DNA of 64,000 bases from Nesterenkonia halophila (GTDB taxonomy: Bacteria; Actinomycetota; Actinomycetes; Actinomycetales; Micrococcaceae), in the NCBI RefSeq assembly GCF_009467795.1, contig NZ_WIAX01000009.1, positions 62,001 to 126,000 on the forward strand, in the 5' to 3' direction. The notes beneath the pieces were generated by a model that made no database searches, was not told where the DNA came from, and was given only the letters and a program-made list of their open reading frames with translations. Below are positions 1-64,000 of this stretch, one piece after another. Position 1 is the first letter of the stretch; the number at the start of each line of letters is the position of its first letter. A program made the position numbers and the translations under genes.

Positions 1-2
1 GC

Positions 3-974
3 ATGGCTCCGCAGACTGCCCAGCCGCCGGTGCCGGCGGGCCGCGTCGGGACGACCGAGCCGGCCGCCCCGATCACTGCCGAGGCCGAGGCCAGCGCCCG
101 GAGGGCGCGGAAGAAGAATCGGCTGGTCGCCCTGGCCTTCCTGGCCCCGTTCCTCGCCGCCTTCCTGCTGTTCGTGGTGTGGCCGATGATCCACGGCTTC
201 TATCTGAGCTTCACCAATCAGTCGCTCACCGGATCCGGAGGCAGCCTGGTCGGCTTCGACAATTACGCCGAGGCCTTCTCCGACCCGAAGATGTGGGGGT
301 CGATCCGCAACACGGTGTGGTTCACCCTCATCTCCACCGTGCCGCTGGTGATCATCGCCATGGCCATGGCGCTGCTGGTGAACACCGGGCTGCCCGGCCA
401 GTGGCTCTGGCGGCTGTCCTTCTTCATGCCGTTCCTGCTGGCATCCACGGTCATCTCGCAGATCTGGAGCTGGATCTTCAACCCGGAGATCGGCCTGGCC
501 AACGAGGTCCTCGGGGCGGTCGGGATCGGCCCGATCGCCTGGCTGCAGACGCCGCATCTGGATCTGATCTCGATCACCATCGCGACGGTCTGGTGGACGG
601 TGGGCTTCAACTTCCTGCTCTACCTGGCCGCGCTGCAGAACATCCCGGAGGTCCAGTACGAGGCCGCCGCCGTCGACGGCGCCAGCCGCTGGCGGCAGAT
701 CTGGTCGATCACCATCCCGCAGCTGATGCCGGTGACCGGCGTGGTCTTCGTCCTGCAGATCCTGGCCTCGCTGAAGCTCTTCGACCAGGCCTACCAGATG
801 CTCGGAGGCATCTCCTCGGACACCTCGCGGCCGATCGTGCAGTACATCTTCGAGGCCGGCTTCGTCGGCTATGAGTTCGGCTACGCCGCGGCGATCTCCT
901 ACGTGTTCTTCGCGCTGATCCTCGTCGTCGGCATCGTCCAGATGACCATCGTCAACCGCCGGAAGGGGCAGTGA
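3..974 (+). CDS. Carbohydrate ABC transporter permease (MalF/UgpA type)
   Basis: Inner-membrane permease of a binding-protein-dependent sugar importer. The 323-residue protein has a charged cytoplasmic N-terminus (to about residue 38), a first membrane segment at about 40-60 and five further hydrophobic stretches. The EAA loop that contacts the ATPase reads EAAAVDGASRWRQ at about 219-231. It overlaps the next permease gene at a TGATG junction, and an arabinofuranosidase follows, so arabino-oligosaccharides are the likely cargo (inference). The start lies only 3 nt from the window edge, so a longer N-terminus and the upstream binding-protein gene cannot be seen. No ATPase gene is present nearby. 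Confidence 0.9.
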   Translation: MAPQTAQPPVPAGRVGTTEPAAPITAEAEASARRARKKNRLVALAFLAPFLAAFLLFVVWPMIHGFYLSFTNQSLTGSGGSLVGFDNYAEAFSDPKMWGSIRNTVWFTLISTVPLVIIAMAMALLVNTGLPGQWLWRLSFFMPFLLASTVISQIWSWIFNPEIGLANEVLGAVGIGPIAWLQTPHLDLISITIATVWWTVGFNFLLYLAALQNIPEVQYEAAAVDGASRWRQIWSITIPQLMPVTGVVFVLQILASLKLFDQAYQMLGGISSDTSRPIVQYIFEAGFVGYEFGYAAAISYVFFALILVVGIVQMTIVNRRKGQ

Positions 975-1864
975 TGACGACAGCAACCTCCGTCGCCGAC
1001 GTCACTGACATCAAGCGCCAGCTCAAACCGGGGGAGCGGCACTTCGGGCCGGCCCGCATCGCCGCCTTCGTCGTGCTGGCCGTCATGGCCCTGACCTGGC
1101 TGTTCCCCTTCCTCTGGGCGGTGGTCACCTCATTCAAGACCGAGGGCGACGCCGCCTCGGGCAGCGTCTCGCTGATCGGCGAGAACGGGCTGACCACCCA
1201 GGCCTACGAGAAGATCCTGGGCGAGGGCAACGTCTACATCTGGGCGTGGAACAGCCTCTGGACCTCGCTGGTGATCACCGTGATCACCGTGGCGATCTCC
1301 GCGCTGGCCGCCTACGCCTTCTCCCGGCTGCACTTCCGCGGACGGACCGCGCTGTTCTTCGCGGTGATCGCCTCGATCATCGTGCCGCCGCAGGTGCTGA
1401 TCATCCCGCTGTACTACGAGATGCTCGCCTTCAACCTGGTGGACACCCCGTGGGGGCTGATCCTGCCGCAGATCGTCATGGCCCCGATCGTGCTGATCCT
1501 GAAGAAGTTCTTCGATGCGGTGCCGATCGAGCTGGAGGACGCCGCCCGCGTCGACGGCGCCGGCCGGCTGAGGGTCTTCCTCTCCGTGGTGCTGCCGCTG
1601 TCCCGGCCGATCCTCGGCGCAGTGTCGATCTTCGTGTTCATCCAGGCCTGGAACAACTTCCTGTGGCCGTTCATCGTGCTCAACGACACGATGCTGATGA
1701 CCCTGCCGGTGGGTCTGCAGACGGTGATCAGCGCCTACGGCGTGCAGTACGCCCAGGTGATGGCCCAGGCGGTGCTCGCCGCGCTGCCGCTGATCGTGGT
1801 GTTCCTCTTCTTCCAGCGCCAGATCGTGCAGGGCGTGGCCACCACCGGCTTCGGCGGCCAGTGA
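974..1864 (+). CDS. Carbohydrate ABC transporter permease (MalG/AraQ type)
   Basis: Second permease of the same importer. It has about six membrane segments and an EAA loop LEDAARVDGAGRLRVF near residue 187, typical of the MalG-type partner. ATG 974 overlaps the upstream TGA; GTG 971 is possible but sits too close to the GGAAGGGG ribosome site at 961-968. Together with the upstream gene it forms a heterodimeric channel that needs a periplasmic-type lipoprotein and an ATPase from elsewhere. The gap to the arabinofuranosidase is about 110 nt and the genes are probably cotranscribed. Confidence 0.9.
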   Translation: MTTATSVADVTDIKRQLKPGERHFGPARIAAFVVLAVMALTWLFPFLWAVVTSFKTEGDAASGSVSLIGENGLTTQAYEKILGEGNVYIWAWNSLWTSLVITVITVAISALAAYAFSRLHFRGRTALFFAVIASIIVPPQVLIIPLYYEMLAFNLVDTPWGLILPQIVMAPIVLILKKFFDAVPIELEDAARVDGAGRLRVFLSVVLPLSRPILGAVSIFVFIQAWNNFLWPFIVLNDTMLMTLPVGLQTVISAYGVQYAQVMAQAVLAALPLIVVFLFFQRQIVQGVATTGFGGQ

Positions 1865-1975
1865 GCCGATCTCGGTCCGTCGCCGGGGAGGCTCCGGCGG
1901 CGGACCGCCCCGGACCGTCCGATCCCGGCAGCACCGGACACTCTTTCGAATTCATCATGTGAGGATAGGAGACTC

Positions 1976-3526
1976 ATGACCACTGCTCATCTGACCGTCG
2001 ACCGCGCATTCACCGTCGCGGAGGTCCCCCACCGGCTCTTCGGCTCGTTCGTCGAGCACATGGGGCGCTGTGTCTACACCGGCATCCACGAGCCGGGCCA
2101 CCCGCAGGCCGACTCCCGCGGATTCCGCCAGGACGTGATGCAGCTGGTCCGCGAGCTGGGGCCGACGGTGGTCCGCTACCCGGGCGGCAACTTCGTCTCC
2201 GGCTACCGCTGGGAGGACGGCGTCGGGCCGGTGGAGGACCGCCCGGTGCGCATCGACGGCGCCTGGCACACGGTGGAGACCAACGCCTTCGGCCTCCACG
2301 AGTTCGTCGACTGGGCCCGCGAGGCCGACGTCGAGATCATGGAGGCGATCAACCTCGGCACCCGCGGCGTCGAGGAGGCTCGGGCGCTGGTGGAGTATGC
2401 CAACCATCCGCAGGGGACCTACTGGTCGGATCTGCGCCGGAAGAACGGCGCGGCCACCGGCACCACCCAGGACCCCTTCGACATCAAGCTGTGGTGCCTG
2501 GGCAACGAGCTCGACGGCCCCTGGCAGATCGGCCACAAGACCGCCGACGAGTACGGCCGGCTGGCCCAGGAGTCGGCCAAGGCCATGAAGCTGGTCGACC
2601 CGGACATCGAGCTGGTCGCCGTCGGCTCCTCCAACCGCCAGATGCCGACCTTCGGCAGCTGGGAGCACACGGTGCTGTCGCACACCTACGAGGAGGTCGA
2701 CTACATCTCCATGCACGCCTACTACCAGGAGCACGACGGCGACGCCGCGTCCTTCCTGGCCGAGGCGGTGGACATGGACGCCTTCATCGACGGCGTGGTC
2801 GCCACGATCGACGCCGTCAAGGCTGCCGGCAAGCACTCCAAGCAGGTCGACATCTCCTTCGACGAGTGGAACGTCTGGTACCAGACCGGTCTGGACACCG
2901 AGGATCAGCCCCATCAGGTGGCCAAGGGCTGGCAAAAGCACCCGCGGCTGATCGAGGACGCCTACAACGTCACCGACGCCGTCGTCGTCGGCACGCTGCT
3001 GCATTCGCTGCTGCGCCACGGCGACCGGGTGAAGATCGCCAACCAGGCCCAGCTGGTCAACGTCATCGCCCCGATCCGCTCGGAGGAGGACGGTCCGGCC
3101 TGGCGCCAGTCGATCTTCTGGCCCTTCGCGCGCATCGCGGCCAAGGCCCGCGGGCAGATCATGCGGCTGGCCGTGGACTCGGAGCAGGTCCCGACGCAGA
3201 AGTTCGGCGACGTCGACGCCGTCGATGCGACGGTGACCTGGGACGAGGACGCCGGCAAGCTGGTGCTCTTCGTGGCCAACCGCGGTCTCGAAGAGGCCGC
3301 CGATGTGGACCTGAATCTCAACGGTCTGCAGGCCACGGCGATCAGCAGCGCCGAGGTGCTGGCAGTCCCGGAGGGCGGCGACCGGCTGACGGCCAACCTG
3401 GTCGACAGTCAGGACGCCGTCGGGCTGAAGCCGCTGACCGACGTCGGACTGCAGGACGGGCGGCTGCACATGACGCTGCCGGCGATGTCCTGGGGCGTGG
3501 TAGAGCTCGACGTGGCCGCCGCCTGA
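1976..3526 (+). CDS. abfA: Alpha-L-arabinofuranosidase, GH51
   Basis: Removes terminal alpha-L-arabinofuranose from arabino-oligosaccharides. No signal peptide is visible, so it acts in the cytoplasm after import. The 516-residue length fits GH51 enzymes. The acid/base Glu is E178 in the motif GNELDGPWQIGHK and the nucleophile is E297 in FDEWNVWY. These positions nearly match the characterised Geobacillus enzyme (E175/E294, family knowledge). A GGATAGGAG ribosome site precedes ATG 1976. It follows two sugar permease genes and ends in front of a 15-bp hairpin, so it closes the operon. Confidence 0.95.
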   Translation: MTTAHLTVDRAFTVAEVPHRLFGSFVEHMGRCVYTGIHEPGHPQADSRGFRQDVMQLVRELGPTVVRYPGGNFVSGYRWEDGVGPVEDRPVRIDGAWHTVETNAFGLHEFVDWAREADVEIMEAINLGTRGVEEARALVEYANHPQGTYWSDLRRKNGAATGTTQDPFDIKLWCLGNELDGPWQIGHKTADEYGRLAQESAKAMKLVDPDIELVAVGSSNRQMPTFGSWEHTVLSHTYEEVDYISMHAYYQEHDGDAASFLAEAVDMDAFIDGVVATIDAVKAAGKHSKQVDISFDEWNVWYQTGLDTEDQPHQVAKGWQKHPRLIEDAYNVTDAVVVGTLLHSLLRHGDRVKIANQAQLVNVIAPIRSEEDGPAWRQSIFWPFARIAAKARGQIMRLAVDSEQVPTQKFGDVDAVDATVTWDEDAGKLVLFVANRGLEEAADVDLNLNGLQATAISSAEVLAVPEGGDRLTANLVDSQDAVGLKPLTDVGLQDGRLHMTLPAMSWGVVELDVAAA

Positions 3527-3549
3527 GCGACGGGACGCGAGTCTCCCCG

Positions 3550-3591
3550 GGGCGGGCCGCAGGTGAGCTGATGCTGACCTGCGGCCCGCCC
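3550..3591 (+). terminator. Strong hairpin after abfA
   Basis: A perfect 15-bp G+C-rich stem (3550-3564 paired with 3577-3591) has a 12-nt loop. There is no T-run, as is common in actinobacterial terminators. It lies 24 nt after the arabinofuranosidase stop and probably ends that transcript. Confidence 0.7.
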
Positions 3592-3742
3592 GCGCGTCTG
3601 CAGGGCCGCGGGGGAGGCGGGCGCGCATACTGAACAGTGCTCGTTCGGGCGTCGACGTCGGCGGCCGGCTCTGCGCCGTGCCCGTCGTCTTCCGGCGTCT
3701 ACGGGCTCTCATCGAACCCCAGCGTCCCGGGAGGCAGTGATC

Positions 3743-4789
3743 ATGGCCCGTGCTGATCGTGGTCCCCGCGGCCGGCGACGGCCCGCGCGCAGTATGCTCG
3801 CCCTGGCCGCCGCGGCGAGCCTGGCCCTGGCCGGCTGCGGCCAGGATCCCGCCGCCGTCGAGCAGGACTCGGGCGATGAGGAGGTGCCGGATCCCGGAGG
3901 TCCGGAGCAGCTCACCGCCCCCGACCCCTCCGGCGATCAGCAGTCCCACCAGACGATGCGCGAGGCGCTGCGTACGGTCTACGGGTCGGCGACGCTGACC
4001 GACACGGACGATGTGCTGCCCGGCGCCCGCGATCTGGAGACCGAGCTGCAGCGTCTGGCGGTGGACCCGCAGGAGTGCAAGCAGTATGTGATGACCTCCG
4101 CGATGCCCGTCCCCGCCGACGCGCTGATCGCCGCGGCGCAGGTCTCGGAGGGGGAGTCGGGATCGGACGGGCGCGGCTCCGGGGACTCCGGCGGCTCCGG
4201 AGGCTCCGGAGGCTCCGGCGGCTCGGAGGGCTCGGGTCGGTCAGGGGACTCGTCCGGGTCGTCGTCCGGGCCGCTGACCGCCGGCCGCGAGGCGACGGTG
4301 ATGTCCTTCCTCGACGTCGAGGCCGCCGCGGCACGGATCGACGGTGAGCAGGAGGGCGTGGAGAACTGCCCGGATTACACCACCAGCCGCGGCTCCGAAT
4401 CGGACTCCGACTCCGACGACGAGGGCGACGATGTCAGCACCGAGACGACGGTGGAGGAGGAGTCGGTGCACACCGCTGCAGAGCAGGGCTTCGCCGTGAT
4501 CCGCGAGGTCTCCGGCGGCGGCTCGACGAGCCGATCGGTCAACGTGCTGCTGCGCGAGGGTGCCCAACTGGTCACCGTCTCCGCCTCCGTCGACGGTGAG
4601 CTCAGCTCCGACAGTACTGAAAAGGCTGTCGAGACGGTGCAGAAGGAGGCCGCCCGCGTGCTCGGCGAGGTCGCCGGCGAGGACCTGAGCCTGGAGGAGG
4701 AGTCCGACGACGACTCGGGCGACGGCTCCGACAGCGACGGCGGCTCCGACAGCTCCGACGGCGACGGCGGCTCGAGCGACCAGGGCTGA
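3743..4789 (+). CDS. Ser/Gly/Asp-rich secreted lipoprotein of unknown function
   Basis: Not recognised as a known family. A twin-arginine-rich, positively charged N-terminus is followed by a hydrophobic stretch and the lipobox LAGC at about residues 29-32, so it should be lipidated and surface-exposed. A Gly-Ser linker encoded by a 9-bp tandem repeat lies near residues 150-165, and the last 35 residues are almost only Ser, Asp, Gly and Glu. Between them are two modestly ordered blocks, the second reading VNVLLREGAQLVTVSASVDG. ATG 3743 is chosen over GTG 3737 because GAGG at 3731-3734 is spaced for the ATG. It stands alone between a terminator and proS. Confidence 0.7.
   Translation: MARADRGPRGRRRPARSMLALAAAASLALAGCGQDPAAVEQDSGDEEVPDPGGPEQLTAPDPSGDQQSHQTMREALRTVYGSATLTDTDDVLPGARDLETELQRLAVDPQECKQYVMTSAMPVPADALIAAAQVSEGESGSDGRGSGDSGGSGGSGGSGGSEGSGRSGDSSGSSSGPLTAGREATVMSFLDVEAAAARIDGEQEGVENCPDYTTSRGSESDSDSDDEGDDVSTETTVEEESVHTAAEQGFAVIREVSGGGSTSRSVNVLLREGAQLVTVSASVDGELSSDSTEKAVETVQKEAARVLGEVAGEDLSLEEESDDDSGDGSDSDGGSDSSDGDGGSSDQG
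4193..4237 (+). repeat. 9-bp tandem repeat encoding Gly-Ser-Gly
   Basis: Five 9-mers related to GGCTCCGGA lie at 4193, 4202, 4211, 4220 and 4229 inside the lipoprotein gene. They encode a flexible linker and are a likely site of length change. Confidence 0.8.
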
Positions 4790-4837
4790 GCGGGCGCCGG
4801 GGAACGTCGTCGGGCCGTGGCCGCCGTCGCCCTTTAG

Positions 4838-4843
4838 TAGACT
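4838..4843 (+). promoter_or_regulatory. Candidate -10 box for proS
   Basis: TAGACT is a good sigma-70-type -10 hexamer 40 nt before the proS start. No convincing -35 is visible. Confidence 0.35.
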
Positions 4844-4883
4844 TCACCGAGCATCCGTCCCCGCGCCCGGAATCGAGTAGAAC

Positions 4884-6689
4884 GTGCCTCTGAGACTCTC
4901 CTCCCTCTTCCTCCGCACTCTGCGTGACAATCCCGCCGACGCCGAGGTCGCCAGCCACCAGCTGATGGTGCGCGCCGGCTGCATCCGCCGTGCGGCGCCG
5001 GGGATCTACTCCTGGCTGCCGCTGGGCATGAAGCTGCTGCGGAACCTGGAGGAGATCGTGCGCGAGGAGATGGAGCACATCGGCTCGCAGGAGGTGCACT
5101 TCCCCGCGCTGCTGCCGAAGGAGCCCTATGAGGCCACGGGTCGCTGGGCGGACTACGGCGACAACATGTTCCGACTGCAGGACCGCAAGGATGCCGACTA
5201 TCTGCTGGCCCCCACTCACGAGGAGGTCTTCACCCTGGCGGTGAAGGATCTGTACACCTCGTACAAGGACCTGCCGCTGTCGATCTACCAGATCCAGACC
5301 AAGTACCGCGACGAGGCGCGTCCGCGGGCCGGACTGCTGCGCGGCCGCGAGTTCATCATGAAGGACTCCTACTCCTTCGCCCTGGAGCAGCAGGACCAGG
5401 ACGCCGCCTACGCGGCGCATCGCGCGGCCTATCTGCGGATCTTCGACCGTCTGGGCCTGGAAGTGGTGCCCGTCGACGCCGTCTCCGGAGCCATGGGCGG
5501 CTCGGCCAGCGAGGAGTTCCTCTTCCCCTGCGCCATCGGCGAGGACACCTTCGTCGAGTCCGACGGCGGCTACCGCGCCAATGTCGAGGCGGTCACCACG
5601 GTGGCGCCGGAGCCGGTGGACGCCTCCGGGCTGCCGCCCGCCGAGGTCCATCACACCCCGGGCACCGACACCATCGAGACGCTGGTCGCCGCCGCGCAGG
5701 CCGACCACCCGCGCCTGGACCGCGCCTGGACCGCGGCGGACACGCTGAAGAATGTGGTCATCGGCGTCGACATGCCCGACGGCACCCGGAAGGTCGCGGT
5801 CATCGGCCTGCCCGGCGACCGGGCGGCGGACTTCAAGCGCATCGAGGCCGCCGTCGGCGAGCACCTGGGTGCGGCCGGCGAGGTCGCCGTCGAGGCCGGC
5901 ACCGAGGCCGACCTGCGGGCGAACCCGGGGCTGGTGCGCGGCTACATCGGACCGGGGCTGAGCCGCGAGGAGCCGGTGCTCGGCGTCGAGGGCTCCTCCG
6001 GCGTCCCCTATCTGGTCGACCCGCGCGTGGTCGAGGGCACCAGCTGGATCACCGGCGCCAACGCGCCCGACCAGCACGTCTTCGGCCTGGTCGCCGGCCG
6101 GGACTTCAGCTGGGACGGCGTCATCGAGGCCGCCGAGGTCCGGGAGGGCGACGAGGCGCCGGACGGCTCCGGCCCGCTGCGCACCCGCCGCGGCATCGAG
6201 CTGGGTCACATCTTCCACCTGGGCACCGGCTACGCCGAGGCGCTGGGCCTGAAGGTCCTGGACGTCAACGGCAAGCTGGCCACGGTGACGATGGGCTCCT
6301 ACGGCTTCGGCGTCACCCGCGTGCTGGCCGCCCTCGCCGAGGCCAACCACGATGAGAAGGGGCTGATCTGGCCGGGCTCGATCGCGCCGGCCGATGTGCA
6401 CGTGGTCGCCACGGGCAAGGACCAGGCCATCCACGACGCCGCCGAGCAGCTGGTCGCCGATCTGGAGGCCTCCGGAGTCTCCACGCTCTTCGACGACCGG
6501 CCGAAGGTCTCGCCGGGGGTGAAGTTCTCCGACGCCGAGCTGCTGGGCATGCCCACCATCGTGGTGGTCGGCCGCGGCCTGGCCGAGGGGAACGTGGAGC
6601 TGAAGGATCGCCGCAGCGGCGAGTCCGATCAGGTGCGGCTCGACGGCGCGGTCTCGGTGATCGCCGAGCGCGCCGCCGCGCTGCGCTGA
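4884..6689 (+). CDS. proS: Prolyl-tRNA synthetase
   Basis: Charges tRNA-Pro with proline. At 601 residues this is the bacterial type with the editing (INS) domain between class II motifs 2 and 3. Motif 2 is visible as [18 protein letters not shown] near residue 136. The C-terminal anticodon-binding region contains [20 protein letters not shown] 4884 is the start because the N-terminus [20 protein letters not shown] is canonical. It is preceded by a lone lipoprotein gene and followed 16 nt later by a membrane exporter gene, which may be cotranscribed. Confidence 0.98.
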
Positions 6690-6705
6690 GCCGCGGCACG
6701 ACGCC

Positions 6706-7518
6706 GTGGAGCTGATCGCCGATCTGCTGAGCACGTCCTTCGAGGGCGTCTCCTGGGTGACGCTGGTGCTGCTGGTCCTGGTGGGATTCAGCGCCGGCTG
6801 GGTCGACGCCGTCGTCGGCGGCGGAGGACTGCTGCAGCTGCCGGTGCTGCTGACCGTGCCGGGGATCAGCCCGGTGCAGGCGCTGGCGACGAACAAGCTG
6901 GGCTCGATCTTCGGCACCACCACCTCGGCGCTGACCTATATCCGCCGGGTGCGTCCGAGTCTGCGCACCGCCGCGCCGACGGCGCTGGCCGCCCTGGCGG
7001 CGAGCTACCTGGGCGCGAAGGTCGCCGCCTGGCTGCCCGAGGAGGTCATCACTCCGGTCATCATCGCCGCGCTGCTGGGCGTGGGGATCTTCACCGCGGC
7101 CAAGCCGCACGTGGGGAAGCTGGAGCGGCTGCGCCACGTCGGGCTGGGGCATCTGGCCCGCGCCGTCGGCGTCGGGGCCGTGGTCGGCTTCTACGACGGC
7201 GTGCTGGGCCCGGGCACCGGGACGTTCCTGATCATCGGGCTGGTCATGGTGCTGGGATTCAACTTCCTCAACGCCTCGGCGCACGCGAAGATCGTCAACG
7301 TCGCGACGAACGTCGGCGCGCTGCTGTCCTTCGGCCCGGCCGGGCACGTGCTGGTCGGGCTCGGGCTGCTGCTGGGCGCGGCGAATCTGCTCGGCGGCTA
7401 CACCGGCGCCCGGATGGCCATCGCGAAGGGGTCGCAGTTCGTCCGCGTCATCTTCCTGATCGTGGTCTTCGTCCTGGTCGCCAAGCTCGGCTGGGATCTG
7501 CTGGCCGAATGGTTCTGA
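6706..7518 (+). CDS. TSUP (TauE/SafE) family membrane transporter
   Basis: Probable anion or organosulfur exporter of the 4-toluene sulfonate uptake/TauE-SafE superfamily. The 270-residue protein has seven to eight hydrophobic segments in two repeated halves. The N-terminal half carries the family signature GWVDAVVGGGGLLQLPVL at about residues 29-46, and the second half carries GFYDGVLGPGTGTF near residue 163. The GTG start has no obvious ribosome site. Its substrate cannot be told from sequence. Confidence 0.88.
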   Translation: MELIADLLSTSFEGVSWVTLVLLVLVGFSAGWVDAVVGGGGLLQLPVLLTVPGISPVQALATNKLGSIFGTTTSALTYIRRVRPSLRTAAPTALAALAASYLGAKVAAWLPEEVITPVIIAALLGVGIFTAAKPHVGKLERLRHVGLGHLARAVGVGAVVGFYDGVLGPGTGTFLIIGLVMVLGFNFLNASAHAKIVNVATNVGALLSFGPAGHVLVGLGLLLGAANLLGGYTGARMAIAKGSQFVRVIFLIVVFVLVAKLGWDLLAEWF

Positions 7519-7545
7519 GGCGGCGTGTCCGACCGGGGCGCCGAG

Positions 7546-8676
7546 TCAGCCGCGCGGCGCCCCGGCCTGGTGCAGGATGCTCCGGAGGGCTCGCGGCTCC
7601 CGCAGCTCCGGCCATCCCCAGCGGGCGACGCCGTGGCCCAGGGCGCGGAGCCCGTCCTCCCGGCGCTTCTCCGCGATCACGACGTCGGCGGGGTCGAGGC
7701 CGGCGAGGTCCTGGGCGCGGGAGTACTTCACCTCGCCGTCGAACTCGCCGACGAGGCCGGCCTCGGGCCAGTAGAAGTCGACCCGCGCCAGCCGCCCGTC
7801 CGGAAGCTTGAACTCGATCTGCAGCTCGGGCGGGGCGAAGCCGAGCTCGGCGATCAGCACGCGGGAGACCGACTCGCCGACCGACTCGGCGCGCGGATCG
7901 GCGAAGGCGCGCAGCTGCTGCCAGCGGCGAGCCCGTCGGCGGGGGAGGAGCTCGACGTCGGCGGCGAGCGTCTCATCGAGGAGCGGCGGCAGGTGCGGGG
8001 CCAGGCGCTCGGATCCGAGTGCGTCGAGCACGCCGACGGCTGAGCCGGTGCCGAGCCGGGGGACGGTGTCCAGCAGAACCTGCGGCAGCGGCTCGAGCTG
8101 CACGGGGATCGAGGGCGGGCGCCAGAGGTCGCCGTCGGGGAATCGCGACGACACGGGCGCGCCGGTGGTCCCGCCGGTGCGCCGCATCCACTCCGGGGCG
8201 AGGGAGCGCTGCAGCGCGAACCCCTGCAGGGCATTCCGCCCTCTGGGGCGCGACCGGGCGCCGTCGTCCGGGACGTCCAGCAGCCGACGGATCGTCGCGG
8301 GGCCGGCGGCTCCGGTCAACGCGTCGGGCGGGCGTCGGCCGGATTCCTGAGGACGGGCGGTGCGCCGATGGACGGCGTCGGGGGTGCGCGGCAGCGGCAG
8401 GCCGTGGAGCAGCAGGGCCGTCTCTCGGCAGAACACTGCGGCGGGATGATGCAGTGCGGTCGCCGCCGTCGCGACCAGGTGACGATCCCACGGCGGGAGG
8501 GTCAGCCAGGCCTCCGCGTCGAAGTAGACGCCGCGGCGGATCCGAAGCAGCTCGCCCCGGGCCACGGTGGCGCTGAGCTCGACGGACTCGTGCGAGCCGT
8601 CCGGTCGAGCCTGAGCGCGGACAGGGCGGGCGTCGACGGTGCGGCGCCGTGTCGGGTCGCTGGTCGATGAGGTCAT
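7546..8676 (-). CDS. AbiEi-like winged-helix protein with C-terminal nuclease-like domain (paralogue 1)
   Basis: 376 residues from ATG 8676; GTG 8694 is a longer alternative. The N-terminal part resembles the AbiEi-type antitoxin wing (GELLRIRRGVYFD near residue 41), followed by FCRETALLLHGLPLP. The last 100 residues carry SVGESVSR, ARVDFYWPEAGLVGEFDG (about 300-315), KY, EKRREDGLRALG and RWGWPE, an arrangement like DUF559/Vsr-type PD-(D/E)xK endonucleases. A paralogue at 25442-26611 shares all these blocks. No AbiEii toxin or other partner is adjacent. The region between this gene and rimP holds a 51-bp tandem array. Function is unknown; DNA binding or cleavage is an inference from the motifs. 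Confidence 0.75.
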   Translation of the reverse strand: MTSSTSDPTRRRTVDARPVRAQARPDGSHESVELSATVARGELLRIRRGVYFDAEAWLTLPPWDRHLVATAATALHHPAAVFCRETALLLHGLPLPRTPDAVHRRTARPQESGRRPPDALTGAAGPATIRRLLDVPDDGARSRPRGRNALQGFALQRSLAPEWMRRTGGTTGAPVSSRFPDGDLWRPPSIPVQLEPLPQVLLDTVPRLGTGSAVGVLDALGSERLAPHLPPLLDETLAADVELLPRRRARRWQQLRAFADPRAESVGESVSRVLIAELGFAPPELQIEFKLPDGRLARVDFYWPEAGLVGEFDGEVKYSRAQDLAGLDPADVVIAEKRREDGLRALGHGVARWGWPELREPRALRSILHQAGAPRG

Positions 8677-8920
8677 GGCTCGACTGTGCCGCACCCGGCG
8701 TCGTCGTCGCCTGTCGCATCGGGGATCTGTGGAGAGGCCCCGTCGACTCCTGCACAGGGTGCCGCCGCGGGCCGGCGGCCCGGTCCCGAGGGCTCCTCCC
8801 GCGCCGTCCGGCCTTCGCCCGGCGTTCGCGGGGCCCCGTCCGGCCCTGTCTCACTCGCCGCCAGGCTCCGGGTCGCTCGCGATGGCACCGTCTCTCCCCG
8901 TCGAGTTCGGCAGACCTCCT

Positions 8921-9087
8921 CCAGCTGGACGAGGATTCGGAAACACGACGGGGCCGGCCGGCGCCCCCGCCCAACTGGACGGGGGCAACTGGTCCGCTGG
9001 GGCGGGGGAGGGCGACCTCGCCCAGCTGGACGGGGAGAATCGGTCCGCTGCGGCGGAGGGTAGTGGCCCTGCCCAGCTGGACGGGGT
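8921..9087 (+). repeat. 51-bp tandem array, four units with core CCAGCTGGACGGGG
   Basis: The core starts at 8921, 8971, 9022 and 9073, giving spacings of 50, 51 and 51 nt. Variants include CCAACTGGACGGGG at 8971. A second shared block, CGGTCCGCTG followed by a GGCGG run, lies in the middle of units 2 and 3. CCAGCTGG is itself palindromic. It lies upstream of the minus-strand AbiEi-like gene and of rimP. Confidence 0.75.
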
Positions 9088-9232
9088 CGATCGGTCAGGC
9101 GCCCGCCGACGGTGCATCCCCGACGGCGGTGCGTCCCGGTCGGCGGCCCGCCACACCTCCGCCACACCCCACCGCCCCGACCGTGATCAGCGCGACGGAG
9201 CCGGGACTCGCCCGGGTGCACCCTGCCGTGCC

Positions 9233-9238
9233 TACAAT
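9233..9238 (+). promoter_or_regulatory. Candidate -10 box for rimP
   Basis: TACAAT, 66 nt before the rimP start, is the best -10 match in the region. A matching -35 is not evident. It would start the rimP-nusA transcript. Confidence 0.4.
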
Positions 9239-9303
9239 CGGGGCGGACCGATGCCCGTGCCGGCCGTCCTGGTCGGCCGGCCCGCCGACCGAGGAGTGCA
9301 CCT

Positions 9304-9846
9304 ATGGCCGTCCCGCCCCGCGCCCGCGCCGACGAGCAGGCCCGCGACCCGCGGGCCGCCGATCTGGCCCCGCGCCTGGAGCCCACGATCACCGCCCACG
9401 GACTGGTCCTCGAGGAGATCGAGCTCACCGCCTCCGGCCCGACGACGATCCTGCGGGTCACCGTCGACTACGCCGAGGGGACCGAGACGGTCGACCTGGA
9501 CACCGTCGCCGGACTGTCCGAGGCGCTCTCGGCGGTGCTGGACTCCGAGGATCTGATGGCCGAGGCGGAGAACTACGAGCTCGAGGTCACCACGCCGGGC
9601 GTCACGCGTCCGCTGGCCGAGCCGCGGCACTACCGGCGCAACATCGGTCGGCTGTTGGAGATCTCGCGCACCGGCGAGGCCGACATCGTCGCCCGACTGG
9701 AGGAGGTCACCGAGGACGGCATCCGCGTCGCCGAGCAGAAGCCGGCGCCGAAGAAGGGGATGCCGGTGAAGTACCTCGACCCGGTGGAGATCGCCTTCGA
9801 GACGATCACCCGGGCCCGCGTGCAGGTAGAGTTCTCCCAGACGTAG
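9304..9846 (+). CDS. rimP: Ribosome maturation factor RimP
   Basis: Needed for late assembly of the 30S subunit. The 180-residue protein shows the RimP pattern: an N-terminal alpha/beta domain (LEPTITAHGLVLEEIEL, then LRVTVDY, VDLDTVAGLSEALSAVLD), the hallmark YELEVTTPGVTRPL near residue 92, and a C-terminal SH3-like domain starting at about 105. GAGGAG at 9291 precedes ATG 9304. nusA follows after about 250 nt, the usual order in bacteria. The N-terminal 18 residues are variable and may be unstructured. Confidence 0.96.
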   Translation: MAVPPRARADEQARDPRAADLAPRLEPTITAHGLVLEEIELTASGPTTILRVTVDYAEGTETVDLDTVAGLSEALSAVLDSEDLMAEAENYELEVTTPGVTRPLAEPRHYRRNIGRLLEISRTGEADIVARLEEVTEDGIRVAEQKPAPKKGMPVKYLDPVEIAFETITRARVQVEFSQT

Positions 9847-10097
9847 ATGCGTCCCGCCGGGGGCGAGGCAGCGGTCGACGACGTCGTCGGCCGCTTCGTC
9901 GTCCCTTCCGGCGGGCGCCGCGCCAGCACGAACACCAGCGACCCGCACGAGACAACCCACCACACCACGGACACGACGCCGACCGCTCCGCCGCACCGCC
10001 GGCGGCACGCGGCCGACAGCGCGGGAACGACCCGCACTGAGCACCTGAGGACACGATCCGGGCGAAGAACCGGGGCATGAGGACACTGGAGGCACAA

Positions 10098-11090
10098 GTG
10101 GATATCGATATGAGCGCCCTGCGCATGCTCGTCAAAGAGCGTGACATCCCCCTGGAGAGGCTGATCCCCGCCATCGAGCAGGCTCTCGTGCTCGCCTACC
10201 ACAAGTCTCCCGGGGCGCTGAAGCACGCCCGCGCCGAGATCGACCAGTCGACGGGGCACGTCGCCATCTGGGCCAAGGAGTTCGGCGAGGACGGCGCGGT
10301 GCTCGGTGAGTTCGACGACACGCCGAAGGACTTCGGCCGCATCGCGGCCTCCACGGCGCGGCAGGTCATCATGCAGCGCCTGCGCGACGCCGAGGACGAC
10401 CAGGTGCTCGGCGAGTTCAAGGGGCGCCAGGGCGAGCTCATCTCCGGGCTGGTCCAGCAGGGGCGGAACCCGAACATGGTCCAAGTGGACCTGGGCACTG
10501 TCGAGGCGGTGCTCCCGCCGCAGGAGCAGGTCCCCGGCGAGGACTACTCGCACGGTTCGCGGCTGCGCGCCTACGTCGTCGACGTCCACCGCGGCATGAA
10601 GGGCCCCTCGATCACCCTCTCGCGCTCTCACCCGGGCCTGGTGGAGAAGCTCTTCGAGCACGAGGTCCCGGAGATCGCCGACGGCACGGTGCGGATCACG
10701 TCCATCGCGCGCGAGGCCGGCCACCGCACCAAGATCGCGGTGCGTACCGACGAGCCGGGCATCAACGCCAAGGGCGCCTGCATCGGCGCGATGGGCTCGC
10801 GCGTGCGGGCGGTGATGACCGAGCTCAACGACGAGAAGATCGACATCATCGACCACCACGACGACGCGGCCGAGTTCATCGGCAACTCGCTGTCGCCGTC
10901 GAAGGTCACCTCGGTGACGATCCTCGACGAGAACGCCCGCTCGGCCCGCGTGGTCGTGCCCGACGACCAACTCTCGCTGGCGATCGGCAAGGAGGGGCAG
11001 AACGCCCGGCTGGCGGCGAAGCTCACCGGCTGGCGCATCGACATCATCTCCGAGGCGGGCACCACCCCCGACGAGGTCATCGGCGTCTGA
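10098..11090 (+). CDS. nusA: Transcription termination/antitermination protein NusA
   Basis: Binds RNA polymerase and modulates pausing, termination and antitermination. About 330 residues, the short actinobacterial form: N-terminal domain ([30 protein letters not shown]), an S1 domain (about 125-195) and two KH domains ([42 protein letters not shown]). It lacks the acidic C-terminal repeats of the E. coli protein. GTG 10098 is preferred over ATG 10077 because GGAGG at 10088-10092 is correctly spaced for it. The 250-nt gap after rimP has no credible gene. Confidence 0.97.
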
Positions 11091-11164
11091 GCACGCCGCC
11101 TCCGCCCGGCGACGAGGCGCGCCGGAGCGATTCTGTCCTGACCACCACGAGGGGGTAGACTGTC

Positions 11165-11524
11165 ATGGTCCCTGTCCGCACATGCGTCGGCTGCCGGCGG
11201 CGGGTGGATCAGGGAGATGTCGTGAGACTGGTGCTCGCCCCCGAGCAGGTCCGGACCGACGACGGCGAGGCCGTCGCCGGCGGGCCGACCGCCCCGGAGG
11301 TGGTCGTCGACGCCGCACGCCGGCTCCCCGGCCGCGGCGCATGGCTGCACCCGGAGCGCGGATGCTTCGAGACGGCGATGCGACGGAAGGCTTTCCATCG
11401 GGCCTTCCGCCGGCCGGTCAGCGTCGCACGGCTGGACCTCGAGACGATCGAGGCCGCCGCGCGAGGAACGATGTCCCTGCACACACCGGATGAAAGCGGG
11501 TTCAGAGAGATGGATACCCGATGA
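11165..11524 (+). CDS. ylxR: YlxR-family RNA-binding protein (DUF448)
   Basis: Small protein of the nusA-infB operon; family members bind RNA or the nucleoid, and an RNase P link has been reported for some. The 119 residues start with VPVRTCVGCRRR, carry GRGAWLHPERGCFETA in the middle and end the fold with AFHRAFRR, all family hallmarks. GAGGGGG at 11150-11156 is the ribosome site for ATG 11165. Its place between nusA and infB is conserved across bacteria. Confidence 0.92.
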   Translation: MVPVRTCVGCRRRVDQGDVVRLVLAPEQVRTDDGEAVAGGPTAPEVVVDAARRLPGRGAWLHPERGCFETAMRRKAFHRAFRRPVSVARLDLETIEAAARGTMSLHTPDESGFREMDTR

Positions 11525-11669
11525 GCACCGACGGATGAGTACCCAGTGATGACCCACCTGAGTAACTCCGTCACGCACCGCAGAACGTTCGACGGCTCGG
11601 TGCGATGATCCGCTGACATCAGCCCCGCTGATCTCAGCGGGGCATCGCGCGGGCCAGACAAGGAGAAAT

Positions 11670-14609
11670 GTGGCCAAGGCCCGCGTACACGAGCTCGCCA
11701 AGGAGCTCGGCATCACGTCCAAAGATGCTCTTGCCAAACTGCAGGAGATGGGCGAATTCGTGAAGTCCCCGTCGTCGACGGTGGAGCCCCCGGTGGCGAA
11801 GAAGCTTCGCTCCGCGTTCCCGGACGCCCAGAAGAAGCAGGAGTCGGCCTCCTCCGGCTCCGCGAAGAAGAAGACCTCGTCCGACTCGTCGTCCGCCGCG
11901 GCGCAGACCGAAGCGGCCGAGACGACCGCGTCGGCCTCCGACTCCTCGGCCGGTGCGCAGCAGGACTCCGCCGCGTCGACGTCGTCGGCGCCGAAGCCTG
12001 GTCCCAAGCCGGCGCCGAAGCCCGCCCCGAAGCCGGGCGCGCAGAAGCAGGAGAAGCCCGCGGAGAAGGCCGCCGAGCAGCCCTCCGAGAAGCCTGCCGA
12101 GAAGCCCTCGCCGGCGGCCTCCGAGGAGCCCGCCGCCACGACCGAGGAGAAGCCGGAGTCCGGCTCCTCGGCCCCGAAGCCCGGTGCCAAGCCGGCGCCG
12201 AAGCCGGGGGCCAAGCCGGCCCCCAAGCCCGGCGCCCCGCGTCCGGGCAACAACCCGTACTCCTCCTCGCAGGGCATGGACTCGTCCGACCATCCGGCTC
12301 CGCGGCCGGGCGGATCCGCCGGTCCGCGCCCGCCGAAGCCGGGCCCGCGTCCGGGGAACAACCCGTTCTCCTCGCCGCAGGGCATGCGCGGTGAGCGCTC
12401 CGGCGGTCAGCGTTCCGGCGGCGGCGGTCGCGGAGGCGGCCGCGGCGGTCAGGGCGCCCAGGGTGCCCAGGGCGGTCAGGGCGGCGGCAAGCCGGGGCCC
12501 AAGCCCGGTGCCGGCGCCGGTGCCGCGCCGAACCCCGCCCAGGGCGGCGGCGCGCGTCCGAAGCCGTCGATGATGCCCGGCCAGTCCCCGGCGCCCAACG
12601 GTGCCGGCGGCGGAGGCCCGGCTCGTCCGGGCGGCGGTCCGCCGCGCGGTCGCGGCGGCCGCGGTCGCGGCGGCACGGCCGGCGCCTTCGGCCGCGGCGG
12701 TCCGTCGCGCTCGAAGAACCGCAAGTCGAAGCGCGCGAAGCGTCAGGAGATGGAGCAGCGTCGCACCCGCGAGATCGGGGGCGTGCGCGTGCCCAAGGGC
12801 GACGGCAGCACCATGCTGCGGCTGCGCCGCGGCTCCTCGCTGGCCGACTTCGCCGAGAAGATCAACGCTGAGCCGGCCGCGCTGGTCACCGTGCTGATGA
12901 AGCTCGGCGAGATGGCCACGGCCAACCAGTCCCTGGACGAGGAGACCTTCAAGCTGCTCGGCGAGGAACTGGGCTACGTGGTCGAGATCGTCTCGCCCGA
13001 GGACGAGGACCGCGAGCTGCTCGAGTCCTTCGACATCGACCTCTCGGCCGAGGCCGAGGACGAGGACGACGAGGACCTCGAGGCCCGCCCGGCGGTCGTG
13101 ACCGTCATGGGCCACGTCGACCACGGCAAGACGCGCCTGCTGGACGCGGTGCGCCACGCCAACGTCACCGAGGGCGAGGCCGGCGGCATCACCCAGCACA
13201 TCGGCGCCTACCAGGTGCAGGTCGACCACGAGGGCGAGCAGCGCGGCCTGACCTTCATCGACACCCCGGGCCACGAGGCGTTCACCGCCATGCGTGCCCG
13301 TGGCGCGAAGGTCACCGACATCGCCGTGCTGGTCGTCGCCGCCGACGACGGCGTCATGCCGCAGACGGTCGAGGCGATCAACCACGCCAAGGCCGCCGGG
13401 GTGCCGATCGTCGTCGCGGTCAACAAGATGGACAAGGAAGGCGCGTCGCCGGAGAAGGTCCGCGGCCAGCTCACCGAGTACGACATCGTGCCCGAGGCCT
13501 ACGGCGGCGACACCATGTTCGTCGACATCTCCGCGATCCAGCGGCTGAACATCGACGAGCTGCTCGAAGCCGTGCTGCTCACCGCCGACGCCTCGCTGGA
13601 GCTGACCGCCAACCCGGACCACGAGGCCCGCGGCGTGGCCATCGAGGCCAACCTGGACAAGGGTCGCGGCCCGGTCGCCACGGTGCTGGTGCAGACCGGC
13701 ACGCTGCGCATCGGCGACACCATCGTCGCCGGCAACGCCTACGGCCGCGTGCGGGCGATGTTCGACGAGAACGGCCAGGAGGTCACCGAGGCCGAGCCGT
13801 CGCGTCCGGTGCAGGTGCTGGGTCTGTCCGCGGTCCCGCGGGCCGGCGACAGCTTCCTGGTCACCCAGGAGGACCGCACCGCCCGGCAGATCGCTGAGAA
13901 GCGCGAGGCGGTCGAGCGCAACGCGATGCTGGCCAAGCGTCGCAAGCGCGTCAGCCTGGAGAACTTCGACCAGGTCGTGGCCGAGGGCAAGATCGACACG
14001 CTGAACCTGATCCTCAAGGGCGACGTCTCCGGCGCCGTCGAGGCTCTGGAGGATGCGCTGCTGAAGATCGACGTCGGCGAGGACGTGCAGCTGCGGGTGA
14101 TCCACCGCGGCGTCGGCGCCATCACGCAGAACGACGTGAACCTGGCGACGGTCGACGACGCGGTCATCATCGGCTTCAACGTCCGGCCGGCCGAGCGGGT
14201 CAACGACCTCGCCGAGCGCGAGGGCGTGGACATGCGCTTCTACTCGGTCATCTACGCGGCGATCGACGACATCGAGAACGCGATGAAGGGCATGCTCAAG
14301 CCGGAGTACGAGGAGGTCGAGCTCGGCTCGGCGGAGGTCCGCGAGGTCTTCCGCTCCTCGAAGTTCGGCAACATCGCCGGCTCCATCGTCCGTTCGGGCG
14401 TCATCCGTCGCAACGCCAAGGCCCGCCTGGTCCGCGACGGCGCCGTGGTGTCCGACAACCTGGCCATCGAGTCGCTCAAGCGGTACAAGGACGACGCCAC
14501 CGAGGTCCGTCAGGACTTTGAGTGCGGCATCGGCCTCGGCTCGTTCAACGACATCCAGGAGGGCGACCGCATCGAGACCTGGGAGATGCGCGAGATTCCG
14601 CGCGTCTGA
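11670..14609 (+). CDS. infB: Translation initiation factor IF-2
   Basis: GTPase that places initiator tRNA on the 30S subunit. 979 residues. The first 55 form the IF2-N helix domain ([20 protein letters not shown]). About 60-370 is a low-complexity, actinobacterial linker rich in Pro/Lys/Ala, then Gly/Arg repeats. A second IF2-N domain follows near 375-430. The GTPase domain holds G1 GHVDHGKT at 481-488, G3 DTPGHEAF, G4 NKMDKE and a G5-like DISA, and domains II-IV end in [12 protein letters not shown] 11670 lies behind an AAGGAG site. A 14-bp hairpin follows the stop. Confidence 0.98.
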
Positions 14610-14625
14610 GGTCTCGACGCCCGAC

Positions 14626-14671
14626 GACAGCCACCGGGGACCGCATCGCAGGTGCGGTCCCCGGTGCTGTC
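14626..14671 (+). terminator. Hairpin after infB
   Basis: A perfect 14-bp stem (14632-14645 with 14653-14666) with a 7-nt loop is extended by a further GACAG/CTGTC pairing past a one-base bulge. It starts 17 nt after the infB stop and likely terminates or attenuates the operon before rbfA. Confidence 0.75.
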
Positions 14672-14749
14672 CCCAGACACGACTGCCTCCCGCCGCCGGA
14701 GCACCGGCGCTAGGCTGGCGGCAGCGACGACTTTCCCAAGGAGGCCATC

Positions 14750-15235
14750 ATGGCTGATCCAGCCCGCGCGGCGCGGCTCGCCCAGCGCATCAAGGTGATC
14801 GTGGCCGAGGCGCTGCGTCGCCGCGTCAAGGACGAGCGCGCCGAGCTGATCACCGTCACCGATGCCCGCGTGACCAACGATCTGCAGCACGCCACCGTCT
14901 ACTACACCGTCATGGGCAGCGAGGAGGAGCGCACCGCCGCCGAGGAGGTGCTCGACGCCCACCGCGGCGCCCTGCGCCACGAGGTCGGCCGGCAGCTGAC
15001 CATCCGGCTGACCCCGACGCTGGAGTTCGTCGCCGACGAGATTCCGGAGAACGCCGCCCACCTGGAGGACCTGCTCCGTCAGGCGCGGGAGCAGGATGCC
15101 GAGGTCGCCGCGCTGCGCGAGCAGGCGGCGCCGGCCGGCGAGGACGACCCGTACCGTTCGCACGGCGAGCCGGGCGCGAGCGGCGAGGCGTCCGCGGACG
15201 AGACCGGGGACGAGACCGATTCCGAGCGGTCCTGA
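14750..15235 (+). CDS. rbfA: Ribosome-binding factor A
   Basis: Cold-shock-linked 30S maturation factor. The KH-like core covers about residues 1-110: ARAARLAQRIKVIVAEALRRRVKDER, ITVTDARVTNDLQHATVYYTV and LTIRLTPTLEFVADE. The C-terminal 45 residues are acidic and poorly conserved. AAGGAGG at 14739-14745 fixes ATG 14750. truB follows after 15 nt. Confidence 0.96.
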   Translation: MADPARAARLAQRIKVIVAEALRRRVKDERAELITVTDARVTNDLQHATVYYTVMGSEEERTAAEEVLDAHRGALRHEVGRQLTIRLTPTLEFVADEIPENAAHLEDLLRQAREQDAEVAALREQAAPAGEDDPYRSHGEPGASGEASADETGDETDSERS

Positions 15236-15250
15236 GGGCCCCGGGCAGCT

Positions 15251-16270
15251 ATGGGCAAGAAGCAGCGTGACGAGGAGATCGCCGTCGGCTCCGGCCTGGT
15301 GCTGGTGGACAAGCCGGCCGGCTGGACCAGCCACGACGTCGTCGGCCGGATCCGGAAGCTGGCCGGCACCCGCAAAGTCGGCCATGCCGGAACCCTCGAT
15401 CCGATGGCCACGGGCGTCCTGGTGGTCGGGATCAATCGCGCGACCCGGCTGCTGACCCACATCGTCGGGGTGTCGAAGACTTACACCGCGACCATCCGGC
15501 TGGGTCTGTCGACCACGACCGACGACGCCGACGGCGAGCTGGTCGAGACCCGATTCGCCAATGCGGTGACCTCCGCGCGCCTGGAGGAGGAGGTCGCCGC
15601 GCTGACCGGCGCGATCGACCAGGTGCCGGCGACCGTCTCGGCGATCAAGGTCGACGGCCGCCGGGCCTATGACCGGGCCCGCTCGGGCGAGGACGTCTCC
15701 CTTCAGGCCCGGCCGGTGGTCGTCCATCGCTTCGAGGTCGGCGGGATCCGCCGGATCGACGGCGGCAAGCTGGTCGACGTCGACGTCGAGGTGGAGGTCT
15801 CCTCGGGCACCTACGTCCGCGCCCTGGCCCGTGATCTGGGCGAGGCGCTGGACGTCGGCGGGCATCTGACCGCGCTGCGCCGCACGGCGGTGGGCCCGTA
15901 CCGGATCGAGAATGCGCTGACCCTGGAGCAGCTCGCCGAGGACTTCGGCTATGTCGGGCTGACCGAGGCCGCCGCCGGGATCTTCCGCCGCCGCGATCTC
16001 ACCGAGGAGGAGGCGCGGAACCTCGGCCACGGCCGGCGGATCACCGCCTCCGGCACCGGTGCCGACGCCGCGCGCGACGGCGGCGAGCAGCCGCTGACGG
16101 CGGCCTTCGCCCCCGACGGCGAGCTGGTCGCCCTGCTGCGCGACGTGCCGGCCAGCACCGGGGCCTCGGCCTCGGCCGACGCCGCCGCGGCCGCCGCGGG
16201 CGAGCAGGTGGACTTCCAGGCCAAGCCCGAGCTGGTCTTCGCCCCGGCGCCGCAGGGAGGCGGCTCGTGA
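15251..16270 (+). CDS. truB: tRNA pseudouridine(55) synthase TruB
   Basis: Makes pseudouridine 55 in the T loop of tRNAs. Catalytic Asp is D50 in the motif GHAGTLDPMATGVLVV (E. coli D48). Further conserved blocks are SKTYTATIRLGLSTTTDDADGE and SSGTYVRALARDLGEAL. The last 90 residues (from about 250) form a divergent C-terminal part with an Ala-rich run. Its stop overlaps the GTG of the next small membrane protein. Confidence 0.97.
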   Translation: MGKKQRDEEIAVGSGLVLVDKPAGWTSHDVVGRIRKLAGTRKVGHAGTLDPMATGVLVVGINRATRLLTHIVGVSKTYTATIRLGLSTTTDDADGELVETRFANAVTSARLEEEVAALTGAIDQVPATVSAIKVDGRRAYDRARSGEDVSLQARPVVVHRFEVGGIRRIDGGKLVDVDVEVEVSSGTYVRALARDLGEALDVGGHLTALRRTAVGPYRIENALTLEQLAEDFGYVGLTEAAAGIFRRRDLTEEEARNLGHGRRITASGTGADAARDGGEQPLTAAFAPDGELVALLRDVPASTGASASADAAAAAAGEQVDFQAKPELVFAPAPQGGGS

Positions 16271-16635
16271 CGGTCATGATGATCGTCGGCACTGTGGTCT
16301 GCGCGGCCTCGCTGCTGATCTGCTGGGGGATGACTCCGGTGCGGGATCACCCGGCCGACTCGTCCATCGTCTCGATCGCCGCCGTCGAGCTGTTCCTGGT
16401 GGCCTACGGGCTCTACGCCGGCGCCCGCCAGCTCGGCTTCGACGCGCCGATCCTCGGCGAAGTCTGGGAGTTCTGGGGCTATCTGGCCACGGCGCTGCTG
16501 CTGCCGATCGGGGTGTTCATCTGGGCGATGGTCGATCGCACCCGCTGGTCCAATCTGGTGATGAGCAGCGTCGGGCTCGTCGTGTTCGTCATGGTCTACC
16601 GCATGGAGGAGATCTGGTGGGGAAGCGCTCTGTGA
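16267..16635 (+). CDS. Small four-helix membrane protein of unknown function
   Basis: 122 residues, about four hydrophobic segments (roughly 3-22, 35-53, 68-88 and 95-112) joined by short charged turns. No family recognised. GTG 16267 overlaps the truB stop by 4 nt, and the next membrane protein starts at a 4-nt GTGA overlap with this stop, so translation of the pair is probably coupled to truB. A complex between the two proteins is plausible but only inferred. Confidence 0.75.
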   Translation: MTVMMIVGTVVCAASLLICWGMTPVRDHPADSSIVSIAAVELFLVAYGLYAGARQLGFDAPILGEVWEFWGYLATALLLPIGVFIWAMVDRTRWSNLVMSSVGLVVFVMVYRMEEIWWGSAL

Positions 16636-17129
16636 GCACCGAGGACAGCGCGGAGAACAGTCCGGAGCACGCCGGCGGTGCCGCCCCCGCCGTCCCGCGC
16701 AACCGCGGGGTGGGGATGCTGATCATCACCGCCTACGGGATCTTCGCCGTCTCCTCGACCGCGAGGGCGCTGTACCAGCTGATCGTCCACGGCGAGGACG
16801 CCCCGGTCGCCTATGCGCTCAGCGGCCTGGCCGCGGCGGTCTACATCCTCGCCACGCTGGCGCTGGCGCGGACGTCGGCGGCGGCCTGGCGGACCGCACT
16901 GGCGGCGGTGCTGGTGGAGCTGGTCGGCGTCGTCGGCGTCGGCCTCTGGACGGTGCTCGAGCCGCAGCTCTTCGCCGATGCCACCGTCTGGTCGCACTTC
17001 GGGCAGGGCTATGGATACGTGCCGCTGGTGCTGCCGCTGATCGGTCTGGCCTGGCTGCTGCGCCATCGGTCCGGCGCGCGCCGGGCGGCGGCCGCCCGCG
17101 ACGCGGAATCGTCCGAGATTCGGGAATGA
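16632..17129 (+). CDS. Small membrane protein of unknown function
   Basis: About 165 residues from GTG 16632, which overlaps the previous stop by 4 nt; GTG 16617 would add five residues. A short acidic N-terminus is followed by four hydrophobic segments (about 25-45, 58-78, 85-105, 122-142) and an Arg-rich tail HRSGARRAAAARDAESSE. No recognised domain. It lies in the truB-ribF interval with the preceding membrane protein, which it resembles in topology but not in sequence. Confidence 0.75.
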   Translation: MSTEDSAENSPEHAGGAAPAVPRNRGVGMLIITAYGIFAVSSTARALYQLIVHGEDAPVAYALSGLAAAVYILATLALARTSAAAWRTALAAVLVELVGVVGVGLWTVLEPQLFADATVWSHFGQGYGYVPLVLPLIGLAWLLRHRSGARRAAAARDAESSEIRE

Positions 17130-17205
17130 GCGCGGCGCCGACCGTGCTCCATAATGGAGGATGGTCACCGCGCACCACCGCGAGATCCCCCACCCGAGGA
17201 GCGAC

Positions 17206-18198
17206 GTGCACTACTGGAACGACCTGGACGAGGTCCCGCAGGACCTGGGACCCACGGCGCTGACGATCGGCAACTTCGACGGGGTCCACCGGGGGCATCA
17301 GGAGGTGCTGCGCCAGCTGGTCGCGGCCGCCGTCGGGTACCAGTCCTCCGCGGTGGCGATCTCCTTCGATCCGCATCCGCTGCAGGTCCACCGGCCGCAG
17401 AGCTGCCCGGTGCTGCTCACCGGGGTGGAGGAGAAGATCAACCGGCTGGCGACCACCGGCATCGACGGGCTGCTCATGCTGAACTACGACGAGCGCCTCG
17501 CCTCCCGCACGGCGGAGGAGTTCGTCGCCGAGTATCTGGTCGAGGCGCTGCACGCCAGAGTGGTGGTGGTCGGCCACGATGTGCGCTTCGGCTCCGGAAA
17601 CTCCGGCTCCTTCGAGACCATGGTCGAACTGGGTCAGAAGCACGGCTTCACAGTGCTGGGCGTCGAGGACTTCGGCGAGGACCGGCGCTGCTCGTCCACC
17701 TGGGTGCGCGAGGCGCTGGCCGCCGGCGACGTCGCCGATGCGCGCGAGGTGCTGGGCCGCCCGCATGCCGTGCTCGGCGCGGTCGTCCACGGCGAGGCCC
17801 GCGGCCGCGAGCTGGGCTTCCCGACGGCGAACCTCAGCTCCACCAGCGAGGGCATGATCCCGGCCGACGGCGTCTACGCCGGCTGGCTGACCGACGAGCG
17901 CGGCCGCCGCTGGCCGGCGGCGATCTCCGTGGGCTCAAATCCGACCTTCGACGGCTACCAGCGGGTGGTCGAGTCGCATGTGATCGATCGGCCGGACGAG
18001 CGGATCGAGGACTTCGACCTCTACGGCCAGCACGTGCGCGTGGAATTCCTGCAGCGGCTGCGCGGCATGGTCAACTTCGACGGCATCCCGCTGCTGATCC
18101 GCCAGATGGAGGAGGACGTCATCCGCGCTCGGCAGGTGCTGCTCGGCGACGACCCGCAGGAGCACGACACGCCGGTGATCCCGGCGGTGGAGCCCTGA
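17206..18198 (+). CDS. ribF: Bifunctional riboflavin kinase/FAD synthetase
   Basis: Phosphorylates riboflavin to FMN and adenylates FMN to FAD. The N-terminal nucleotidyltransferase domain shows LTIGNFDGVHRGHQEVL (near residue 20), ISFDPHPLQV and CSSTWVREAL; the C-terminal kinase domain (from about 195) shows GRELGFPTANL and DGVYAGWL. GTG 17206 is chosen because the protein then begins MHYWNDLDEVP, the usual actinobacterial start, and GAGGAG lies at 17196. ATG 17161 would add 15 atypical residues. A methyltransferase gene follows 41 nt later. Confidence 0.96.
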   Translation: MHYWNDLDEVPQDLGPTALTIGNFDGVHRGHQEVLRQLVAAAVGYQSSAVAISFDPHPLQVHRPQSCPVLLTGVEEKINRLATTGIDGLLMLNYDERLASRTAEEFVAEYLVEALHARVVVVGHDVRFGSGNSGSFETMVELGQKHGFTVLGVEDFGEDRRCSSTWVREALAAGDVADAREVLGRPHAVLGAVVHGEARGRELGFPTANLSSTSEGMIPADGVYAGWLTDERGRRWPAAISVGSNPTFDGYQRVVESHVIDRPDERIEDFDLYGQHVRVEFLQRLRGMVNFDGIPLLIRQMEEDVIRARQVLLGDDPQEHDTPVIPAVEP

Positions 18199-18239
18199 GC
18201 GGGCCCCGCAGGCCGCGGGCGCGGCCGGGGCAGGCGGCG

Positions 18240-19034
18240 GTGATCACCGACGACGCGCGCCGTCGTCGCCTGGCCGAGGCCTTCGCCGCGGACGCCGACG
18301 TCGCCCAGGCCGCCGAGTACGACGCGATGCGGCCGGGCTACCCGGCCGAGGCCGTCGAGCGGATCCTGGCCCCGGGGCCTGACCGGCCCGCCGGACGGAT
18401 CGTCGAGCTGGGCGCGGGCACCGGGATCCTGACCCGGGCGCTGCTCGCCGGCGGGGCCGACGTCGTCGCCGTCGAGCCGAGCCCCAGCATGGCGGAGGTG
18501 CTGCGCGCCACGTGCGCGCCCGCAGACGTCGTGAGCGGATCCCTGGAGGTCGTCGAGGCCCGCGCGGAGGACACCGGACTGGGCGCCGGCAGGGCCGACG
18601 TCGTCGTCGCCGCCCAGGCTTGGCATTGGTTCGATCCCCGGGCCGCGGCGGCGGAGATCGCCCGGCTGCTGGCCCCCGGCGGCACCGCGGCGGTGGTGTC
18701 GAACCATCTGGACGTCTCGCAGCCCTGGGTGCACCGGTTGGCTCGGATCATGCGCGCCGGCGACGTGCACCGGCCCGGCTGGACCCCGCCGCTGGCCCCG
18801 GCCGCCTTCGAACCGGTGAGCACCGAGCACACCGACTGGACCCGGTCCCTCACCCCCGACGGCATCCGCCGGCTGGCGACCACGCTGAGCTCCTGGCTCT
18901 CTGCCGACGAGGCCGACCGCGCCCGGCGCCGGGCGAACCTGGACTGGTACCTCGACGAGCACCTGGGTCTGGCCGCCGGCGAGGAGGTCGAGCTGCCGTA
19001 CCTGACCGTGCTGCACACGGCGCGACGGCGGTGA
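18240..19034 (+). CDS. Class I SAM-dependent methyltransferase
   Basis: 264 residues from GTG 18240. Motif I is IVELGAGTGILTRALL near residue 52, followed by VVAVEPSPSMAEVLR; the post-II block is VVVAAQAWHWFDP and a motif-III-like ARLLAPGGTAAVV follows. This matches the methyltransferase type-11 fold, often acting on small molecules. The substrate cannot be predicted. The frame is open far upstream of 18240, but that part overlaps ribF in another frame and is not real. It converges on the TRAP transporter genes with a 19-nt gap. Confidence 0.88.
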   Translation: MITDDARRRRLAEAFAADADVAQAAEYDAMRPGYPAEAVERILAPGPDRPAGRIVELGAGTGILTRALLAGGADVVAVEPSPSMAEVLRATCAPADVVSGSLEVVEARAEDTGLGAGRADVVVAAQAWHWFDPRAAAAEIARLLAPGGTAAVVSNHLDVSQPWVHRLARIMRAGDVHRPGWTPPLAPAAFEPVSTEHTDWTRSLTPDGIRRLATTLSSWLSADEADRARRRANLDWYLDEHLGLAAGEEVELPYLTVLHTARRR

Positions 19035-19053
19035 GAGGCGAGGCCGGTTCGCG

Positions 19054-20358
19054 CTAGCGGAGGTTCAACACGTCGGGCAACCAGAGCGAGAGTTGAGGGA
19101 CGAAGACCACGAGTAGCAGAGTGACCACCAGGGCCAGGAAGAACGGGAGCAGACGGCGCACGAGTCGTTCGACATCGACGTCGCCGACCCGTGATCCGAT
19201 GAAGAGCGTCACGCCCACTGGCGGGGTGATGGTGCCCAGCGACAGGTTGAAGGTGACCATGATGCCGAAATGCACCGGGTCTACCCCCAGGGCGGTCGCG
19301 ATCGGCAGCAAGATCGGCACGAAGATGAGGATCGCTGGAGTGGGGTCCATGAAGGTGCCGATGACGAGCAGAAGGACCATCATGATCGTCAGGATGACCG
19401 TCGGACTGTCGGTGAATCCGAGGATGGCCGAGGCCAGGGCGTCGGGGATGCCGGAGATCGCCATCGCCCAACTCAGCACCGCTGAAACTCCCACCAGCAG
19501 GACCACGATCACCGTTGTCCGGGTCGCGGTCAGCAGGACCTGTGGGAGGTCCTGCATGCGAAGCGTGCGGTAGATCGCGGCCAGGCCCAGGCAATACAGG
19601 ACTGCGATGGCGGCGGACTCCGTCGGGGTGAATACGCCGGTGAGGATGCCTCCGATGACGATGACGACCATGAGCACCGCCGGTACGGCGCGGGCCAGGG
19701 TGATCGTCGCCGTCTGGAAGCTCGGTCGGGCGCCGGAGCGCATAGAGGTGTCGCGGCGCGAGACCAGCCAGACGACCAGTCCGCAGGCGAGCATCCAGAG
19801 CAGGCCGGGGACGTATCCGGCGGTGAACAGCGCGGCGATGGAGGTGCCCGAGACCAGGGAATAGACGATCAGCGTGTTGCTCGGCGGGATCAGCATGCCC
19901 GAGGGTGCGGAGGCGACGTTGACTGCCGCCGAGAACCCGGGGTGATAGCCCTGGGCTCGCTGCCGTGGGCTCATCACAGTGCCGACGGCGGCCGCCGAGG
20001 CGACTGCCGCCCCGGAGACTGAGCCGAACATCGTGTTGGCCACGACGTTGGTCTGGGCCAGGGAGCCGGGCATCCGTCCGACGATCACGTCGGCGGCCTC
20101 GATCAGCCGCAGGGCGATGCCGCCGGTGTTCATGATCGTGCCGGCGAGGATGAAGAGCGGGATAGCCAGCAGCGTCACCGAGCCCATGCCGGTGGTGATG
20201 CGCTGGGCGGCGACGAAGGAAGCCTCCTGCAGCCCGACCACGACCGCGATGGCGAAGAAGGCCGAGAGGCCCAGAGCCACGGCGACCGGCACGCGTGCCA
20301 GCAGCAGCACGCCGGTGAGCACGATCAGCAGCAGAGCCGATATCAGAGTGATGTCCAT
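19054..20358 (-). CDS. dctM: TRAP transporter large permease (DctM)
   Basis: Ion-coupled translocation subunit of a tripartite ATP-independent periplasmic transporter. 434 residues with about 12 membrane segments. Family blocks include ALGLSAFFAIAVV, TLLAIPLFILAGTIMNTGG, GMLIPPSNTLIVYSLV and FNLSLGTITPPVGVTLFIGS near the C-terminus. The ATG at 20358 overlaps the dctQ stop (TGATG), with GGAGG just upstream, so the two membrane subunits are translationally coupled. Longer open frames upstream are shadows of dctQ. Confidence 0.95.
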   Translation of the reverse strand: MDITLISALLLIVLTGVLLLARVPVAVALGLSAFFAIAVVVGLQEASFVAAQRITTGMGSVTLLAIPLFILAGTIMNTGGIALRLIEAADVIVGRMPGSLAQTNVVANTMFGSVSGAAVASAAAVGTVMSPRQRAQGYHPGFSAAVNVASAPSGMLIPPSNTLIVYSLVSGTSIAALFTAGYVPGLLWMLACGLVVWLVSRRDTSMRSGARPSFQTATITLARAVPAVLMVVIVIGGILTGVFTPTESAAIAVLYCLGLAAIYRTLRMQDLPQVLLTATRTTVIVVLLVGVSAVLSWAMAISGIPDALASAILGFTDSPTVILTIMMVLLLVIGTFMDPTPAILIFVPILLPIATALGVDPVHFGIMVTFNLSLGTITPPVGVTLFIGSRVGDVDVERLVRRLLPFFLALVVTLLLVVFVPQLSLWLPDVLNLR

Positions 20359-20918
20359 CAGGCGACCTCCTGCATGGTGCTGGTGCTGGGGCCGGTGCGT
20401 CGGTCGATGACGCCGCCCCCGATGCCGCGTGCTGCGGCGACGGCATGGCGCAGCGAGACGAGGCAGATGAGCGCGCCGCTGACCGGCAGGGCGAGGCTCA
20501 TCATGCCCATCGAAACGGGAAGCCCCGGGATCTCCTGGGTCCAGGTGATCGTCACGGCGCGGCCGCCGCCCCAGAGGAGCAACAATGCGGCGAAGGCAAA
20601 GGTCATCAGGTGGCCGACGACGGCCACGGTGCGGGTGTGGTCGATGCGCAGCAGCTTGGTGCAGAAGTCGATGGCCACATGCTCCCGCTCGGCGAACATC
20701 CATGTGGCTCCCGCGAAGATCAGCCAGACGAAGCTGTACTGGGCCGCCGGTCCGGTCCAGGCCGGGGAATCGTGCAGAATCTGGCGGGCGATGACCTGCC
20801 AGACGACGATCAGCACCATCACCGCGAAGAGGGCGACGCAGAGTGCGCCCAACGCCCGGCCCAGCAGCCGCTCGACGCGGGTGCGGGGGTCACTGCTGGT
20901 GATCGCGGATGCGCTCAT
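20358..20918 (-). CDS. dctQ: TRAP transporter small permease (DctQ)
   Basis: Small membrane subunit. 186 residues, four membrane segments (first about 20-45). ATG 20918 is chosen because AAGGAG lies 5 nt ahead; the longer frame lacks a site and would overlap dctP by about 100 nt. With this start the overlap with dctP is 29 nt. Conserved features are WQVIARQIL, and AGATWMFAEREHVAIDFC in the second loop. Confidence 0.92.
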   Translation of the reverse strand: MSASAITSSDPRTRVERLLGRALGALCVALFAVMVLIVVWQVIARQILHDSPAWTGPAAQYSFVWLIFAGATWMFAEREHVAIDFCTKLLRIDHTRTVAVVGHLMTFAFAALLLLWGGGRAVTITWTQEIPGLPVSMGMMSLALPVSGALICLVSLRHAVAAARGIGGGVIDRRTGPSTSTMQEVA

Positions 20919-21909
20919 ACAGCTCCTTAACGTCGGGGTCCTGCAGCTCGCCGTCGAGCACCGTGCGGAGGGCGTCGCGGAAGGCATGCTCGTCGACGTC
21001 GGTGAACTCGGTGCCTTCTTCCTCGGCCTGGTCCTGCGCCTCGTCGGTGCGCTGCAGCCAGAGCTCAGTGTGCTTCTCGACGGTGGTCTGCCATTCCCGC
21101 TCGAAGGTCCGGCGGTCCTGCTCGGTCATGTCGCCCAGTACGTCGGAGTTGATGACGATGTAGTCGGTGCCGATCTGATGGCCGGTGAGCGCGACATGTT
21201 TGGCGACTTCGTTGTGCCCCTCGGTCATGTAGGAGATGAGGTTGTTCTCCGCGCCGTCGAGTACGCCGGACTGGACGGCGGTGTAGACCTCGGCATAGGA
21301 CAGCGGCGTGGGGGAGGACCCCATGGATCCGAGCATGTTGATCATCAGATCGGACTCCTGGACGCGCACCTTCATGCCCGCGAGGTCTTTGGGGCGCTCG
21401 ATCGGCCCGCTGCGGGTGTAGAGGTGGCGCTCGCCCTGGGTGAATCCGCCGAGGACCGTCAGGTGGTTGGAACTTTCGAGGCTGCTGAACAGGTCGCCCA
21501 CCAGGCTGTCGTCGGAGAGCACCTCCATCTGGTCATCGACGCTGTCGAAGATCAGCGGCAGCCCCAGGGTTCGGAAGTCGTCGTTGAGGTTCTCCAGCAG
21601 CGTGCCCGACGCGACGGTCATGTCGACTGATCCGTCGCCGACAAGCTGGACGGTCTCCTGCTGATTCCCCAGCGAGGCGTTGGGGTAGACACGGACGTCC
21701 CAGCGGCCGTCGGTGGCCTGCTCGAGCCGTTCGGAGAAGTTCTCCAGCGCGATGTACGAGGGGTGGTCCTCGGCTTGATCGAGAGCGAAGATCAGGGTGC
21801 GGCCCGAATGGGCACCGGCAGCCTGCAGGCCGTGGGAACAGCTGGTGAGCAGCACTGCGGCCAGGCAGGCGATCAGCGGATACAGCGCTCGTCTCAGACG
21901 TGTGGTCAT
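20890..21909 (-). CDS. dctP: TRAP transporter solute-binding lipoprotein (DctP)
   Basis: Captures the substrate outside the membrane and delivers it to DctQM. 339 residues with a signal sequence and lipobox LLTSC ending at about residue 24. DctP-family blocks include SYIALENFSERLEQATDGRWDVRVYPNASLGNQQE, FTQGERHLYTRSGPIERPKDLAGMKVRVQES and the region around YAEVYTAVQSGVLDGAENN near residue 205, which holds residues that in relatives contact a carboxylate ligand. The substrate is likely an organic or sugar acid (family inference). No regulator or enzyme gene is linked, which is unusual. Confidence 0.93.
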   Translation of the reverse strand: MTTRLRRALYPLIACLAAVLLTSCSHGLQAAGAHSGRTLIFALDQAEDHPSYIALENFSERLEQATDGRWDVRVYPNASLGNQQETVQLVGDGSVDMTVASGTLLENLNDDFRTLGLPLIFDSVDDQMEVLSDDSLVGDLFSSLESSNHLTVLGGFTQGERHLYTRSGPIERPKDLAGMKVRVQESDLMINMLGSMGSSPTPLSYAEVYTAVQSGVLDGAENNLISYMTEGHNEVAKHVALTGHQIGTDYIVINSDVLGDMTEQDRRTFEREWQTTVEKHTELWLQRTDEAQDQAEEEGTEFTDVDEHAFRDALRTVLDGELQDPDVKELYERIRDHQQ

Positions 21910-22299
21910 GCGGTCATCTCGATGGTGTGTGGGGGATGGGTCGCACAGCCTGGTTCAGCGCTGTCAGGTGATGTGACCTGCATCAAGCTGTGCGGTGACT
22001 CACGTTAGATCCTCGGAGCGATGCTCGTCCAAGCTCAGTGGGGCATGGATTGATGCTTGGCAAGCATGGGGTGGGTGGTAGGCAGCCCTGGCCGTAGGAG
22101 GGATGCGAGGCTCTGGGGCGGGAGAGTGGCGTCCCGCGGCCTCGGATGTTGCCGGACAGTCACAGGCTGGTAAGATGAGTCGGTCGTCGTCTGCGTCCCG
22201 ACGCGGTGGACGATCGCCACGCTGCAGTCCGCGGTGGCTGGCACCGGCGAGTTCGGCTCGCCGGAGTTGTTCGCGGCACATGATCGAAGGAGCATACCC
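21910..22299. other. Intergenic region between dctP and rpsO
   Basis: About 390 nt containing the divergent start regions of the TRAP operon (minus strand) and of rpsO. The only well-formed signal is the rpsO promoter at 22149-22176. A GGTGATGTGACC stretch near 21967 could be an operator for dctP, but its symmetry is weak. Confidence 0.5.
22149..22176 (+). promoter_or_regulatory. Promoter for rpsO
   Basis: TTGCCG and TAAGAT are separated by 16 nt. The start of transcription would be near 22183, giving a leader of roughly 115 nt before rpsO. Confidence 0.55.
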
Positions 22300-22587
22300 A
22301 TGGCCACCATGGCACTGGATCCCGCTGTCAAGCAGGAGATCATCACTCAGTACGCCACCCACGAGGGCGACACCGGTTCCCCCGAGGTGCAGTGCGCGGT
22401 GCTGTCGCGCCGCATCTCGGACCTGACCGAGCACCTCAAGGTGCACAAGCAGGACCACCACACCCGGCGTGGCCTGATGATCCTGGTGGGTCGTCGCCGT
22501 CGTCTGCTGAAGTACCTCCAGCGCAAGGACATCGCGCGCTACCGTTCGCTCATCGAGCGGCTCGGCATCCGCGGTCTGCGCAACTGA
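22300..22587 (+). CDS. rpsO: 30S ribosomal protein S15
   Basis: Primary 16S rRNA-binding protein of the central domain. 95 residues from ATG 22300, preceded by GAAGGAG; ATG 22309 would give the more usual N-terminus MALDPAV. Signature stretches are [28 protein letters not shown] and [13 protein letters not shown]. Position 32 is Cys where relatives usually have Val. It is followed by a perfect hairpin and pnp, the classic pairing. Confidence 0.97.
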
Positions 22588-22949
22588 GCGACGGCGTCGT
22601 CATGACGCCCGCGGCCGTGGCATGCTGTGCCATCGCCGCATGAAACTCCATAGGTGACAGGCGACTCCCGGACTCGGTCGACGAGACCATGGGAGTCGCC
22701 TGTCTCATGTGGGAGACTGGTTCCGGCGCCGACGCCGGCCGACGAGAGACGAGCCGCGTGCTCCGGTCCTCGGTAGTGGCCTCCGGGAGCTGACGCCGCC
22801 CCTCGACGACCTCCGGCGATGCTGGAGACGTCAGAGCTGGGCGCGTCGTGCCCGTGGGCTTCGATCGAAGACCGTCATGCGGTCCCCGTGCTCTCCTCTC
22901 GTCCGGCAGGTGCGCCTGCTATGCACACGACAGAGAGGAGACATCTGCG
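22588..22949 (+). other. rpsO-pnp intergenic region
   Basis: 362 nt without a supported gene. It contains the 14-bp hairpin at 22656-22704 and then about 245 nt of leader before pnp. Open frames here (for example from 22709) have no recognisable product. Confidence 0.6.
22656..22704 (+). terminator. Perfect 14-bp hairpin between rpsO and pnp
   Basis: GACAGGCGACTCCC (22656-22669) pairs exactly with 22691-22704. The 21-nt loop can itself fold through CTCG/CGAG. No T-run follows. It may be a partial terminator, an RNase III processing site as reported for the Streptomyces rpsO-pnp operon, or both. Confidence 0.7.
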
Positions 22950-25208
<2,259 letters not shown>

Positions 25209-25268
25209 TCAGCTGCTGATCATCGGCTGACTGCCGGCGCCGGGCTCCGGCGTCGCAAGTGAGCTGAC

Positions 25269-25315
25269 AGAAGGGCCGGCGGCCGTTCCCTGCGGGGAGC
25301 GGGCCCGGCCCTTCT
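25269..25315 (+). terminator. Terminator after pnp
   Basis: Outer 11-bp stem (25269-25279 with 25305-25315) plus an inner CGTTCCC/GGGAGCG stem form a long G+C-rich hairpin just downstream of pnp. Confidence 0.75.
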
Positions 25316-25439
25316 CGTGTGTTCGGAGCTTTCCGTGGGCCGGCTCCCCGTCGGTCGGCTCCCGGTAGCGGGCCCCGGCGGCCCAGGTGTCACGTCCTCA
25401 CCGGCTGTCGGGGGCGGCTTGGCCGGCGCCCTCGCCGGG

Positions 25440-25503
25440 TGTCACGTCCTCACCCTGATGTCACGCCCGGGCTGGCGCATGAGAACAGGGTGAGGACGTG
25501 ACA
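25440..25503. repeat. 64-nt symmetric element, copy A
   Basis: Boxes: TGTCACGTCC at 25440-25449, TGTCACGCCC at 25459-25468, a decayed inverted box at 25475-25484, and the inverted box GGACGTGACA at 25494-25503. The outer arms extend to a perfect 18-bp inverted repeat (25440-25457 with 25486-25503). An extra single box lies at 25388-25397. The element supplies the last 20 codons and the stop of the minus-strand AbiEi-like gene. Confidence 0.85.
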
Positions 25504-26611
25504 ACTGGCGGACCCGCGGGATGCCGACGGCCTCCAGCCGGGCGGCCAGTACTCGAGGGCTCCAGGCCTCCGGCCATCCCCACCGGTCGAACCTCCAGCC
25601 TTGCCGGCGCAGCGCGTCCTCGCGCTGCTTCTCCGTGTAGACCTGCTGCGCCGGCGTGTTGTCTCCTCGCATCCCGGCGTCGAAGTATTTGATGCGCCCG
25701 TCGAACTCGCAGATCACCCCCGCATCCTCCCAGCAGAAGTCGACGCGGAACTCCCCGATGTCGGTGGAGATCGCGCGCTGCAGCGTCGGAGCTTCGAAAC
25801 CCAGAGCATGGATCTGGGCTCGGGAGACCGACTCGCCGACCGACTCCGAGACCGGGTCGGCGAGCTCCCACGCCCGTTGCCAGATCCGGCGACGGCGAGC
25901 CGTCGGCAGGTGCCCCAGCCACGTCTCCACATCGAGGTCGTCGCGCCGCAGCGCCGCATCGAGCAGCGCCACCCCGGAGGGGAGGTCCACCCGGCTCACA
26001 GTGTCCACCAGAGCCAGGCCCAACGGCTCCACGAGATAACTCGCGGGCCCGACGACGCTGGCCAGCGCGTCCCCGGGCAGAGCGAGGGACGGCTGGTGAT
26101 GCTCTCCGCTCGCGATGAGCTCTCGCAGCGTCGCGCGATCGACGCCGGCCGGCTGGGCGGCCTCCAGCTGATGCGTCGGCGTCGGGCGGAGGAGTCGACG
26201 CAGGTCGACGGAACCTCCTGCGGGCATCGCCTCCGCGGCGAGCCGGCGCTGGGCGGCGGCTCCCTCCGTCATCTCCGGAGCTCGGCGCGTTCCGGCAGAG
26301 CCCCGACCGCCGACGCGGACATGGACTCGGTCCGGATTGGTCGGCAGCGGCAGCCCGTGCAGGAGCAGGGCGCTCTGCCGGCAGAACAGGGGAGAGGGCG
26401 TCCGCAGGGCGACGGCGGCGACCACATATTCGTAGCGCGTCCACGGTTCGGCCTCGAGCCAGTCCCGGGTCCGCACGTAGACGCCGCGGCGAAGGCGGAG
26501 CACCTCGCCGGCGCGCAGCGCACGGACCAGACGATCACTGGAGGGCGCGCCGTCGTCCCTGTCGTCGGTGGAGCGGATCAGCGGAAGGGGCGGGGAGTCC
26601 GTCTCGGCCAT
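25442..26611 (-). CDS. AbiEi-like winged-helix protein with C-terminal nuclease-like domain (paralogue 2)
   Basis: 389 residues from ATG 26611; a longer frame to 26737 runs into repeat copy B. It shares with the gene at 7546-8676 the N-terminal LRAGEVLRLRRGVYVRTRDW block, FCRQSALLLHGLPLP, and the C-terminal SVGESVSR, FRVDFCWEDAGVICEFDG, KY, EKQREDALRRQG and RWGWPE blocks, compatible with a DUF559/Vsr-like PD-(D/E)xK fold. The homologous part ends at VGIP; the remaining residues, from about LSRPHPVLM to the end, are encoded by element A. Copy B lies 120 nt upstream of the start, so the gene is bracketed by the element. Function unknown; no toxin partner nearby. Confidence 0.75.
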   Translation of the reverse strand: MAETDSPPLPLIRSTDDRDDGAPSSDRLVRALRAGEVLRLRRGVYVRTRDWLEAEPWTRYEYVVAAVALRTPSPLFCRQSALLLHGLPLPTNPDRVHVRVGGRGSAGTRRAPEMTEGAAAQRRLAAEAMPAGGSVDLRRLLRPTPTHQLEAAQPAGVDRATLRELIASGEHHQPSLALPGDALASVVGPASYLVEPLGLALVDTVSRVDLPSGVALLDAALRRDDLDVETWLGHLPTARRRRIWQRAWELADPVSESVGESVSRAQIHALGFEAPTLQRAISTDIGEFRVDFCWEDAGVICEFDGRIKYFDAGMRGDNTPAQQVYTEKQREDALRRQGWRFDRWGWPEAWSPRVLAARLEAVGIPRVRQLSRPHPVLMRQPGRDIRVRT

Positions 26612-26731
26612 GGTGCCGAGCCTGAGCGATGTGTCTGCCGGCCGCCATGAGGGTCGCGCGTCGTGTGGACAGCACGGCGTGTTGTCGGCTCGGGGCTTCC
26701 ACACCCTCCCGATTGCCTGGACCGGACGAAA

Positions 26732-26795
26732 TGTCACGTCCCTGCCTTGATGTCACGTGCTCATACGGACGTGACAACAGGGTGAGGGCGTGACA
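26732..26795. repeat. 64-nt symmetric element, copy B
   Basis: Boxes: TGTCACGTCC (26732-26741), TGTCACGTGC (26751-26760), inverted GGACGTGACA (26767-26776) and inverted GGGCGTGACA (26786-26795). Box spacing (9, 6 and 9 nt) and total length are identical to copies A and C. It lies upstream of the AbiEi-like gene. Confidence 0.85.
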
Positions 26796-26910
26796 CGCAG
26801 GGGAGTCGAGAGAGCGCGGCTCGCAGGCTCTCCAAGCACATGTGCAACGCCGGATGCACCTGCGGCCCGGCATGGAATCAGCATGCATTCCGAGAGTGCC
26901 ATTGTGCCCC

Positions 26911-26939
26911 TGGACACGTGATGTGCAGCACGCTAGTCT
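26911..26939 (+). promoter_or_regulatory. Promoter of the GntR-tct operon
   Basis: TGGACA and TAGTCT are separated by 17 nt. Transcription would start near 26946, inside the adjacent inverted repeat. Confidence 0.65.
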
Positions 26940-26940
26940 T

Positions 26941-26957
26941 CAGTTAACCGTTTACTG
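26941..26957. promoter_or_regulatory. Probable GntR operator
   Basis: CAGTTAAC-C-GTTTACTG is an inverted repeat with one mismatch that begins 1 nt after the -10 box. A repressor bound here would block the promoter, which suggests autoregulation. Confidence 0.6.
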
Positions 26958-26979
26958 AAAACTGACGGAGGGGACGTTC

Positions 26980-27678
26980 ATGGCTCGTAGTCCAGTGGCA
27001 CGCGGCGACGCCTTGGGCGATCAGGTCGCCGACGACCTTCGGCGGCGCATCATCGTGCGTGAATTGCCGGCGGACGATGTGCTGGTCGAGGCGAAGCTCG
27101 CCGAGGAGTACGAAGTCAGCCGCGGGCCGGTTCGGGACGCGATCCGCACGCTGGCTCAGGAGGGGCTTGTCGAGAACCGCGGCCGAAGCGCCCACGTGAT
27201 CGGACTGCACGCTCACGACGTGGACGAGCTGTTCTCTCTGCGGTCGGCCCTGGAACACATGGCTCTGGACTCCGGATCCCAGAAGCATCGCAGCCGCCTG
27301 GTGGCCGAGCTGAAGGCCGCCGTCGCGGAGATGGACAGTGCCGTCGACAACAGTGACCCTGCGGCATTCACCCGCGCTGACATGCAGTTCCACAGTGCGT
27401 TCCTCCGGTCCTCTGAGCTGCGCCGGATCCACGACGTCTGGAGCCAGTACCAGCGCACGATCGAGAACCTGCTGCTCGTGGCGAACCTCGACCACACCGA
27501 CCTGAAGCCGGCGAAGGCTCGCCATGAGCAGCTGACCACCATGATCGAGGCCGGCAACGATGCCGCCGCCCTCGCCGAACTCGAAGACCACCTCGATGCA
27601 TCCCGTCGCAGAGTCCGTCGCGACTATGCCGGTGAACCCGATGACGGGAACGCCGACGCGTCGTCGACGAGCTGCTGA
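26980..27678 (+). CDS. GntR/FadR-type transcriptional regulator
   Basis: 232 residues. N-terminal winged helix (GDQVADDLRRRIIVRELPADDVLVEAKLAEEYEVSRGPVRDAIRTL, about 10-55) and a helical FCD ligand-binding domain from about 85 with metal-site-type residues in RADMQFHSAFLRSS and RHEQLTTMIEAG. It is the first gene of the tctCBA-aldolase-kinase operon and sits behind a promoter with an overlapping inverted repeat, so it likely represses the operon until its carboxylic or sugar-acid inducer is present (inference). Confidence 0.92.
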   Translation: MARSPVARGDALGDQVADDLRRRIIVRELPADDVLVEAKLAEEYEVSRGPVRDAIRTLAQEGLVENRGRSAHVIGLHAHDVDELFSLRSALEHMALDSGSQKHRSRLVAELKAAVAEMDSAVDNSDPAAFTRADMQFHSAFLRSSELRRIHDVWSQYQRTIENLLLVANLDHTDLKPAKARHEQLTTMIEAGNDAAALAELEDHLDASRRRVRRDYAGEPDDGNADASSTSC

Positions 27679-27705
27679 CGTCGCCATTCCCAGAAAGGAC
27701 CCACT

Positions 27706-28671
27706 ATGCACCGCATCTCGAATACACCGGTCCGTGCCCTCGCCGTCAGCGCGGCGGGGCTCCTCGCCCTCACCGGGTGCGCGGATCGACAGAACGACGA
27801 CGAGACGGCCGACTTCCCGTCAGAGGACATCACCGTCGTCGTGCCCTACGACGCCGGCGGGGCCTCCGACCTCGCCGCCCGGACCCTCGTCGGCGAGCTC
27901 GAGGACGAGCTCGACGCATCGATCGTCGTGGAGAACCGCAGCGGCGGCGCCGGCTCCGTCGGGCTCGACCATCTCGCCGGGCAGGACGCCGACGGATACA
28001 CGCTGGGCTACCTGCCCGTGGAGACGGTGATGCTCGGCCACCAGGGCTATGACATCGATCCGTCCGACTACGAGCCGCTCGGCCAGATCGTCTCGGTGCC
28101 GGCGACGATCGCCGTCCCCGCCGACAGCGAGTACGAGACCCTGGAGGATCTGCTCGCCGCCGCCGAGGACGAGGAGCTGTCGGTGGCGAACTCCGGCACC
28201 GGGTCGATCTGGCACGCCGCGACCAGCGCGCTGAACGAGGAGGCCGGCACCCAGCTGGACCCCGTGCCCTTCGACGGCGGAGCCCCCGCGGTCACCGCGG
28301 CGGTCGGCGGTCAGGTCGACGCCGTCGTCGCCGGGGTCTCGGAGACCGCCACCGCGGCCGAGGACGATCAGCTGCGCGTGCTCGCGGTGCTCGACGACGA
28401 GCGCGCCGACGCCATGCCGGACGTGCCGACCGCCGAGGAGCAGGGCCACGACGTCAGCATCGGCGGCTGGGGAGCCATCGGGGCGCCCGAGGGGCTGCCC
28501 GACGACGTGCGGGAGGCTCTCGTCGACGCGATCAGCTCCGCCGCCGACAGCGAGGAGTTCGTCGAGACCATCGAGAGCTCCGGCAACATCGCGGTGAACG
28601 TCGGACCCGAGGAGTTCCAGCCCTTCTACGAGGAGGAGAACGCCCGCTTCGAGTCCCTCTTCTCGGAGTGA
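27706..28671 (+). CDS. tctC: Tripartite tricarboxylate-type transporter substrate-binding lipoprotein (TctC/Bug)
   Basis: 321 residues with signal sequence and lipobox LALTGC. Bug-family features include ITVVVPYDAGGASDLAARTL (near residue 40), VVENRSGGAGSVGLDHLAG, and VPFDGGAPAVTAAVGGQVDAVVAGVSE in the second lobe. It captures a small carboxylate outside the cell for TctAB. Start ATG 27706 lies behind AGAAAGGA. Family members bind varied acids, so the ligand is open. Confidence 0.92.
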   Translation: MHRISNTPVRALAVSAAGLLALTGCADRQNDDETADFPSEDITVVVPYDAGGASDLAARTLVGELEDELDASIVVENRSGGAGSVGLDHLAGQDADGYTLGYLPVETVMLGHQGYDIDPSDYEPLGQIVSVPATIAVPADSEYETLEDLLAAAEDEELSVANSGTGSIWHAATSALNEEAGTQLDPVPFDGGAPAVTAAVGGQVDAVVAGVSETATAAEDDQLRVLAVLDDERADAMPDVPTAEEQGHDVSIGGWGAIGAPEGLPDDVREALVDAISSAADSEEFVETIESSGNIAVNVGPEEFQPFYEEENARFESLFSE

Positions 28672-28696
28672 GCAGCGATCAGCGATGAGGACTGAT

Positions 28697-29206
28697 ATGA
28701 CAGCGACCCCCGAATCGGCCGACGGGACCGACGACGCCGGCTCCCGACGTGCGGCATCCGCCGGCACTCCCTCGCCGGGACGCGACCTGCTCGCCCCGGC
28801 GGCGGGGCTGCTGGCCGGGGCCGGCGTCGTCGCCCTGGCCGGGACCATCGAGATCCCGGACATCGACGGACAGTTCAGTCCTCGATGGTGGCCCCAGGTC
28901 TCCGGAGCAGCAGTGATGCTCTTCTCCCTCGCGGCCGGCGCCCGCGCGCTGATCGTCGGCGCCGACGAGGCGCCCGCCGCACCCGAGCGCGGCGGGGTCC
29001 GTCGGATCGTGCTGGCGCTCGGTGCGGTGCTGATCTACGGCGCCCTCTGGCAGTTCTTCGACTTCCGCCTGGTCACCGTCCTCCTCGTCGCCGCCCTCGT
29101 GGCGATCGGGGGCGGACGGGGCTGGTCCGGACTCGTCGTCTTCCCGGTGATCACCACGACGGTGCTGTGGCTGCTGTTCAGCGTCCTGCTGAGGGTGCCG
29201 GTATGA
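28697..29206 (+). CDS. tctB: Tripartite tricarboxylate-type transporter small subunit TctB
   Basis: About 169 residues from ATG 28697, with GAGG 6 nt upstream; ATG 28685 would add four residues. A disordered N-terminus is followed by four membrane segments (first near 30-50) with the TctB-type stretch GQFSPRWWPQVSGAAVMLFSL. The stop overlaps the tctA start (ATGA). Confidence 0.88.
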   Translation: MTATPESADGTDDAGSRRAASAGTPSPGRDLLAPAAGLLAGAGVVALAGTIEIPDIDGQFSPRWWPQVSGAAVMLFSLAAGARALIVGADEAPAAPERGGVRRIVLALGAVLIYGALWQFFDFRLVTVLLVAALVAIGGGRGWSGLVVFPVITTTVLWLLFSVLLRVPV

Positions 29207-30699
29207 GCGCGGTGGCAGAGGGACTGGGCGCCCTGGCCGACCCCACGGTCCTGCTGTGCATCCTGGTCGGCGCTCTGGCGGGCATGCTGGTGGGCGCGTT
29301 CCCCGGGATCACGGCCACGATGTCGGTGGCTCTGGCCAGCGCCTTCACGCTGACCATGGACCCCATCCCGGGACTCGCCGTGCTGCTGACGATCTACGTG
29401 GCGGCCAACTTCGGTGATCGCGTGCCCGCCATCCTGGTCAACACCCCGGGCACGCCGGCCTCGATCTCCACGACGTTCGACGGCTATCCGATGGCGAAGC
29501 AGGGCAAGGCCGGCATCGCGTTGACGACGTCCGCGTTCAGTGCGGCCTTCGGGACCTTCGGCGGCCTGCTGGTGCTGATCTTCGCCGCGATCCCGCTGTC
29601 ACGGATGGCGCTGAGCTTCGGTCCGGCCGAGATGTTCGCCCTGGTCGTCTTCGGCCTGACCATGGTCGTGGGCGTCTCGGGCAGCAACCTGCTGAAGGGG
29701 CTGGCGGCCGCGGCGTTCGGGCTGGTGCTCTCCACCGTGGGCCGGGATCCCATCACCGGGGCCGAGCGCATGACCTTCGGGGTGCTGGAGCTCTCCGACG
29801 GGCTGCCGTTCATCGCGGTGATCATCGGACTCTTCGGCATCGCCGACGTGTTCGACCAGATGCTGACCCATCATGCGGGGACGGCGACGGCGATCAAGAA
29901 CCTCGGTCGCTGGATGCCGAACCGATCCGAGCGGCGACGGATGCGGAAGCCGGCGCTGATCGGCACCGGCATCGGAGCCGTGGTCGGCGCGCTGCCCGCC
30001 GCCGGCGGCGACATCGCCGGGATCACGTCGTGGTCGGCCTCCCGGCGCCTGTCGAAGACTCCCGGGGAGTACGGCCACGGCTCCATGGAGGGACTGACCG
30101 CCGGCGACAGCGCCTCCAACGCCACACTGGGCCCGTCGGTGAGCACCACGCTCGCCCTGGGCGTGCCGGGAGATTCGGTGATGGCGGTGGTGATCGGATC
30201 GCTGGTCATCTGGGGCTTCGACCCCGGCCCGGGACTCTTCGCCTCCCAGCCGGACCTCGTCTACACCATCGCCGGCATCATGGCGCTCGCGACGGTGCTG
30301 ACGCTGTTCCTGAGCCTGCTGCGCATGCGAGGCGTCTCCAAGCTCCTCGAGCTGCCGCCGCACTACCTCTGGACCGTGGTCATCGTCTTCTGCCTGGTGG
30401 GCACCTTCGCGGTGAACAACAGCGTGGTCGACGTGGCCGTGATGCTCGTCGCCGGCGTCGTCGGGCTCTTCATGCGACGCCTCGGGTTCCCCGCCGCCCC
30501 GGTGGTGCTGGGCCTGATCCTCGGCGAGCTCGCCGAGGCCAACCTGCGGCGCGCCCTGGAGATCGGCGGCGTCTCCGAGATCCTGACCAGCCCGATCGCG
30601 CTGGCCTTCCTCGTCGTCGCCGTGGCGTCGGTGACCCTTCCGCCGGCGCTGCGTCGCCTGCGGCGGAGCCGACGCCGAGATCGCCGGCCCGTCTCCTGA
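29203..30699 (+). CDS. tctA: Tripartite tricarboxylate-type transporter large subunit TctA
   Basis: 498 residues, about 11-12 membrane segments. Conserved TctA blocks are GMLVGAFPGITATMSVALASAF, VAANFGDRVPAILVNTPGTPAS (near 65), and GDSASNATLGPSVSTTLALGVPGDSVMAVVIG (near 305). It translocates the TctC-bound substrate using an ion gradient. ATG 29203 overlaps the tctB stop by 4 nt. Confidence 0.95.
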   Translation: MSAVAEGLGALADPTVLLCILVGALAGMLVGAFPGITATMSVALASAFTLTMDPIPGLAVLLTIYVAANFGDRVPAILVNTPGTPASISTTFDGYPMAKQGKAGIALTTSAFSAAFGTFGGLLVLIFAAIPLSRMALSFGPAEMFALVVFGLTMVVGVSGSNLLKGLAAAAFGLVLSTVGRDPITGAERMTFGVLELSDGLPFIAVIIGLFGIADVFDQMLTHHAGTATAIKNLGRWMPNRSERRRMRKPALIGTGIGAVVGALPAAGGDIAGITSWSASRRLSKTPGEYGHGSMEGLTAGDSASNATLGPSVSTTLALGVPGDSVMAVVIGSLVIWGFDPGPGLFASQPDLVYTIAGIMALATVLTLFLSLLRMRGVSKLLELPPHYLWTVVIVFCLVGTFAVNNSVVDVAVMLVAGVVGLFMRRLGFPAAPVVLGLILGELAEANLRRALEIGGVSEILTSPIALAFLVVAVASVTLPPALRRLRRSRRRDRRPVS

Positions 30700-30796
30700 C
30701 CGTCGACGCGAGCCGCACCGTCCGCGGGATGCCCCGCACCGACGATGCACTCACCTTCGTACTGCACCTCACCCCTGAGAAAGGACACACCCCCTC

Positions 30797-31669
30797 ATGA
30801 CTCGTCCGATCGTCATCTCCGCGACGCCGACTCTGTTCTCCGAGGACCTCTCGATCGATCCGGCCGCGATCCGCGACCACCTGAGCTGGCTGCGAGACTC
30901 CGGCGTCGACGCCATCTTCTCCGCCGGGACGACGGGCGAGTTCACCACGCTCTCGGACGAGGAGCGGCTCGAGGTGCTCGACGTCTCCCTGGAGGTCTTC
31001 GGGCCGTCCCGGACCTATTTCCACGTGGGCGCCCCCTCGGCGCACCAGGCGGCCGCCCTGGCCCGCGCCGCCCGGTCGCGCGGTGCAGAGCTGCTGGCCG
31101 CCGTCACTCCCTACTACCACCCGGCGCCGGAGGAGGCGGTCCTGGACTACTACGAGCAGGTGGTCACCGCGGCCGACGGCGCGGACGTCTTCGCCTACCT
31201 CTTCGAGGCCCGGACGACGACGCCTTCGGAGCCTGCGGTGCTGGCCGAGCTCGCCGCCCGCGGTGTCGCCGGAGTGAAGATCAGCGGCGAGTCCGACGAG
31301 CGTGTCGACGCGTTCCTGCGCGAGCGTCCGGAGGGCTTCACCGTCTACTCCGGCAACGACGTCTCCTTCGAGTGGTTCAGTTCCGCCGGCGGCGACGGGA
31401 TCGTCTCCGGCGTCTCCTCGGTCTACCCCGAGCCGTTCATCCGTGTGCGGGATGCCCTCCGCGTCGGGGACGCGGAGGCCCTCCGGTCGGCCCAGCGCGA
31501 CGTCGAGCGGGCCGTGGCCGCGGTCAATGCGGGGAGCCTGACCCACCTGAAGGCGGGCGTCTCCGCCCGCGGCTTCGCCGCAGGCCCGGTGCGTTCGGCG
31601 GTCGCGACGGCGCCGGAGGACGACCGCCGACGGATCGCCGACCTCGTCGCCGAGGTCGTGCCCGCCTGA
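30797..31669 (+). CDS. DapA-family aldolase/lyase
   Basis: 290-residue (beta/alpha)8 enzyme that forms a Schiff base with pyruvate-type substrates. GTTGE is at about 49-53 and the lysine is K161 in GVKISG, the same number as E. coli DapA. The tyrosine is conserved (Y134), but the usual YNxPxRT around it reads YLFEART, so it is probably not the lysine-biosynthetic enzyme. In an operon with a carboxylate transporter, a DhaK-DhaL kinase and a sugar kinase, a 2-keto-3-deoxy-sugar-acid aldolase is the best guess. A GAGAAAGGA site lies 13 nt upstream of the start. Confidence 0.85.
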   Translation: MTRPIVISATPTLFSEDLSIDPAAIRDHLSWLRDSGVDAIFSAGTTGEFTTLSDEERLEVLDVSLEVFGPSRTYFHVGAPSAHQAAALARAARSRGAELLAAVTPYYHPAPEEAVLDYYEQVVTAADGADVFAYLFEARTTTPSEPAVLAELAARGVAGVKISGESDERVDAFLRERPEGFTVYSGNDVSFEWFSSAGGDGIVSGVSSVYPEPFIRVRDALRVGDAEALRSAQRDVERAVAAVNAGSLTHLKAGVSARGFAAGPVRSAVATAPEDDRRRIADLVAEVVPA

Positions 31670-31733
31670 CTCTGTCGACGTCCACCGGCGCCGGTCGTCC
31701 GACGGCCGTCGCCCCTGAGGGAAGGACCACGCT

Positions 31734-33407
31734 GTGCGCAAGATCATCAATGACCCCGACGACTTCGTCGACGAGGTGCTCGACGGCATCTACCACGCCC
31801 ACGCCGAGCGGCTGCGGCCCGCCGACGCCGAGGGGCGGGCCATGGTGCGCGCCGACGCGCCGCAGGAGGGTCGAGTCAGCATCATCACCGGCGGCGGTTC
31901 CGGCCATCTGCCGCTGTTCCTCGGCTACGTGGGCCGCGGGCTGTGCTCGGGAGCGGCCATCGGCAACGTCTTCTCCTCGCCCTCGGCGAGCCAGATCCAC
32001 CGGGCCGCCCGAGAATCGGAGGGCGGAGCCGGCTGCCTCTTCCTCTACGGGAACTACGGCGGCGACGTCTACAACTTCGACCTCGCCGCCGACCTGCTCG
32101 CCGCCGAGGGCATCCCCACGCGGACCGTGATCGGCGTCGACGACATCCTGTCGGCGGCGCCCGAGCATCGCGAGACCCGTCGGGGGATCGCCGGACTCGT
32201 GCTCGCCTATAAGGTCGCGGGGGCCGCCGCCGAGCAGGGGTGGACGCTGGACGAGGTCGCCCGTGCGGCCCAGAAGGCGGTGGACGGGATGCGCACCCTG
32301 GGCGTCGGCCTCGCGCCGACGATCCTGCCGGCCGCCGGCGAGCCCACGTTCGAGCTGGGCGTCGGGGAGATGGAGATCGGCGTGGGCATCCACGGCGAGC
32401 AGGGCACCCATCGCGGGCCGCTGGAGTCGGCGGACCGGATCGCCGACCGGTTCCTGGCCGAGCTGGAGGCCGAGGTCGATCTGAGTCGGGGGAATCGGGT
32501 GGCGATGCTGGTCAACGGACTCGGCGCCACGCCCGCCGAGGAGCTCTACGTGCTCTATCGCCGGCTCGCCCGCCTCCTGGAGGAGCGCGGCGTGAGCATC
32601 GTGCACCGGCATGTGGGCGAATACGTGACGAGCCTGGAGATGGCCGGCGCCTCGGTCACCGTGCTGCCGCTGGACGAGGAGCTGGAGATGCTGATGGCCG
32701 CTCCCGCCGACTCTCCGTTCTACCGTGCGGGCTCGACGGGAGAGACGGCCTGGCAGCGCACGCCCGACCGCGGCGAGGGCGTCGGCACCGACGTGATGCG
32801 CACCGGGTCTCCGAGCCGGATGCGGCAGCTGCTGGCGGCCGTCATGCCTGCGATGCTCTCCCACGAGGAGGAGCTGCGGGAGCTGGACGCCGCCGTCGGC
32901 GACGGCGACCTGGGGCTGACCGTCACCGCCGGAGCTCGGGCGGTGGTCCAGGCGGTGGAGGAGCTGCCCGCCGACGCCCAGGACCGCGACGTCCTGCGCG
33001 TCGCCGCCCGAGTCTTCGCCGAGGCCAACCCGTCGACCTTCGCCGCGCTGACCGGCGCCGGGGCGCTCGCCGCGGCCGAGGCCCTGGGCGACCGACGGAT
33101 CGAGGAGGCCGGACGCGAGGTCCTCGCGGCGTTCGTCGACCGTGTGGCCGCCCGGGGAGGCGCCGTCGTCGGCGACAAGACCGTCCTGGACGTGCTCGCG
33201 CCGCTGGTGGACGAACCGCAGGGTGCGTCGACGGCGCGACTGGCCGAGCGGGCGCGGCAGCTGCTTGAGGAGTCCGACGCCTGGGAGAACCGGCGAGGAC
33301 GGGCCGCCTGGCAGGGTGCCCGGACGCAGGGTCATCGTGATCCGGGCAGCGCGGCCGCCGTGCACTTCCTCGAGGAGCTGGCCGCCGTTCAGGAGGATTC
33401 GGCATGA
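31734..33407 (+). CDS. DhaK-DhaL fusion kinase (dihydroxyacetone/triose/erythrulose-kinase type)
   Basis: 557 residues, ATP-dependent. The DhaK half (about 1-330) shows ITGGGSGHLPLFLGYVG, GNYGGDVYNFDLA and GIHGEQG, whose H220 should bind the ketose covalently. The DhaL half (about 365-557) carries the ATP-Mg site DAAVGDGDLGLT near 385; the common GDGDTG has Leu for Thr here. This single-chain form is typical of DHA, glyceraldehyde or tetrulose kinases. GTG 31734 follows GAGGGAAGGA. Its stop overlaps the PfkB kinase gene, so the two kinases are coupled. Confidence 0.9.
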   Translation: MRKIINDPDDFVDEVLDGIYHAHAERLRPADAEGRAMVRADAPQEGRVSIITGGGSGHLPLFLGYVGRGLCSGAAIGNVFSSPSASQIHRAARESEGGAGCLFLYGNYGGDVYNFDLAADLLAAEGIPTRTVIGVDDILSAAPEHRETRRGIAGLVLAYKVAGAAAEQGWTLDEVARAAQKAVDGMRTLGVGLAPTILPAAGEPTFELGVGEMEIGVGIHGEQGTHRGPLESADRIADRFLAELEAEVDLSRGNRVAMLVNGLGATPAEELYVLYRRLARLLEERGVSIVHRHVGEYVTSLEMAGASVTVLPLDEELEMLMAAPADSPFYRAGSTGETAWQRTPDRGEGVGTDVMRTGSPSRMRQLLAAVMPAMLSHEEELRELDAAVGDGDLGLTVTAGARAVVQAVEELPADAQDRDVLRVAARVFAEANPSTFAALTGAGALAAAEALGDRRIEEAGREVLAAFVDRVAARGGAVVGDKTVLDVLAPLVDEPQGASTARLAERARQLLEESDAWENRRGRAAWQGARTQGHRDPGSAAAVHFLEELAAVQEDSA

Positions 33408-34270
33408 CGCTGCTCGTCATGGGATCGGTCAATCAGGATCTGACGATCCGCGTTCCTGAGTTCCCTCGCCCGGGCGAGACGCTCACCGCGTTGACGCTGG
33501 AGACTTCAGACGGCGGCAAGAGCGCGAACCAGGCGGTGGCGGCGTCCCTGGTCGGGGCGACCTCCTGCCTGGTGGCCCGGACCGGACCCGACGCCGCCGG
33601 TGAGCAGGCGGTCCGCGTGCTGGAGGAGGCCGGAGTGCGCTCCGACGGGGTCTCCTGCGGCACGGAGCCGACGGGGACCGCGTTCATCAGCGTGCGCGAC
33701 GACGGCGAGAACACCATCGTGGTGCTCGCGGGGGCGAACGCGCAGCTGCGGGCGGAGGACTGCTCCGCGGAGCTGCTGGCCGATGCGAGCTGGTTGCTGC
33801 TGAGCATGGAGATCCCGCAGGAGACCGTCCGCGAGGCGGCCGCTAGGGCGCGCGCCGCCGGAGTGCCCGTCGCGCTGAACGCCTCGCCGCTGTCCGGGGA
33901 GCCGGTGGACCTGCGCGACGTCGACATGGTGGTGGTCAACGACGGCGAGGCCGCCCGGCTGCTCGGCCGCGACCCGTCCGAGGTCGCCGACGTCGCGGCC
34001 GCCCTGGGCGTGGGGACGGCGGTGATCACCCACGGCGGCGACGGAGCCACCGTCCACCGGGCTGACGCGTCTACGATCCGCATCCCCGGAGTGCCGGTCG
34101 ATGCGGTGGACACGACCGGCTGCGGCGACGCCTTAGCCGGCGCCCTGCTGGGGCGCCTGACGTGCGGGGATGCGCCGGCCGAGGCGGGGAAGATCGCCGC
34201 CCGCTTCGCGGCCGAGGCGGCCACCCGCGCCGGTGCCCAGACGTCGTACCCTCGGGACTTCGTCGTCTGA
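33404..34270 (+). CDS. PfkB-family carbohydrate kinase (ribokinase-like)
   Basis: 288 residues. N-terminal signature LLVMGSVNQDLTIRVPEFPRPGET, then DGGKSANQAVAASLVGA (usual GGKGANQA), and the C-terminal ATP/anion-hole motif DTTGCGDALAGALLG with catalytic D242. ATG 33404 overlaps the DhaK-DhaL stop by 4 nt. It is the last gene of the GntR operon and phosphorylates a sugar or deoxy-sugar acid; ribose is not implied, because no ribose genes are present. Confidence 0.9.
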   Translation: MTLLVMGSVNQDLTIRVPEFPRPGETLTALTLETSDGGKSANQAVAASLVGATSCLVARTGPDAAGEQAVRVLEEAGVRSDGVSCGTEPTGTAFISVRDDGENTIVVLAGANAQLRAEDCSAELLADASWLLLSMEIPQETVREAAARARAAGVPVALNASPLSGEPVDLRDVDMVVVNDGEAARLLGRDPSEVADVAAALGVGTAVITHGGDGATVHRADASTIRIPGVPVDAVDTTGCGDALAGALLGRLTCGDAPAEAGKIAARFAAEAATRAGAQTSYPRDFVV

Positions 34271-34369
34271 TCTCAGGGCGCGTGCTCGTGCCTCGGCGCC
34301 CGTCCTTCCCGTCGGGGCGCAGGCACGGGACGCGGGCACGGGACGGTCCGCGCCTCGCCCCATTCGAGG

Positions 34370-34433
34370 TGTCACGTCCCCATCCGGGTGTCACGTCCCT
34401 GCAACCACGTGACATCAGGGGGAGGACGTGACA
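34370..34433. repeat. 64-nt symmetric element, copy C
   Basis: Boxes: TGTCACGTCC (34370-34379), TGTCACGTCC (34389-34398), inverted CCACGTGACA (34405-34414) and inverted GGACGTGACA (34424-34433). It lies between two convergent genes, about 9 kb from copy A, with no AbiEi-like gene next to it. Confidence 0.85.
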
Positions 34434-34446
34434 ACTGCTCCTCACC

Positions 34447-35100
34447 TCACGGCGCGATGCCGCGCGGTTGGTGCTCCCACGGCGCCCGCGCATCGCGCAG
34501 CGTGCCCGCACCGGTGCGCACCGCGTGCAGCGCCAGCACGGCCGCGACCGCGCTGGGATTGTGGATCTCGCCGCGCAGCACGGCGGCGACGGCGTCGGCC
34601 AGCGGCACCCAGGTCGGCACGATCCCAGCCTCCTCGTCCTCGCGGGTGTGGAGCTCCGCGTCAGGCACCGAGGAGATCCCCTCGGCCAGGTAGATGCGGA
34701 TGCCCTCGTTCGAGGCGCCCGGGGTGGTGAAGTAGTCGACCAGCGTGTGCCAGGTCGTCGCCTGCAGGTCTGCCTCCTCGGCCAGCTCGCGCCGGGCGCA
34801 CTCGAGCATCGGCTCGCCGTCGACGTCGAGCAGGCCGGCCGGGATCTCCCAGAGCTGCATGCGCACCGGGTGGCGGTACTGGCCTATCAGCAGCACCCGG
34901 TCCTGCTCGTCCACCGGCAGCACGGCGACGGCGCCGGGGTGGGATAGGTAGGAGCGGGTGAGCTGCTGGTCGTCGGCGAAGGTGAACGTCTCCTCGACCA
35001 GGTCGAAGATCGGCGCGGCGCGCAGCGTCTCGCGCGCGGTCACCGGCACCTCGACCGGCGCGTCGGCAGGGGCGGGGGAGTGAGCCTCGGAAGTGGTCAT
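34447..35100 (-). CDS. NUDIX hydrolase, ADP-ribose pyrophosphatase type
   Basis: 217 residues. The Nudix helix reads GEPMLECARRELAEEADL (near residue 95); the final Gly of the consensus is Asp, a variant common in actinobacterial ADP-ribose hydrolases. Other family features are VLLIGQYRHPVRMQLWEIPAGLLD upstream and FTTPGASNEGIRIYLAEG downstream. It probably hydrolyses ADP-ribose or a related nucleoside diphosphate. Its start overlaps the stop of the upstream membrane protein gene by 4 nt. Confidence 0.92.
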   Translation of the reverse strand: MTTSEAHSPAPADAPVEVPVTARETLRAAPIFDLVEETFTFADDQQLTRSYLSHPGAVAVLPVDEQDRVLLIGQYRHPVRMQLWEIPAGLLDVDGEPMLECARRELAEEADLQATTWHTLVDYFTTPGASNEGIRIYLAEGISSVPDAELHTREDEEAGIVPTWVPLADAVAAVLRGEIHNPSAVAAVLALHAVRTGAGTLRDARAPWEHQPRGIAP

Positions 35101-35645
35101 GCCTCACTGTAGGCAGGTCGAGGGCGCCGGGCGGAAGTGTCCCAGAGGCGCAGGGCCATGTCGCCGACGACGCCGATGCCCAGGACCAGCAGCAGTGCGG
35201 CGATGGAGATCAGCCCGTCGGTCTGGGCGCGGGCGAGGTCGCGGGAGTCCTCGGCCAGCCCGGTGGCCTGGGTGATCTGCAGCTCCAGCAGGTCCGTGGC
35301 GTGCCTGCCGTTGACCACCGTCTGCTGCGGGGCTCCGGAGGTGCTCTCCTCGTTGATGTCGTGTCTGCTCTGCGCGGCGTCCACCAACGAGTCCCAGCTG
35401 AGGCTGTCGTCGCCGACCTCGCCCAGCGGTGCCGTGCTGAAGAAGACGACGGCGAGCACGACGGCGACCGCGGCCAGCCAGATGGTCCGGACCAGTCGGA
35501 CCAGCGGCACTGACGGGGAGCGATGCTTCGTCGGAGAGTCCGTCGGTGACGGCGGCTGTCCCGACGGCTCAGGCCCGAGGGGCGGCCCCGGGGCCTGAGT
35601 GTCGGGAACGGGAGCGTCCTCAGGATTCGGCGGTGATGTCGTCAT
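35097..35645 (-). CDS. Two-helix membrane protein with Pro-rich N-terminus, unknown function
   Basis: 182 residues. A Pro/Ser-rich cytoplasmic N-terminus (1-45), a membrane segment at about 50-70 (TIWLAAVAVVLAVVFFSTA), an extracytoplasmic stretch with VVNGRHATDLLELQITQATGLA, and a second segment near 145-165. No family recognised. It is coupled to the NUDIX gene by a 4-nt overlap. Confidence 0.7.
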   Translation of the reverse strand: MTTSPPNPEDAPVPDTQAPGPPLGPEPSGQPPSPTDSPTKHRSPSVPLVRLVRTIWLAAVAVVLAVVFFSTAPLGEVGDDSLSWDSLVDAAQSRHDINEESTSGAPQQTVVNGRHATDLLELQITQATGLAEDSRDLARAQTDGLISIAALLLVLGIGVVGDMALRLWDTSARRPRPAYSEA

Positions 35646-35797
35646 GACTGCTCCTCACTGTGCGAATGATGCTCATCGCACAGTACGGACAGCTGCTGAC
35701 ACGGGGACGCCCGCTGTCGTCGGCCACGTCTCGTGCTCTCGGAGCCGAAAGGGGCGACGGCCGTACGGTGTGGACGACAGGTTCTGCGCCGTGCGAA

Positions 35798-37147
35798 TCA
35801 GTCGTCGACGCCGGTATTAGCCCGGCGCTGCATGGCCCGGTCACGCTGGGCGTTGAGCAGTCCGACCATCCGGACGCAGTCGCGGGGGTAGGTGCGGTGG
35901 AGCAGGCCGAGGACCAGCGCATTGACGATCATCAGCACGCCGAGGACCCAGAAGAAGACGCCCTCGATGCTCAGCACCTCGGCCAGCTGTCCGGCGCCCA
36001 GCGAGAAGGCCGCCCAGGCGAGCGTCTCGAAGACGGTGATGAAGATGGCCATCGCCTGGCCGCGCTGGTGCGGCGAGATGACCGAGGAGATGATCGGCCG
36101 GTTCACCGGCGGGTTCATGCCCTGGCAGGCGCCCATCAGCGCCCAGAATGTGGCGTAGTACCAGATCGACGTCGCCTCGGACTGCGTGCCGATCAGCGCG
36201 GCGACGGCGAAGAGCACCTGGGCGGCCTGGATGTACCAGACCCGGCCGCGGTGGGGGAGGACGTCGTCGAGCCGGGCGAGCAGGGCACCGCCGCCGAAGA
36301 TGCCGGCCAGGTATCCCAGGCCGAACGGGACCAGCACGAGCGAGGCCGTCGCGTTGTCGAAGCCGCGCTCGTCGACCAGGAAGGTCACGCCGAAGACGGT
36401 GATCAGCAGGTGGCCGGAGAGCATCCGCGAGACCATCATGATCGAGAACGTCGGCACCCGGAAGAGGCTCAGGATCGAGGTCAGATCAGCCCGCTCGGCC
36501 CCGCGCTTCGTCTGGTCGAGGTCTCCCAGCTCGGGCTCGGACGCACCGATCCCCGGGTCGCGGATCAGGACCCACTGCGCCAGTCCGGCGGTGATGGCGA
36601 TCACTCCCATCGTGAACAGGCCGATCCGCCAGCCGTCGTCGAGCTGGGTGAACAGTCCGAGCAGAGGTCCGGTGAACGAGCCGATCGCCGCGGCGAAGCC
36701 GTACAGGACTGACATGGCCTGACCGCGACGTCGGTCCTCGAAGCAGTCCATGATGAAGGCGTTGGCGACGGGCGACCCTCCGACGAGCGAGGCGGCCATG
36801 AGCGTGTTGAGGACGAGCAGCATCCAGAACTCGTGGCTGAAGCCGGCGGCGACGCCGAACGCTCCACCGGCCAGCGACGTCGTCACCAGCACGAACTTCC
36901 GCGAGGTGCGGGCGGCCAGCCAGGTCCAGGCCGGGCCGGCGGGGGCCGAGGCGATCTTTCCCGCTGCGGTCATGATGCCCAGGTGGCCGCTGTTCAGCCC
37001 CAGCGCAGAGGCGATCGTGGGGAAGATCGTGCTGATCGCGCTCTGCTCAGTGCTGTCGATGGCGGTGGAGCCGGTCAGGGTGAACAGGTTCCGCCATCGG
37101 TGGGGCACTGGGGCGCTGCTGGTTCTCGGGGTCGTCTCCACGCTCAT
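35798..37147 (-). CDS. MFS transporter
   Basis: 449 residues with 12 predicted membrane segments and a central loop near 225-245. MFS traits include AWTWLAARTSRKFVLV (loop 2-3 type) and FEDRRRGQAMSVLYGFAAAIGS in the first half. It faces a PadR-sulfatase operon, and the shared 254-nt intergenic region holds three ATGACAC-type inverted repeats, two of them close to this start. It therefore likely imports the sulfate ester cleaved by the sulfatase, or exports a product. GGAGG precedes ATG 37147. Confidence 0.88.
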   Translation of the reverse strand: MSVETTPRTSSAPVPHRWRNLFTLTGSTAIDSTEQSAISTIFPTIASALGLNSGHLGIMTAAGKIASAPAGPAWTWLAARTSRKFVLVTTSLAGGAFGVAAGFSHEFWMLLVLNTLMAASLVGGSPVANAFIMDCFEDRRRGQAMSVLYGFAAAIGSFTGPLLGLFTQLDDGWRIGLFTMGVIAITAGLAQWVLIRDPGIGASEPELGDLDQTKRGAERADLTSILSLFRVPTFSIMMVSRMLSGHLLITVFGVTFLVDERGFDNATASLVLVPFGLGYLAGIFGGGALLARLDDVLPHRGRVWYIQAAQVLFAVAALIGTQSEATSIWYYATFWALMGACQGMNPPVNRPIISSVISPHQRGQAMAIFITVFETLAWAAFSLGAGQLAEVLSIEGVFFWVLGVLMIVNALVLGLLHRTYPRDCVRMVGLLNAQRDRAMQRRANTGVDD

Positions 37148-37192
37148 GACGGGCGCTCCTCCCTCAGGGATCCTGACTCATCGCGGTGATCC

Positions 37193-37208
37193 ATGACACA
37201 AGTTTCAT
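37193..37208. promoter_or_regulatory. PadR-like operator 1
   Basis: ATGACAC-AA-GTTTCAT, one mismatch from perfect symmetry, 46 nt upstream of the MFS gene. Confidence 0.55.
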
Positions 37209-37225
37209 GGCTATGGCACGAGACC

Positions 37226-37241
37226 ATGTCACAAGTCTCAT
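37226..37241. promoter_or_regulatory. PadR-like operator 2
   Basis: ATGTCAC-AA-GTCTCAT, an imperfect copy of the neighbouring repeat; centre-to-centre distance from operator 1 is 33 nt, about three helical turns. Confidence 0.5.
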
Positions 37242-37340
37242 CCTTCGTCAACGCGATTCTGTGAAGAGCATCACGGTGGGGTGTCCTGCCTGAATGGCGT
37301 CGGTGACGTGCAGGTCGACTCGCCGACGTTTCGCCAGCGC

Positions 37341-37356
37341 ATGACACTTGTGTCAT
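37341..37356. promoter_or_regulatory. PadR-like operator 3
   Basis: ATGACAC-TT-GTGTCAT, a perfect 7-bp inverted repeat 46 nt upstream of the PadR start. Its place suggests autorepression. Confidence 0.65.
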
Positions 37357-37401
37357 GCTGTGGTGCGTGACGTGCATCATTCGACGCCGAAGAGGTCTGC
37401 G

Positions 37402-38019
37402 ATGAAACTCGAGCATCTGCTCATGGGCGTGCTGGCCACGCGGCCGCGGACGGGCTATGACCTGAAGAAGGCCATCGACACCCAGCTGCGCTTCCTGCGG
37501 TCGAACACCCAGATGAGCCAGGTCTACCGGACGCTGGCCACGATGGAGGACCGCGGCTGGGCCGAGCACACCGTCGAGCCGCGGCCGGGCGCCACGGACG
37601 CGAAGCGCTACGCCCTCACCGAGGAAGGCGTGACCGTCTTCCTCGACTGGCTGACGGGGCCGTACACTCCGCCGACGCGGTACGAGGACCCGGAGTTCCA
37701 CGCGCGGCTGGCCTTCGCCGGCTTCATGACCCGCGAGCAGCTGCTGCGTCTGTTCGACACCGAGATCTCGGTGCGCACCGAGGAGATCCGCACCTTCCGG
37801 CATCGGGATCGCACCGAGCACCGGGATCCGGCCACGGAGCTCGACGTCGAATTGGCCGACTTCATGAATGACGCGGTGCACTATGCCAATGCCGCGGCCA
37901 AGGATGCCTACGTCGCCCGGCTCACCCGGCTGCGCGAGGTTCTGGCCACCGCCGACGATCTGGAGGCCGCGCGGCAGAACCTGACCCCGGAGCACTACAC
38001 CGTGGAGGTGGATTCGTGA
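37402..38019 (+). CDS. PadR-family transcriptional regulator
   Basis: 205 residues. The N-terminal winged helix (MKLEHLLMGVLATRPRTGYDLKKAI, then QVYRTLATMEDRGWAEHTVE and KRYALTEEG) is typical PadR; a helical C-terminal dimerisation domain runs from about 95. ATG 37402 with AGAGG upstream is preferred over ATG 37348, which lies inside the operator. The stop overlaps the sulfatase GTG (GTGA). It likely represses itself, the sulfatase and the divergent MFS gene through the three inverted repeats. Confidence 0.93.
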   Translation: MKLEHLLMGVLATRPRTGYDLKKAIDTQLRFLRSNTQMSQVYRTLATMEDRGWAEHTVEPRPGATDAKRYALTEEGVTVFLDWLTGPYTPPTRYEDPEFHARLAFAGFMTREQLLRLFDTEISVRTEEIRTFRHRDRTEHRDPATELDVELADFMNDAVHYANAAAKDAYVARLTRLREVLATADDLEAARQNLTPEHYTVEVDS

Positions 38020-39869
38020 AGGCGATCATCCTGATGTTCGACAGCCTCAACCGGCACGCGCTGCCGGCCTACCGGGGCACCATGGTCGACGCGCCGAACT
38101 TCGCGCGGCTGGCGTCCTCGGCGGCGACGTTCGAGAACTTCTATGCCGGCTCGATGCCGTGCATGCCCGCTCGCCGTGAGATGCACACCGGCCGGTACAA
38201 CTTCCTGCACCGCAGCTGGGGTCCGCTGGAGCCCTTCGACGACTCGATGCCGCAGATGCTGCGCGATGCCGGCATCCACACGCACCTGGTCTCGGACCAC
38301 CCCCACTACTGGGAGGACGGCGGCGGGACCTTCCACACCCGCTACACCACCTGGGAGTGCTTCCGCGGGCAGGAGGGCGACCCGTGGAAGGGCGTGGTCT
38401 CCGCCGGCGTCGCCGGGGCGGACTTCAAGACGGCGATCCGCGGCCAGGATGCCGTCAACCGGACCTATATGCCGACCACCGCCGAGCACACTCAGACGCG
38501 CACCGTCGACGCCGGACTGCATTTCCTCGACGTCAACGCCGCCGACGACGACTGGATGTTGCAGATCGAGCTCTTCGACCCGCATGAGCCGTTCTTCACC
38601 CATGACGACTATCGCTCCCGCCACCTGGACGCCGAGCAGATGAGTGCCGAGCGCTTCGACTGGCCGGGGTACCAGAAGGTCACCGAGCCCGAAGACCAGG
38701 CCGAGCGCGCCCGTCGCGAGTACGCCTCGCTGGTGTCGATGTGCGACGACACTCTGGGCCGCGTGCTCGACGCGATGGACGCCCACGACCTCTGGAAAGA
38801 CACGCTGCTGATCGTCAACACCGATCACGGCTTCCTGCTCGGCGAGCACGGATGGTGGGCGAAGTCCGTCCAGCCGTGGTTCAACGAGCTGGTGCATCTG
38901 CCGATGTTCCTCTGGGATCCGCGCACCGGCGGTGCGGACACCCGCCGCGGGGATCTGGCCCAGACCATCGACATCGCCCCGACGATGCTGCGTCACTTCG
39001 GGCTGGAGCCCACTGAGGACATGCAGGGCCGCGACCTCGCCGTCGTCGGCCCGGACGCCGGGGACGGAGCCAGGCAGTCCGACGGCGACGGCGCGGGCGA
39101 CGACGCCGGCGCAGGTCGGGGTGCCGACGCCGGCCGCGAGGCCGCCCTCTTCGGCGTCCACGGCGGGCACGTGAACATCACCGACGGCCGCTACGTCTAC
39201 ATGCGCTCCAGCGTCTCCGCGGAGAACCAGCCGCTGGAGGAGTTCACGCTGATGCCCACCCATATGCGGTCGCGCTTCGCTCCGGCTGAGCTCACCGACT
39301 GGGAGCCGGTCGAGCCGTTCAGCTTCACCAAGCAGGTGCGGACCATGCGGATCCCGACTGCGGCCGGCTGGCTGAACTCCTGGCGGCACGGCACGCTGCT
39401 CTACGACCTGGAGGCCGACCCACGACAGGAGCATCCGCTGCAGGACGACGAGCTCGAGCTGCGCATGGCGCGGATGCTGGTCGACACGCTGCGTGCGTCG
39501 GAGGCGCCGCGGAGTCAGTTCGAGCGTCTCGGTCTCCCGGCCGACGGGGAGGTGACCGTCGAGCATCTGCTGGTCGCCGAGCATGCCGAGCGCGCGGCGG
39601 CGGTGGCTGAACCGCTGCCGCCCGCCGAGGCGCTGCCCGACGTCGTCGCGCGTCGACCGCTGCCGGAGCTGCTGGCGGTTCCGGAGGGTGCACGGGCCGT
39701 GGAGGCCTGGGCACCTGATCTGGTCCGTACGGAGACGGTGAACGTCCCCGGCGGGGTCACCCTGCTGGACCTGGCGGCCTTCGGTGCGGTGACGGCCGCC
39801 CAGCTGCGCGGGATCGCCGAGGCGCTCGTCGACAGGTCCGTGGGGGAGTCTCTCGGTCAGCTGCAGTGA
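38016..39869 (+). CDS. Cys-type sulfatase (formylglycine-dependent)
   Basis: 617 residues; hydrolyses a sulfate ester. C49 in CMPARREMHTGR is the site converted to formylglycine (C-x-P-x-R). N-terminal metal ligands are in ILMFDSLNRHAL (D9), and NTDHGFLLGEHGWWAK near 268 provides the second metal/His cluster. No signal peptide is visible, so it is cytoplasmic and depends on import, consistent with the divergent MFS gene. A Gly/Asp/Ala-rich insertion at about 345-375 is unusual. A formylglycine-generating enzyme is not in this window. The GTG start overlaps the PadR stop. Confidence 0.93.
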   Translation: MKAIILMFDSLNRHALPAYRGTMVDAPNFARLASSAATFENFYAGSMPCMPARREMHTGRYNFLHRSWGPLEPFDDSMPQMLRDAGIHTHLVSDHPHYWEDGGGTFHTRYTTWECFRGQEGDPWKGVVSAGVAGADFKTAIRGQDAVNRTYMPTTAEHTQTRTVDAGLHFLDVNAADDDWMLQIELFDPHEPFFTHDDYRSRHLDAEQMSAERFDWPGYQKVTEPEDQAERARREYASLVSMCDDTLGRVLDAMDAHDLWKDTLLIVNTDHGFLLGEHGWWAKSVQPWFNELVHLPMFLWDPRTGGADTRRGDLAQTIDIAPTMLRHFGLEPTEDMQGRDLAVVGPDAGDGARQSDGDGAGDDAGAGRGADAGREAALFGVHGGHVNITDGRYVYMRSSVSAENQPLEEFTLMPTHMRSRFAPAELTDWEPVEPFSFTKQVRTMRIPTAAGWLNSWRHGTLLYDLEADPRQEHPLQDDELELRMARMLVDTLRASEAPRSQFERLGLPADGEVTVEHLLVAEHAERAAAVAEPLPPAEALPDVVARRPLPELLAVPEGARAVEAWAPDLVRTETVNVPGGVTLLDLAAFGAVTAAQLRGIAEALVDRSVGESLGQLQ

Positions 39870-39953
39870 GGCGTGATGCCTGAACAGCTGGACCGGGAGG
39901 CGCGGCACATCGCTGCGCGGCCTCACTCCTCACCGCCTCGGGGAGGCCCAGTT

Positions 39954-40985
39954 TCATCGTCCCAACGTCGACTCGCGCGGAACGAGCCGCGGGCGCACCT
40001 GGTGGACGCCGGGGCTGGATTCACCGTCGACGGCCTGCAGCAGCAGCTCCACTGATCGCCGCCCGATCTCCTCGAGCTCCATGTCGACAGTGGTCAGCGG
40101 CGGGCGGGAGGCCAGTGACATCACCTGCCAGTCGTCATAGCCGGTCACGGCCACGTCACCGGGCACCTCCAGGCCGAGTTCGCGGAGCCGGTCGGTGCCG
40201 CCGCGGGCCAGCTGGTCGGAGGCGAACACTACGGCGTCGACAGAATCGGGGTCTCCGGCCTGCAGCAGTCCGTCGCCGATGAGCGCGTCGACGGCGTGTC
40301 GTCCCCAGCGCTCGCTCCATTCGCCATGCTGTGGGCCGCCGACCATGCTGAGTCCATGGGTCTCGGCGGCGGCCAACGTGGCCTCATGCCGAATCCGCGA
40401 GGAGAACTGGTCGCCGCGTCCCCCGACGAAGGTCAGCCGGCGTCGGCCGATGGACCGCAGATGGTCGACGACCTGCGCCATGCCGTTCCAGTCGTCGCCG
40501 ACCACCGAGGTGTCGCCGTCGACGGCCGATGGGGCGAAGGCGTAGACCACCGGCACCGAGGTGCCGATCGACTCACGCGGCTCCGCAGTGCGGCCGGTGA
40601 CGATGATGCCGTCGACCCGCCGGCTGATCAGGGAGCGGATGTGGTGCTGTTCGCGGATCGGGTCGTGTCGCGCGGTCGCCAGCAGTGCGGAGATCTGTCC
40701 GGCCAGCAGAGCGTTCTCGGCACCGAGGACCACCGGCAGCGAGAAGCGGCCGACCGTGTCGCTGGAGAGCAGACCGACGGTGAAGGTGCGGCCGCCGTGC
40801 ATCGACTGCGCGCCGGCGTGCGGGACGAAGCCGAGCTTCTCGGCGGCCTCGCGCACACGGTCCCGCGTCTCAGTGGTCAGGCTGCCGGTGTCGTTGAGCG
40901 CTTTGGATGCCGTGCTGGGGGATACGCCGGCCAATGCGGCGACGTCGACGAGGCGCGTCGGCCGAGGCGGTGACGTGTCGGTCAT
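39954..40985 (-). CDS. LacI-family transcriptional regulator
   Basis: 343 residues. The N-terminal helix-turn-helix and hinge read RLVDVAALAGVSPSTASKALNDTGSLTTETRDRVREAAEKLGF; the rest is a periplasmic-binding-protein-like sugar sensor ending in PPLTTVDMELEEIGRRSVELLLQAV. ATG 40985 with GGAGGAGAG upstream is chosen over a start at 41030. It is divergent from the GH127 gene; GGAAAACGTG-type sites lie in front of both genes, so it likely represses the cluster until an arabinose-containing sugar binds. Confidence 0.93.
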   Translation of the reverse strand: MTDTSPPRPTRLVDVAALAGVSPSTASKALNDTGSLTTETRDRVREAAEKLGFVPHAGAQSMHGGRTFTVGLLSSDTVGRFSLPVVLGAENALLAGQISALLATARHDPIREQHHIRSLISRRVDGIIVTGRTAEPRESIGTSVPVVYAFAPSAVDGDTSVVGDDWNGMAQVVDHLRSIGRRRLTFVGGRGDQFSSRIRHEATLAAAETHGLSMVGGPQHGEWSERWGRHAVDALIGDGLLQAGDPDSVDAVVFASDQLARGGTDRLRELGLEVPGDVAVTGYDDWQVMSLASRPPLTTVDMELEEIGRRSVELLLQAVDGESSPGVHQVRPRLVPRESTLGR

Positions 40986-41016
40986 GGGCTCTCCTCCAGC
41001 GGGCGGTGTTCGGATC

Positions 41017-41034
41017 AAACGTGCTGGCACGTTT
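41017..41034. promoter_or_regulatory. LacI-type operator near the regulator gene
   Basis: AAACGTGC-TG-GCACGTTT is a perfect 8-bp inverted repeat 32 nt upstream of the LacI start. A second related half-site (GGAAAACGCAC on the minus strand) follows at about 41039-41049. Confidence 0.65.
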
Positions 41035-41156
41035 TCCTGTGCGTTTTCCGGAAAGATTCACGGGCGGCGGGCCGGTGGCAGAGAGTCTAGACGATGCGTC
41101 GACGCGATCCTCACACATGTCGATGCCCGCAGAGTGATGGAATCCGCTCGAGACCG

Positions 41157-41185
41157 TTGACACGTCATGTGGACCTCTCTAAGCT
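41157..41185 (+). promoter_or_regulatory. Promoter of the GH127 operon
   Basis: TTGACA and TAAGCT are separated by exactly 17 nt. Transcription would start near 41192, within the adjacent operator-like sequence. Confidence 0.7.
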
Positions 41186-41188
41186 CAA

Positions 41189-41202
41189 GGAAAACGTGTT
41201 CC
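41189..41202. promoter_or_regulatory. LacI-type operator over the GH127 start site
   Basis: GGAAAACGTGTTCC is almost palindromic and shares GGAAAACGTG with the site at 41028-41038 (minus strand). It lies at the expected +1. Confidence 0.55.
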
Positions 41203-41260
41203 TATGATTTCCGGCACATGCGCAGGATCGGTGCCCGACCTCACCAACTGAAGGAGACCC

Positions 41261-43168
41261 ATGGCCACGACCAGCGCCGCGTCCACGATCGGTCCCGCTG
41301 TGCCCACCTCCGCCGCCGCAGTGCGGCTGCGACCGGTCGGACTGGACGACGTCCACGTCACCGCCGGGCTGTGGCACCAGCGGGCGGAGGTCAACCGCAC
41401 CGCCACTGTCCCGGCCGGGCTGCGGCAGCTGCGCGCGGCCGACAACGTGCAGAACCTGGAGATCGTCGCCGGCCGGGCCGAAGGCGAGGCACGCGGCCCC
41501 ATCTTCGCCGACTCGGACATCCACAAATGGCTGGAGGCCGCCGCCTGGGAGTATGGGCGCAGCGGCGGGCAGGAGCTGATGGAGGCGATGCTCGACCTCA
41601 CCGCCTCGCTGGCCGAGGCCCAGGCCGAGGACGGCTATCTGAACTCGGTGGTCCAGCTGCGCGAGGGCGCCCGCTACGCGAATCTCCCCTGGAGTCATGA
41701 GCACTACTGCGCCGGCCACCTGATCCAGGCCGCCCTCGCCTTCTCCCGCACCACGGGCCGTACCGAGCTGCTCGACGTCGCCGTGCGCTTCGCCGATCAT
41801 CTGGTCGCGACCTTCGGCCCCGACGGCATCCGCGACGTCGACGGCCACCCGGTCATCGAGATGGCCCTGGTCGAGCTCTACCGCGAGACCGGCACGCGGG
41901 CGTATCTGGACCTGGCGGCCTGGTTCGTCGACGCGCGCGGCCACGGGAACATCGCCGGCCATGGTCATGAACCGACCTACTTCTCCGATCGCGTCCCGGT
42001 GCGGGAGGCCAGCACCGTGGAAGGGCACGCCGTCCGGGCGGTGTACCTGGCCGCCGGCGCGGCCGACGTCGCCGTCGAGACCGGCGACGTCGAGCTGCTG
42101 GAGACGTTGAAGATCCAGTTCGACGCGATGGTCGGCACCAAGCAGTACGTCACCGGCGGGCTGGGTTCCCGCTGGGAGGGGGAGGCCTTCGGCGATCCCT
42201 ACGAGCTGCCCAACGACCGCGCCTACGCCGAGACCTGTGCGGCGATCGGCGGAGTGCAGTGGGCCTGGCGCATGCTGCTGGCCACCGGCGAGTCCCGCTA
42301 CGCCGACCAGATCGAACTGATGCTCTACAACGGCATGCTCGCAGGCGTCTCGCTGACCGGCACCGAGTTCTTCTACGTGAATGCGCTCCACCTTCGCGAG
42401 GACGCCCATCCGGATGAGGAGCGCAGTCCGGCCCACGGGCGCCGCGGCTGGTTCGACTGCGCCTGCTGCCCGCCGAACGTGATGCGCACGCTCTCCAGTC
42501 TGGAAGGGCTGATCGCCACCACCGGCGACGACGAGAGCGTGCCGAGCCTGCAGATCCACCAGTTCGCACCGGGCCGGATCCAGGCCGCCGACTGCACTGT
42601 CGAGGTCGAGACGGACTACCCCTGGAACGGCGAGATCCGCCTGACCATCCAGCAGGCGCCGGTGCACGACGTCGCGGTGATGCTGCGCGTGCCCGCCTGG
42701 GCCGAGGGCGCCACCCTCGACGGCGAGCCGGTCGCCGCCGGCGGCTATGCCGCTGCGACCCGGACGTGGTCGCCGGGAGAGACGCTGACGCTGTTGTTGC
42801 CGATGACTCCGCGCTTCGTCCGCGCCCATCCCCGCGTCGACGCCGCCCGCGGCAGTGTGGCGCTGCTGCGCGGCCCGCTGGTCCACGCCTTCGAAGCCGG
42901 CGACCAGGCCGAGGGCGTGGTCCTGGACGATGTGTCCCTCGACCCGAACGCCGAGGTCACCGCCGAGCCCCGGCCCGAGCTGCTCGACGGAGTCACCCTG
43001 CTGCGCACCTCAGGACGCCGGCACCGGGCGAGCGCCGCCGTCGATGCCGCCGGCACCGCCAGGGCCGCCGGCGGTGGGGGAGACCCGGTGTCGCTGACCG
43101 CTGTGCCCTACTTCGCCTGGGCGAACCGTGGCCCGCAGGCGATGCGCGTCTGGATCCCGACCAGCTGA
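41261..43168 (+). CDS. Beta-L-arabinofuranosidase-like glycoside hydrolase, GH127 (DUF1680)
   Basis: 635 residues; GH127 enzymes release beta-linked L-arabinofuranose. The zinc/cysteine site is present: E324-T-C326 and C400-A-C402-C403 in WFDCACCPPN, matching Glu338/Cys340 and Cys415/417/418 of the Bifidobacterium enzyme HypBA1 in spacing, which makes C402 the likely nucleophile. No signal peptide is seen, so it works on imported sugars. It heads an operon with a binding lipoprotein and two permeases and is controlled by the divergent LacI regulator. Other GH127 specificities cannot be excluded. Confidence 0.92.
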   Translation: MATTSAASTIGPAVPTSAAAVRLRPVGLDDVHVTAGLWHQRAEVNRTATVPAGLRQLRAADNVQNLEIVAGRAEGEARGPIFADSDIHKWLEAAAWEYGRSGGQELMEAMLDLTASLAEAQAEDGYLNSVVQLREGARYANLPWSHEHYCAGHLIQAALAFSRTTGRTELLDVAVRFADHLVATFGPDGIRDVDGHPVIEMALVELYRETGTRAYLDLAAWFVDARGHGNIAGHGHEPTYFSDRVPVREASTVEGHAVRAVYLAAGAADVAVETGDVELLETLKIQFDAMVGTKQYVTGGLGSRWEGEAFGDPYELPNDRAYAETCAAIGGVQWAWRMLLATGESRYADQIELMLYNGMLAGVSLTGTEFFYVNALHLREDAHPDEERSPAHGRRGWFDCACCPPNVMRTLSSLEGLIATTGDDESVPSLQIHQFAPGRIQAADCTVEVETDYPWNGEIRLTIQQAPVHDVAVMLRVPAWAEGATLDGEPVAAGGYAAATRTWSPGETLTLLLPMTPRFVRAHPRVDAARGSVALLRGPLVHAFEAGDQAEGVVLDDVSLDPNAEVTAEPRPELLDGVTLLRTSGRRHRASAAVDAAGTARAAGGGGDPVSLTAVPYFAWANRGPQAMRVWIPTS

Positions 43169-43198
43169 GCGACTGCACTGTAGAGAAAGTGAGCAGCG

Positions 43199-44506
43199 AT
43201 GCACCTCTCCCGACGCACGTTCTTCGCCCTGGCCGGGCTCGGGGCGGTGGGTCTGGCCGGATGCAGCAACCGACTGCCGGCCGTGGACGTGACCGCCCCG
43301 GGCTTCGGCGATGGCGCCAGCGGGACCATCAATGTCTGGTGCCGCTCGGAGACCCAGGACGGCATCCAGACGATGGTCGAGGCCTTCCACCAGGCTCAGG
43401 ACCGGATCAGGATCCGGCTGACGCCGATTCCGGCGGGGCAGTACGTGACCAAGCTGGCCACCGCCATCCGCGGGTCCCGGCCGCCTGACCTGGTCGACAT
43501 CGACGACATCAACTCCGCGCTGTTCTTCTACCGGGACGTCTTCAGCGACATCACCCCTCTGGTGGACGAGCTGCCGTACAAGGGTCAGCTCAGTCCCGGT
43601 CACCTCGGGCTGGCCACGCGGGAGGACCGCTACTACGGGGTCCCCTTCCTCGGTGACTTCTCCGTGCTGTTCTGCAACTCCGAGCTCTTCGACCGCGCCG
43701 GGGTGGACCTGGAGGAGACCACCGGCTCCTTCGACGGCTATCTTGAGGCCTCGCGGGCGATCAGCGCTCTGGGCGAGGACATTTCCGGATGGCTGTATCC
43801 GGGCAACGCCACCGGCGCGCTGGGCTTCACCGTCCAGCCGCACGTCTGGGCTGCCGACTCGCAGCTGATGGCCGGCGACGTCGGCGATCAGCAGGGCGAC
43901 ATCCTCGGCAACGAGCCGCTGCGCCGGACCCTGGAGATGATGCGGACTATGTGGACCGAGGGCCTGGTGCCTTCGGGCTCCTACGCCGACGACGCCTCGC
44001 GGTGGTACGCCGATTTCGTCGACGGCCGGATCGGGATGCTGCCCTGCTCCTACGGCTCGGTGGTGCCCAACGCGAGCGAGGAGCTGCTGGCCAAGACTGA
44101 GGTGCGGCTGCTGGCCGGACCGGACGGCGGGCAGGCCTTCTTCACCGGCGGGGACAACTTCTCGCTGCCCAATGGCAGCTCCAACCCCTCGGCGGCCTGG
44201 GAGTTCGTCCGCTTCTGCCTCGAGCTCGAGCAGCAGCAGAATCTGCCCGCCGGCGGCTTCGCCCCGATCCGTGGGGACGCGGCCACTGAGCAGTTCGCCG
44301 AGCAGTATCCGCTCATGGTCCCGCCGCTGGAGAGCATCGACGCCGGCTACGCGCCGCGGACGCTCTCCTACAGCCGTCTGTTCAACCAGAGTGACGGCCC
44401 GTGGTTGGAGATCTTCCGTCGGGCGGTCTTCGACGGTGAGATCGACGCCGCGCTCGAGGAGGGCCAGGACGGCTTCGACACAGTGCTGGAACAGGGGGAT
44501 GCATGA
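43199..44506 (+). CDS. Sugar ABC transporter substrate-binding lipoprotein (Tat-type signal)
   Basis: 435 residues. The N-terminus MHLSRRTFFALAGLGAVGLAGC combines a twin-arginine motif (SRRTFF) with a lipobox, so export as a folded lipoprotein via Tat is likely. The mature part is a family-1 extracellular solute-binding protein (GTINVWCRSETQDGIQTMVEAFHQAQDRIRI; PDLVDIDDINSALFF). It should bind beta-arabino-oligosaccharides, judging by the upstream GH127. The stop overlaps the next permease start by 4 nt. Confidence 0.92.
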   Translation: MHLSRRTFFALAGLGAVGLAGCSNRLPAVDVTAPGFGDGASGTINVWCRSETQDGIQTMVEAFHQAQDRIRIRLTPIPAGQYVTKLATAIRGSRPPDLVDIDDINSALFFYRDVFSDITPLVDELPYKGQLSPGHLGLATREDRYYGVPFLGDFSVLFCNSELFDRAGVDLEETTGSFDGYLEASRAISALGEDISGWLYPGNATGALGFTVQPHVWAADSQLMAGDVGDQQGDILGNEPLRRTLEMMRTMWTEGLVPSGSYADDASRWYADFVDGRIGMLPCSYGSVVPNASEELLAKTEVRLLAGPDGGQAFFTGGDNFSLPNGSSNPSAAWEFVRFCLELEQQQNLPAGGFAPIRGDAATEQFAEQYPLMVPPLESIDAGYAPRTLSYSRLFNQSDGPWLEIFRRAVFDGEIDAALEEGQDGFDTVLEQGDA

Positions 44507-45381
44507 GTGCTCAGAGTCTGACCCACCCGCCGCGCACCGGCCTGCTGCTGGTGCTGCCCGCCGTGGTCTTCTGCGTGGTCTTCGTCTTTGCGCCGCTGGC
44601 GGTGGCAGTGTTCATCTCGTTGCAGAACTTCCCGCTGATCGGCCCCTATGAGTTCGCCGGCCTGGAGAACTTCCGACTGGCGTTCACCGATCCCGGCTTC
44701 GGTCGCTCCATCCTCTACACCCTGCTCTACACCGCCATCGTCACCGGACCCATTCTGGCGGTGGGCTATCTGCTGGCGGTGGTCGTGCGCTCGAACCGCC
44801 GCGGCTCGACGTTGCTGCGCACCGTGTTCTTCATGCCTTTCGTGGTCGGGCTGACCACGATCAGCTTCATCACCTTACTGGAGGCTCAGCCGAACAGCGG
44901 CGCGATCAACATCCTGCTGAAGGCACTGGGATTCACCGACGGCTCGACCGCCTGGCTGGTCGACGGCGTACTGGCGACCATCCTGATCAGCGTGTTGGTG
45001 ATCTGGGGCGTCTCAGGGCTGACGATGATCCTGCTGATGTCGGCGATGCAGGGCATTCCGCGGGAGGTCTACGAGTCGGCCGAGATCGACGGCGCCTCCT
45101 GGTGGCAGACCGAGCGGATGGTGACCATCCCGATGATCCGCCGGGCGATCGCGATGAGCGTGATCATCTCGGTCATCGGGTCCTTCCTGGGCTTCACCCA
45201 GTTCTTCATCCTCACTCAGGGCGGTCCGGGATCGGAGACGACGACGGTGGTGCTCGCGATCTACCGGCGCGCCTTCGTGGATCTGCAGCTGGGGACGGCG
45301 ACGGCGATGTCGCTGATCCTGGTGGTGCTGACCGCGCTGGTGACCGCCTTCCAATTCTGGCTGCTGAGAGAACGGGACTGA
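44503..45381 (+). CDS. Sugar ABC transporter permease (MalF type)
   Basis: 292 residues, six membrane segments, with the EAA loop EVYESAEIDGASWWQTERMVTIP near residue 190. ATG 44503 overlaps the binding-protein stop (ATGA). Works with the next permease; no ATPase is encoded in the cluster. Confidence 0.93.
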   Translation: MSAQSLTHPPRTGLLLVLPAVVFCVVFVFAPLAVAVFISLQNFPLIGPYEFAGLENFRLAFTDPGFGRSILYTLLYTAIVTGPILAVGYLLAVVVRSNRRGSTLLRTVFFMPFVVGLTTISFITLLEAQPNSGAINILLKALGFTDGSTAWLVDGVLATILISVLVIWGVSGLTMILLMSAMQGIPREVYESAEIDGASWWQTERMVTIPMIRRAIAMSVIISVIGSFLGFTQFFILTQGGPGSETTTVVLAIYRRAFVDLQLGTATAMSLILVVLTALVTAFQFWLLRERD

Positions 45382-45390
45382 GGTGCCGCG

Positions 45391-46284
45391 ATGTCGACTG
45401 TGATCCGTATGCCCCGCCGCAGGACGGCGGCGAGCAGCGAACGCTCCACGCGCGAGACGCGCACCAAGCGCCTCCTCTACGTCGGCGGAGGCACGCTGGC
45501 CGCATTGGTCTTCGCGGTGCCGCTGGCCTTCGCCCTGGTGCGCTCGGTGCAGCCCAACGAAGTGGTCGTCCAGGCTCCGGAGTGGGGGACGTTCTTCGAC
45601 TTCACCTGGCAGAACTTCCAGCTTCTGGCTTCGCAGTCTGAGCTGGGCCGAGCTGTCGTCAACAGCCTGGTCGTCTCGCTCTCGACGGCGGTGCTGACTG
45701 CGGTGCTGGCCACTATGGCCGGATACGGCTTCGCGAAGTTCGCCTTCCGGATGCGCCCGTGGCTCTTCGGTGCGGTGCTGCTGACCATGATGATCCCGTT
45801 CCAGGCGATCCTGACTCCGCTGTACCTGCAGATGAACGTCATGGGGCTGACGGATTCGCTGATCGGGCTGATCCTCTTCTACTCCACAGTGAACCTGCCG
45901 TTCTGCGTGTTCGTCATGAGCAACTCCTTCGCCGCCGTCCCCGATGACCTGGAATCGGCGGCGCACGTCGACGGCGTCGGCACCTTCCGCATGCTGGTCT
46001 CAGTGCTGCGGCCCATGATCATCCCTGGAGTGGCCACCGCCGCCCTGTATGCGTTCCTGGCGTCCTGGACGGAGTTCCTGGCCGCGCTGACGTTCCTCAC
46101 CGACCAGGATCTCTACACCTTGCCGGTGAGCATGGTGAACCTGCAGCAGGGCGCCTACGGCGAGGTGAACTTCGGACTCATCGCCACCGGCGCCGTGGTG
46201 TCGATGATCCCGTGTGCGCTGCTCTACATCGCGCTGCAGAGGTTCTACGTGGCCGGGCTGGCGAGCGGGTCGATCAAGGGGTGA
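45391..46284 (+). CDS. Sugar ABC transporter permease (MalG type)
   Basis: 297 residues with a basic N-terminus (1-30), six membrane segments and EAA loop DLESAAHVDGVGTFRMLVSV near residue 190. It lies 9 nt after its partner and ends the LacI-controlled operon. The following DNA changes in base composition. Confidence 0.93.
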   Translation: MSTVIRMPRRRTAASSERSTRETRTKRLLYVGGGTLAALVFAVPLAFALVRSVQPNEVVVQAPEWGTFFDFTWQNFQLLASQSELGRAVVNSLVVSLSTAVLTAVLATMAGYGFAKFAFRMRPWLFGAVLLTMMIPFQAILTPLYLQMNVMGLTDSLIGLILFYSTVNLPFCVFVMSNSFAAVPDDLESAAHVDGVGTFRMLVSVLRPMIIPGVATAALYAFLASWTEFLAALTFLTDQDLYTLPVSMVNLQQGAYGEVNFGLIATGAVVSMIPCALLYIALQRFYVAGLASGSIKG

Positions 46285-46311
46285 CGAAGGGGCGTGACCT
46301 GGTCTCCCTGG

Positions 46312-46317
46312 TAGCGT
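46312..46317 (+). promoter_or_regulatory. Candidate -10 box for the MazG-like gene
   Basis: TAGCGT lies 7 nt before GTG 46325, which would make a leaderless transcript. No clear -35 is visible. Confidence 0.35.
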
Positions 46318-46324
46318 GAATCGA

Positions 46325-46642
46325 GTGGAAGACGTCACGCAGGAGCTCAGAGACTTCGTCGCCGAGCGCGACTGGAGCCAGTTCCATTCGCCGGAGAACC
46401 TGGCGAAGAGTATCTCTATCGAATCTGGGGAGCTTCTCGAGTGTTTCCAATGGTCGGGCACTGACTATGCTTCTGCCGACGTCCGTGACGAGCTCGCTGA
46501 TGTCTTGACCTATTGCCTGCTGCTGGCCGATCGTCTCGGCCTGGACTCGGAAGAGATCGTGCGGCAGAAGCTTCAGCGGACCAGAGAGAAGTACCCGGCC
46601 GACAAGTCACGTGGGCGGAGTACCAAATATGACCGCCTTTGA
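46325..46642 (+). CDS. MazG-like nucleotide pyrophosphohydrolase
   Basis: About 105 residues from GTG 46325 (GTG 46316 adds three). All-alpha NTP pyrophosphohydrolase fold: metal-binding helices are SIESGELLECFQW and RDELADVLTYCLLLADRLGL, with a C-terminal EKYPADKSRG. Such enzymes cleave (d)NTPs to monophosphates. It overlaps the downstream GIY-YIG/P-loop gene by 14 nt, so the two are co-produced. The region is less G+C-rich than the core genes, suggesting recent transfer. Confidence 0.88.
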   Translation: MEDVTQELRDFVAERDWSQFHSPENLAKSISIESGELLECFQWSGTDYASADVRDELADVLTYCLLLADRLGLDSEEIVRQKLQRTREKYPADKSRGRSTKYDRL

Positions 46643-48473
46643 GATTCGCAAGTTCTCCATGCGGGAACCGCTTCCGGAGAACGACGACGCCCGACTCAAG
46701 AACTGGCCGGTCGTCTACGCGCTGAACGGCGGGAAGAAGATCTACGTCGGCGAGACTCTCAGCGCGACCAGCCGGATCCGCCAGCATCAAGCATCTGACA
46801 GCAAGCGCGATATGCGGCTCGTACGGCTCCTGCTGCACGAGCACTTTAACAAGTCGGCAGCTCTCGACCTCGAGTCTCATCTGATCAGATGGCTCGCCGG
46901 CGACGGCAAGTATGAGGTCATCAACCGGAACCACGGCATCGTCGATGCTGATTACCACGACCGTGAGACGTATCGAGGCGAGTTCCCCGAGATCTTCGAG
47001 GCCCTCCGTGAGGCGGAGATCTTCGAACGAAGCATCCCGGGGATCGAGAACTCGGATCTCTTCAAGCTGTCGCCATTCAAGACGCTGACGCCCGAGCAGG
47101 CGCTCGCTGTCGAGGACCTGCTGCGGGCCTTGCGCTCGTCTTTGGACTCAGGCGCTGAACCAGGTTCGTTGGTCATCCAGGGAGACCCTGGCACCGGTAA
47201 GACGGTGGTCGCTGTCTACCTGATGAAGCTGTTGAGCGATATTGCTACTGTCACCGATGAGGAGATCGCGGAAGACCTCGAAGGGGACAGTCGGTTCTCC
47301 GAGTTCTTCACGTCGGAGTTCCGAGAGGCGTTGCAAGACTTCACCATCGGCCTGGTTGTGCCGCAGCAGGCACTCCGGAAGTCCATCCAAGCTGTCTTCA
47401 AGAGAACGCCTCAGCTGTCGAAGGACATGGTTATCGATCCCTTCTCGCTGGGCAAGAGCGACCAGCACTATTCGCTCCTCATCGTCGACGAGACTCATCG
47501 GCTCAATCAGCGGGCCAATCAGTCGTCAGGCAACCGGAATCGTGATTTCAGGGAGATCAACGAGAAGCTCTTCGGGAACGACTCGCCGCTCTATACTCAG
47601 CTCGACTGGGTGCGGCAGAAGAGTGACCATCAGGTCCTTCTCCTGGACGCGGAACAGTCTGTACGCCCCGCTGACCTCTCCCGTACAACGATCGATGTGA
47701 TCGTGAGCGAAGCGAAGACAGCTGGGAAGCACGTGACGTTGGCATCCCAACTTCGGCTCAACGCCGGCGACGAGTACATGCCGCATATCCGTCGACTGCT
47801 CCGAGGAGAAGAACGAGCTCCATCTCCTGTCGGCGACTACGAGTTCTGCATGTATTCGGACGTTTCCCAGATGTACGCCCGGATCCGACAGCTTGATGCT
47901 GAACACGGGCTGGCGCGTATGGCTGCCGGCTACGCCTGGAATTGGGTGACGAAGGACGGCGCCGCCTACGACTTCGAACTCGACGGGGTGAAGTTCTGTT
48001 GGAACAGCACCGACGTCGACTGGGTCAACTCCCCGAACGCCTTGGAAGAAGCCGGATCGATCCACACGCTCCAGGGGTACGACCTCAACTACGCCGGTGT
48101 GATCATCGGGCCAGACCTGCGCTGCGACCCCGCGACGGGGCAGGTCTACTTCGACCGTTCGAACTACTTCGATACCAAAGGAAAAGAAAACAACAAGAAG
48201 CTCGGCATCCGGTACAGCGACGAGGACATCCTCGATTACGTGCAGAACATCTACCGTGTCCTGCTGACGCGGGGGATCAAAGGCACACTCATCTATGTGT
48301 GCGACCCTCACCTGCGCGAGTACATGGCACGATACGTTCCCGAGGCTCAGGCTGTTCGCCCCATTGGCCCGTCGGACAGGATCCATGACGAGACGACCGA
48401 GGCAGGTTTTGATGTGCGGGCCCACGACGTTACCGATGACTCGACGCGGTCTGCGGGAGATGGCCACAGGTAG
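46629..48473 (+). CDS. GIY-YIG nuclease domain fused to DUF2075 P-loop NTPase/helicase-like protein
   Basis: 614 residues from ATG 46629 (GGGCGGAG upstream). A GIY-YIG-like domain occupies about 25-110 (VVYALNGGKKIYVGETLSATSRIRQH). The DUF2075 part follows: Walker A GDPGTGKT at 185-192, Walker B LLIVDETHR with D287-E288, and later helicase-like blocks SQLRLNAGDEYM and SIHTLQGYDLNYAGVIIGPD, then VLLTRGIKGTLIYVCD. This suggests a nucleic-acid-acting ATPase with a nuclease head. Paired with a MazG-like enzyme in transferred-looking DNA, it may be a phage-defence system. I know of no characterised system with this exact pair. Confidence 0.85.
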   Translation: MTAFEIRKFSMREPLPENDDARLKNWPVVYALNGGKKIYVGETLSATSRIRQHQASDSKRDMRLVRLLLHEHFNKSAALDLESHLIRWLAGDGKYEVINRNHGIVDADYHDRETYRGEFPEIFEALREAEIFERSIPGIENSDLFKLSPFKTLTPEQALAVEDLLRALRSSLDSGAEPGSLVIQGDPGTGKTVVAVYLMKLLSDIATVTDEEIAEDLEGDSRFSEFFTSEFREALQDFTIGLVVPQQALRKSIQAVFKRTPQLSKDMVIDPFSLGKSDQHYSLLIVDETHRLNQRANQSSGNRNRDFREINEKLFGNDSPLYTQLDWVRQKSDHQVLLLDAEQSVRPADLSRTTIDVIVSEAKTAGKHVTLASQLRLNAGDEYMPHIRRLLRGEERAPSPVGDYEFCMYSDVSQMYARIRQLDAEHGLARMAAGYAWNWVTKDGAAYDFELDGVKFCWNSTDVDWVNSPNALEEAGSIHTLQGYDLNYAGVIIGPDLRCDPATGQVYFDRSNYFDTKGKENNKKLGIRYSDEDILDYVQNIYRVLLTRGIKGTLIYVCDPHLREYMARYVPEAQAVRPIGPSDRIHDETTEAGFDVRAHDVTDDSTRSAGDGHR

Positions 48474-49086
48474 CCTGACCCCGGGACGCCGCCTTCCGCG
48501 CGATTGAACGTCAGCTTGGATGCCCTCGCTGACGGCGTACCCGCCGGCCCTGGGATCGTGGCTCCTCGAAGTTCACCACCTGCATCTGAAGATCAAATCC
48601 GTACGTGTCCAGCTTCTCCCTGCGAGCGTCCCGGTCGCCGACGCCATCGGTGATGCCGCAGCACCGTATTCGTAGAGCCTGTCTGCTAGTCAATCCGTCC
48701 GTCCACGAAGCGGCTTTCGACCTAGCCCCCGTTATCCGGCCCGACGCGCCCACGGGCCGGATATCGAGGCCACACGTTCCCTGCTACGAACATCGTCATT
48801 CCGAAGCGGCAAGGATCGCCACGAGCCGCGCTTTCTGCGCGATCGCAGTCCGAGAAGTCCCCGCTGGCAATGGCCGATCCCGCGGTACGCAGATGGGCTG
48901 GTTCTCAGGCCCCTGCAGGACCAGACTGATGGTCTCCCGCGGCATCATCCGCTGGCTGAACCGGCGAAGCGACCGGACGGGCGCACCGCATGCAGCGGGC
49001 GAGTAGGTCCTTCACCGAAGCGCTGTGCGTGGCGCCCAGATCTGGGCGCTCACATGTATGACGTGTGATCACGTGGCCTCGCCTCC
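48474..49086. other. Gene-free 613-nt stretch
   Basis: No supported gene on either strand. Short open frames (48605-49006 plus; 48511-48753 minus) have no family resemblance and no clear ribosome site. The lower G+C character of the upstream defence-like pair continues into it, so it may be decayed mobile DNA. An 18-bp perfect palindrome lies near its right end. Confidence 0.5.
49032..49049. promoter_or_regulatory. 18-bp perfect palindrome
   Basis: GCGCCCAGATCTGGGCGC reads the same on both strands. It lies 38 nt past the stop of the minus-strand IclR gene. It could be a terminator stem, though it has no loop, or a protein-binding site. Confidence 0.45.
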
Positions 49087-49908
49087 TCACCCCTGCGCCC
49101 GCCGCCTGCGCGCCGCGAAGACCTTGTTCGACAGCACCCGGGACAGCATCTCGCTGGTCTCGCGCAGCTGCGGGAGCAGGTCCTGCAGCGGCTTGGCAGT
49201 GTCGGCCTCTGAATCCTCTATGAGGCACAGCGAGGCGACGGGCCGCTCGCCGACGTGCACCGGCACGGCCATCGCGCGCGTCATCATGTCGAACTCTCCC
49301 TCGGAGAAGGCGTAGCCGGCCTCGGAAGTCCGGCGGAACATGGCCTCGATCTCATCGCGATCGACCATAGTCGCCGTCGAATAGCGGCCGACCGGTCGAT
49401 CCGAGAGAAGCGCACGGCGTTCGTCGGGATCGAGGAAGGCGAAATAGGCCCGCCCCGCTGCGCCGGCGTGGGCGGGATAGACCTCGTTCTTCACCGAATG
49501 GTGCCAGCGCGGGCCGGTCTCCCCGTCCTGCACGGCGACGACACGGATGTGCGTGCCGTCGGGGATCGCGAAGAGAGCCGTTCGGGCGGTCTGCTCGCTC
49601 AGCAGGGAGAGCGGCTCGTCGGCGAGGGCGGCGAGACCTCCGGTGCGTTCCCACAGCGCTGCCATCCGCCAGAGGGCCGGGCCCAGGCGGTACCGGCGGC
49701 TATACGGCGTCACGCGCAGGAAGCCCCGGTCCGCAAGTGACGCGAGGAGCCGTTGCGCCGTCGACTGGCTCAGGTCGAAATCCTCAGCCAGCTCGGCGAC
49801 GCCCCATTCGGCGCGCTCCTCATGGAAGGACAGCAGGATCTCCAGCGCGCGATCCACCGTCTGCAGGGCGGGCCGCTGCGGGGGCGAATCGGAGGTCGAG
49901 GGCGTCAC
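49087..49908 (-). CDS. IclR-family transcriptional regulator
   Basis: 273 residues. N-terminal winged helix (LQTVDRALEILLSFHEERAEWGVAELAEDFDLSQSTAQRLLASLADRGFL) and a GAF-like IclR effector domain (from about 85) with PAHAGAAGRAYFAFL and FSEGEFDMMTRAMAVPV. GTG 49908 is the only sensible start. It diverges from the OPT transporter operon, and a 17-bp inverted repeat lies in the shared region, so it probably controls peptide uptake and its own gene. Confidence 0.93.
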   Translation of the reverse strand: MTPSTSDSPPQRPALQTVDRALEILLSFHEERAEWGVAELAEDFDLSQSTAQRLLASLADRGFLRVTPYSRRYRLGPALWRMAALWERTGGLAALADEPLSLLSEQTARTALFAIPDGTHIRVVAVQDGETGPRWHHSVKNEVYPAHAGAAGRAYFAFLDPDERRALLSDRPVGRYSTATMVDRDEIEAMFRRTSEAGYAFSEGEFDMMTRAMAVPVHVGERPVASLCLIEDSEADTAKPLQDLLPQLRETSEMLSRVLSNKVFAARRRRAQG

Positions 49909-49958
49909 GCGTCAAGTCTAGCCAGTGGACCTCCGGCTGGCCCGGCTGGTGAACACAG

Positions 49959-49975
49959 AACCCACTATGTGGGTT
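49959..49975. promoter_or_regulatory. Probable IclR operator
   Basis: AACCCAC-TAT-GTGGGTT is a perfect 7-bp inverted repeat 50 nt upstream of the IclR start and 154 nt upstream of the OPT gene. Confidence 0.6.
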
Positions 49976-50129
49976 TTGCTTCCATCAGGCCCGGGCGTCC
50001 GCGAATAATCGACATCGTCGTGACCGGGATCACTCCGTCCCGCAGCGGCACGATCGCCCGTTCCTCGCAGTCGCCGAGCCGCCGGAGCACCGTCCGGCGC
50101 GGCTCGACCCCAGACCAGGTGGTGGACCC

Positions 50130-51797
50130 ATGACGCACAGCCCCGCAGAACCAGACGCCGCCCCTCCGGACGAGGTACGGCACCACCCGCGGACTTTCGA
50201 ACCCCTGACGGTCATCCTGCTCATCGTCCTCAGCGCCGGCGGCGCCATCATCGGCCTGCGGCTGGTCACGACCATCGGGATCTCGGCCAACACCTCGGTG
50301 ATCGGCGCCCTGGTGGCGATGGTGATCGGCCGCCTGTCGATCCTCGGATTCCACAAGATGCGCAGCGTGCACCGGCAGAACATCACTCAGAGCGCGATCT
50401 CGGCCTCGACCTTCGCCGCGGCGAACTCGCTGCTCGCCCCGATCGCCATCCCCTTCGTGATGGGGCGTTCGGACCTGGTCTGGCCGATGTTCCTCGGCGC
50501 CTCGTTCGCCCTGCTCGTCGACGGGTTCATCCTCTACCGCGCCTTCGGCTCCGAGTTCCTGCCCTCGACGGCGGCCTGGCCCCCGGGCGTCGCCGCGGCC
50601 GAGACCATCAAGGCCGGCGACGAAGGCGGCAAGCGTGCCTGGGTGCTCGCCGGCGGAGGCGCCGTCGGGTTCGTCGGCTCCTTCTTCGGACTGCCGATGT
50701 CGGCGATGGGCGTCGCGTTCCTCGGCAACATCTGGGCCCTGTCGATGTTCGGCCTCGGTCTGCTCGTCAACCAGCACGTTCCGCAGCTGTGGAATTTCGA
50801 CCTGGCCGGCGCCTACATCCCGCACGGAGTGATGATCGGCGCCGGTCTGGTCGCCCTGGGCCAGGCGGTCCGCATCCTCGCGCGCAGCGGAGAGAAGGCG
50901 GCCAGCCTCGCATCCGTCGCGGACCAGCCCACGGCACGGCTCGAGGCGGCGACCGACGACGGCACCGATCCCGCGCTGCGCCCTACGGTCACACCGGACC
51001 GGCTGCGGGCGGCGCTGCTCAACGGCTACGTCCTCTACATCGCCGGTGCGATCATCCTCGCGATCGCCGCCGGGCTCTGGGAGGAGATGCCGCTGGTCGC
51101 ACTGATCGGTTGGGTCCTCTTCGCCGCCGTCGCCGCCATCGTCCACGAGATCATCGTCGGCCTCGCGGCCATGCATTCCGGCTGGTTCCCGGCCTTCGCC
51201 GTCACACTGATCTTCCTGATCATCGGCATGCTCATCGGGATTCCGATGGTGCCGCTGGCGCTGTTCGTCGGCTACTGCTCGGCGACCGGCCCGGCCTTCG
51301 CCGACATGGGCTATGACCTCAAGGCCGGGTGGATCCTGCGTCGCGGGGAGCGACCCTATACCGCCTACGAGCTCGAAGGACGCAAGCAGCAGTTCTACGC
51401 CTCGATCGTCGGATTCTTCGTAGCCATCGCGATGGTGGCCCTGCTCTGGGAGTCCTTCCTGGAGACCGGGCAGATCCCGCCGGTCTCGCAGGTGTTCGCC
51501 GACACGATCATGGCCGGCCTGGATGACACCTCGGTCTGGATCAGCCTGGGCATCTGGGCGGTGCCCGGTGCCCTGATCCAGCTGCTCGGAGGATCCCGGC
51601 GGCAGACGGGCGTGCTGCTGGCCACCGGCCTGCTCATCTCCACCCCCTGGGCGGGGTGGCTGGTGTTCATCGCGATCATCGCGCGCCTGCTCTGGACGCG
51701 GTGGCGCGGAGCGCAGGGCGAGAACGAGATCGTCCTGTTCGGCGCCGGCATCATCGCCGGAGACGCGATCTGGGGCACCGCACAGGTCGTCAAATGA
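50130..51797 (+). CDS. OPT-family (oligopeptide) transporter
   Basis: 555 residues with about 14 membrane segments, the size expected for a prokaryotic OPT member. Family blocks are RQNITQSAISASTFAAANSLL, AAWPPGVAAAETIKAG (near 150), and the C-terminal-half DMGYDLKAGWILRRGERPYTAYELEGRKQQ. It should import short peptides or metal-chelate-like compounds by proton symport. It heads an operon of peptidase-like genes divergent from an IclR regulator, which favours peptides. Confidence 0.9.
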   Translation: MTHSPAEPDAAPPDEVRHHPRTFEPLTVILLIVLSAGGAIIGLRLVTTIGISANTSVIGALVAMVIGRLSILGFHKMRSVHRQNITQSAISASTFAAANSLLAPIAIPFVMGRSDLVWPMFLGASFALLVDGFILYRAFGSEFLPSTAAWPPGVAAAETIKAGDEGGKRAWVLAGGGAVGFVGSFFGLPMSAMGVAFLGNIWALSMFGLGLLVNQHVPQLWNFDLAGAYIPHGVMIGAGLVALGQAVRILARSGEKAASLASVADQPTARLEAATDDGTDPALRPTVTPDRLRAALLNGYVLYIAGAIILAIAAGLWEEMPLVALIGWVLFAAVAAIVHEIIVGLAAMHSGWFPAFAVTLIFLIIGMLIGIPMVPLALFVGYCSATGPAFADMGYDLKAGWILRRGERPYTAYELEGRKQQFYASIVGFFVAIAMVALLWESFLETGQIPPVSQVFADTIMAGLDDTSVWISLGIWAVPGALIQLLGGSRRQTGVLLATGLLISTPWAGWLVFIAIIARLLWTRWRGAQGENEIVLFGAGIIAGDAIWGTAQVVK

Positions 51798-51924
51798 CGG
51801 CCGGCTCGACGGCGCCCCGCAGTCGAGCGCGACGCCGTCGAGCACCGCGGAAGCCCCGCCTCTACAGACTCAAACACAGACCCGCGCAGTCCCGCTCCGG
51901 GGCTGCCCGTACGAAGGAGAAGAC

Positions 51925-52992
51925 ATGGAAGTCGTCAGTCGGATCGAGAGCAACACGAGCTACCTGGACTATGAGGCCACCCTCGGCGCCCGCAAGCTGA
52001 TCGAGGAGATCATGCTGGTGTCGAAGGGCGAGAACGTCGTCATCACCGCGGACACCGCCAGCGACATGCGCGTCGTCGACGTCACCGCCGCGGCCGCCTA
52101 CGCCGTGGGTGCGAACCCCGTGGTGATCCGCTATCCGACCAGCTGGACCAGCGCCGTCGAGCCCTCGGCCCCGATCGCCGCGGCCATCGCCGAGGCGGAC
52201 GTGTGGATCGAGTACCAGCTCGGCTATCTCATGCACTCCGAGGCCTTCCGCGTCGCGCTGGGCAACGGATGCCGCTACATCAACCTCACCGGCATGGACG
52301 TGCAGATGCTCGTCGATACTGTCGGTCGCGTGGACTATGCCGAGGTCACCGAGCTCGGCCGGGCGCTGGTGCGGCTGCTCGAGGAGGCCTCGGAGATCCG
52401 CATCACCAGCCCGGCCGGCACCGACATCACCGCGACCATCGGGGACCGTCCCATCAACCTCCGCGGCCTCCCGGCCACCGAGCCCGGCCAGTCGGTCATG
52501 CTCTCCGGGCAGATCTCATTCAACCCCTACGAGGACACGCAGAACGGCGTCGTCGTCTTCGACGGCGGCGCCTGGCCGCCCAACGAGCTCGGCCTGCTCA
52601 GCTCGCAGATCCGCTGCGAGGTCTCGAACGGCGTGATCACTGAGATCACCGGTCCGGGCACGGAGGCCGCCACCTACGCGAACTGGCTGTCCTCCTTCGA
52701 TGACCCGAACATGCACCGCATCGCTCACTGGAGCCTCGGCTTCAACCCCGGCGTGCCCCAGCTGACCGGCCGCATCGTCGAGGACGAGCGGGTCTTCGGC
52801 ACCGTCGAGTTCGGCATGGGCACCAAGGGCAGCTGGATCGGCGGCGACCACTGGGCCGCCGCCGCCCATACCGACGCAAGTATGAATCTGCCTTCCATCC
52901 ACCTGGACGGCACACCGATCGAGGTCGACGGTCGCTACGTGCACCCGGAGATCGTCGAGATCTGCCGCCGCATGGGCATCGAGGGGTACTGA
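51925..52992 (+). CDS. M29/aminopeptidase-T-like or NicX-like metalloenzyme
   Basis: 355 residues. The C-terminal catalytic-type region contains RIAHWSLGFNPGVPQLTGRIVEDERVFGTVEFGMG, GGDHWAAAAHTD and IHLDGTPIEVDG, the layout of M29 aminopeptidases and of the related 2,5-dihydroxypyridine dioxygenases (NicX). The N-terminal half is a Rossmann-like domain (NVVITADTASDMRVVDVTAAAAYAVGANPVVIRYP). Being next to an OPT transporter and a proline iminopeptidase favours a peptidase. It starts behind GAAGGAGA and overlaps the next gene at TGATG. Confidence 0.83.
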   Translation: MEVVSRIESNTSYLDYEATLGARKLIEEIMLVSKGENVVITADTASDMRVVDVTAAAAYAVGANPVVIRYPTSWTSAVEPSAPIAAAIAEADVWIEYQLGYLMHSEAFRVALGNGCRYINLTGMDVQMLVDTVGRVDYAEVTELGRALVRLLEEASEIRITSPAGTDITATIGDRPINLRGLPATEPGQSVMLSGQISFNPYEDTQNGVVVFDGGAWPPNELGLLSSQIRCEVSNGVITEITGPGTEAATYANWLSSFDDPNMHRIAHWSLGFNPGVPQLTGRIVEDERVFGTVEFGMGTKGSWIGGDHWAAAAHTDASMNLPSIHLDGTPIEVDGRYVHPEIVEICRRMGIEGY

Positions 52993-54299
52993 TGATGAAC
53001 TCGACCGCCCGTTCCCTGCCGCCCCGGCGGCTCGACGGCCTCGAGATCACCGAACACTTCCTCGAGGTCCCGCTCGACCATGCGCATCCGGCGGAGACGA
53101 TCACTATCTTTGCCCGCGAGCTGGTGACCGCGGAACACGCCCACGATGAACTGCCGTACCTGCTCTGGTTCCAGGGCGGACCGGGGAACCGGGCGGATCG
53201 GCCGACGGGCGTCTCCGGCTGGCTCGAACGGGCCCTGGAGGACTACCGGGTCATCCTGCTGGACCAGCGGGGGACAGGCTTGTCCACGCCGCTGAGCCGC
53301 GAGTCGATCCCGCCGGGACTCTCCGCCGAGGAGCTCGCCGACCACGCCGCGCAGTTCCGGGCCGATGAGATCATCGCCGACGCCGAGGCGCTGCGGCGCC
53401 ATCTCCGAATCGACTCCTGGTCGTTGCTGGGACAGAGCTACGGCGGGTTCCTCGCGGTCAGCTACCTCTCCCGCCACCCGGAGTCGCTGCAGGGGGTGAT
53501 GATCACCGCCGGACTGCCGACGCTGAGCGGGGATCCCGACGAGGTGTATCGGCGCACCTTCCCGGCGGCCGCCGCGCGCAGCGACGAGTTCTTCGCGACC
53601 TTCCCCGGCACCGCCGAACGCATCTGGGAGATCGTCGAGCACCTGGACGCCGTCGACGAGTTTCTCCCCGACGGCGAGCTGCTGACCGTCGAGCGCCTCC
53701 AGACGCTGGGGATCCAATTGGGCACCGACACGGGCTTCCGCACGCTGAACTACCAGCTCGAGACGGCGTTCATCGACACCCCTGATGGGCGGCGCCTCAG
53801 GGACGTCTTCCTCCGGGAGGTCCAGGACGCGGTGTCCTTCGCCAAACGGCCGCTCTACGCCCTGCTGCACGAGTCGATCTACTCGCGGGGGAGGCCCACG
53901 CGATTCTCCGCCGAGCGGGTGCGGGCCGAGTTCCCCGAGTTCGATCCTCACCGTCGTCGGGCCGACGGGCCGTTTCGCTTCACCGGCGAGATGATCTTCC
54001 CCTGGCAGTTCGACCAGGATCCGGCGCTGGTGCCCTTCGCCGGCGCGGCCGCGGCGCTGGCCGAGCGCGAGGGGCTGGCCGATCCGTTCGACGACCAGGC
54101 GTTGCGGGAGAACGCGGTGCCGGTGGCGGCGGCGGTCTTCGCCGACGACATGTTCGTCCCGCAGGAGACCTCGCTCGCCACGGCCGAGATGATCGGCGGT
54201 CTCGACGTCCAGCTCAGCGACGAATACCACCACGATGGGATCCGCCGGGACGGCTACGCGATCGTCTCGCGGCTGCTCGCCTCAGTCCGCGACCGGTGA
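52992..54299 (+). CDS. Alpha/beta hydrolase, proline iminopeptidase type (S33)
   Basis: 435 residues. The oxyanion-hole motif is FQGGPGNR (usual HGGPG), DQRGTGLSTP follows, and the nucleophile is S149 in GQSYGGF. The late acidic and His residues of the triad should be in FADDMFVPQ and DEYHHDG. The enzyme would remove N-terminal proline from imported peptides in the cytoplasm. Its ATG overlaps the upstream stop, so it is part of the OPT operon. The cap domain is large, as in the longer Streptomyces-type enzymes. Confidence 0.9.
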   Translation: MMNSTARSLPPRRLDGLEITEHFLEVPLDHAHPAETITIFARELVTAEHAHDELPYLLWFQGGPGNRADRPTGVSGWLERALEDYRVILLDQRGTGLSTPLSRESIPPGLSAEELADHAAQFRADEIIADAEALRRHLRIDSWSLLGQSYGGFLAVSYLSRHPESLQGVMITAGLPTLSGDPDEVYRRTFPAAAARSDEFFATFPGTAERIWEIVEHLDAVDEFLPDGELLTVERLQTLGIQLGTDTGFRTLNYQLETAFIDTPDGRRLRDVFLREVQDAVSFAKRPLYALLHESIYSRGRPTRFSAERVRAEFPEFDPHRRRADGPFRFTGEMIFPWQFDQDPALVPFAGAAAALAEREGLADPFDDQALRENAVPVAAAVFADDMFVPQETSLATAEMIGGLDVQLSDEYHHDGIRRDGYAIVSRLLASVRDR

Positions 54300-54375
54300 G
54301 GTCCCGCCGCGGCCCGCTGGGGCGGGTACATCGCGGCCCATCGGGTCGCGGCACGATCTGCGAAGGAGAGAACCC

Positions 54376-55305
54376 ATGCTCAGAGAGGTCATGGACAGTC
54401 TGGACCTGCTCGATGCGCCGACGGCGGACGGGGAACGCGTGGCTGCTGCGCTGCGCGCAGCCGGCGCAGAGGATGTCGAGGTCACCCCGGTCGCCACGGA
54501 GCGCGGATCCACCGACTTCCTCCGGCTCCTGATCCCCGGGACCGACGGCGCCGACGGGGGAGGGGAGGCGCCGACGCTGGGCATCATCGGCCGGCTGGGC
54601 GGCATCGGCGCCCGGCCGAGCCGCGTCGGCTTCGTCTCCGACGGCGACGGAGCCGCCGCCGCAGTGGCTTGCGCGCTCAAGCTTTCCCGAATGCGGGCCC
54701 GCGGGGACCGGCTCGCCGGCGACGTCGTCCTCGCCACGCATATCTGCCCGGACGCCCCGACGCTGCCCCACCGCCCCGTGGAGTTCATGGACTCCCCGGT
54801 GGACATCAGCACGATGAACAGGCACGAAGTGTGTGAGGAGATGGACGCGATCCTCTCGATCGACACGACCAAGGGGAACCGTCTGGTGAACTCCTCCGGG
54901 GTCTCCCTCACTCCGGCGGTGTTGGACGGGTATGTTCTCAAGGTGCCGGAGGACCTCCTCGACGTCCTGGAGAGCACGACCGGACGTCCGGCGGTGACCT
55001 TGCCCATCACCACACAGGACATCACGCCCTACGGCAACGGGCTGTCCCACATCAACAGCATCATGCAGCCGGCCACCGAGGCCCGGGTCCCGGTGGTGGG
55101 CGTCGCGATCACGGCGGAGACGACGGTACCTGGGAGCGCGACCGGTGCCAGCCACGAGGGCGATATCGCGTCAGCTGCTCGATTCTGTCTCGAAGCCGCT
55201 CAGAGGTTCGGCCGAGGGACGGCGGACTTCGTCGATCCGGAGGAGGTCGCCACGCTGCATCGTCTGTACGGGTCGCTCCGGCACCTCTCCCAGCAGGGCG
55301 CCTGA
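54376..55305 (+). CDS. DUF1177 family protein
   Basis: 309 residues from ATG 54376 (GAAGGAG upstream). The sequence matches the DUF1177 pattern: TLGIIGRLGGIGARPSRVGFVSDGDGAAAAVACALKL, VVLATHICPDAPTLPHRPVEFMDSPVDI, and DAILSIDTTKGN; a pair of His/Asp-rich blocks suggests a metal site. The function of the family is unknown to me. It is the last gene of the IclR-OPT-peptidase operon, which points to a role in peptide or amino-acid breakdown. Confidence 0.85.
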   Translation: MLREVMDSLDLLDAPTADGERVAAALRAAGAEDVEVTPVATERGSTDFLRLLIPGTDGADGGGEAPTLGIIGRLGGIGARPSRVGFVSDGDGAAAAVACALKLSRMRARGDRLAGDVVLATHICPDAPTLPHRPVEFMDSPVDISTMNRHEVCEEMDAILSIDTTKGNRLVNSSGVSLTPAVLDGYVLKVPEDLLDVLESTTGRPAVTLPITTQDITPYGNGLSHINSIMQPATEARVPVVGVAITAETTVPGSATGASHEGDIASAARFCLEAAQRFGRGTADFVDPEEVATLHRLYGSLRHLSQQGA

Positions 55306-55376
55306 GCAGACGCAGGGAGGTGGAGGCCCGGTGCTCGCCGCCGACCTCCGCCTCACCACGTGGCCGCCTCACTACC

Positions 55377-56222
55377 TCACCGTTTCGTCCACTCACCGCA
55401 TCCGTTCGTCTCGAACGCCACGTCAGTCTCGGCGATCGTCACCAGAGCCTGGCCCTCGGAGACGTTGTTGTTCGTGATGATGTCGTCGAGGTCTCCGCCC
55501 GTGCCGGAGAGCCGCGCCCAGTAGCAGTTGATGCCGGTGACCTCGGTGCTGTACGTGCCAGCATCGATGTCCTCGCCGACGATGTACACGCCCGTCCCCG
55601 GGATCGTGTTCTCCTCGACCTCGGTCTCCTGCGTCGAGATCTCCTCCTCGCGGGTGTCCAGGTCCTCCTCCCGGGTATCGAGGTCGGAGCTGCGGGAGTC
55701 GAGGTCAGAGGTACGGGTGCCGAGCTCCTCTTCGCGAGTGTCCAGCTCCGAGTCACGCTCGTCGGCAGCCTGCCGCTGCTCTTCGAGATCAGCCGGCGGG
55801 ACCTCGACCTCTTCAGTCTCGGTCTCGGTGATCGTCTCGGTCTCGGTGACGATCTCAGGCTCGGGATCCGCGGAGGCCGCGCCGCCCAGCGTCGTGCCCA
55901 CGATGAAGGCCACGACCACGCCGACGACCCACGGCCATCGACGGCGCTTCTTCGGCTCCGGCGCCGCGCCGGGCGGCGGCTGCGGCGGCATGGGCGGCGG
56001 CGGTCCCATCGGAGCGGGCGGGCCGGGAGGCCCGGGAGGCGGTCCGGCGGGTCCGCCCGGCCCAGGAGGCGGAGGCATCTGCGCGGGCGGGCCGGGCGGC
56101 TGTCCAGGGGCTGGCGGTCCGTCGGCCGGTGGAGGCCCGGAAGGCTGCCCAGGTCCCGCGCCGTCGTCAGGCGGGGGAGACTGCGGCGGGATCGGGCGGG
56201 TCGGCTCGTCGTCGTGGGACAT
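55377..56222 (-). CDS. Pro-rich single-pass membrane protein with heptad coiled coil
   Basis: 281 residues. Cytoplasmic Pro/Gly-rich tail (1-90), KKRRR then one membrane helix (about 98-118), a Thr/Glu region, and a coiled coil built from near-perfect 7-residue repeats of the form LDTREED at about 155-200. The C-terminal 80 residues form a small domain, GVYIVGEDIDAGTYST, CYWARLSG, ETNGCGEW, with two Cys that may pair outside the cell. Such C-terminal domains are common in actinobacterial surface proteins of unknown role. The gene stands alone. Confidence 0.75.
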   Translation of the reverse strand: MSHDDEPTRPIPPQSPPPDDGAGPGQPSGPPPADGPPAPGQPPGPPAQMPPPPGPGGPAGPPPGPPGPPAPMGPPPPMPPQPPPGAAPEPKKRRRWPWVVGVVVAFIVGTTLGGAASADPEPEIVTETETITETETEEVEVPPADLEEQRQAADERDSELDTREEELGTRTSDLDSRSSDLDTREEDLDTREEEISTQETEVEENTIPGTGVYIVGEDIDAGTYSTEVTGINCYWARLSGTGGDLDDIITNNNVSEGQALVTIAETDVAFETNGCGEWTKR

Positions 56223-56535
56223 CTGAGGCTCCTCATCCAGGTGCGCGTGGTGATCTGCGGCGACTCATCGGCACTTTCGACCGGCGGGTGCGAAGCGCCG
56301 GTCGGTGGCCGATGAGTCGTGTACGTCACACTACGGGCAGGTTCTGACATCGACGCCTGCAGCATGCGCCCCGCGCATGCAGTGAGTGATCCGGCGGGCG
56401 TCGGAGGTGCCGCACGCCCGTCACAGGTTCGCCTTGACGCGGCACTCATGGACGGTCTAGCGTGATGTGAATCACGATGGAAAGCGCATTCTGAACGGTG
56501 CGGGGTTACGCACTGATGGCGAGGAGAGGCAAGGC
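56223..56535. other. Intergenic region before the SsuC-type operon
   Basis: 313 nt between divergent genes. It contains one well-formed promoter (56434-56463) and an A+T-richer leader. No thiamine riboswitch motif or other structured RNA was recognised. Confidence 0.5.
56434..56463 (+). promoter_or_regulatory. Promoter of the ABC transporter operon
   Basis: TTGACG and TAGCGT are separated by 18 nt, the clearest consensus-like promoter in the right part of the window. Transcription would start near 56470. Confidence 0.65.
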
Positions 56536-57375
56536 ATGACGACAGAGGCTCCTGAACGACGAGGGGCGCGCACTGAATCGCCTGCCAAGTTCCGGGGAAA
56601 TCCCTGGTCAGGACGGGTGTCAGCAATCGCTTACCCGGCTGTGTTCCTGCTTTTGGTCGTGCTGCTCTGGTGGGGTGCCACCTCGACGGGGATGGCGCCT
56701 CCGTATATCCTTCCGTCCCCCGAGGACACTTGGGCAGCGCTATCCGAGAATGGTGCGTACCTGGCGCTCCACACCTGGGTGACGGCAGTCGAGACCATCA
56801 TCGGCTTCCTCATCGCCGCCGTCGTGGGCGTCGGCATGGCGGTGATCATGGTCTACTCGCGGACGCTCGAGCGGACGTTCTATCCGATCATCCTCTTCGC
56901 CCAGGTCATCCCCAAGATCGCCATCGCCCCGCTGTTCATCGTCTGGCTGGGCTTCGGGCCCGAGCCGAAGGTCCTCGTCGCCGTGCTGATGGCGTTCTTC
57001 CCGATCGTCATCGCCGGCATCAGCGGGCTCCGGTCCGTGGACCCGGAGGCTCTCGAGCTTGCCTCCATCATGGGCGGCTCGCGGTGGAAGACCTTCATCA
57101 AGATCCGCTTCCCCGCGGCGCTGCCGGAGCTGCTCTCCGGTCTGAAGGTCGCTGCGACGTTGGCGGTGACCGGCGCCGTCGTCGGCGAATTCGTCGGTGC
57201 GAACGAGGGCCTCGGCTACGTGATCCTCCAAGCCAACGGCAATCTCGACACCGCGATGCTCTTCGCCGCGCTCATCATCATGTCCGCCTTGGGTGTACTG
57301 CTGTTCCTCATCCTCGAGGTTATCGAGCGGATATCCATCCCGTGGCACGCCTCCCACCGCAACAAGGACGCCTGA
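56536..57375 (+). CDS. ABC transporter permease, SsuC/TauC/ThiX type
   Basis: 279 residues from ATG 56536 (GAGGAGAGG upstream); the longer frame from 56467 has no ribosome site. Six membrane segments and EAA loop DPEALELASIMGGSRWKTFIKIRFPAALPEL near residue 175. Single-permease importers of this class form homodimers and carry sulfonates, taurine or pyrimidine precursors. It is followed by the binding protein and ATPase genes, a complete system. Confidence 0.92.
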   Translation: MTTEAPERRGARTESPAKFRGNPWSGRVSAIAYPAVFLLLVVLLWWGATSTGMAPPYILPSPEDTWAALSENGAYLALHTWVTAVETIIGFLIAAVVGVGMAVIMVYSRTLERTFYPIILFAQVIPKIAIAPLFIVWLGFGPEPKVLVAVLMAFFPIVIAGISGLRSVDPEALELASIMGGSRWKTFIKIRFPAALPELLSGLKVAATLAVTGAVVGEFVGANEGLGYVILQANGNLDTAMLFAALIIMSALGVLLFLILEVIERISIPWHASHRNKDA

Positions 57376-57436
57376 GCAGAGACGCTCCGCGACGTCCCGC
57401 CGGGCACCGCCGGCGAACGATCAGAAAGGGATCTCC

Positions 57437-58486
57437 ATGACCCGCATGACCCGCGAGAACTCGACGACGAATCAGTCGCGCATCTTGTCGCTGACGGCGA
57501 TGCTGGGTGCCGGAGCGCTGGCCCTGACCGCCTGCGGCGGCGACGGCGGCTCCAGCGGCGACGGCGATCTGGACGAAGTCAGCCTCATGCTGAACTGGTA
57601 TCCCTATGGGGAGCACGCGCCGTTCTACTACGGCGTCGAAGAGGGCATCTTCGAGGACCACGGGATCGATCTCGAAATCCAGTCCGGACAGGGGTCGACC
57701 CGGACGGTGCAGGCGATCGGCTCCGGAGAGGCCGACTTCGGCTGGGCGGATACGGCGCCGCTGATGTCCAACATCGACCAGGGTGTCTCCGTGAAGAGCG
57801 TCGGAGTGTTCCTGCAGACGACGCCGTCGGCCGTCCAGTTCTTCTCCGACTCCGGCATCGAGGAGCCTGCCGACCTCGAGGGCAAGACCATCGCCGTCTC
57901 GGCCGGCGACGCGCCGACGTCGACCTTCCCACAGTTCCTGGAAGAGGCCGGCGTCGACGCCGACGCAGTGGACCAGCAGAACCTCGACCCGGCCGGCAAG
58001 GTCTCCTCGGTGATCTCCGGTCAGGTCGACGGACTCATCGGCTTCGCCCACGATCAGGGGCCGCAGATCGAGGACGAGAGCGGCGACGAGGTCTCTTACA
58101 TCCGTTACAGCGACGTGGGACTGAACTTCTATTCGAACGGTCTGGTCGCCAGCCAGGGCACCATCGACGACGATTCCGACCTCGTCGAGCGTATGGTCGC
58201 CGCGACGTCCGAGGCTTTCGACGCCGCCGTCGAAGAACCCGACGCCGCCGCCGGGGCTATGGAAGGTAAGGACCCGCAGCTGCCCGCCCAGAGTGTCGTC
58301 GTCGATCAGTGGAAGCAGACCAGCGAGATCCTGACCACGGAGAACTCTGAGGGCGAAGCTCCCGGGTGGAACGCCGCGGAGGACTGGGAGAACACCATCT
58401 CGGTGATGTCTGAGGCCGAGCTGATCGACGAAGAGAATCCGGTCGAGACCTACTACGACGACTCCTTCGCGCCGGAGGGAGAATGA
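57437..58486 (+). CDS. ABC transporter substrate-binding lipoprotein, NMT1/THI5-like
   Basis: 349 residues with signal sequence and lipobox LALTAC. The mature N-terminus VSLMLNWYPYGEHAPFYYGVEEGIFEDHGIDLEIQ and GSGEADFGWADTAPLM are characteristic of the NMT1/THI5-like fold, whose members bind thiamine precursors, sulfonates or related compounds. The ligand here is undetermined. ATG 57437 follows AGAAAGGGA. The ATPase gene overlaps its stop. Confidence 0.9.
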   Translation: MTRMTRENSTTNQSRILSLTAMLGAGALALTACGGDGGSSGDGDLDEVSLMLNWYPYGEHAPFYYGVEEGIFEDHGIDLEIQSGQGSTRTVQAIGSGEADFGWADTAPLMSNIDQGVSVKSVGVFLQTTPSAVQFFSDSGIEEPADLEGKTIAVSAGDAPTSTFPQFLEEAGVDADAVDQQNLDPAGKVSSVISGQVDGLIGFAHDQGPQIEDESGDEVSYIRYSDVGLNFYSNGLVASQGTIDDDSDLVERMVAATSEAFDAAVEEPDAAAGAMEGKDPQLPAQSVVVDQWKQTSEILTTENSEGEAPGWNAAEDWENTISVMSEAELIDEENPVETYYDDSFAPEGE

Positions 58487-59298
58487 TGACCGTGGAGACG
58501 CCGAGCCCGTCGACCGCCGTCGAGACGGACACCCTGGTCGACGTCGACGACATCACGATCCGATTCGACTCCAAGAAGAGCTCCGTGGTCGCTCTGCGGG
58601 GCGTCTCGCTGCAGATCCAGCAAGGCGAGTTCATCGCGATCGTCGGACCCTCTGGGTGCGGCAAGTCCACGTTGTTGCGGGCGATCTCCGGCATCACCTC
58701 CACGACGGAGGGCAGCGTCTCGCTGCGTGGGGACCAGGTGGTCGGCCCTCGGCAGGATGTCGGATTCGTCTTCCAGCGGCCGGCACTGATGCCGTGGCGC
58801 GACGTGCGTCGCAACATCCTGCTGCAGGCCGAGATGCGGGGCATGGACCGGGTAGAAGCGCGTGAACGCTGCGAAGACCTGATTCAGTTCACCGGACTCA
58901 CCGGATTCGAGAAATCGCTGCCGCACCAACTCTCCGGCGGCATGCAGCAGCGGGCGGCGCTGTGCCGTTCTCTGCTTCATCAGCCGGATGTGCTGCTCAT
59001 GGACGAGCCTTTCGGCGCCCTCGACGCTCTGACCCGCGAGAAGATGAACGTGGAGATGCAGCGGATGTGGCGCGAACGGGACATGACCGCGGCCCTCGTT
59101 ACGCACTCAGTGGCAGAGGCGGTGTACCTGGCGACCCGCGTCGTGGTGATGGGCGCTCGTCCCGGGCATGTCGTGGAGGAGTTCACAGTGAACCTTCCCC
59201 GCGAGCGTGACTATGAGGAGACGATGGAGGACCCGGAGTTCCATCGCGTCGCTGGGCGGGTGCGCGAACTGCTCGGGAGCGCGTCCTCGCACGAGTGA
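58483..59298 (+). CDS. ABC transporter ATPase, SsuB/TauB/ThiZ type
   Basis: 271 residues. Walker A GPSGCGKST (about 56-64), Q-loop VFQRPALMPW, signature LSGGMQQR, Walker B VLLMDEPFGALD, and switch His in VTHSVAEAV. It energises the two preceding gene products. ATG 58483 overlaps the upstream TGA; ATG 58486 is an equal alternative. Confidence 0.95.
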   Translation: MMTVETPSPSTAVETDTLVDVDDITIRFDSKKSSVVALRGVSLQIQQGEFIAIVGPSGCGKSTLLRAISGITSTTEGSVSLRGDQVVGPRQDVGFVFQRPALMPWRDVRRNILLQAEMRGMDRVEARERCEDLIQFTGLTGFEKSLPHQLSGGMQQRAALCRSLLHQPDVLLMDEPFGALDALTREKMNVEMQRMWRERDMTAALVTHSVAEAVYLATRVVVMGARPGHVVEEFTVNLPRERDYEETMEDPEFHRVAGRVRELLGSASSHE

Positions 59299-59484
59299 CA
59301 TCAGGGTGCCCGGCGTGGTCGGGCGGCTCATCGCGACGTGCCGGTGGTCGGCCGATGTCGTGTGGTGCCGGCTCCGACCCGAACCCTGGCCGCTCGGTGC
59401 TCGCGAGCATTAGCGTGGCGGCAGGAGGCGCTGAGCGGATCGGCTGGTGCTGACCAGCTGCATCATCGGGGAGGGGAGACTAAT

Positions 59485-60228
59485 ATGCAGATCGCCGTCG
59501 CCGGAGCCACCGGCACTGCCGGAGCGTCCACCGTCGCGCTGGCACGGGAGCGCGGCCACCACGTCGTCGAGATCTCCCGATCCGCAGGCGTCGACCTGCT
59601 CGCCGGCGAGGGGCTGACCGCGGCACTGGCCGGCGTCGACGTCGTCATCGATGCCTCGAACCCGCGTCTTCAGGATCCCGAAGCCGACCTCGTCGAGGCC
59701 TATGCTCAGGCGACGACGCGGCTGATCGCGGCCTGTCGCAGAGCCGGCGTCGAGCATCTGGTATACCTGTCGATCAGCACTATCCACGACCCGGCCTTCG
59801 ACGAGTTCCCCTATTACCTGGCGAAGCGCGCCCAGGAGCAGGTCATCGCCGACAGCGGCTTCCCGGCGACGATCATCGTCACCACCCAGTGGCATGAGTT
59901 CGCCGTGGACCCCGCCGCGGTGACGACCGGCGACTACGAGGTCACCGTCCAGGACTGGCTGATCCAGCCGGTCGCCGTCGCCGTCGTCGCCGAGGTCCTG
60001 CACGACGCCGCACACTCGCGCCTGCCGCGCCGCTCGCTGGCCGGACCGGAGACCCTCCGGCTGTCCGAACTCACCGAGCGCTACCTCGCCGCCCGCGGCG
60101 ACGATCGGCCGGTGCGCACTGTCGAGGCTGCGATGCCCGCGCTGGCCGATGGAGCGCTGCTCGCGCCCGAGGGCGCCGAGCTGGTCGGCCCGTCAGTCGA
60201 GGAGTGGCTGGCCGGCCAGGCGCAGTAG
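59485..60228 (+). CDS. NAD(P)-binding NmrA/SDR-like protein
   Basis: 247 residues from ATG 59485 (GAGGGGAG upstream). Rossmann start MQIAVAGATGTAGASTVALARERGHHVVEISRS, then VDVVIDASNP and GVEHLVYLSISTIHD, and a YYLAKRAQEQ segment in the place of the SDR Tyr-x-x-x-Lys. It resembles NmrA-like/atypical SDR proteins that bind NAD(P)(H) and act as reductases or redox sensors. A possible -10 (TAGCGT at 59411) lies upstream, so it is probably its own transcript. Confidence 0.87.
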   Translation: MQIAVAGATGTAGASTVALARERGHHVVEISRSAGVDLLAGEGLTAALAGVDVVIDASNPRLQDPEADLVEAYAQATTRLIAACRRAGVEHLVYLSISTIHDPAFDEFPYYLAKRAQEQVIADSGFPATIIVTTQWHEFAVDPAAVTTGDYEVTVQDWLIQPVAVAVVAEVLHDAAHSRLPRRSLAGPETLRLSELTERYLAARGDDRPVRTVEAAMPALADGALLAPEGAELVGPSVEEWLAGQAQ

Positions 60229-60245
60229 GCGAACCGGGCGCGGCC

Positions 60246-61169
60246 TCACCGCTCGAGCAGCTCCTCGGTCTCGGTGCCGGGCACCGCCACCGAGACCTGG
60301 GTGCCCCAGGGGTCGCAGGTGACCACACGGCGGCCGTCGTCGTCGAAGTCCAGCCCGGCCGCGCGGTAGCGGGCGACCAGCGCATCCAGGTCCTCACGCT
60401 GCGGCACGGTGATCGCCAGGTCGCCCAGCCCCAGCCGCGAGGCGCGCGGACCGGCCCCGCGGCTGTTCCAGGTGTTCATCGCCACGTGGTGGTGATACCC
60501 GCCGGCTGAGGCGAAGAGCGCCCCGGGCAGCGAGGCGGTCGGGTCGAAGCCCAGCGCGCCGACGTAGAACTCCCGTGCCCGCTCCACGTCGCCGACCTGC
60601 AGGTGCACGTGCCCGACCACTCCGGCCCGCTCGGCGCCGGCGTCGAGGACGCCCTGGTCCAGGTGCTCGCGCAGGTACTGCTGCGGATCCAGCCGCAGCG
60701 AATCCATGGTGACCCGCCCGTCGTGGACCTCCCACATCGTCCGCGGCCGGTCCCGGTAGATCTCGATCCCATTGCCCTCCGGGTCGGTGAAGTAGAAGGC
60801 TTCGCTGACCAGGTGATCGGCCGAGCCGACGAACCGCGAGAGCGGGTGCTGCGCGGCCCGGTAGAGGGTCGCGGCCAGGCTGGCCTCGTCCTCGACGAGG
60901 AACGCGGTGTGGAACAGCCCGGCCGCGCGCGGATCCACTGCGTTCATGCCCGGAGCATGGACCAGCCGGACCATCGGAGTGGTGCCACGCCCCAGCACCC
61001 GGTGGACCTCGCGGCCGCGGGTGCGCTCCTGCAACGGCTCCATCGCCAGGGCAGTGGCGTAGTACTCGGACATCATCTCCAGGTCACCGACGTGCAGGGT
61101 GACCGCGTCCATCGACGTCTCCGGGTGGATGACGCGCTCGACGTCGGCGGCGGGGGAGGCAGGGAGCAT
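60246..61169 (-). CDS. VOC-family ring-cleavage dioxygenase-like protein (CatE type)
   Basis: 307 residues in two VOC halves. Metal-ligand candidates are H26 (MDAVTLHVGDLEMM), H87 (GLFHTAFLV) and E139 (GNGIEIY) in the first half; H186 (GHVHLQVGDV) and HHVAMNTW in the second. The layout resembles catechol-2,3-dioxygenase-like CatE/MhqO proteins of quinone and phenol stress. It is divergent from a PadR gene; a 14-bp perfect palindrome lies 42 nt upstream. No MarR regulator is visible in the window. Confidence 0.9.
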   Translation of the reverse strand: MLPASPAADVERVIHPETSMDAVTLHVGDLEMMSEYYATALAMEPLQERTRGREVHRVLGRGTTPMVRLVHAPGMNAVDPRAAGLFHTAFLVEDEASLAATLYRAAQHPLSRFVGSADHLVSEAFYFTDPEGNGIEIYRDRPRTMWEVHDGRVTMDSLRLDPQQYLREHLDQGVLDAGAERAGVVGHVHLQVGDVERAREFYVGALGFDPTASLPGALFASAGGYHHHVAMNTWNSRGAGPRASRLGLGDLAITVPQREDLDALVARYRAAGLDFDDDGRRVVTCDPWGTQVSVAVPGTETEELLER

Positions 61170-61211
61170 GGCGGACCTCGCAGGAGTCGGGCGGGAATCT
61201 CCCGCCGGGTT

Positions 61212-61225
61212 GTTGTTGCAACAAC
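61212..61225. promoter_or_regulatory. Palindrome upstream of the VOC gene
   Basis: GTTGTTGCAACAAC is a perfect 14-bp palindrome 42 nt upstream of the VOC start, resembling MarR-type operators. Confidence 0.55.
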
Positions 61226-61275
61226 TATCAACGCAGTGGGCGCCGCGGATGTTCCCCCGGGTCGGTACGACTATA

Positions 61276-61304
61276 TTGTCATCCTGACTAGTCAGTCGTA
61301 CGAT
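61276..61304 (+). promoter_or_regulatory. Promoter and operator of the second PadR gene
   Basis: TTGTCA and TACGAT are 17 nt apart. The start point falls at or next to the A of ATG 61311, implying a leaderless mRNA. The spacer contains the palindrome TGACTAGTCA (61285-61294), a likely repressor site. Confidence 0.65.
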
Positions 61305-61310
61305 CTAGTC

Positions 61311-61694
61311 ATGACCTCGATGCACCACGAGCCGGAGGAGCGGCCCGCCGACTGGCCGTCGGAATGGCCTTCCGAGTGGCTCCGTGCCGTCCTCGAGCTC
61401 TGCGTGCTGCGCATCCTCGCCGACGGCCCGACCTACGGCTACGAGATCGCGACCCGCCTGGCCGACGAAGGACTGGGCACCGTCAAGGGCGGCACGCTCT
61501 ACCCGCTGCTGCAGCGCTTCGAGCAGTCCGGCCGGGTCGAGGTCGACTGGCGCCCCGGCGACGGCGGCCCGGGGCGGAAGTACTACCTGCTCACCGACGC
61601 CGGCCGCGCTGACCTCGCCGCACGTCGCGCGCACTGGCACCAGTTCGTCGCCACCACCGCTGACATCCTCACTCCGCAGGAGGAGACGCCATGA
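61311..61694 (+). CDS. PadR-family transcriptional regulator
   Basis: 127 residues, the short PadR type with little more than the winged helix: LRAVLELCVLRILADGPTYGYEIATRLADEGLGTVKGGTLYPLLQRFEQSGRVEVDWR and GRKYYLLTDAGRADL. The N-terminal 20 residues contain a tandem WPSEWPSEW. It overlaps the downstream membrane protein gene by 4 nt, a common pairing with HAAS-type membrane proteins. Probably autoregulated through the palindrome in its promoter. Confidence 0.93.
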   Translation: MTSMHHEPEERPADWPSEWPSEWLRAVLELCVLRILADGPTYGYEIATRLADEGLGTVKGGTLYPLLQRFEQSGRVEVDWRPGDGGPGRKYYLLTDAGRADLAARRAHWHQFVATTADILTPQEETP

Positions 61695-62470
61695 CCCGCT
61701 CCCGCTCCACCGACGCACGTTCCGTCGAGGAGACGCTGGCTCCGCACGTCGACCGCGAGTGGGCCGGCGACTTCATCGTCGAGCTGCGGCTGCACGGCGT
61801 CGCCGGCGACGACATCGGCGCCGCGCTCGCCGAAGTCGACTCCCACTGCGCCGAGAGCGGCGAACCGGCGGGCGAGGCCTTCGGGGATGCCGGCGAGTAC
61901 GCCCGCAGCCTGGGACTGCCGGAGACCGAGGAGCAGGCGACGGCGGCCGTGCTGCGGCGGACGCTGCCGACCCTGGTGCAGCTGGCCGGCATGCTCGCCG
62001 TGATCACCGCCGCACCTGAGATCGCCGCCGGGCAGGCGATGAGCGTCACCGCCGGAGCGCTGGTCAGCGCTCTGGTGCTGGTGGCGGTGGTCCTCGCGCT
62101 GGGACTCTGGCCGGAGAAGACTCTGGGCGCGCTGGCCGGCCCGCGGTGGAAGGCTGCCGTCGCCGCCCCACTGTCCCTGGCGCTGATCGTCGCGCCGACG
62201 ATCCTGCTGCGTCAGGAGCTGCTCGCCGCCCCGGCCGGACCGAGCCTGGCCGCCGGCGCCGTCGTGGTGCTCGCCGGCGTGCTCTGGGATCTGGTCCTGG
62301 TCCGCCGCGAAGCCCGCGACCCGGAGCAGGACATGCTCCTCACCCCCTGGGACGGCGCGGTGGAGCGCGATCGCCGACGGCGCAGCATCGCCTGGGCCGA
62401 GCGGTTCCGGCTGCTGATGATTCCAGCGGGCACCGCGGTCATGGCCGCGGTGTTGCTGCTGTTCGGCTGA
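61691..62470 (+). CDS. Membrane protein with HAAS-like N-terminal domain
   Basis: 259 residues. The N-terminal 75 residues are helical and acidic (VDREWAGDFIVELRLHGVAGDDIGAALAEVDSHC) and resemble the HAAS-type domain that commonly accompanies PadR regulators. Six hydrophobic segments follow (from about 90). The two genes overlap (ATGA), so the membrane protein is the likely target or partner of the PadR regulator. Activity unknown. Confidence 0.8.
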   Translation: MTRSRSTDARSVEETLAPHVDREWAGDFIVELRLHGVAGDDIGAALAEVDSHCAESGEPAGEAFGDAGEYARSLGLPETEEQATAAVLRRTLPTLVQLAGMLAVITAAPEIAAGQAMSVTAGALVSALVLVAVVLALGLWPEKTLGALAGPRWKAAVAAPLSLALIVAPTILLRQELLAAPAGPSLAAGAVVVLAGVLWDLVLVRREARDPEQDMLLTPWDGAVERDRRRRSIAWAERFRLLMIPAGTAVMAAVLLLFG

Positions 62471-62497
62471 CACCGGCCGCGCTCCGAGCAGCCCGGC

Positions 62498-63259
62498 TCA
62501 CCGGTATTCGGGGTTCACATGCTCCGCCCCGGTGCCGGCGTCCCAGGCGCGGCGATCGTTGCCGTAGGAGGGGATCCCGCCGGCGGCGCGGAGCATCGCC
62601 GCCAGATGCATCAGGTTGTAGGTCATGAACGTGGCGTTGCGGTTGGTGAAGTCGTTCTCCGGGCCGCCGGAGCCCGGGTCCAGATAGGACGGGCCGGGGC
62701 CGGCCTCGCCGACCCAGCCGGCGTCGGCCTGCGGCGGGATGGTGCAGCCGAGGTGCTGCAGGCTGTAGAGCACGTTCATCGCGCAGTGCTTGATCCCGTC
62801 CTCGTTGCCGGTGAACAGCGCCCCGCCGACCCGGCCGTAGTAGGAGGACTGGCCGGCGTCGTTGAGGTCGCCGGAGTTCGAGTAGAGCCGCTCGATGACC
62901 CGTCGCATCACCGAGCTGTTGTCGCCCAGCCAGATCGGGCCGGCCAGCACCAGGATGTCGGAGGCCATGACCGTCCGGTGCAGCTGCGGCCACTCGTCGG
63001 TCTCCCAGCCGTGCTGGGTCATATCCGGCTGCACGCCGGGGGCGATGTCATGGTCCACCGGGCGGATGACCTCCACGCTCACCCCGTGGTGGCGCATCAG
63101 CCGGGCGCTGGCCTCCACCAGCGCTCCGGTGTGGCTGACCTCCGGGGACGGCTTGAGCGTGCAGTTGAAGAAGGTCGCGCGCAGATGGCTGAAGTCCGAG
63201 GCGGTCGCCGCAGTGGAGCGCCGCCCGGCTGCCTGGGTGTCGTGATCAGTCGATGTCAT
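62498..63259 (-). CDS. Flavodoxin-like NAD(P)H-dependent FMN reductase
   Basis: 253 residues from ATG 63259 (GAGGTG upstream). Flavodoxin-fold features: LRATFFNCTLKPSPEVSHTGALVEASARLM (phosphate-binding loop), DILVLAGPIWLGDNSSVMRRVIERL (the LAGPIWLG FMN loop), and GGALFTGNEDGIKHCAMNVLYSLQHLG. It likely reduces FMN or quinone-type electrophiles. It is the second minus-strand redox gene in this corner after the VOC gene, and it may be cotranscribed with the glutaminase gene upstream of it on that strand. Confidence 0.87.
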   Translation of the reverse strand: MTSTDHDTQAAGRRSTAATASDFSHLRATFFNCTLKPSPEVSHTGALVEASARLMRHHGVSVEVIRPVDHDIAPGVQPDMTQHGWETDEWPQLHRTVMASDILVLAGPIWLGDNSSVMRRVIERLYSNSGDLNDAGQSSYYGRVGGALFTGNEDGIKHCAMNVLYSLQHLGCTIPPQADAGWVGEAGPGPSYLDPGSGGPENDFTNRNATFMTYNLMHLAAMLRAAGGIPSYGNDRRAWDAGTGAEHVNPEYR

Positions 63260-63323
63260 GGGGCACCTCGCTGTCCGATTGCCGATGAACGATGGGGGAG
63301 GGCGGCGCCTCACCGGGCAGGCG

Positions 63324-64000
63324 TCACCGCATCTCGGGGCGGCCGCCGTCGCCGAGGTCCGGGTCGGGCAGCACCTCGCCCGGATCATGCAGCTGGACGC
63401 GGACGCCGTCGAGCCGCAGCCGCCGCAGCCCCTCCAGCGTCATCCGGCGGCCGACGTCGCTGACAGCGTGCACCCGCGAGACGTCCAGCAGCACGGTGTC
63501 CCGGCGCAGGGTGGCCATCAGATCCAGCAGCTGGGCGGCGGCGGTGAACTCCACAGTCCCGCGCAGCACCAGGGTGGCGGTGGTTCCGTCGTCGTCCAGC
63601 TCCACCCGGTCCGGCAGGCCGCGGTCCGCGGCGAACAGGTGCATCCCCATGTCCGCGGAGAGCCGCTCGAAGGCCATGCGCCCGCGGACGCTGTTCCCGC
63701 GCGCGTCCAGACGCGGGGAGAAGGCACTGATGCCGGCCCGGTCGGGCAGCACTCCGACCATCCCTCCGGCGACCCCGCTCTTGGCGGGGATGCCCACCCG
63801 GGTCAGCCAGTCGCCGGCCGCGTCGTACATGCCGGCGGCGGCCATCACGGCCATGACCTGCCGGGCCACCTCCGGCGGCATCAGCTGCTCGCCGGTGCGC
63901 GGCTGGACTCCGCCCGCGGCGAGCGTCGCCGCCATCATCGACAGGTCCTCGACCGTCACCAGCAGCGCACACTGGCGGACATAGCCCTCCACGAGCTCAT
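63324..64000 (-). CDS. glsA: Glutaminase with C-terminal STAS domain (partial; 5' end beyond the window)
   Basis: The visible 223 or so residues cover the end of a serine-dependent beta-lactamase-fold glutaminase (YVRQCALLVTVEDLSMMAATLAAGGVQPRTGE, GMYDAAGDWLTRVGIPAKSGVAGGMVGVLP, GISAFSPRLDARGNSVRG) and then a STAS-like domain (LVLRGTVEFTAAAQLLDLMATLRRDTVLLDVSRVHAVSD). The active-site Ser-Lys part lies outside the window to the right. Glutaminase-STAS fusions occur in actinobacteria; the STAS part may give regulation or membrane-protein contact. Confidence 0.92.
   Translation of the reverse strand, partial: ELVEGYVRQCALLVTVEDLSMMAATLAAGGVQPRTGEQLMPPEVARQVMAVMAAAGMYDAAGDWLTRVGIPAKSGVAGGMVGVLPDRAGISAFSPRLDARGNSVRGRMAFERLSADMGMHLFAADRGLPDRVELDDDGTTATLVLRGTVEFTAAAQLLDLMATLRRDTVLLDVSRVHAVSDVGRRMTLEGLRRLRLDGVRVQLHDPGEVLPDPDLGDGGRPEMR

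Follow-up and report, generated by a model that had tools for sequence, protein, structure and literature searches.

Overlapping genes for a DCTPP1-type pyrophosphohydrolase and a GIY-YIG nuclease–SF1 helicase: a possible mobile defence module with a nucleotide-pool cleaner

A 64 000-nucleotide stretch of Nesterenkonia halophila DNA (the window) contains two overlapping genes, one for a small MazG-like protein and one for a protein with a GIY-YIG head and a helicase. The question raised by this locus is why two such enzymes should be encoded together and whether they act jointly against foreign DNA. The features of the locus are as follows.

46316–46642, forward strand: gene for a predicted DCTPP1/RS21-C6-type all-alpha (d)NTP pyrophosphohydrolase (‘MazG-like’; 108 aa, GTG start)
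46629–48473, forward strand: gene for a predicted fusion of a GIY-YIG nuclease head with an SLFN-g3 (DUF2075) family SF1 helicase (614 aa)
46629–47069, forward strand: GIY-YIG head, about residues 1–147 (Y30, Y39-V-G-E42, R49, H53, E82; PF01541)
47169–48305, forward strand: SF1 helicase core (PF09848 match at residues 181–559)
46629–46642, forward strand: 14 nt gene overlap (from the ORF coordinates; ATG at the same distance in relatives)
46306–48340, no strand: block of DNA containing the pair and shared with four relatives (blastn against L031–L034)

Both predicted ORFs were found in the window where the sequence-only reading had placed them. The start that it gave for the MazG gene (46325) was replaced by the likelier GTG at 46316, because a GTG stands at the corresponding position in the relatives L032, L033 and L034, where it is preceded by CTGATAGC. 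The overlap of 14 nt was exact, with the ATG start of the helicase gene lying inside the MazG gene. Of 21 related loci in which MazG lies upstream in the same orientation, 20 have an ATG at exactly this distance; the start-picking script favoured the start nearest the overlap distance, and the finding is the presence of an ATG there and nothing more. The overlap likely reflects translational coupling.

Joint conservation of the two genes, as claimed from the sequence, was borne out by strong adjacency in both related and distant genomes. The MazG gene adjoins 23 of the 24 near-full-length helicase homologues in related genomes (its own included) and 59 of the 80 distant homologues, in all four gene orders; no MazG match was found farther off in the fetched DNA of these 80 loci, and the next most frequent neighbour cluster occurred at six of them. 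At least 14 arrangement changes were counted on a tree of the 87 paired members, compared with 29–42 when the labels were shuffled. Altogether MazG adjoins 87 of 113 homologues; the other 26 have no MazG within 1 kb (some lie at contig ends), so that MazG is not always needed in cis. Counted from the side of the hydrolase, 33 of 147 genomes have a DCTPP1-like match, and in 28 of the 33 the match lies beside such a helicase gene. Five DCTPP1-like genes lie away from it (in G066, G094, G101, G122 and G144); their nine neighbours match FRG, APP1, EF-G, a methyltransferase or no Pfam family, and no second nuclease-helicase type was seen among these nine. At one locus (L052) the GIY protein stands with a MazG of the other, divergent subtype, and the sequences suggest a swapped partner with its role kept. 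Judged from these comparisons, the coupling of the two genes is nearly certain.

The lower G+C content reported for the pair was confirmed (58.3% over 47701–47760, against 71.7% over 13321–13380 in infB). When all 2158 nt stretches of the window were compared (mean 69.5%, s.d. 3.0), the minimum of 59.1% was that of the stretch starting at 46282, which is of the length of the pair and spans nearly all of it. The third-codon-position G+C of the two genes (0.71 and 0.77) is low, yet not unique in the window, where 45 other predicted ORFs longer than 600 nt gave 0.893 ± 0.053 with a minimum of 0.722. In the four relatives L031–L034 the DNA in common with the window ends at the edges of the pair (blastn; right edge 48307–48340); in L032 the block with the pair is the sole DNA in common, and the other three have further blocks elsewhere. 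The immediate neighbours of the pair vary. In many bacteria the two genes remain adjacent, and the pair looks like a small movable module.

The MazG-like protein matched PF12643 MazG-like (1.9e-19) and PF03819 MazG (6.4e-5) in Pfam. In the PDB it matched dCTPase/RS21-C6 with 5.6e-18 as a single sequence and about 3.6e-32 as a profile, followed in the profile search by the archaeal pyrophosphatase 4qgp (2.6e-28), dUTPases from 3.7e-7 and MazZ (2e-4); the similarity to RS21-C6/dCTPase clearly exceeds that to the other MazG branches. The top fold match of the structure model (pLDDT 90.8) was mouse dCTPase with 5-Me-dCMP (TM 0.79). The residues of the metal motif (E36-x2-E39 … E59-x2-D62) are invariant (87/87 paired MazG proteins), as are W20 and K85, with W46 and Y66 in 86/87. 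Counted off the alignment, residues W47, W73, Y102 and K121 of mouse dCTPase pair with W20, W46, Y66 and K85, and its E63, E66, E95 and D98 with E36, E39, E59 and D62; these mouse residues presumably have roles in substrate binding. Sequence family and fold are shared with mouse and human DCTPP1 (RS21-C6), from which the window protein differs in being bacterial and shorter, and in that its homologues, in the genomes searched, mostly adjoin a nuclease-helicase gene. On these similarities, this ‘MazG’ is assigned to the DCTPP1 dCTP-pyrophosphatase type. It probably destroys dCTP or a modified form of it; DCTPP1 hydrolyses both dCTP and C5-modified dCTP (PMC7162842).

The larger protein, described earlier as a nuclease-type GIY-YIG head joined to a helicase-like P-loop ATPase, could be refined by Pfam and fold matches to a GIY-YIG head on an SLFN-g3-family SF1 helicase. 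It matched PF01541 GIY-YIG (1.2e-5; 26 bits against a cut-off of 22.6) and PF09848 SLFN-g3_helicase (3.5e-60, spanning profile positions 4–354 of 354). A structure model was obtained with pLDDT 85.5, and fold matches to FBH1, UvrD, SLFN11 and Dda (Z 15.5–17.6) were found over the helicase, the region covered by the structure searches; the GIY head was assigned by sequence. The helicase motifs comprise Walker A GDPGTGKT (G185–T192), Walker B D287-E288 and C-terminal motifs around Q482 and R548, and K191, D287, E288, Q482 and R548 are kept in 101/101 homologues. GIY-YIG nucleases carry the GIY/YIG tyrosines and a catalytic Arg and Glu, all of which are present in the 614-residue protein. Y39, G41, E42, R49, H53 and E82 are kept in 101/101 GIY-type homologues and Y30 in 100 (one gap), and N99 is not invariant (56/101). 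No known modified-base reader domain was found in the large protein by Pfam. At least 593 GIY-YIG-DUF2075 relatives were found in one scan. The nuclease-helicase head of a sister group looks like PD-(D/E)XK, judging by an ELKQW motif seen in the alignment; Pfam names no nuclease in this head (L059). The human Schlafens SLFN11 and SLFN14 share the helicase fold (Z 13.7–16.2) and the Pfam name SLFN-g3_helicase, but the window protein was rejected as a Schlafen proper, since the N-terminal Schlafen endoribonuclease core is absent among the 15 Pfam families listed at E 0.1 and the head is GIY-YIG instead.

The pair likely serves defence, presumably against viruses. The reading favoured here, tentatively and short of probable, is a mobile two-gene defence module that performs a type IV-like restriction with a nucleotide-pool cleaner. 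The large protein would be an ATP-driven SF1 translocase with an exchangeable endonuclease head (of the GIY-YIG type here and PD-(D/E)XK-like in the sister systems) that finds foreign DNA and then cuts it, its target being DNA with an unusual, probably C5-modified, base. The small DCTPP1-type pyrophosphohydrolase would destroy dCTP and/or C5-modified dCTP, and would both exclude the targeted base from host DNA and deny it to the phage polymerase. The pair would be a modification-dependent (type IV) restriction system in which the nucleotide-pool cleaner replaces the protective methylase.

The recurring restriction neighbour on actinobacterial chromosomes is a SauUSI-like enzyme; SauUSI itself cuts m5C/hm5C DNA (PMC3874153). 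The SauUSI-like gene lies less than 2 kb from the helicase gene in G037, G085, G098 and G118, that is, in four of the 13 genomes with both genes (random placement would give 0.04 within 5 kb; P about 1e-7); the copy of the helicase gene in G118 is broken and has no MazG. It is also present near the helicase gene at L069, L076, L095, L134 and L157, and a NUDIX gene is present in six of the nine loci with a SauUSI-like neighbour. A PLD nuclease and DUF3427 were found in the gene neighbouring the pair at L050 and L069. SauUSI-type enzymes (PLD nuclease, helicase and DUF3427) resemble the window protein in joining a nuclease head to a helicase motor and in having a nucleotide pyrophosphohydrolase alongside in several loci (often NUDIX). 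The helicase of SauUSI is of the SF2 type. The window protein, unlike SauUSI, has neither the PLD nuclease nor DUF3427 (Pfam), and is an SF1, GIY-YIG protein with no known reader.

The suggested link to defence islands was seen for plasmid homologues; on actinobacterial chromosomes no general enrichment was seen. Six of ten plasmid homologues of the helicase gene lie near restriction or CRISPR genes, against none of ten control stretches, and three of the ten have the MazG gene too. On the chromosomes, 59 PADLOC families were matched at 1e-15 by 131 neighbours (143 gathered, 135 drawn, less two for length and two antisense shadows of MazG), against 67 by 131 control genes (of 203, from 20 stretches hand-picked elsewhere in the same genomes). 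Recurrence alone differed: PbeA models matched up to four neighbours and mREase_IV three, and no control family matched more than one. In the window, no PADLOC match at 1e-5 was found among ten ORFs around the pair. The MazG-like protein had no PADLOC match, the best matches of the helicase protein were partial (PDC-S41, 7.9e-9; PDC-S14, 4.8e-6), and no model of a named PADLOC system matched either protein strongly. The nearest neighbours at the 80 distant loci were of mixed Pfam families (GmrSD_N 3, NUDIX 2, ResIII 2, RVT_1 2, MgsA_C 4, GH20 4; best 25 of 178 families, without a control set; 145 of 150 neighbours, leaving out two of L117, a repeat of L115, and one long ORF each of L137, L138 and L142). 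DrmB adjoins L078 (PADLOC). At least four relatives on viral contigs were confirmed, and four phage records matched, one of them an unverified fecal scaffold; since few viral contigs carry relatives, phages are not favoured as the main home of the pair.

As to the target, m5C methyltransferases (PF00145) are present in 12 of 23 carriers and 49 of 124 other genomes (p = 0.36). Carriers are not depleted in them, which makes plain 5mC an unlikely target, and restriction of plain 5mC was dropped from the favoured reading because the predicted depletion failed; the test concerns m5C methyltransferases and leaves both 5hmC and other bases as candidates. CMoRE is a GIY-YIG enzyme that restricts 5hmC/5ghmC DNA, the target class proposed here (PMC12923530). 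It is a single component, whereas most members of the window family have the MazG partner beside them, and the text of its paper mentions no helicase, whereas the window protein has an SF1 helicase. The third tyrosine of GIYxY-YIG, reported in all CMoRE, is missing in the window protein (Y30-A31-L32; consensus VYxL in A7). In phage T4, the dCTPase (gene 56) and endonuclease II (DenA) combine a dCTP pyrophosphatase with a base-discriminating endonuclease, as proposed for the window pair. We take DenA to be a GIY-YIG member, and profile matches to 2wsh were weak (0.0065 and 0.086). The T4 system is phage-borne, has no helicase fusion and is of opposite polarity (it attacks unmodified cytosine), so that the likeness is best regarded as analogy, not membership. 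T4 cleans the nucleotide pool, and self DNA is thereby spared by the nuclease (PMC6071114).

The sequence-only reading had let the MazG enzyme either deplete or sanitise nucleotides. In the former case it would drain dCTP on infection, so that phage replication starves, and the nuclease-helicase would either degrade phage DNA or act as the infection sensor. Such depletion is possible though rather unlikely: DCTPP1-type enzymes act on dCTP itself (PMC7162842), phage T4 dCTPase lowers the dCTP pool (PMC6071114) and the plasmid homologues have a defence-like context, but the hydrolase (108 aa, MazG-type matches only) has no visible sensor or switch, a constitutive drain should hurt the host, and the recurring SauUSI-like and NUDIX neighbours fit sanitation better. 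More doubtful is a genome-quality module, in which dCTP that is damaged or modified is cleared by the hydrolase, and the GIY-YIG helicase, whose parts resemble UvrC and UvrD, cuts the same lesion out of host DNA. Cleaning of the pool and removal from DNA pair logically, UvrD is among the fold matches and the GIY profile matches UvrC weakly (0.47); the patchy presence (any match in 36 of 147 genomes, with fragments only in G016 and G022), the low G+C, the varying immediate neighbours and the plasmid homologues among restriction genes argue against it. Least probable is a toxin–antitoxin-like or selfish unit with a harmful nuclease-helicase restrained by MazG through direct binding, not via nucleotides. 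The small first gene, the conserved overlap, the low G+C and the varying neighbours would suit such a unit. Against it, a pure antitoxin would not need the fully conserved metal site, 30 of the 59 distant paired loci have MazG on the downstream side, the 26 loci mentioned above have no MazG nearby, and two divergent MazG subtypes serve one kind of partner.

The favoured reading, restriction with a pool cleaner, would assign a testable joint function to the widespread GIY-YIG-DUF2075 proteins and their MazG partner. A broader proposal, which we regard as speculative and on the unlikely side, is a methylase-free discrimination of self from non-self, in which a dNTP pyrophosphohydrolase dedicated to this task rids the host's DNA precursors of the targeted base, so that the restriction nuclease-helicase spares the host. 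This logic would have arisen at least twice from unrelated parts: a DCTPP1-type MazG with a GIY-YIG or PD-(D/E)XK-like SF1 helicase, and NUDIX with a PLD helicase-DUF3427 enzyme. In the DefensePredictor paper, MazG is among the predicted, unvalidated defence domains (PMC13092281). If the proposal is true, it would explain (deoxy)nucleoside triphosphate pyrophosphohydrolases in defence loci, and nucleotide-pool sanitation would serve bacterial immunity as a means of self-protection, the counterpart of a protective methylase.

The pair lies in the window as follows.

46316–46642, + strand: MazG-like gene, 108 codons by ORF calling; Pfam PF12643 (MazG-like), 1.9e-19.
46629 (conserved ATG)–48473, + strand: GIY-YIG plus SLFN-g3_helicase gene by ORF calling; Pfam PF01541 and PF09848.

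By ORF calling the two genes overlap by 14 nt. In the large protein PF01541 (GIY-YIG) scored 26 bits against a cut-off of 22.6 and PF09848 (SLFN-g3_helicase, formerly DUF2075) matched at 3.5e-60; no strong PADLOC model was found for either protein of the pair. The G+C values from which the sequence-only reading had judged the pair region poorer in G+C than infB were recomputed and are correct. For stretches of pair length the 64 kb window has a mean of 69.5% (s.d. 3.0) and a minimum of 59.1%, in a stretch starting at 46282 that holds nearly the entire pair. A simple scan gave no promoter-like or terminator-like sites.

The proposed coupling of the two genes was upheld: in tblastn searches with the window MazG as the query, a MazG gene adjoined 23 of 24 near-full-length helicase-gene homologues (own included). 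These 24 were among 36 of 147 related genomes (own included) with any match to the helicase gene; the sole miss was G012 (L020/L049), and in G114 (L023/L052) the downstream MazG is of another subtype. At L052:8184-10328 (G114) the gene downstream of the GIY-YIG type nuclease–helicase encodes a MazG whose subtype otherwise goes with PD-(D/E)XK-like heads, which amounts to an exchange of partners. A DCTPP1-like match was present in 33 of the 147 genomes and adjoined such a helicase gene in 28. Genomes G016 and G022 hold helicase-gene fragments only (L054 and L055, respectively) and no MazG was found at either locus; the L055 remnant has, like the intact pairs in L035–L038, homologues of L036's ligD and pyridoxamine-oxidase-like genes beside it. 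A more distant group of eight loci encodes, instead of GIY-YIG, a head with an ELKQW motif, which from its sequence we read as typical of PD-(D/E)XK nucleases; Pfam names no nuclease in L059, a member of this PD-type group. MazG is divergent in four of the eight (L057, L059, L061 and L065) and also in L056, of distant GIY type.

An alignment headed by a homologue from a Lactiplantibacillus plasmid was used to scan genomes and gave at least 593 relatives, the best 80 of which were kept, mostly from Bacillota with some from other Actinomycetota. A MazG profile match lay within 1 kb of the helicase gene in 59 of these best 80 of at least 593 (28 downstream and 21 upstream on the same strand, eight divergent, two convergent) and in none did one lie farther away in the fetched DNA; 21 loci had no MazG, and for three of these (L105, L139 and L150) the DNA to one side ran to less than 1 kb. 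Within 6 kb, the cluster of neighbours ranking second after MazG occurred at six of the best 80 of at least 593 loci. A quick tree covering 113 members, one long row being flagged, requires the arrangement to have changed at least 14 times among the 87 paired members, compared with 29–42 in 200 shuffles, and the presence or absence of MazG at least 18 times; the arrangement thus tracks descent, yet it has been remade repeatedly with adjacency kept.

Around the pair, none of ten window ORFs tested matched a PADLOC model at 1e-5. By Pfam the upstream neighbours are a GH127 glycosidase, a solute-binding protein and two permeases, and the downstream ones an IclR regulator, an OPT transporter, a hydrolase and DUF1177; two of the ten have no Pfam name. 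A block holding the pair, from window position 46306/46308 to 48307–48340, is common to four loci of related genomes, L031 (91% identity to the window), L032 (91%), L033 (76%) and L034 (67%). The 19.5 kb of L032 have no window similarity beyond this block, and the pair is the sole DNA that L031 and L032 have in common. Since L031, L033 and L034 contain further window blocks, they represent the same wider region with other genes near the pair; in L033, window block 55389–55527 follows close behind it. The shared block ends at the pair and its surroundings differ; therefore, the two genes stay together while their neighbours change. The motif CTGRTAGC, formed by the eight bases that directly precede the GTG start (window 46308–46315; L032:7879-7886, L033:8097-8104, L034:8420-8427), marks the left edge of the block and is kept although the DNA directly upstream diverges.

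MazG residues W20, E36, E39, E59, D62 and K85 are kept in all 87 paired homologues. In the large protein, Y39, G41, R49 and E82 of the nuclease head and K191, D287 and E288 of the helicase are kept in 101 of 101 homologues and N99 of the GIY region in only 56 of 101, 12 rows (eight PD-type, four broken or partial) being left out of these counts. Against the PDB, MazG matched RS21-C6/dCTPase at 5.6e-18 as a single sequence and at ∼3.6e-32 as a profile, with dUTPases (3.7e-7) far below, as were other MazG branches. The best fold match of its AlphaFold2 model (pLDDT 90.8) was mouse dCTPase with 5-Me-dCMP (6sqw; TM 0.79), and the dm5CTP complex 2oig was also among the matches. The large-protein model (pLDDT 85.5) matched the SF1 helicases FBH1 (Z 17.6), UvrD (17.2), SLFN11 (16.2) and Dda (15.5); Foldseek alone ranked Dna2 and UPF1 top. 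The GIY profile gave only weak PDB matches, to SLX1 (0.018), I-TevI (intron-associated endonuclease 1; 0.067) and T4 endonuclease II (0.086), and the window GIY head alone had no PDB match up to E 10.

The defence-gene neighbourhood expected from the sequence-only reading was found around plasmid homologues of the helicase; around the pair on actinobacterial chromosomes there was no general PADLOC excess. Twelve stretches were fetched: of the 40 plasmid records among the hits we selected 11, and of the four phage records one. L067, nearly identical to L066, and L076 were set aside; for each of the other ten, a second stretch from another part of that plasmid served as control. Qualifying genes were limited to those for restriction, DNA methylases, CRISPR, GmrSD or SauUSI-like enzymes; DUF3578, DUF3883 and HNH (tests) and Fic, TnpB, a PD-(D/E)XK-like protein and a class I methyltransferase (controls) were ambiguous and counted on neither side. 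Qualifying genes occurred in six of ten test stretches (L069, L070, L071, L072, L073 and L075) and in none of ten controls (p = 0.005), L069 being counted through a Pfam scan that the controls were not given; without it the result is five versus none (p = 0.016). MazG was present in only three of the ten plasmids (L069, L072 and L075), so what the plasmids reveal is chiefly the surroundings of the helicase family and less those of the pair. On a Limosilactobacillus fermentum plasmid (L071:5841-8898) the DUF2075 gene sits a short way upstream of the type III-A CRISPR genes cas6 and cas10, and in Lentilactobacillus fungorum the pair is preceded by an ORF (L078:4955-6859) matching DISARM DrmB (9.3e-82).

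L042, L045 and L050 each have a large SauUSI-related neighbour, and these are taken to be the three neighbours matched by PADLOC type IV restriction models. In the loci scanned (L050 and L069) this neighbour comprises PLD, helicase and DUF3427, with a NUDIX hydrolase alongside; SauUSI has this architecture and cuts m5C and hm5C DNA (passages of PMC3874153). At 1e-50 a SauUSI-like match, ∼36% identical and in some cases partial, was present in 47 of 147 genomes, 13 of which also have the SLFN gene. The two genes lie no more than 2 kb apart in four of the 13 (G037, G085, G098 and G118, the last with a stop inside the helicase gene and no MazG found), the random-placement expectation being 0.04 within 5 kb. 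Such linkage also occurs in three of the best 80 of at least 593 distant loci (L095, L134 and L157), in plasmid L069 and in L076, and six of all nine linked loci also have a NUDIX gene. NUDIX near a SauUSI-like gene recurs beside the pair in two phyla (L069:297-3594, L050:10659-14254, L095, L134 and L157) and is a second pairing of a hydrolase with a nuclease–helicase. L076 (MT836409.1), an unverified 10.6 kb fecal 'Bacteriophage sp.' scaffold, carries genes for a SauUSI-like protein, MazG and the GIY-helicase one after another; this phage-collection entry may be of bacterial origin.

Among the papers listed in searches of the open-access literature, which took in few subscription papers and no bioRxiv preprints, no description was found of the MazG and GIY-YIG-DUF2075 pair or of DUF2075 as a phage-defence gene. 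DefensePredictor names MazG as a predicted, unvalidated defence domain (passages of PMC13092281), and the passages on helicases found in the 2006 GIY-YIG survey concern only Tlr8 (PMC1564403).

The reading tentatively favoured is restriction directed at a specific base, with cleaning of the nucleotide pool to protect the host itself. Three findings agree on it: the pyrophosphohydrolase is of dCTP type, the GIY-YIG nuclease is joined to an ATP-driven motor, and a type IV restriction gene recurs in the neighbourhood. Against it count the m5C methyltransferases, which carriers do not avoid (12 of 23 versus 49 of 124), the lack of a visible modified-base reader in the large protein and the 26 of 113 homologues without a MazG partner nearby. 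Depletion of dCTP, in line with the nucleotide depletion named in the sequence-only reading, is a doubtful alternative; a role in repair is unlikely, and a toxin–antitoxin-like unit less likely still.

T4 endonuclease II, DenA, is a GIY-YIG enzyme. In phage T4 dCTPase removes dCTP and cytosine-specific endonucleases attack cytosine DNA (passages of PMC6071114), the chemistry envisaged for the pair but with opposite polarity, and CMoRE (published 2026) is described as a GIY-YIG enzyme restricting 5hmC/5ghmC DNA (passages of PMC12923530). The type IV restriction gene recurring beside the pair often has its own nucleotide hydrolase. In the pair, the nuclease on its ATP-driven motor would restrict DNA by a specific base and the dCTP-type pyrophosphohydrolase would clean the nucleotide pool, so protecting the host's own DNA.
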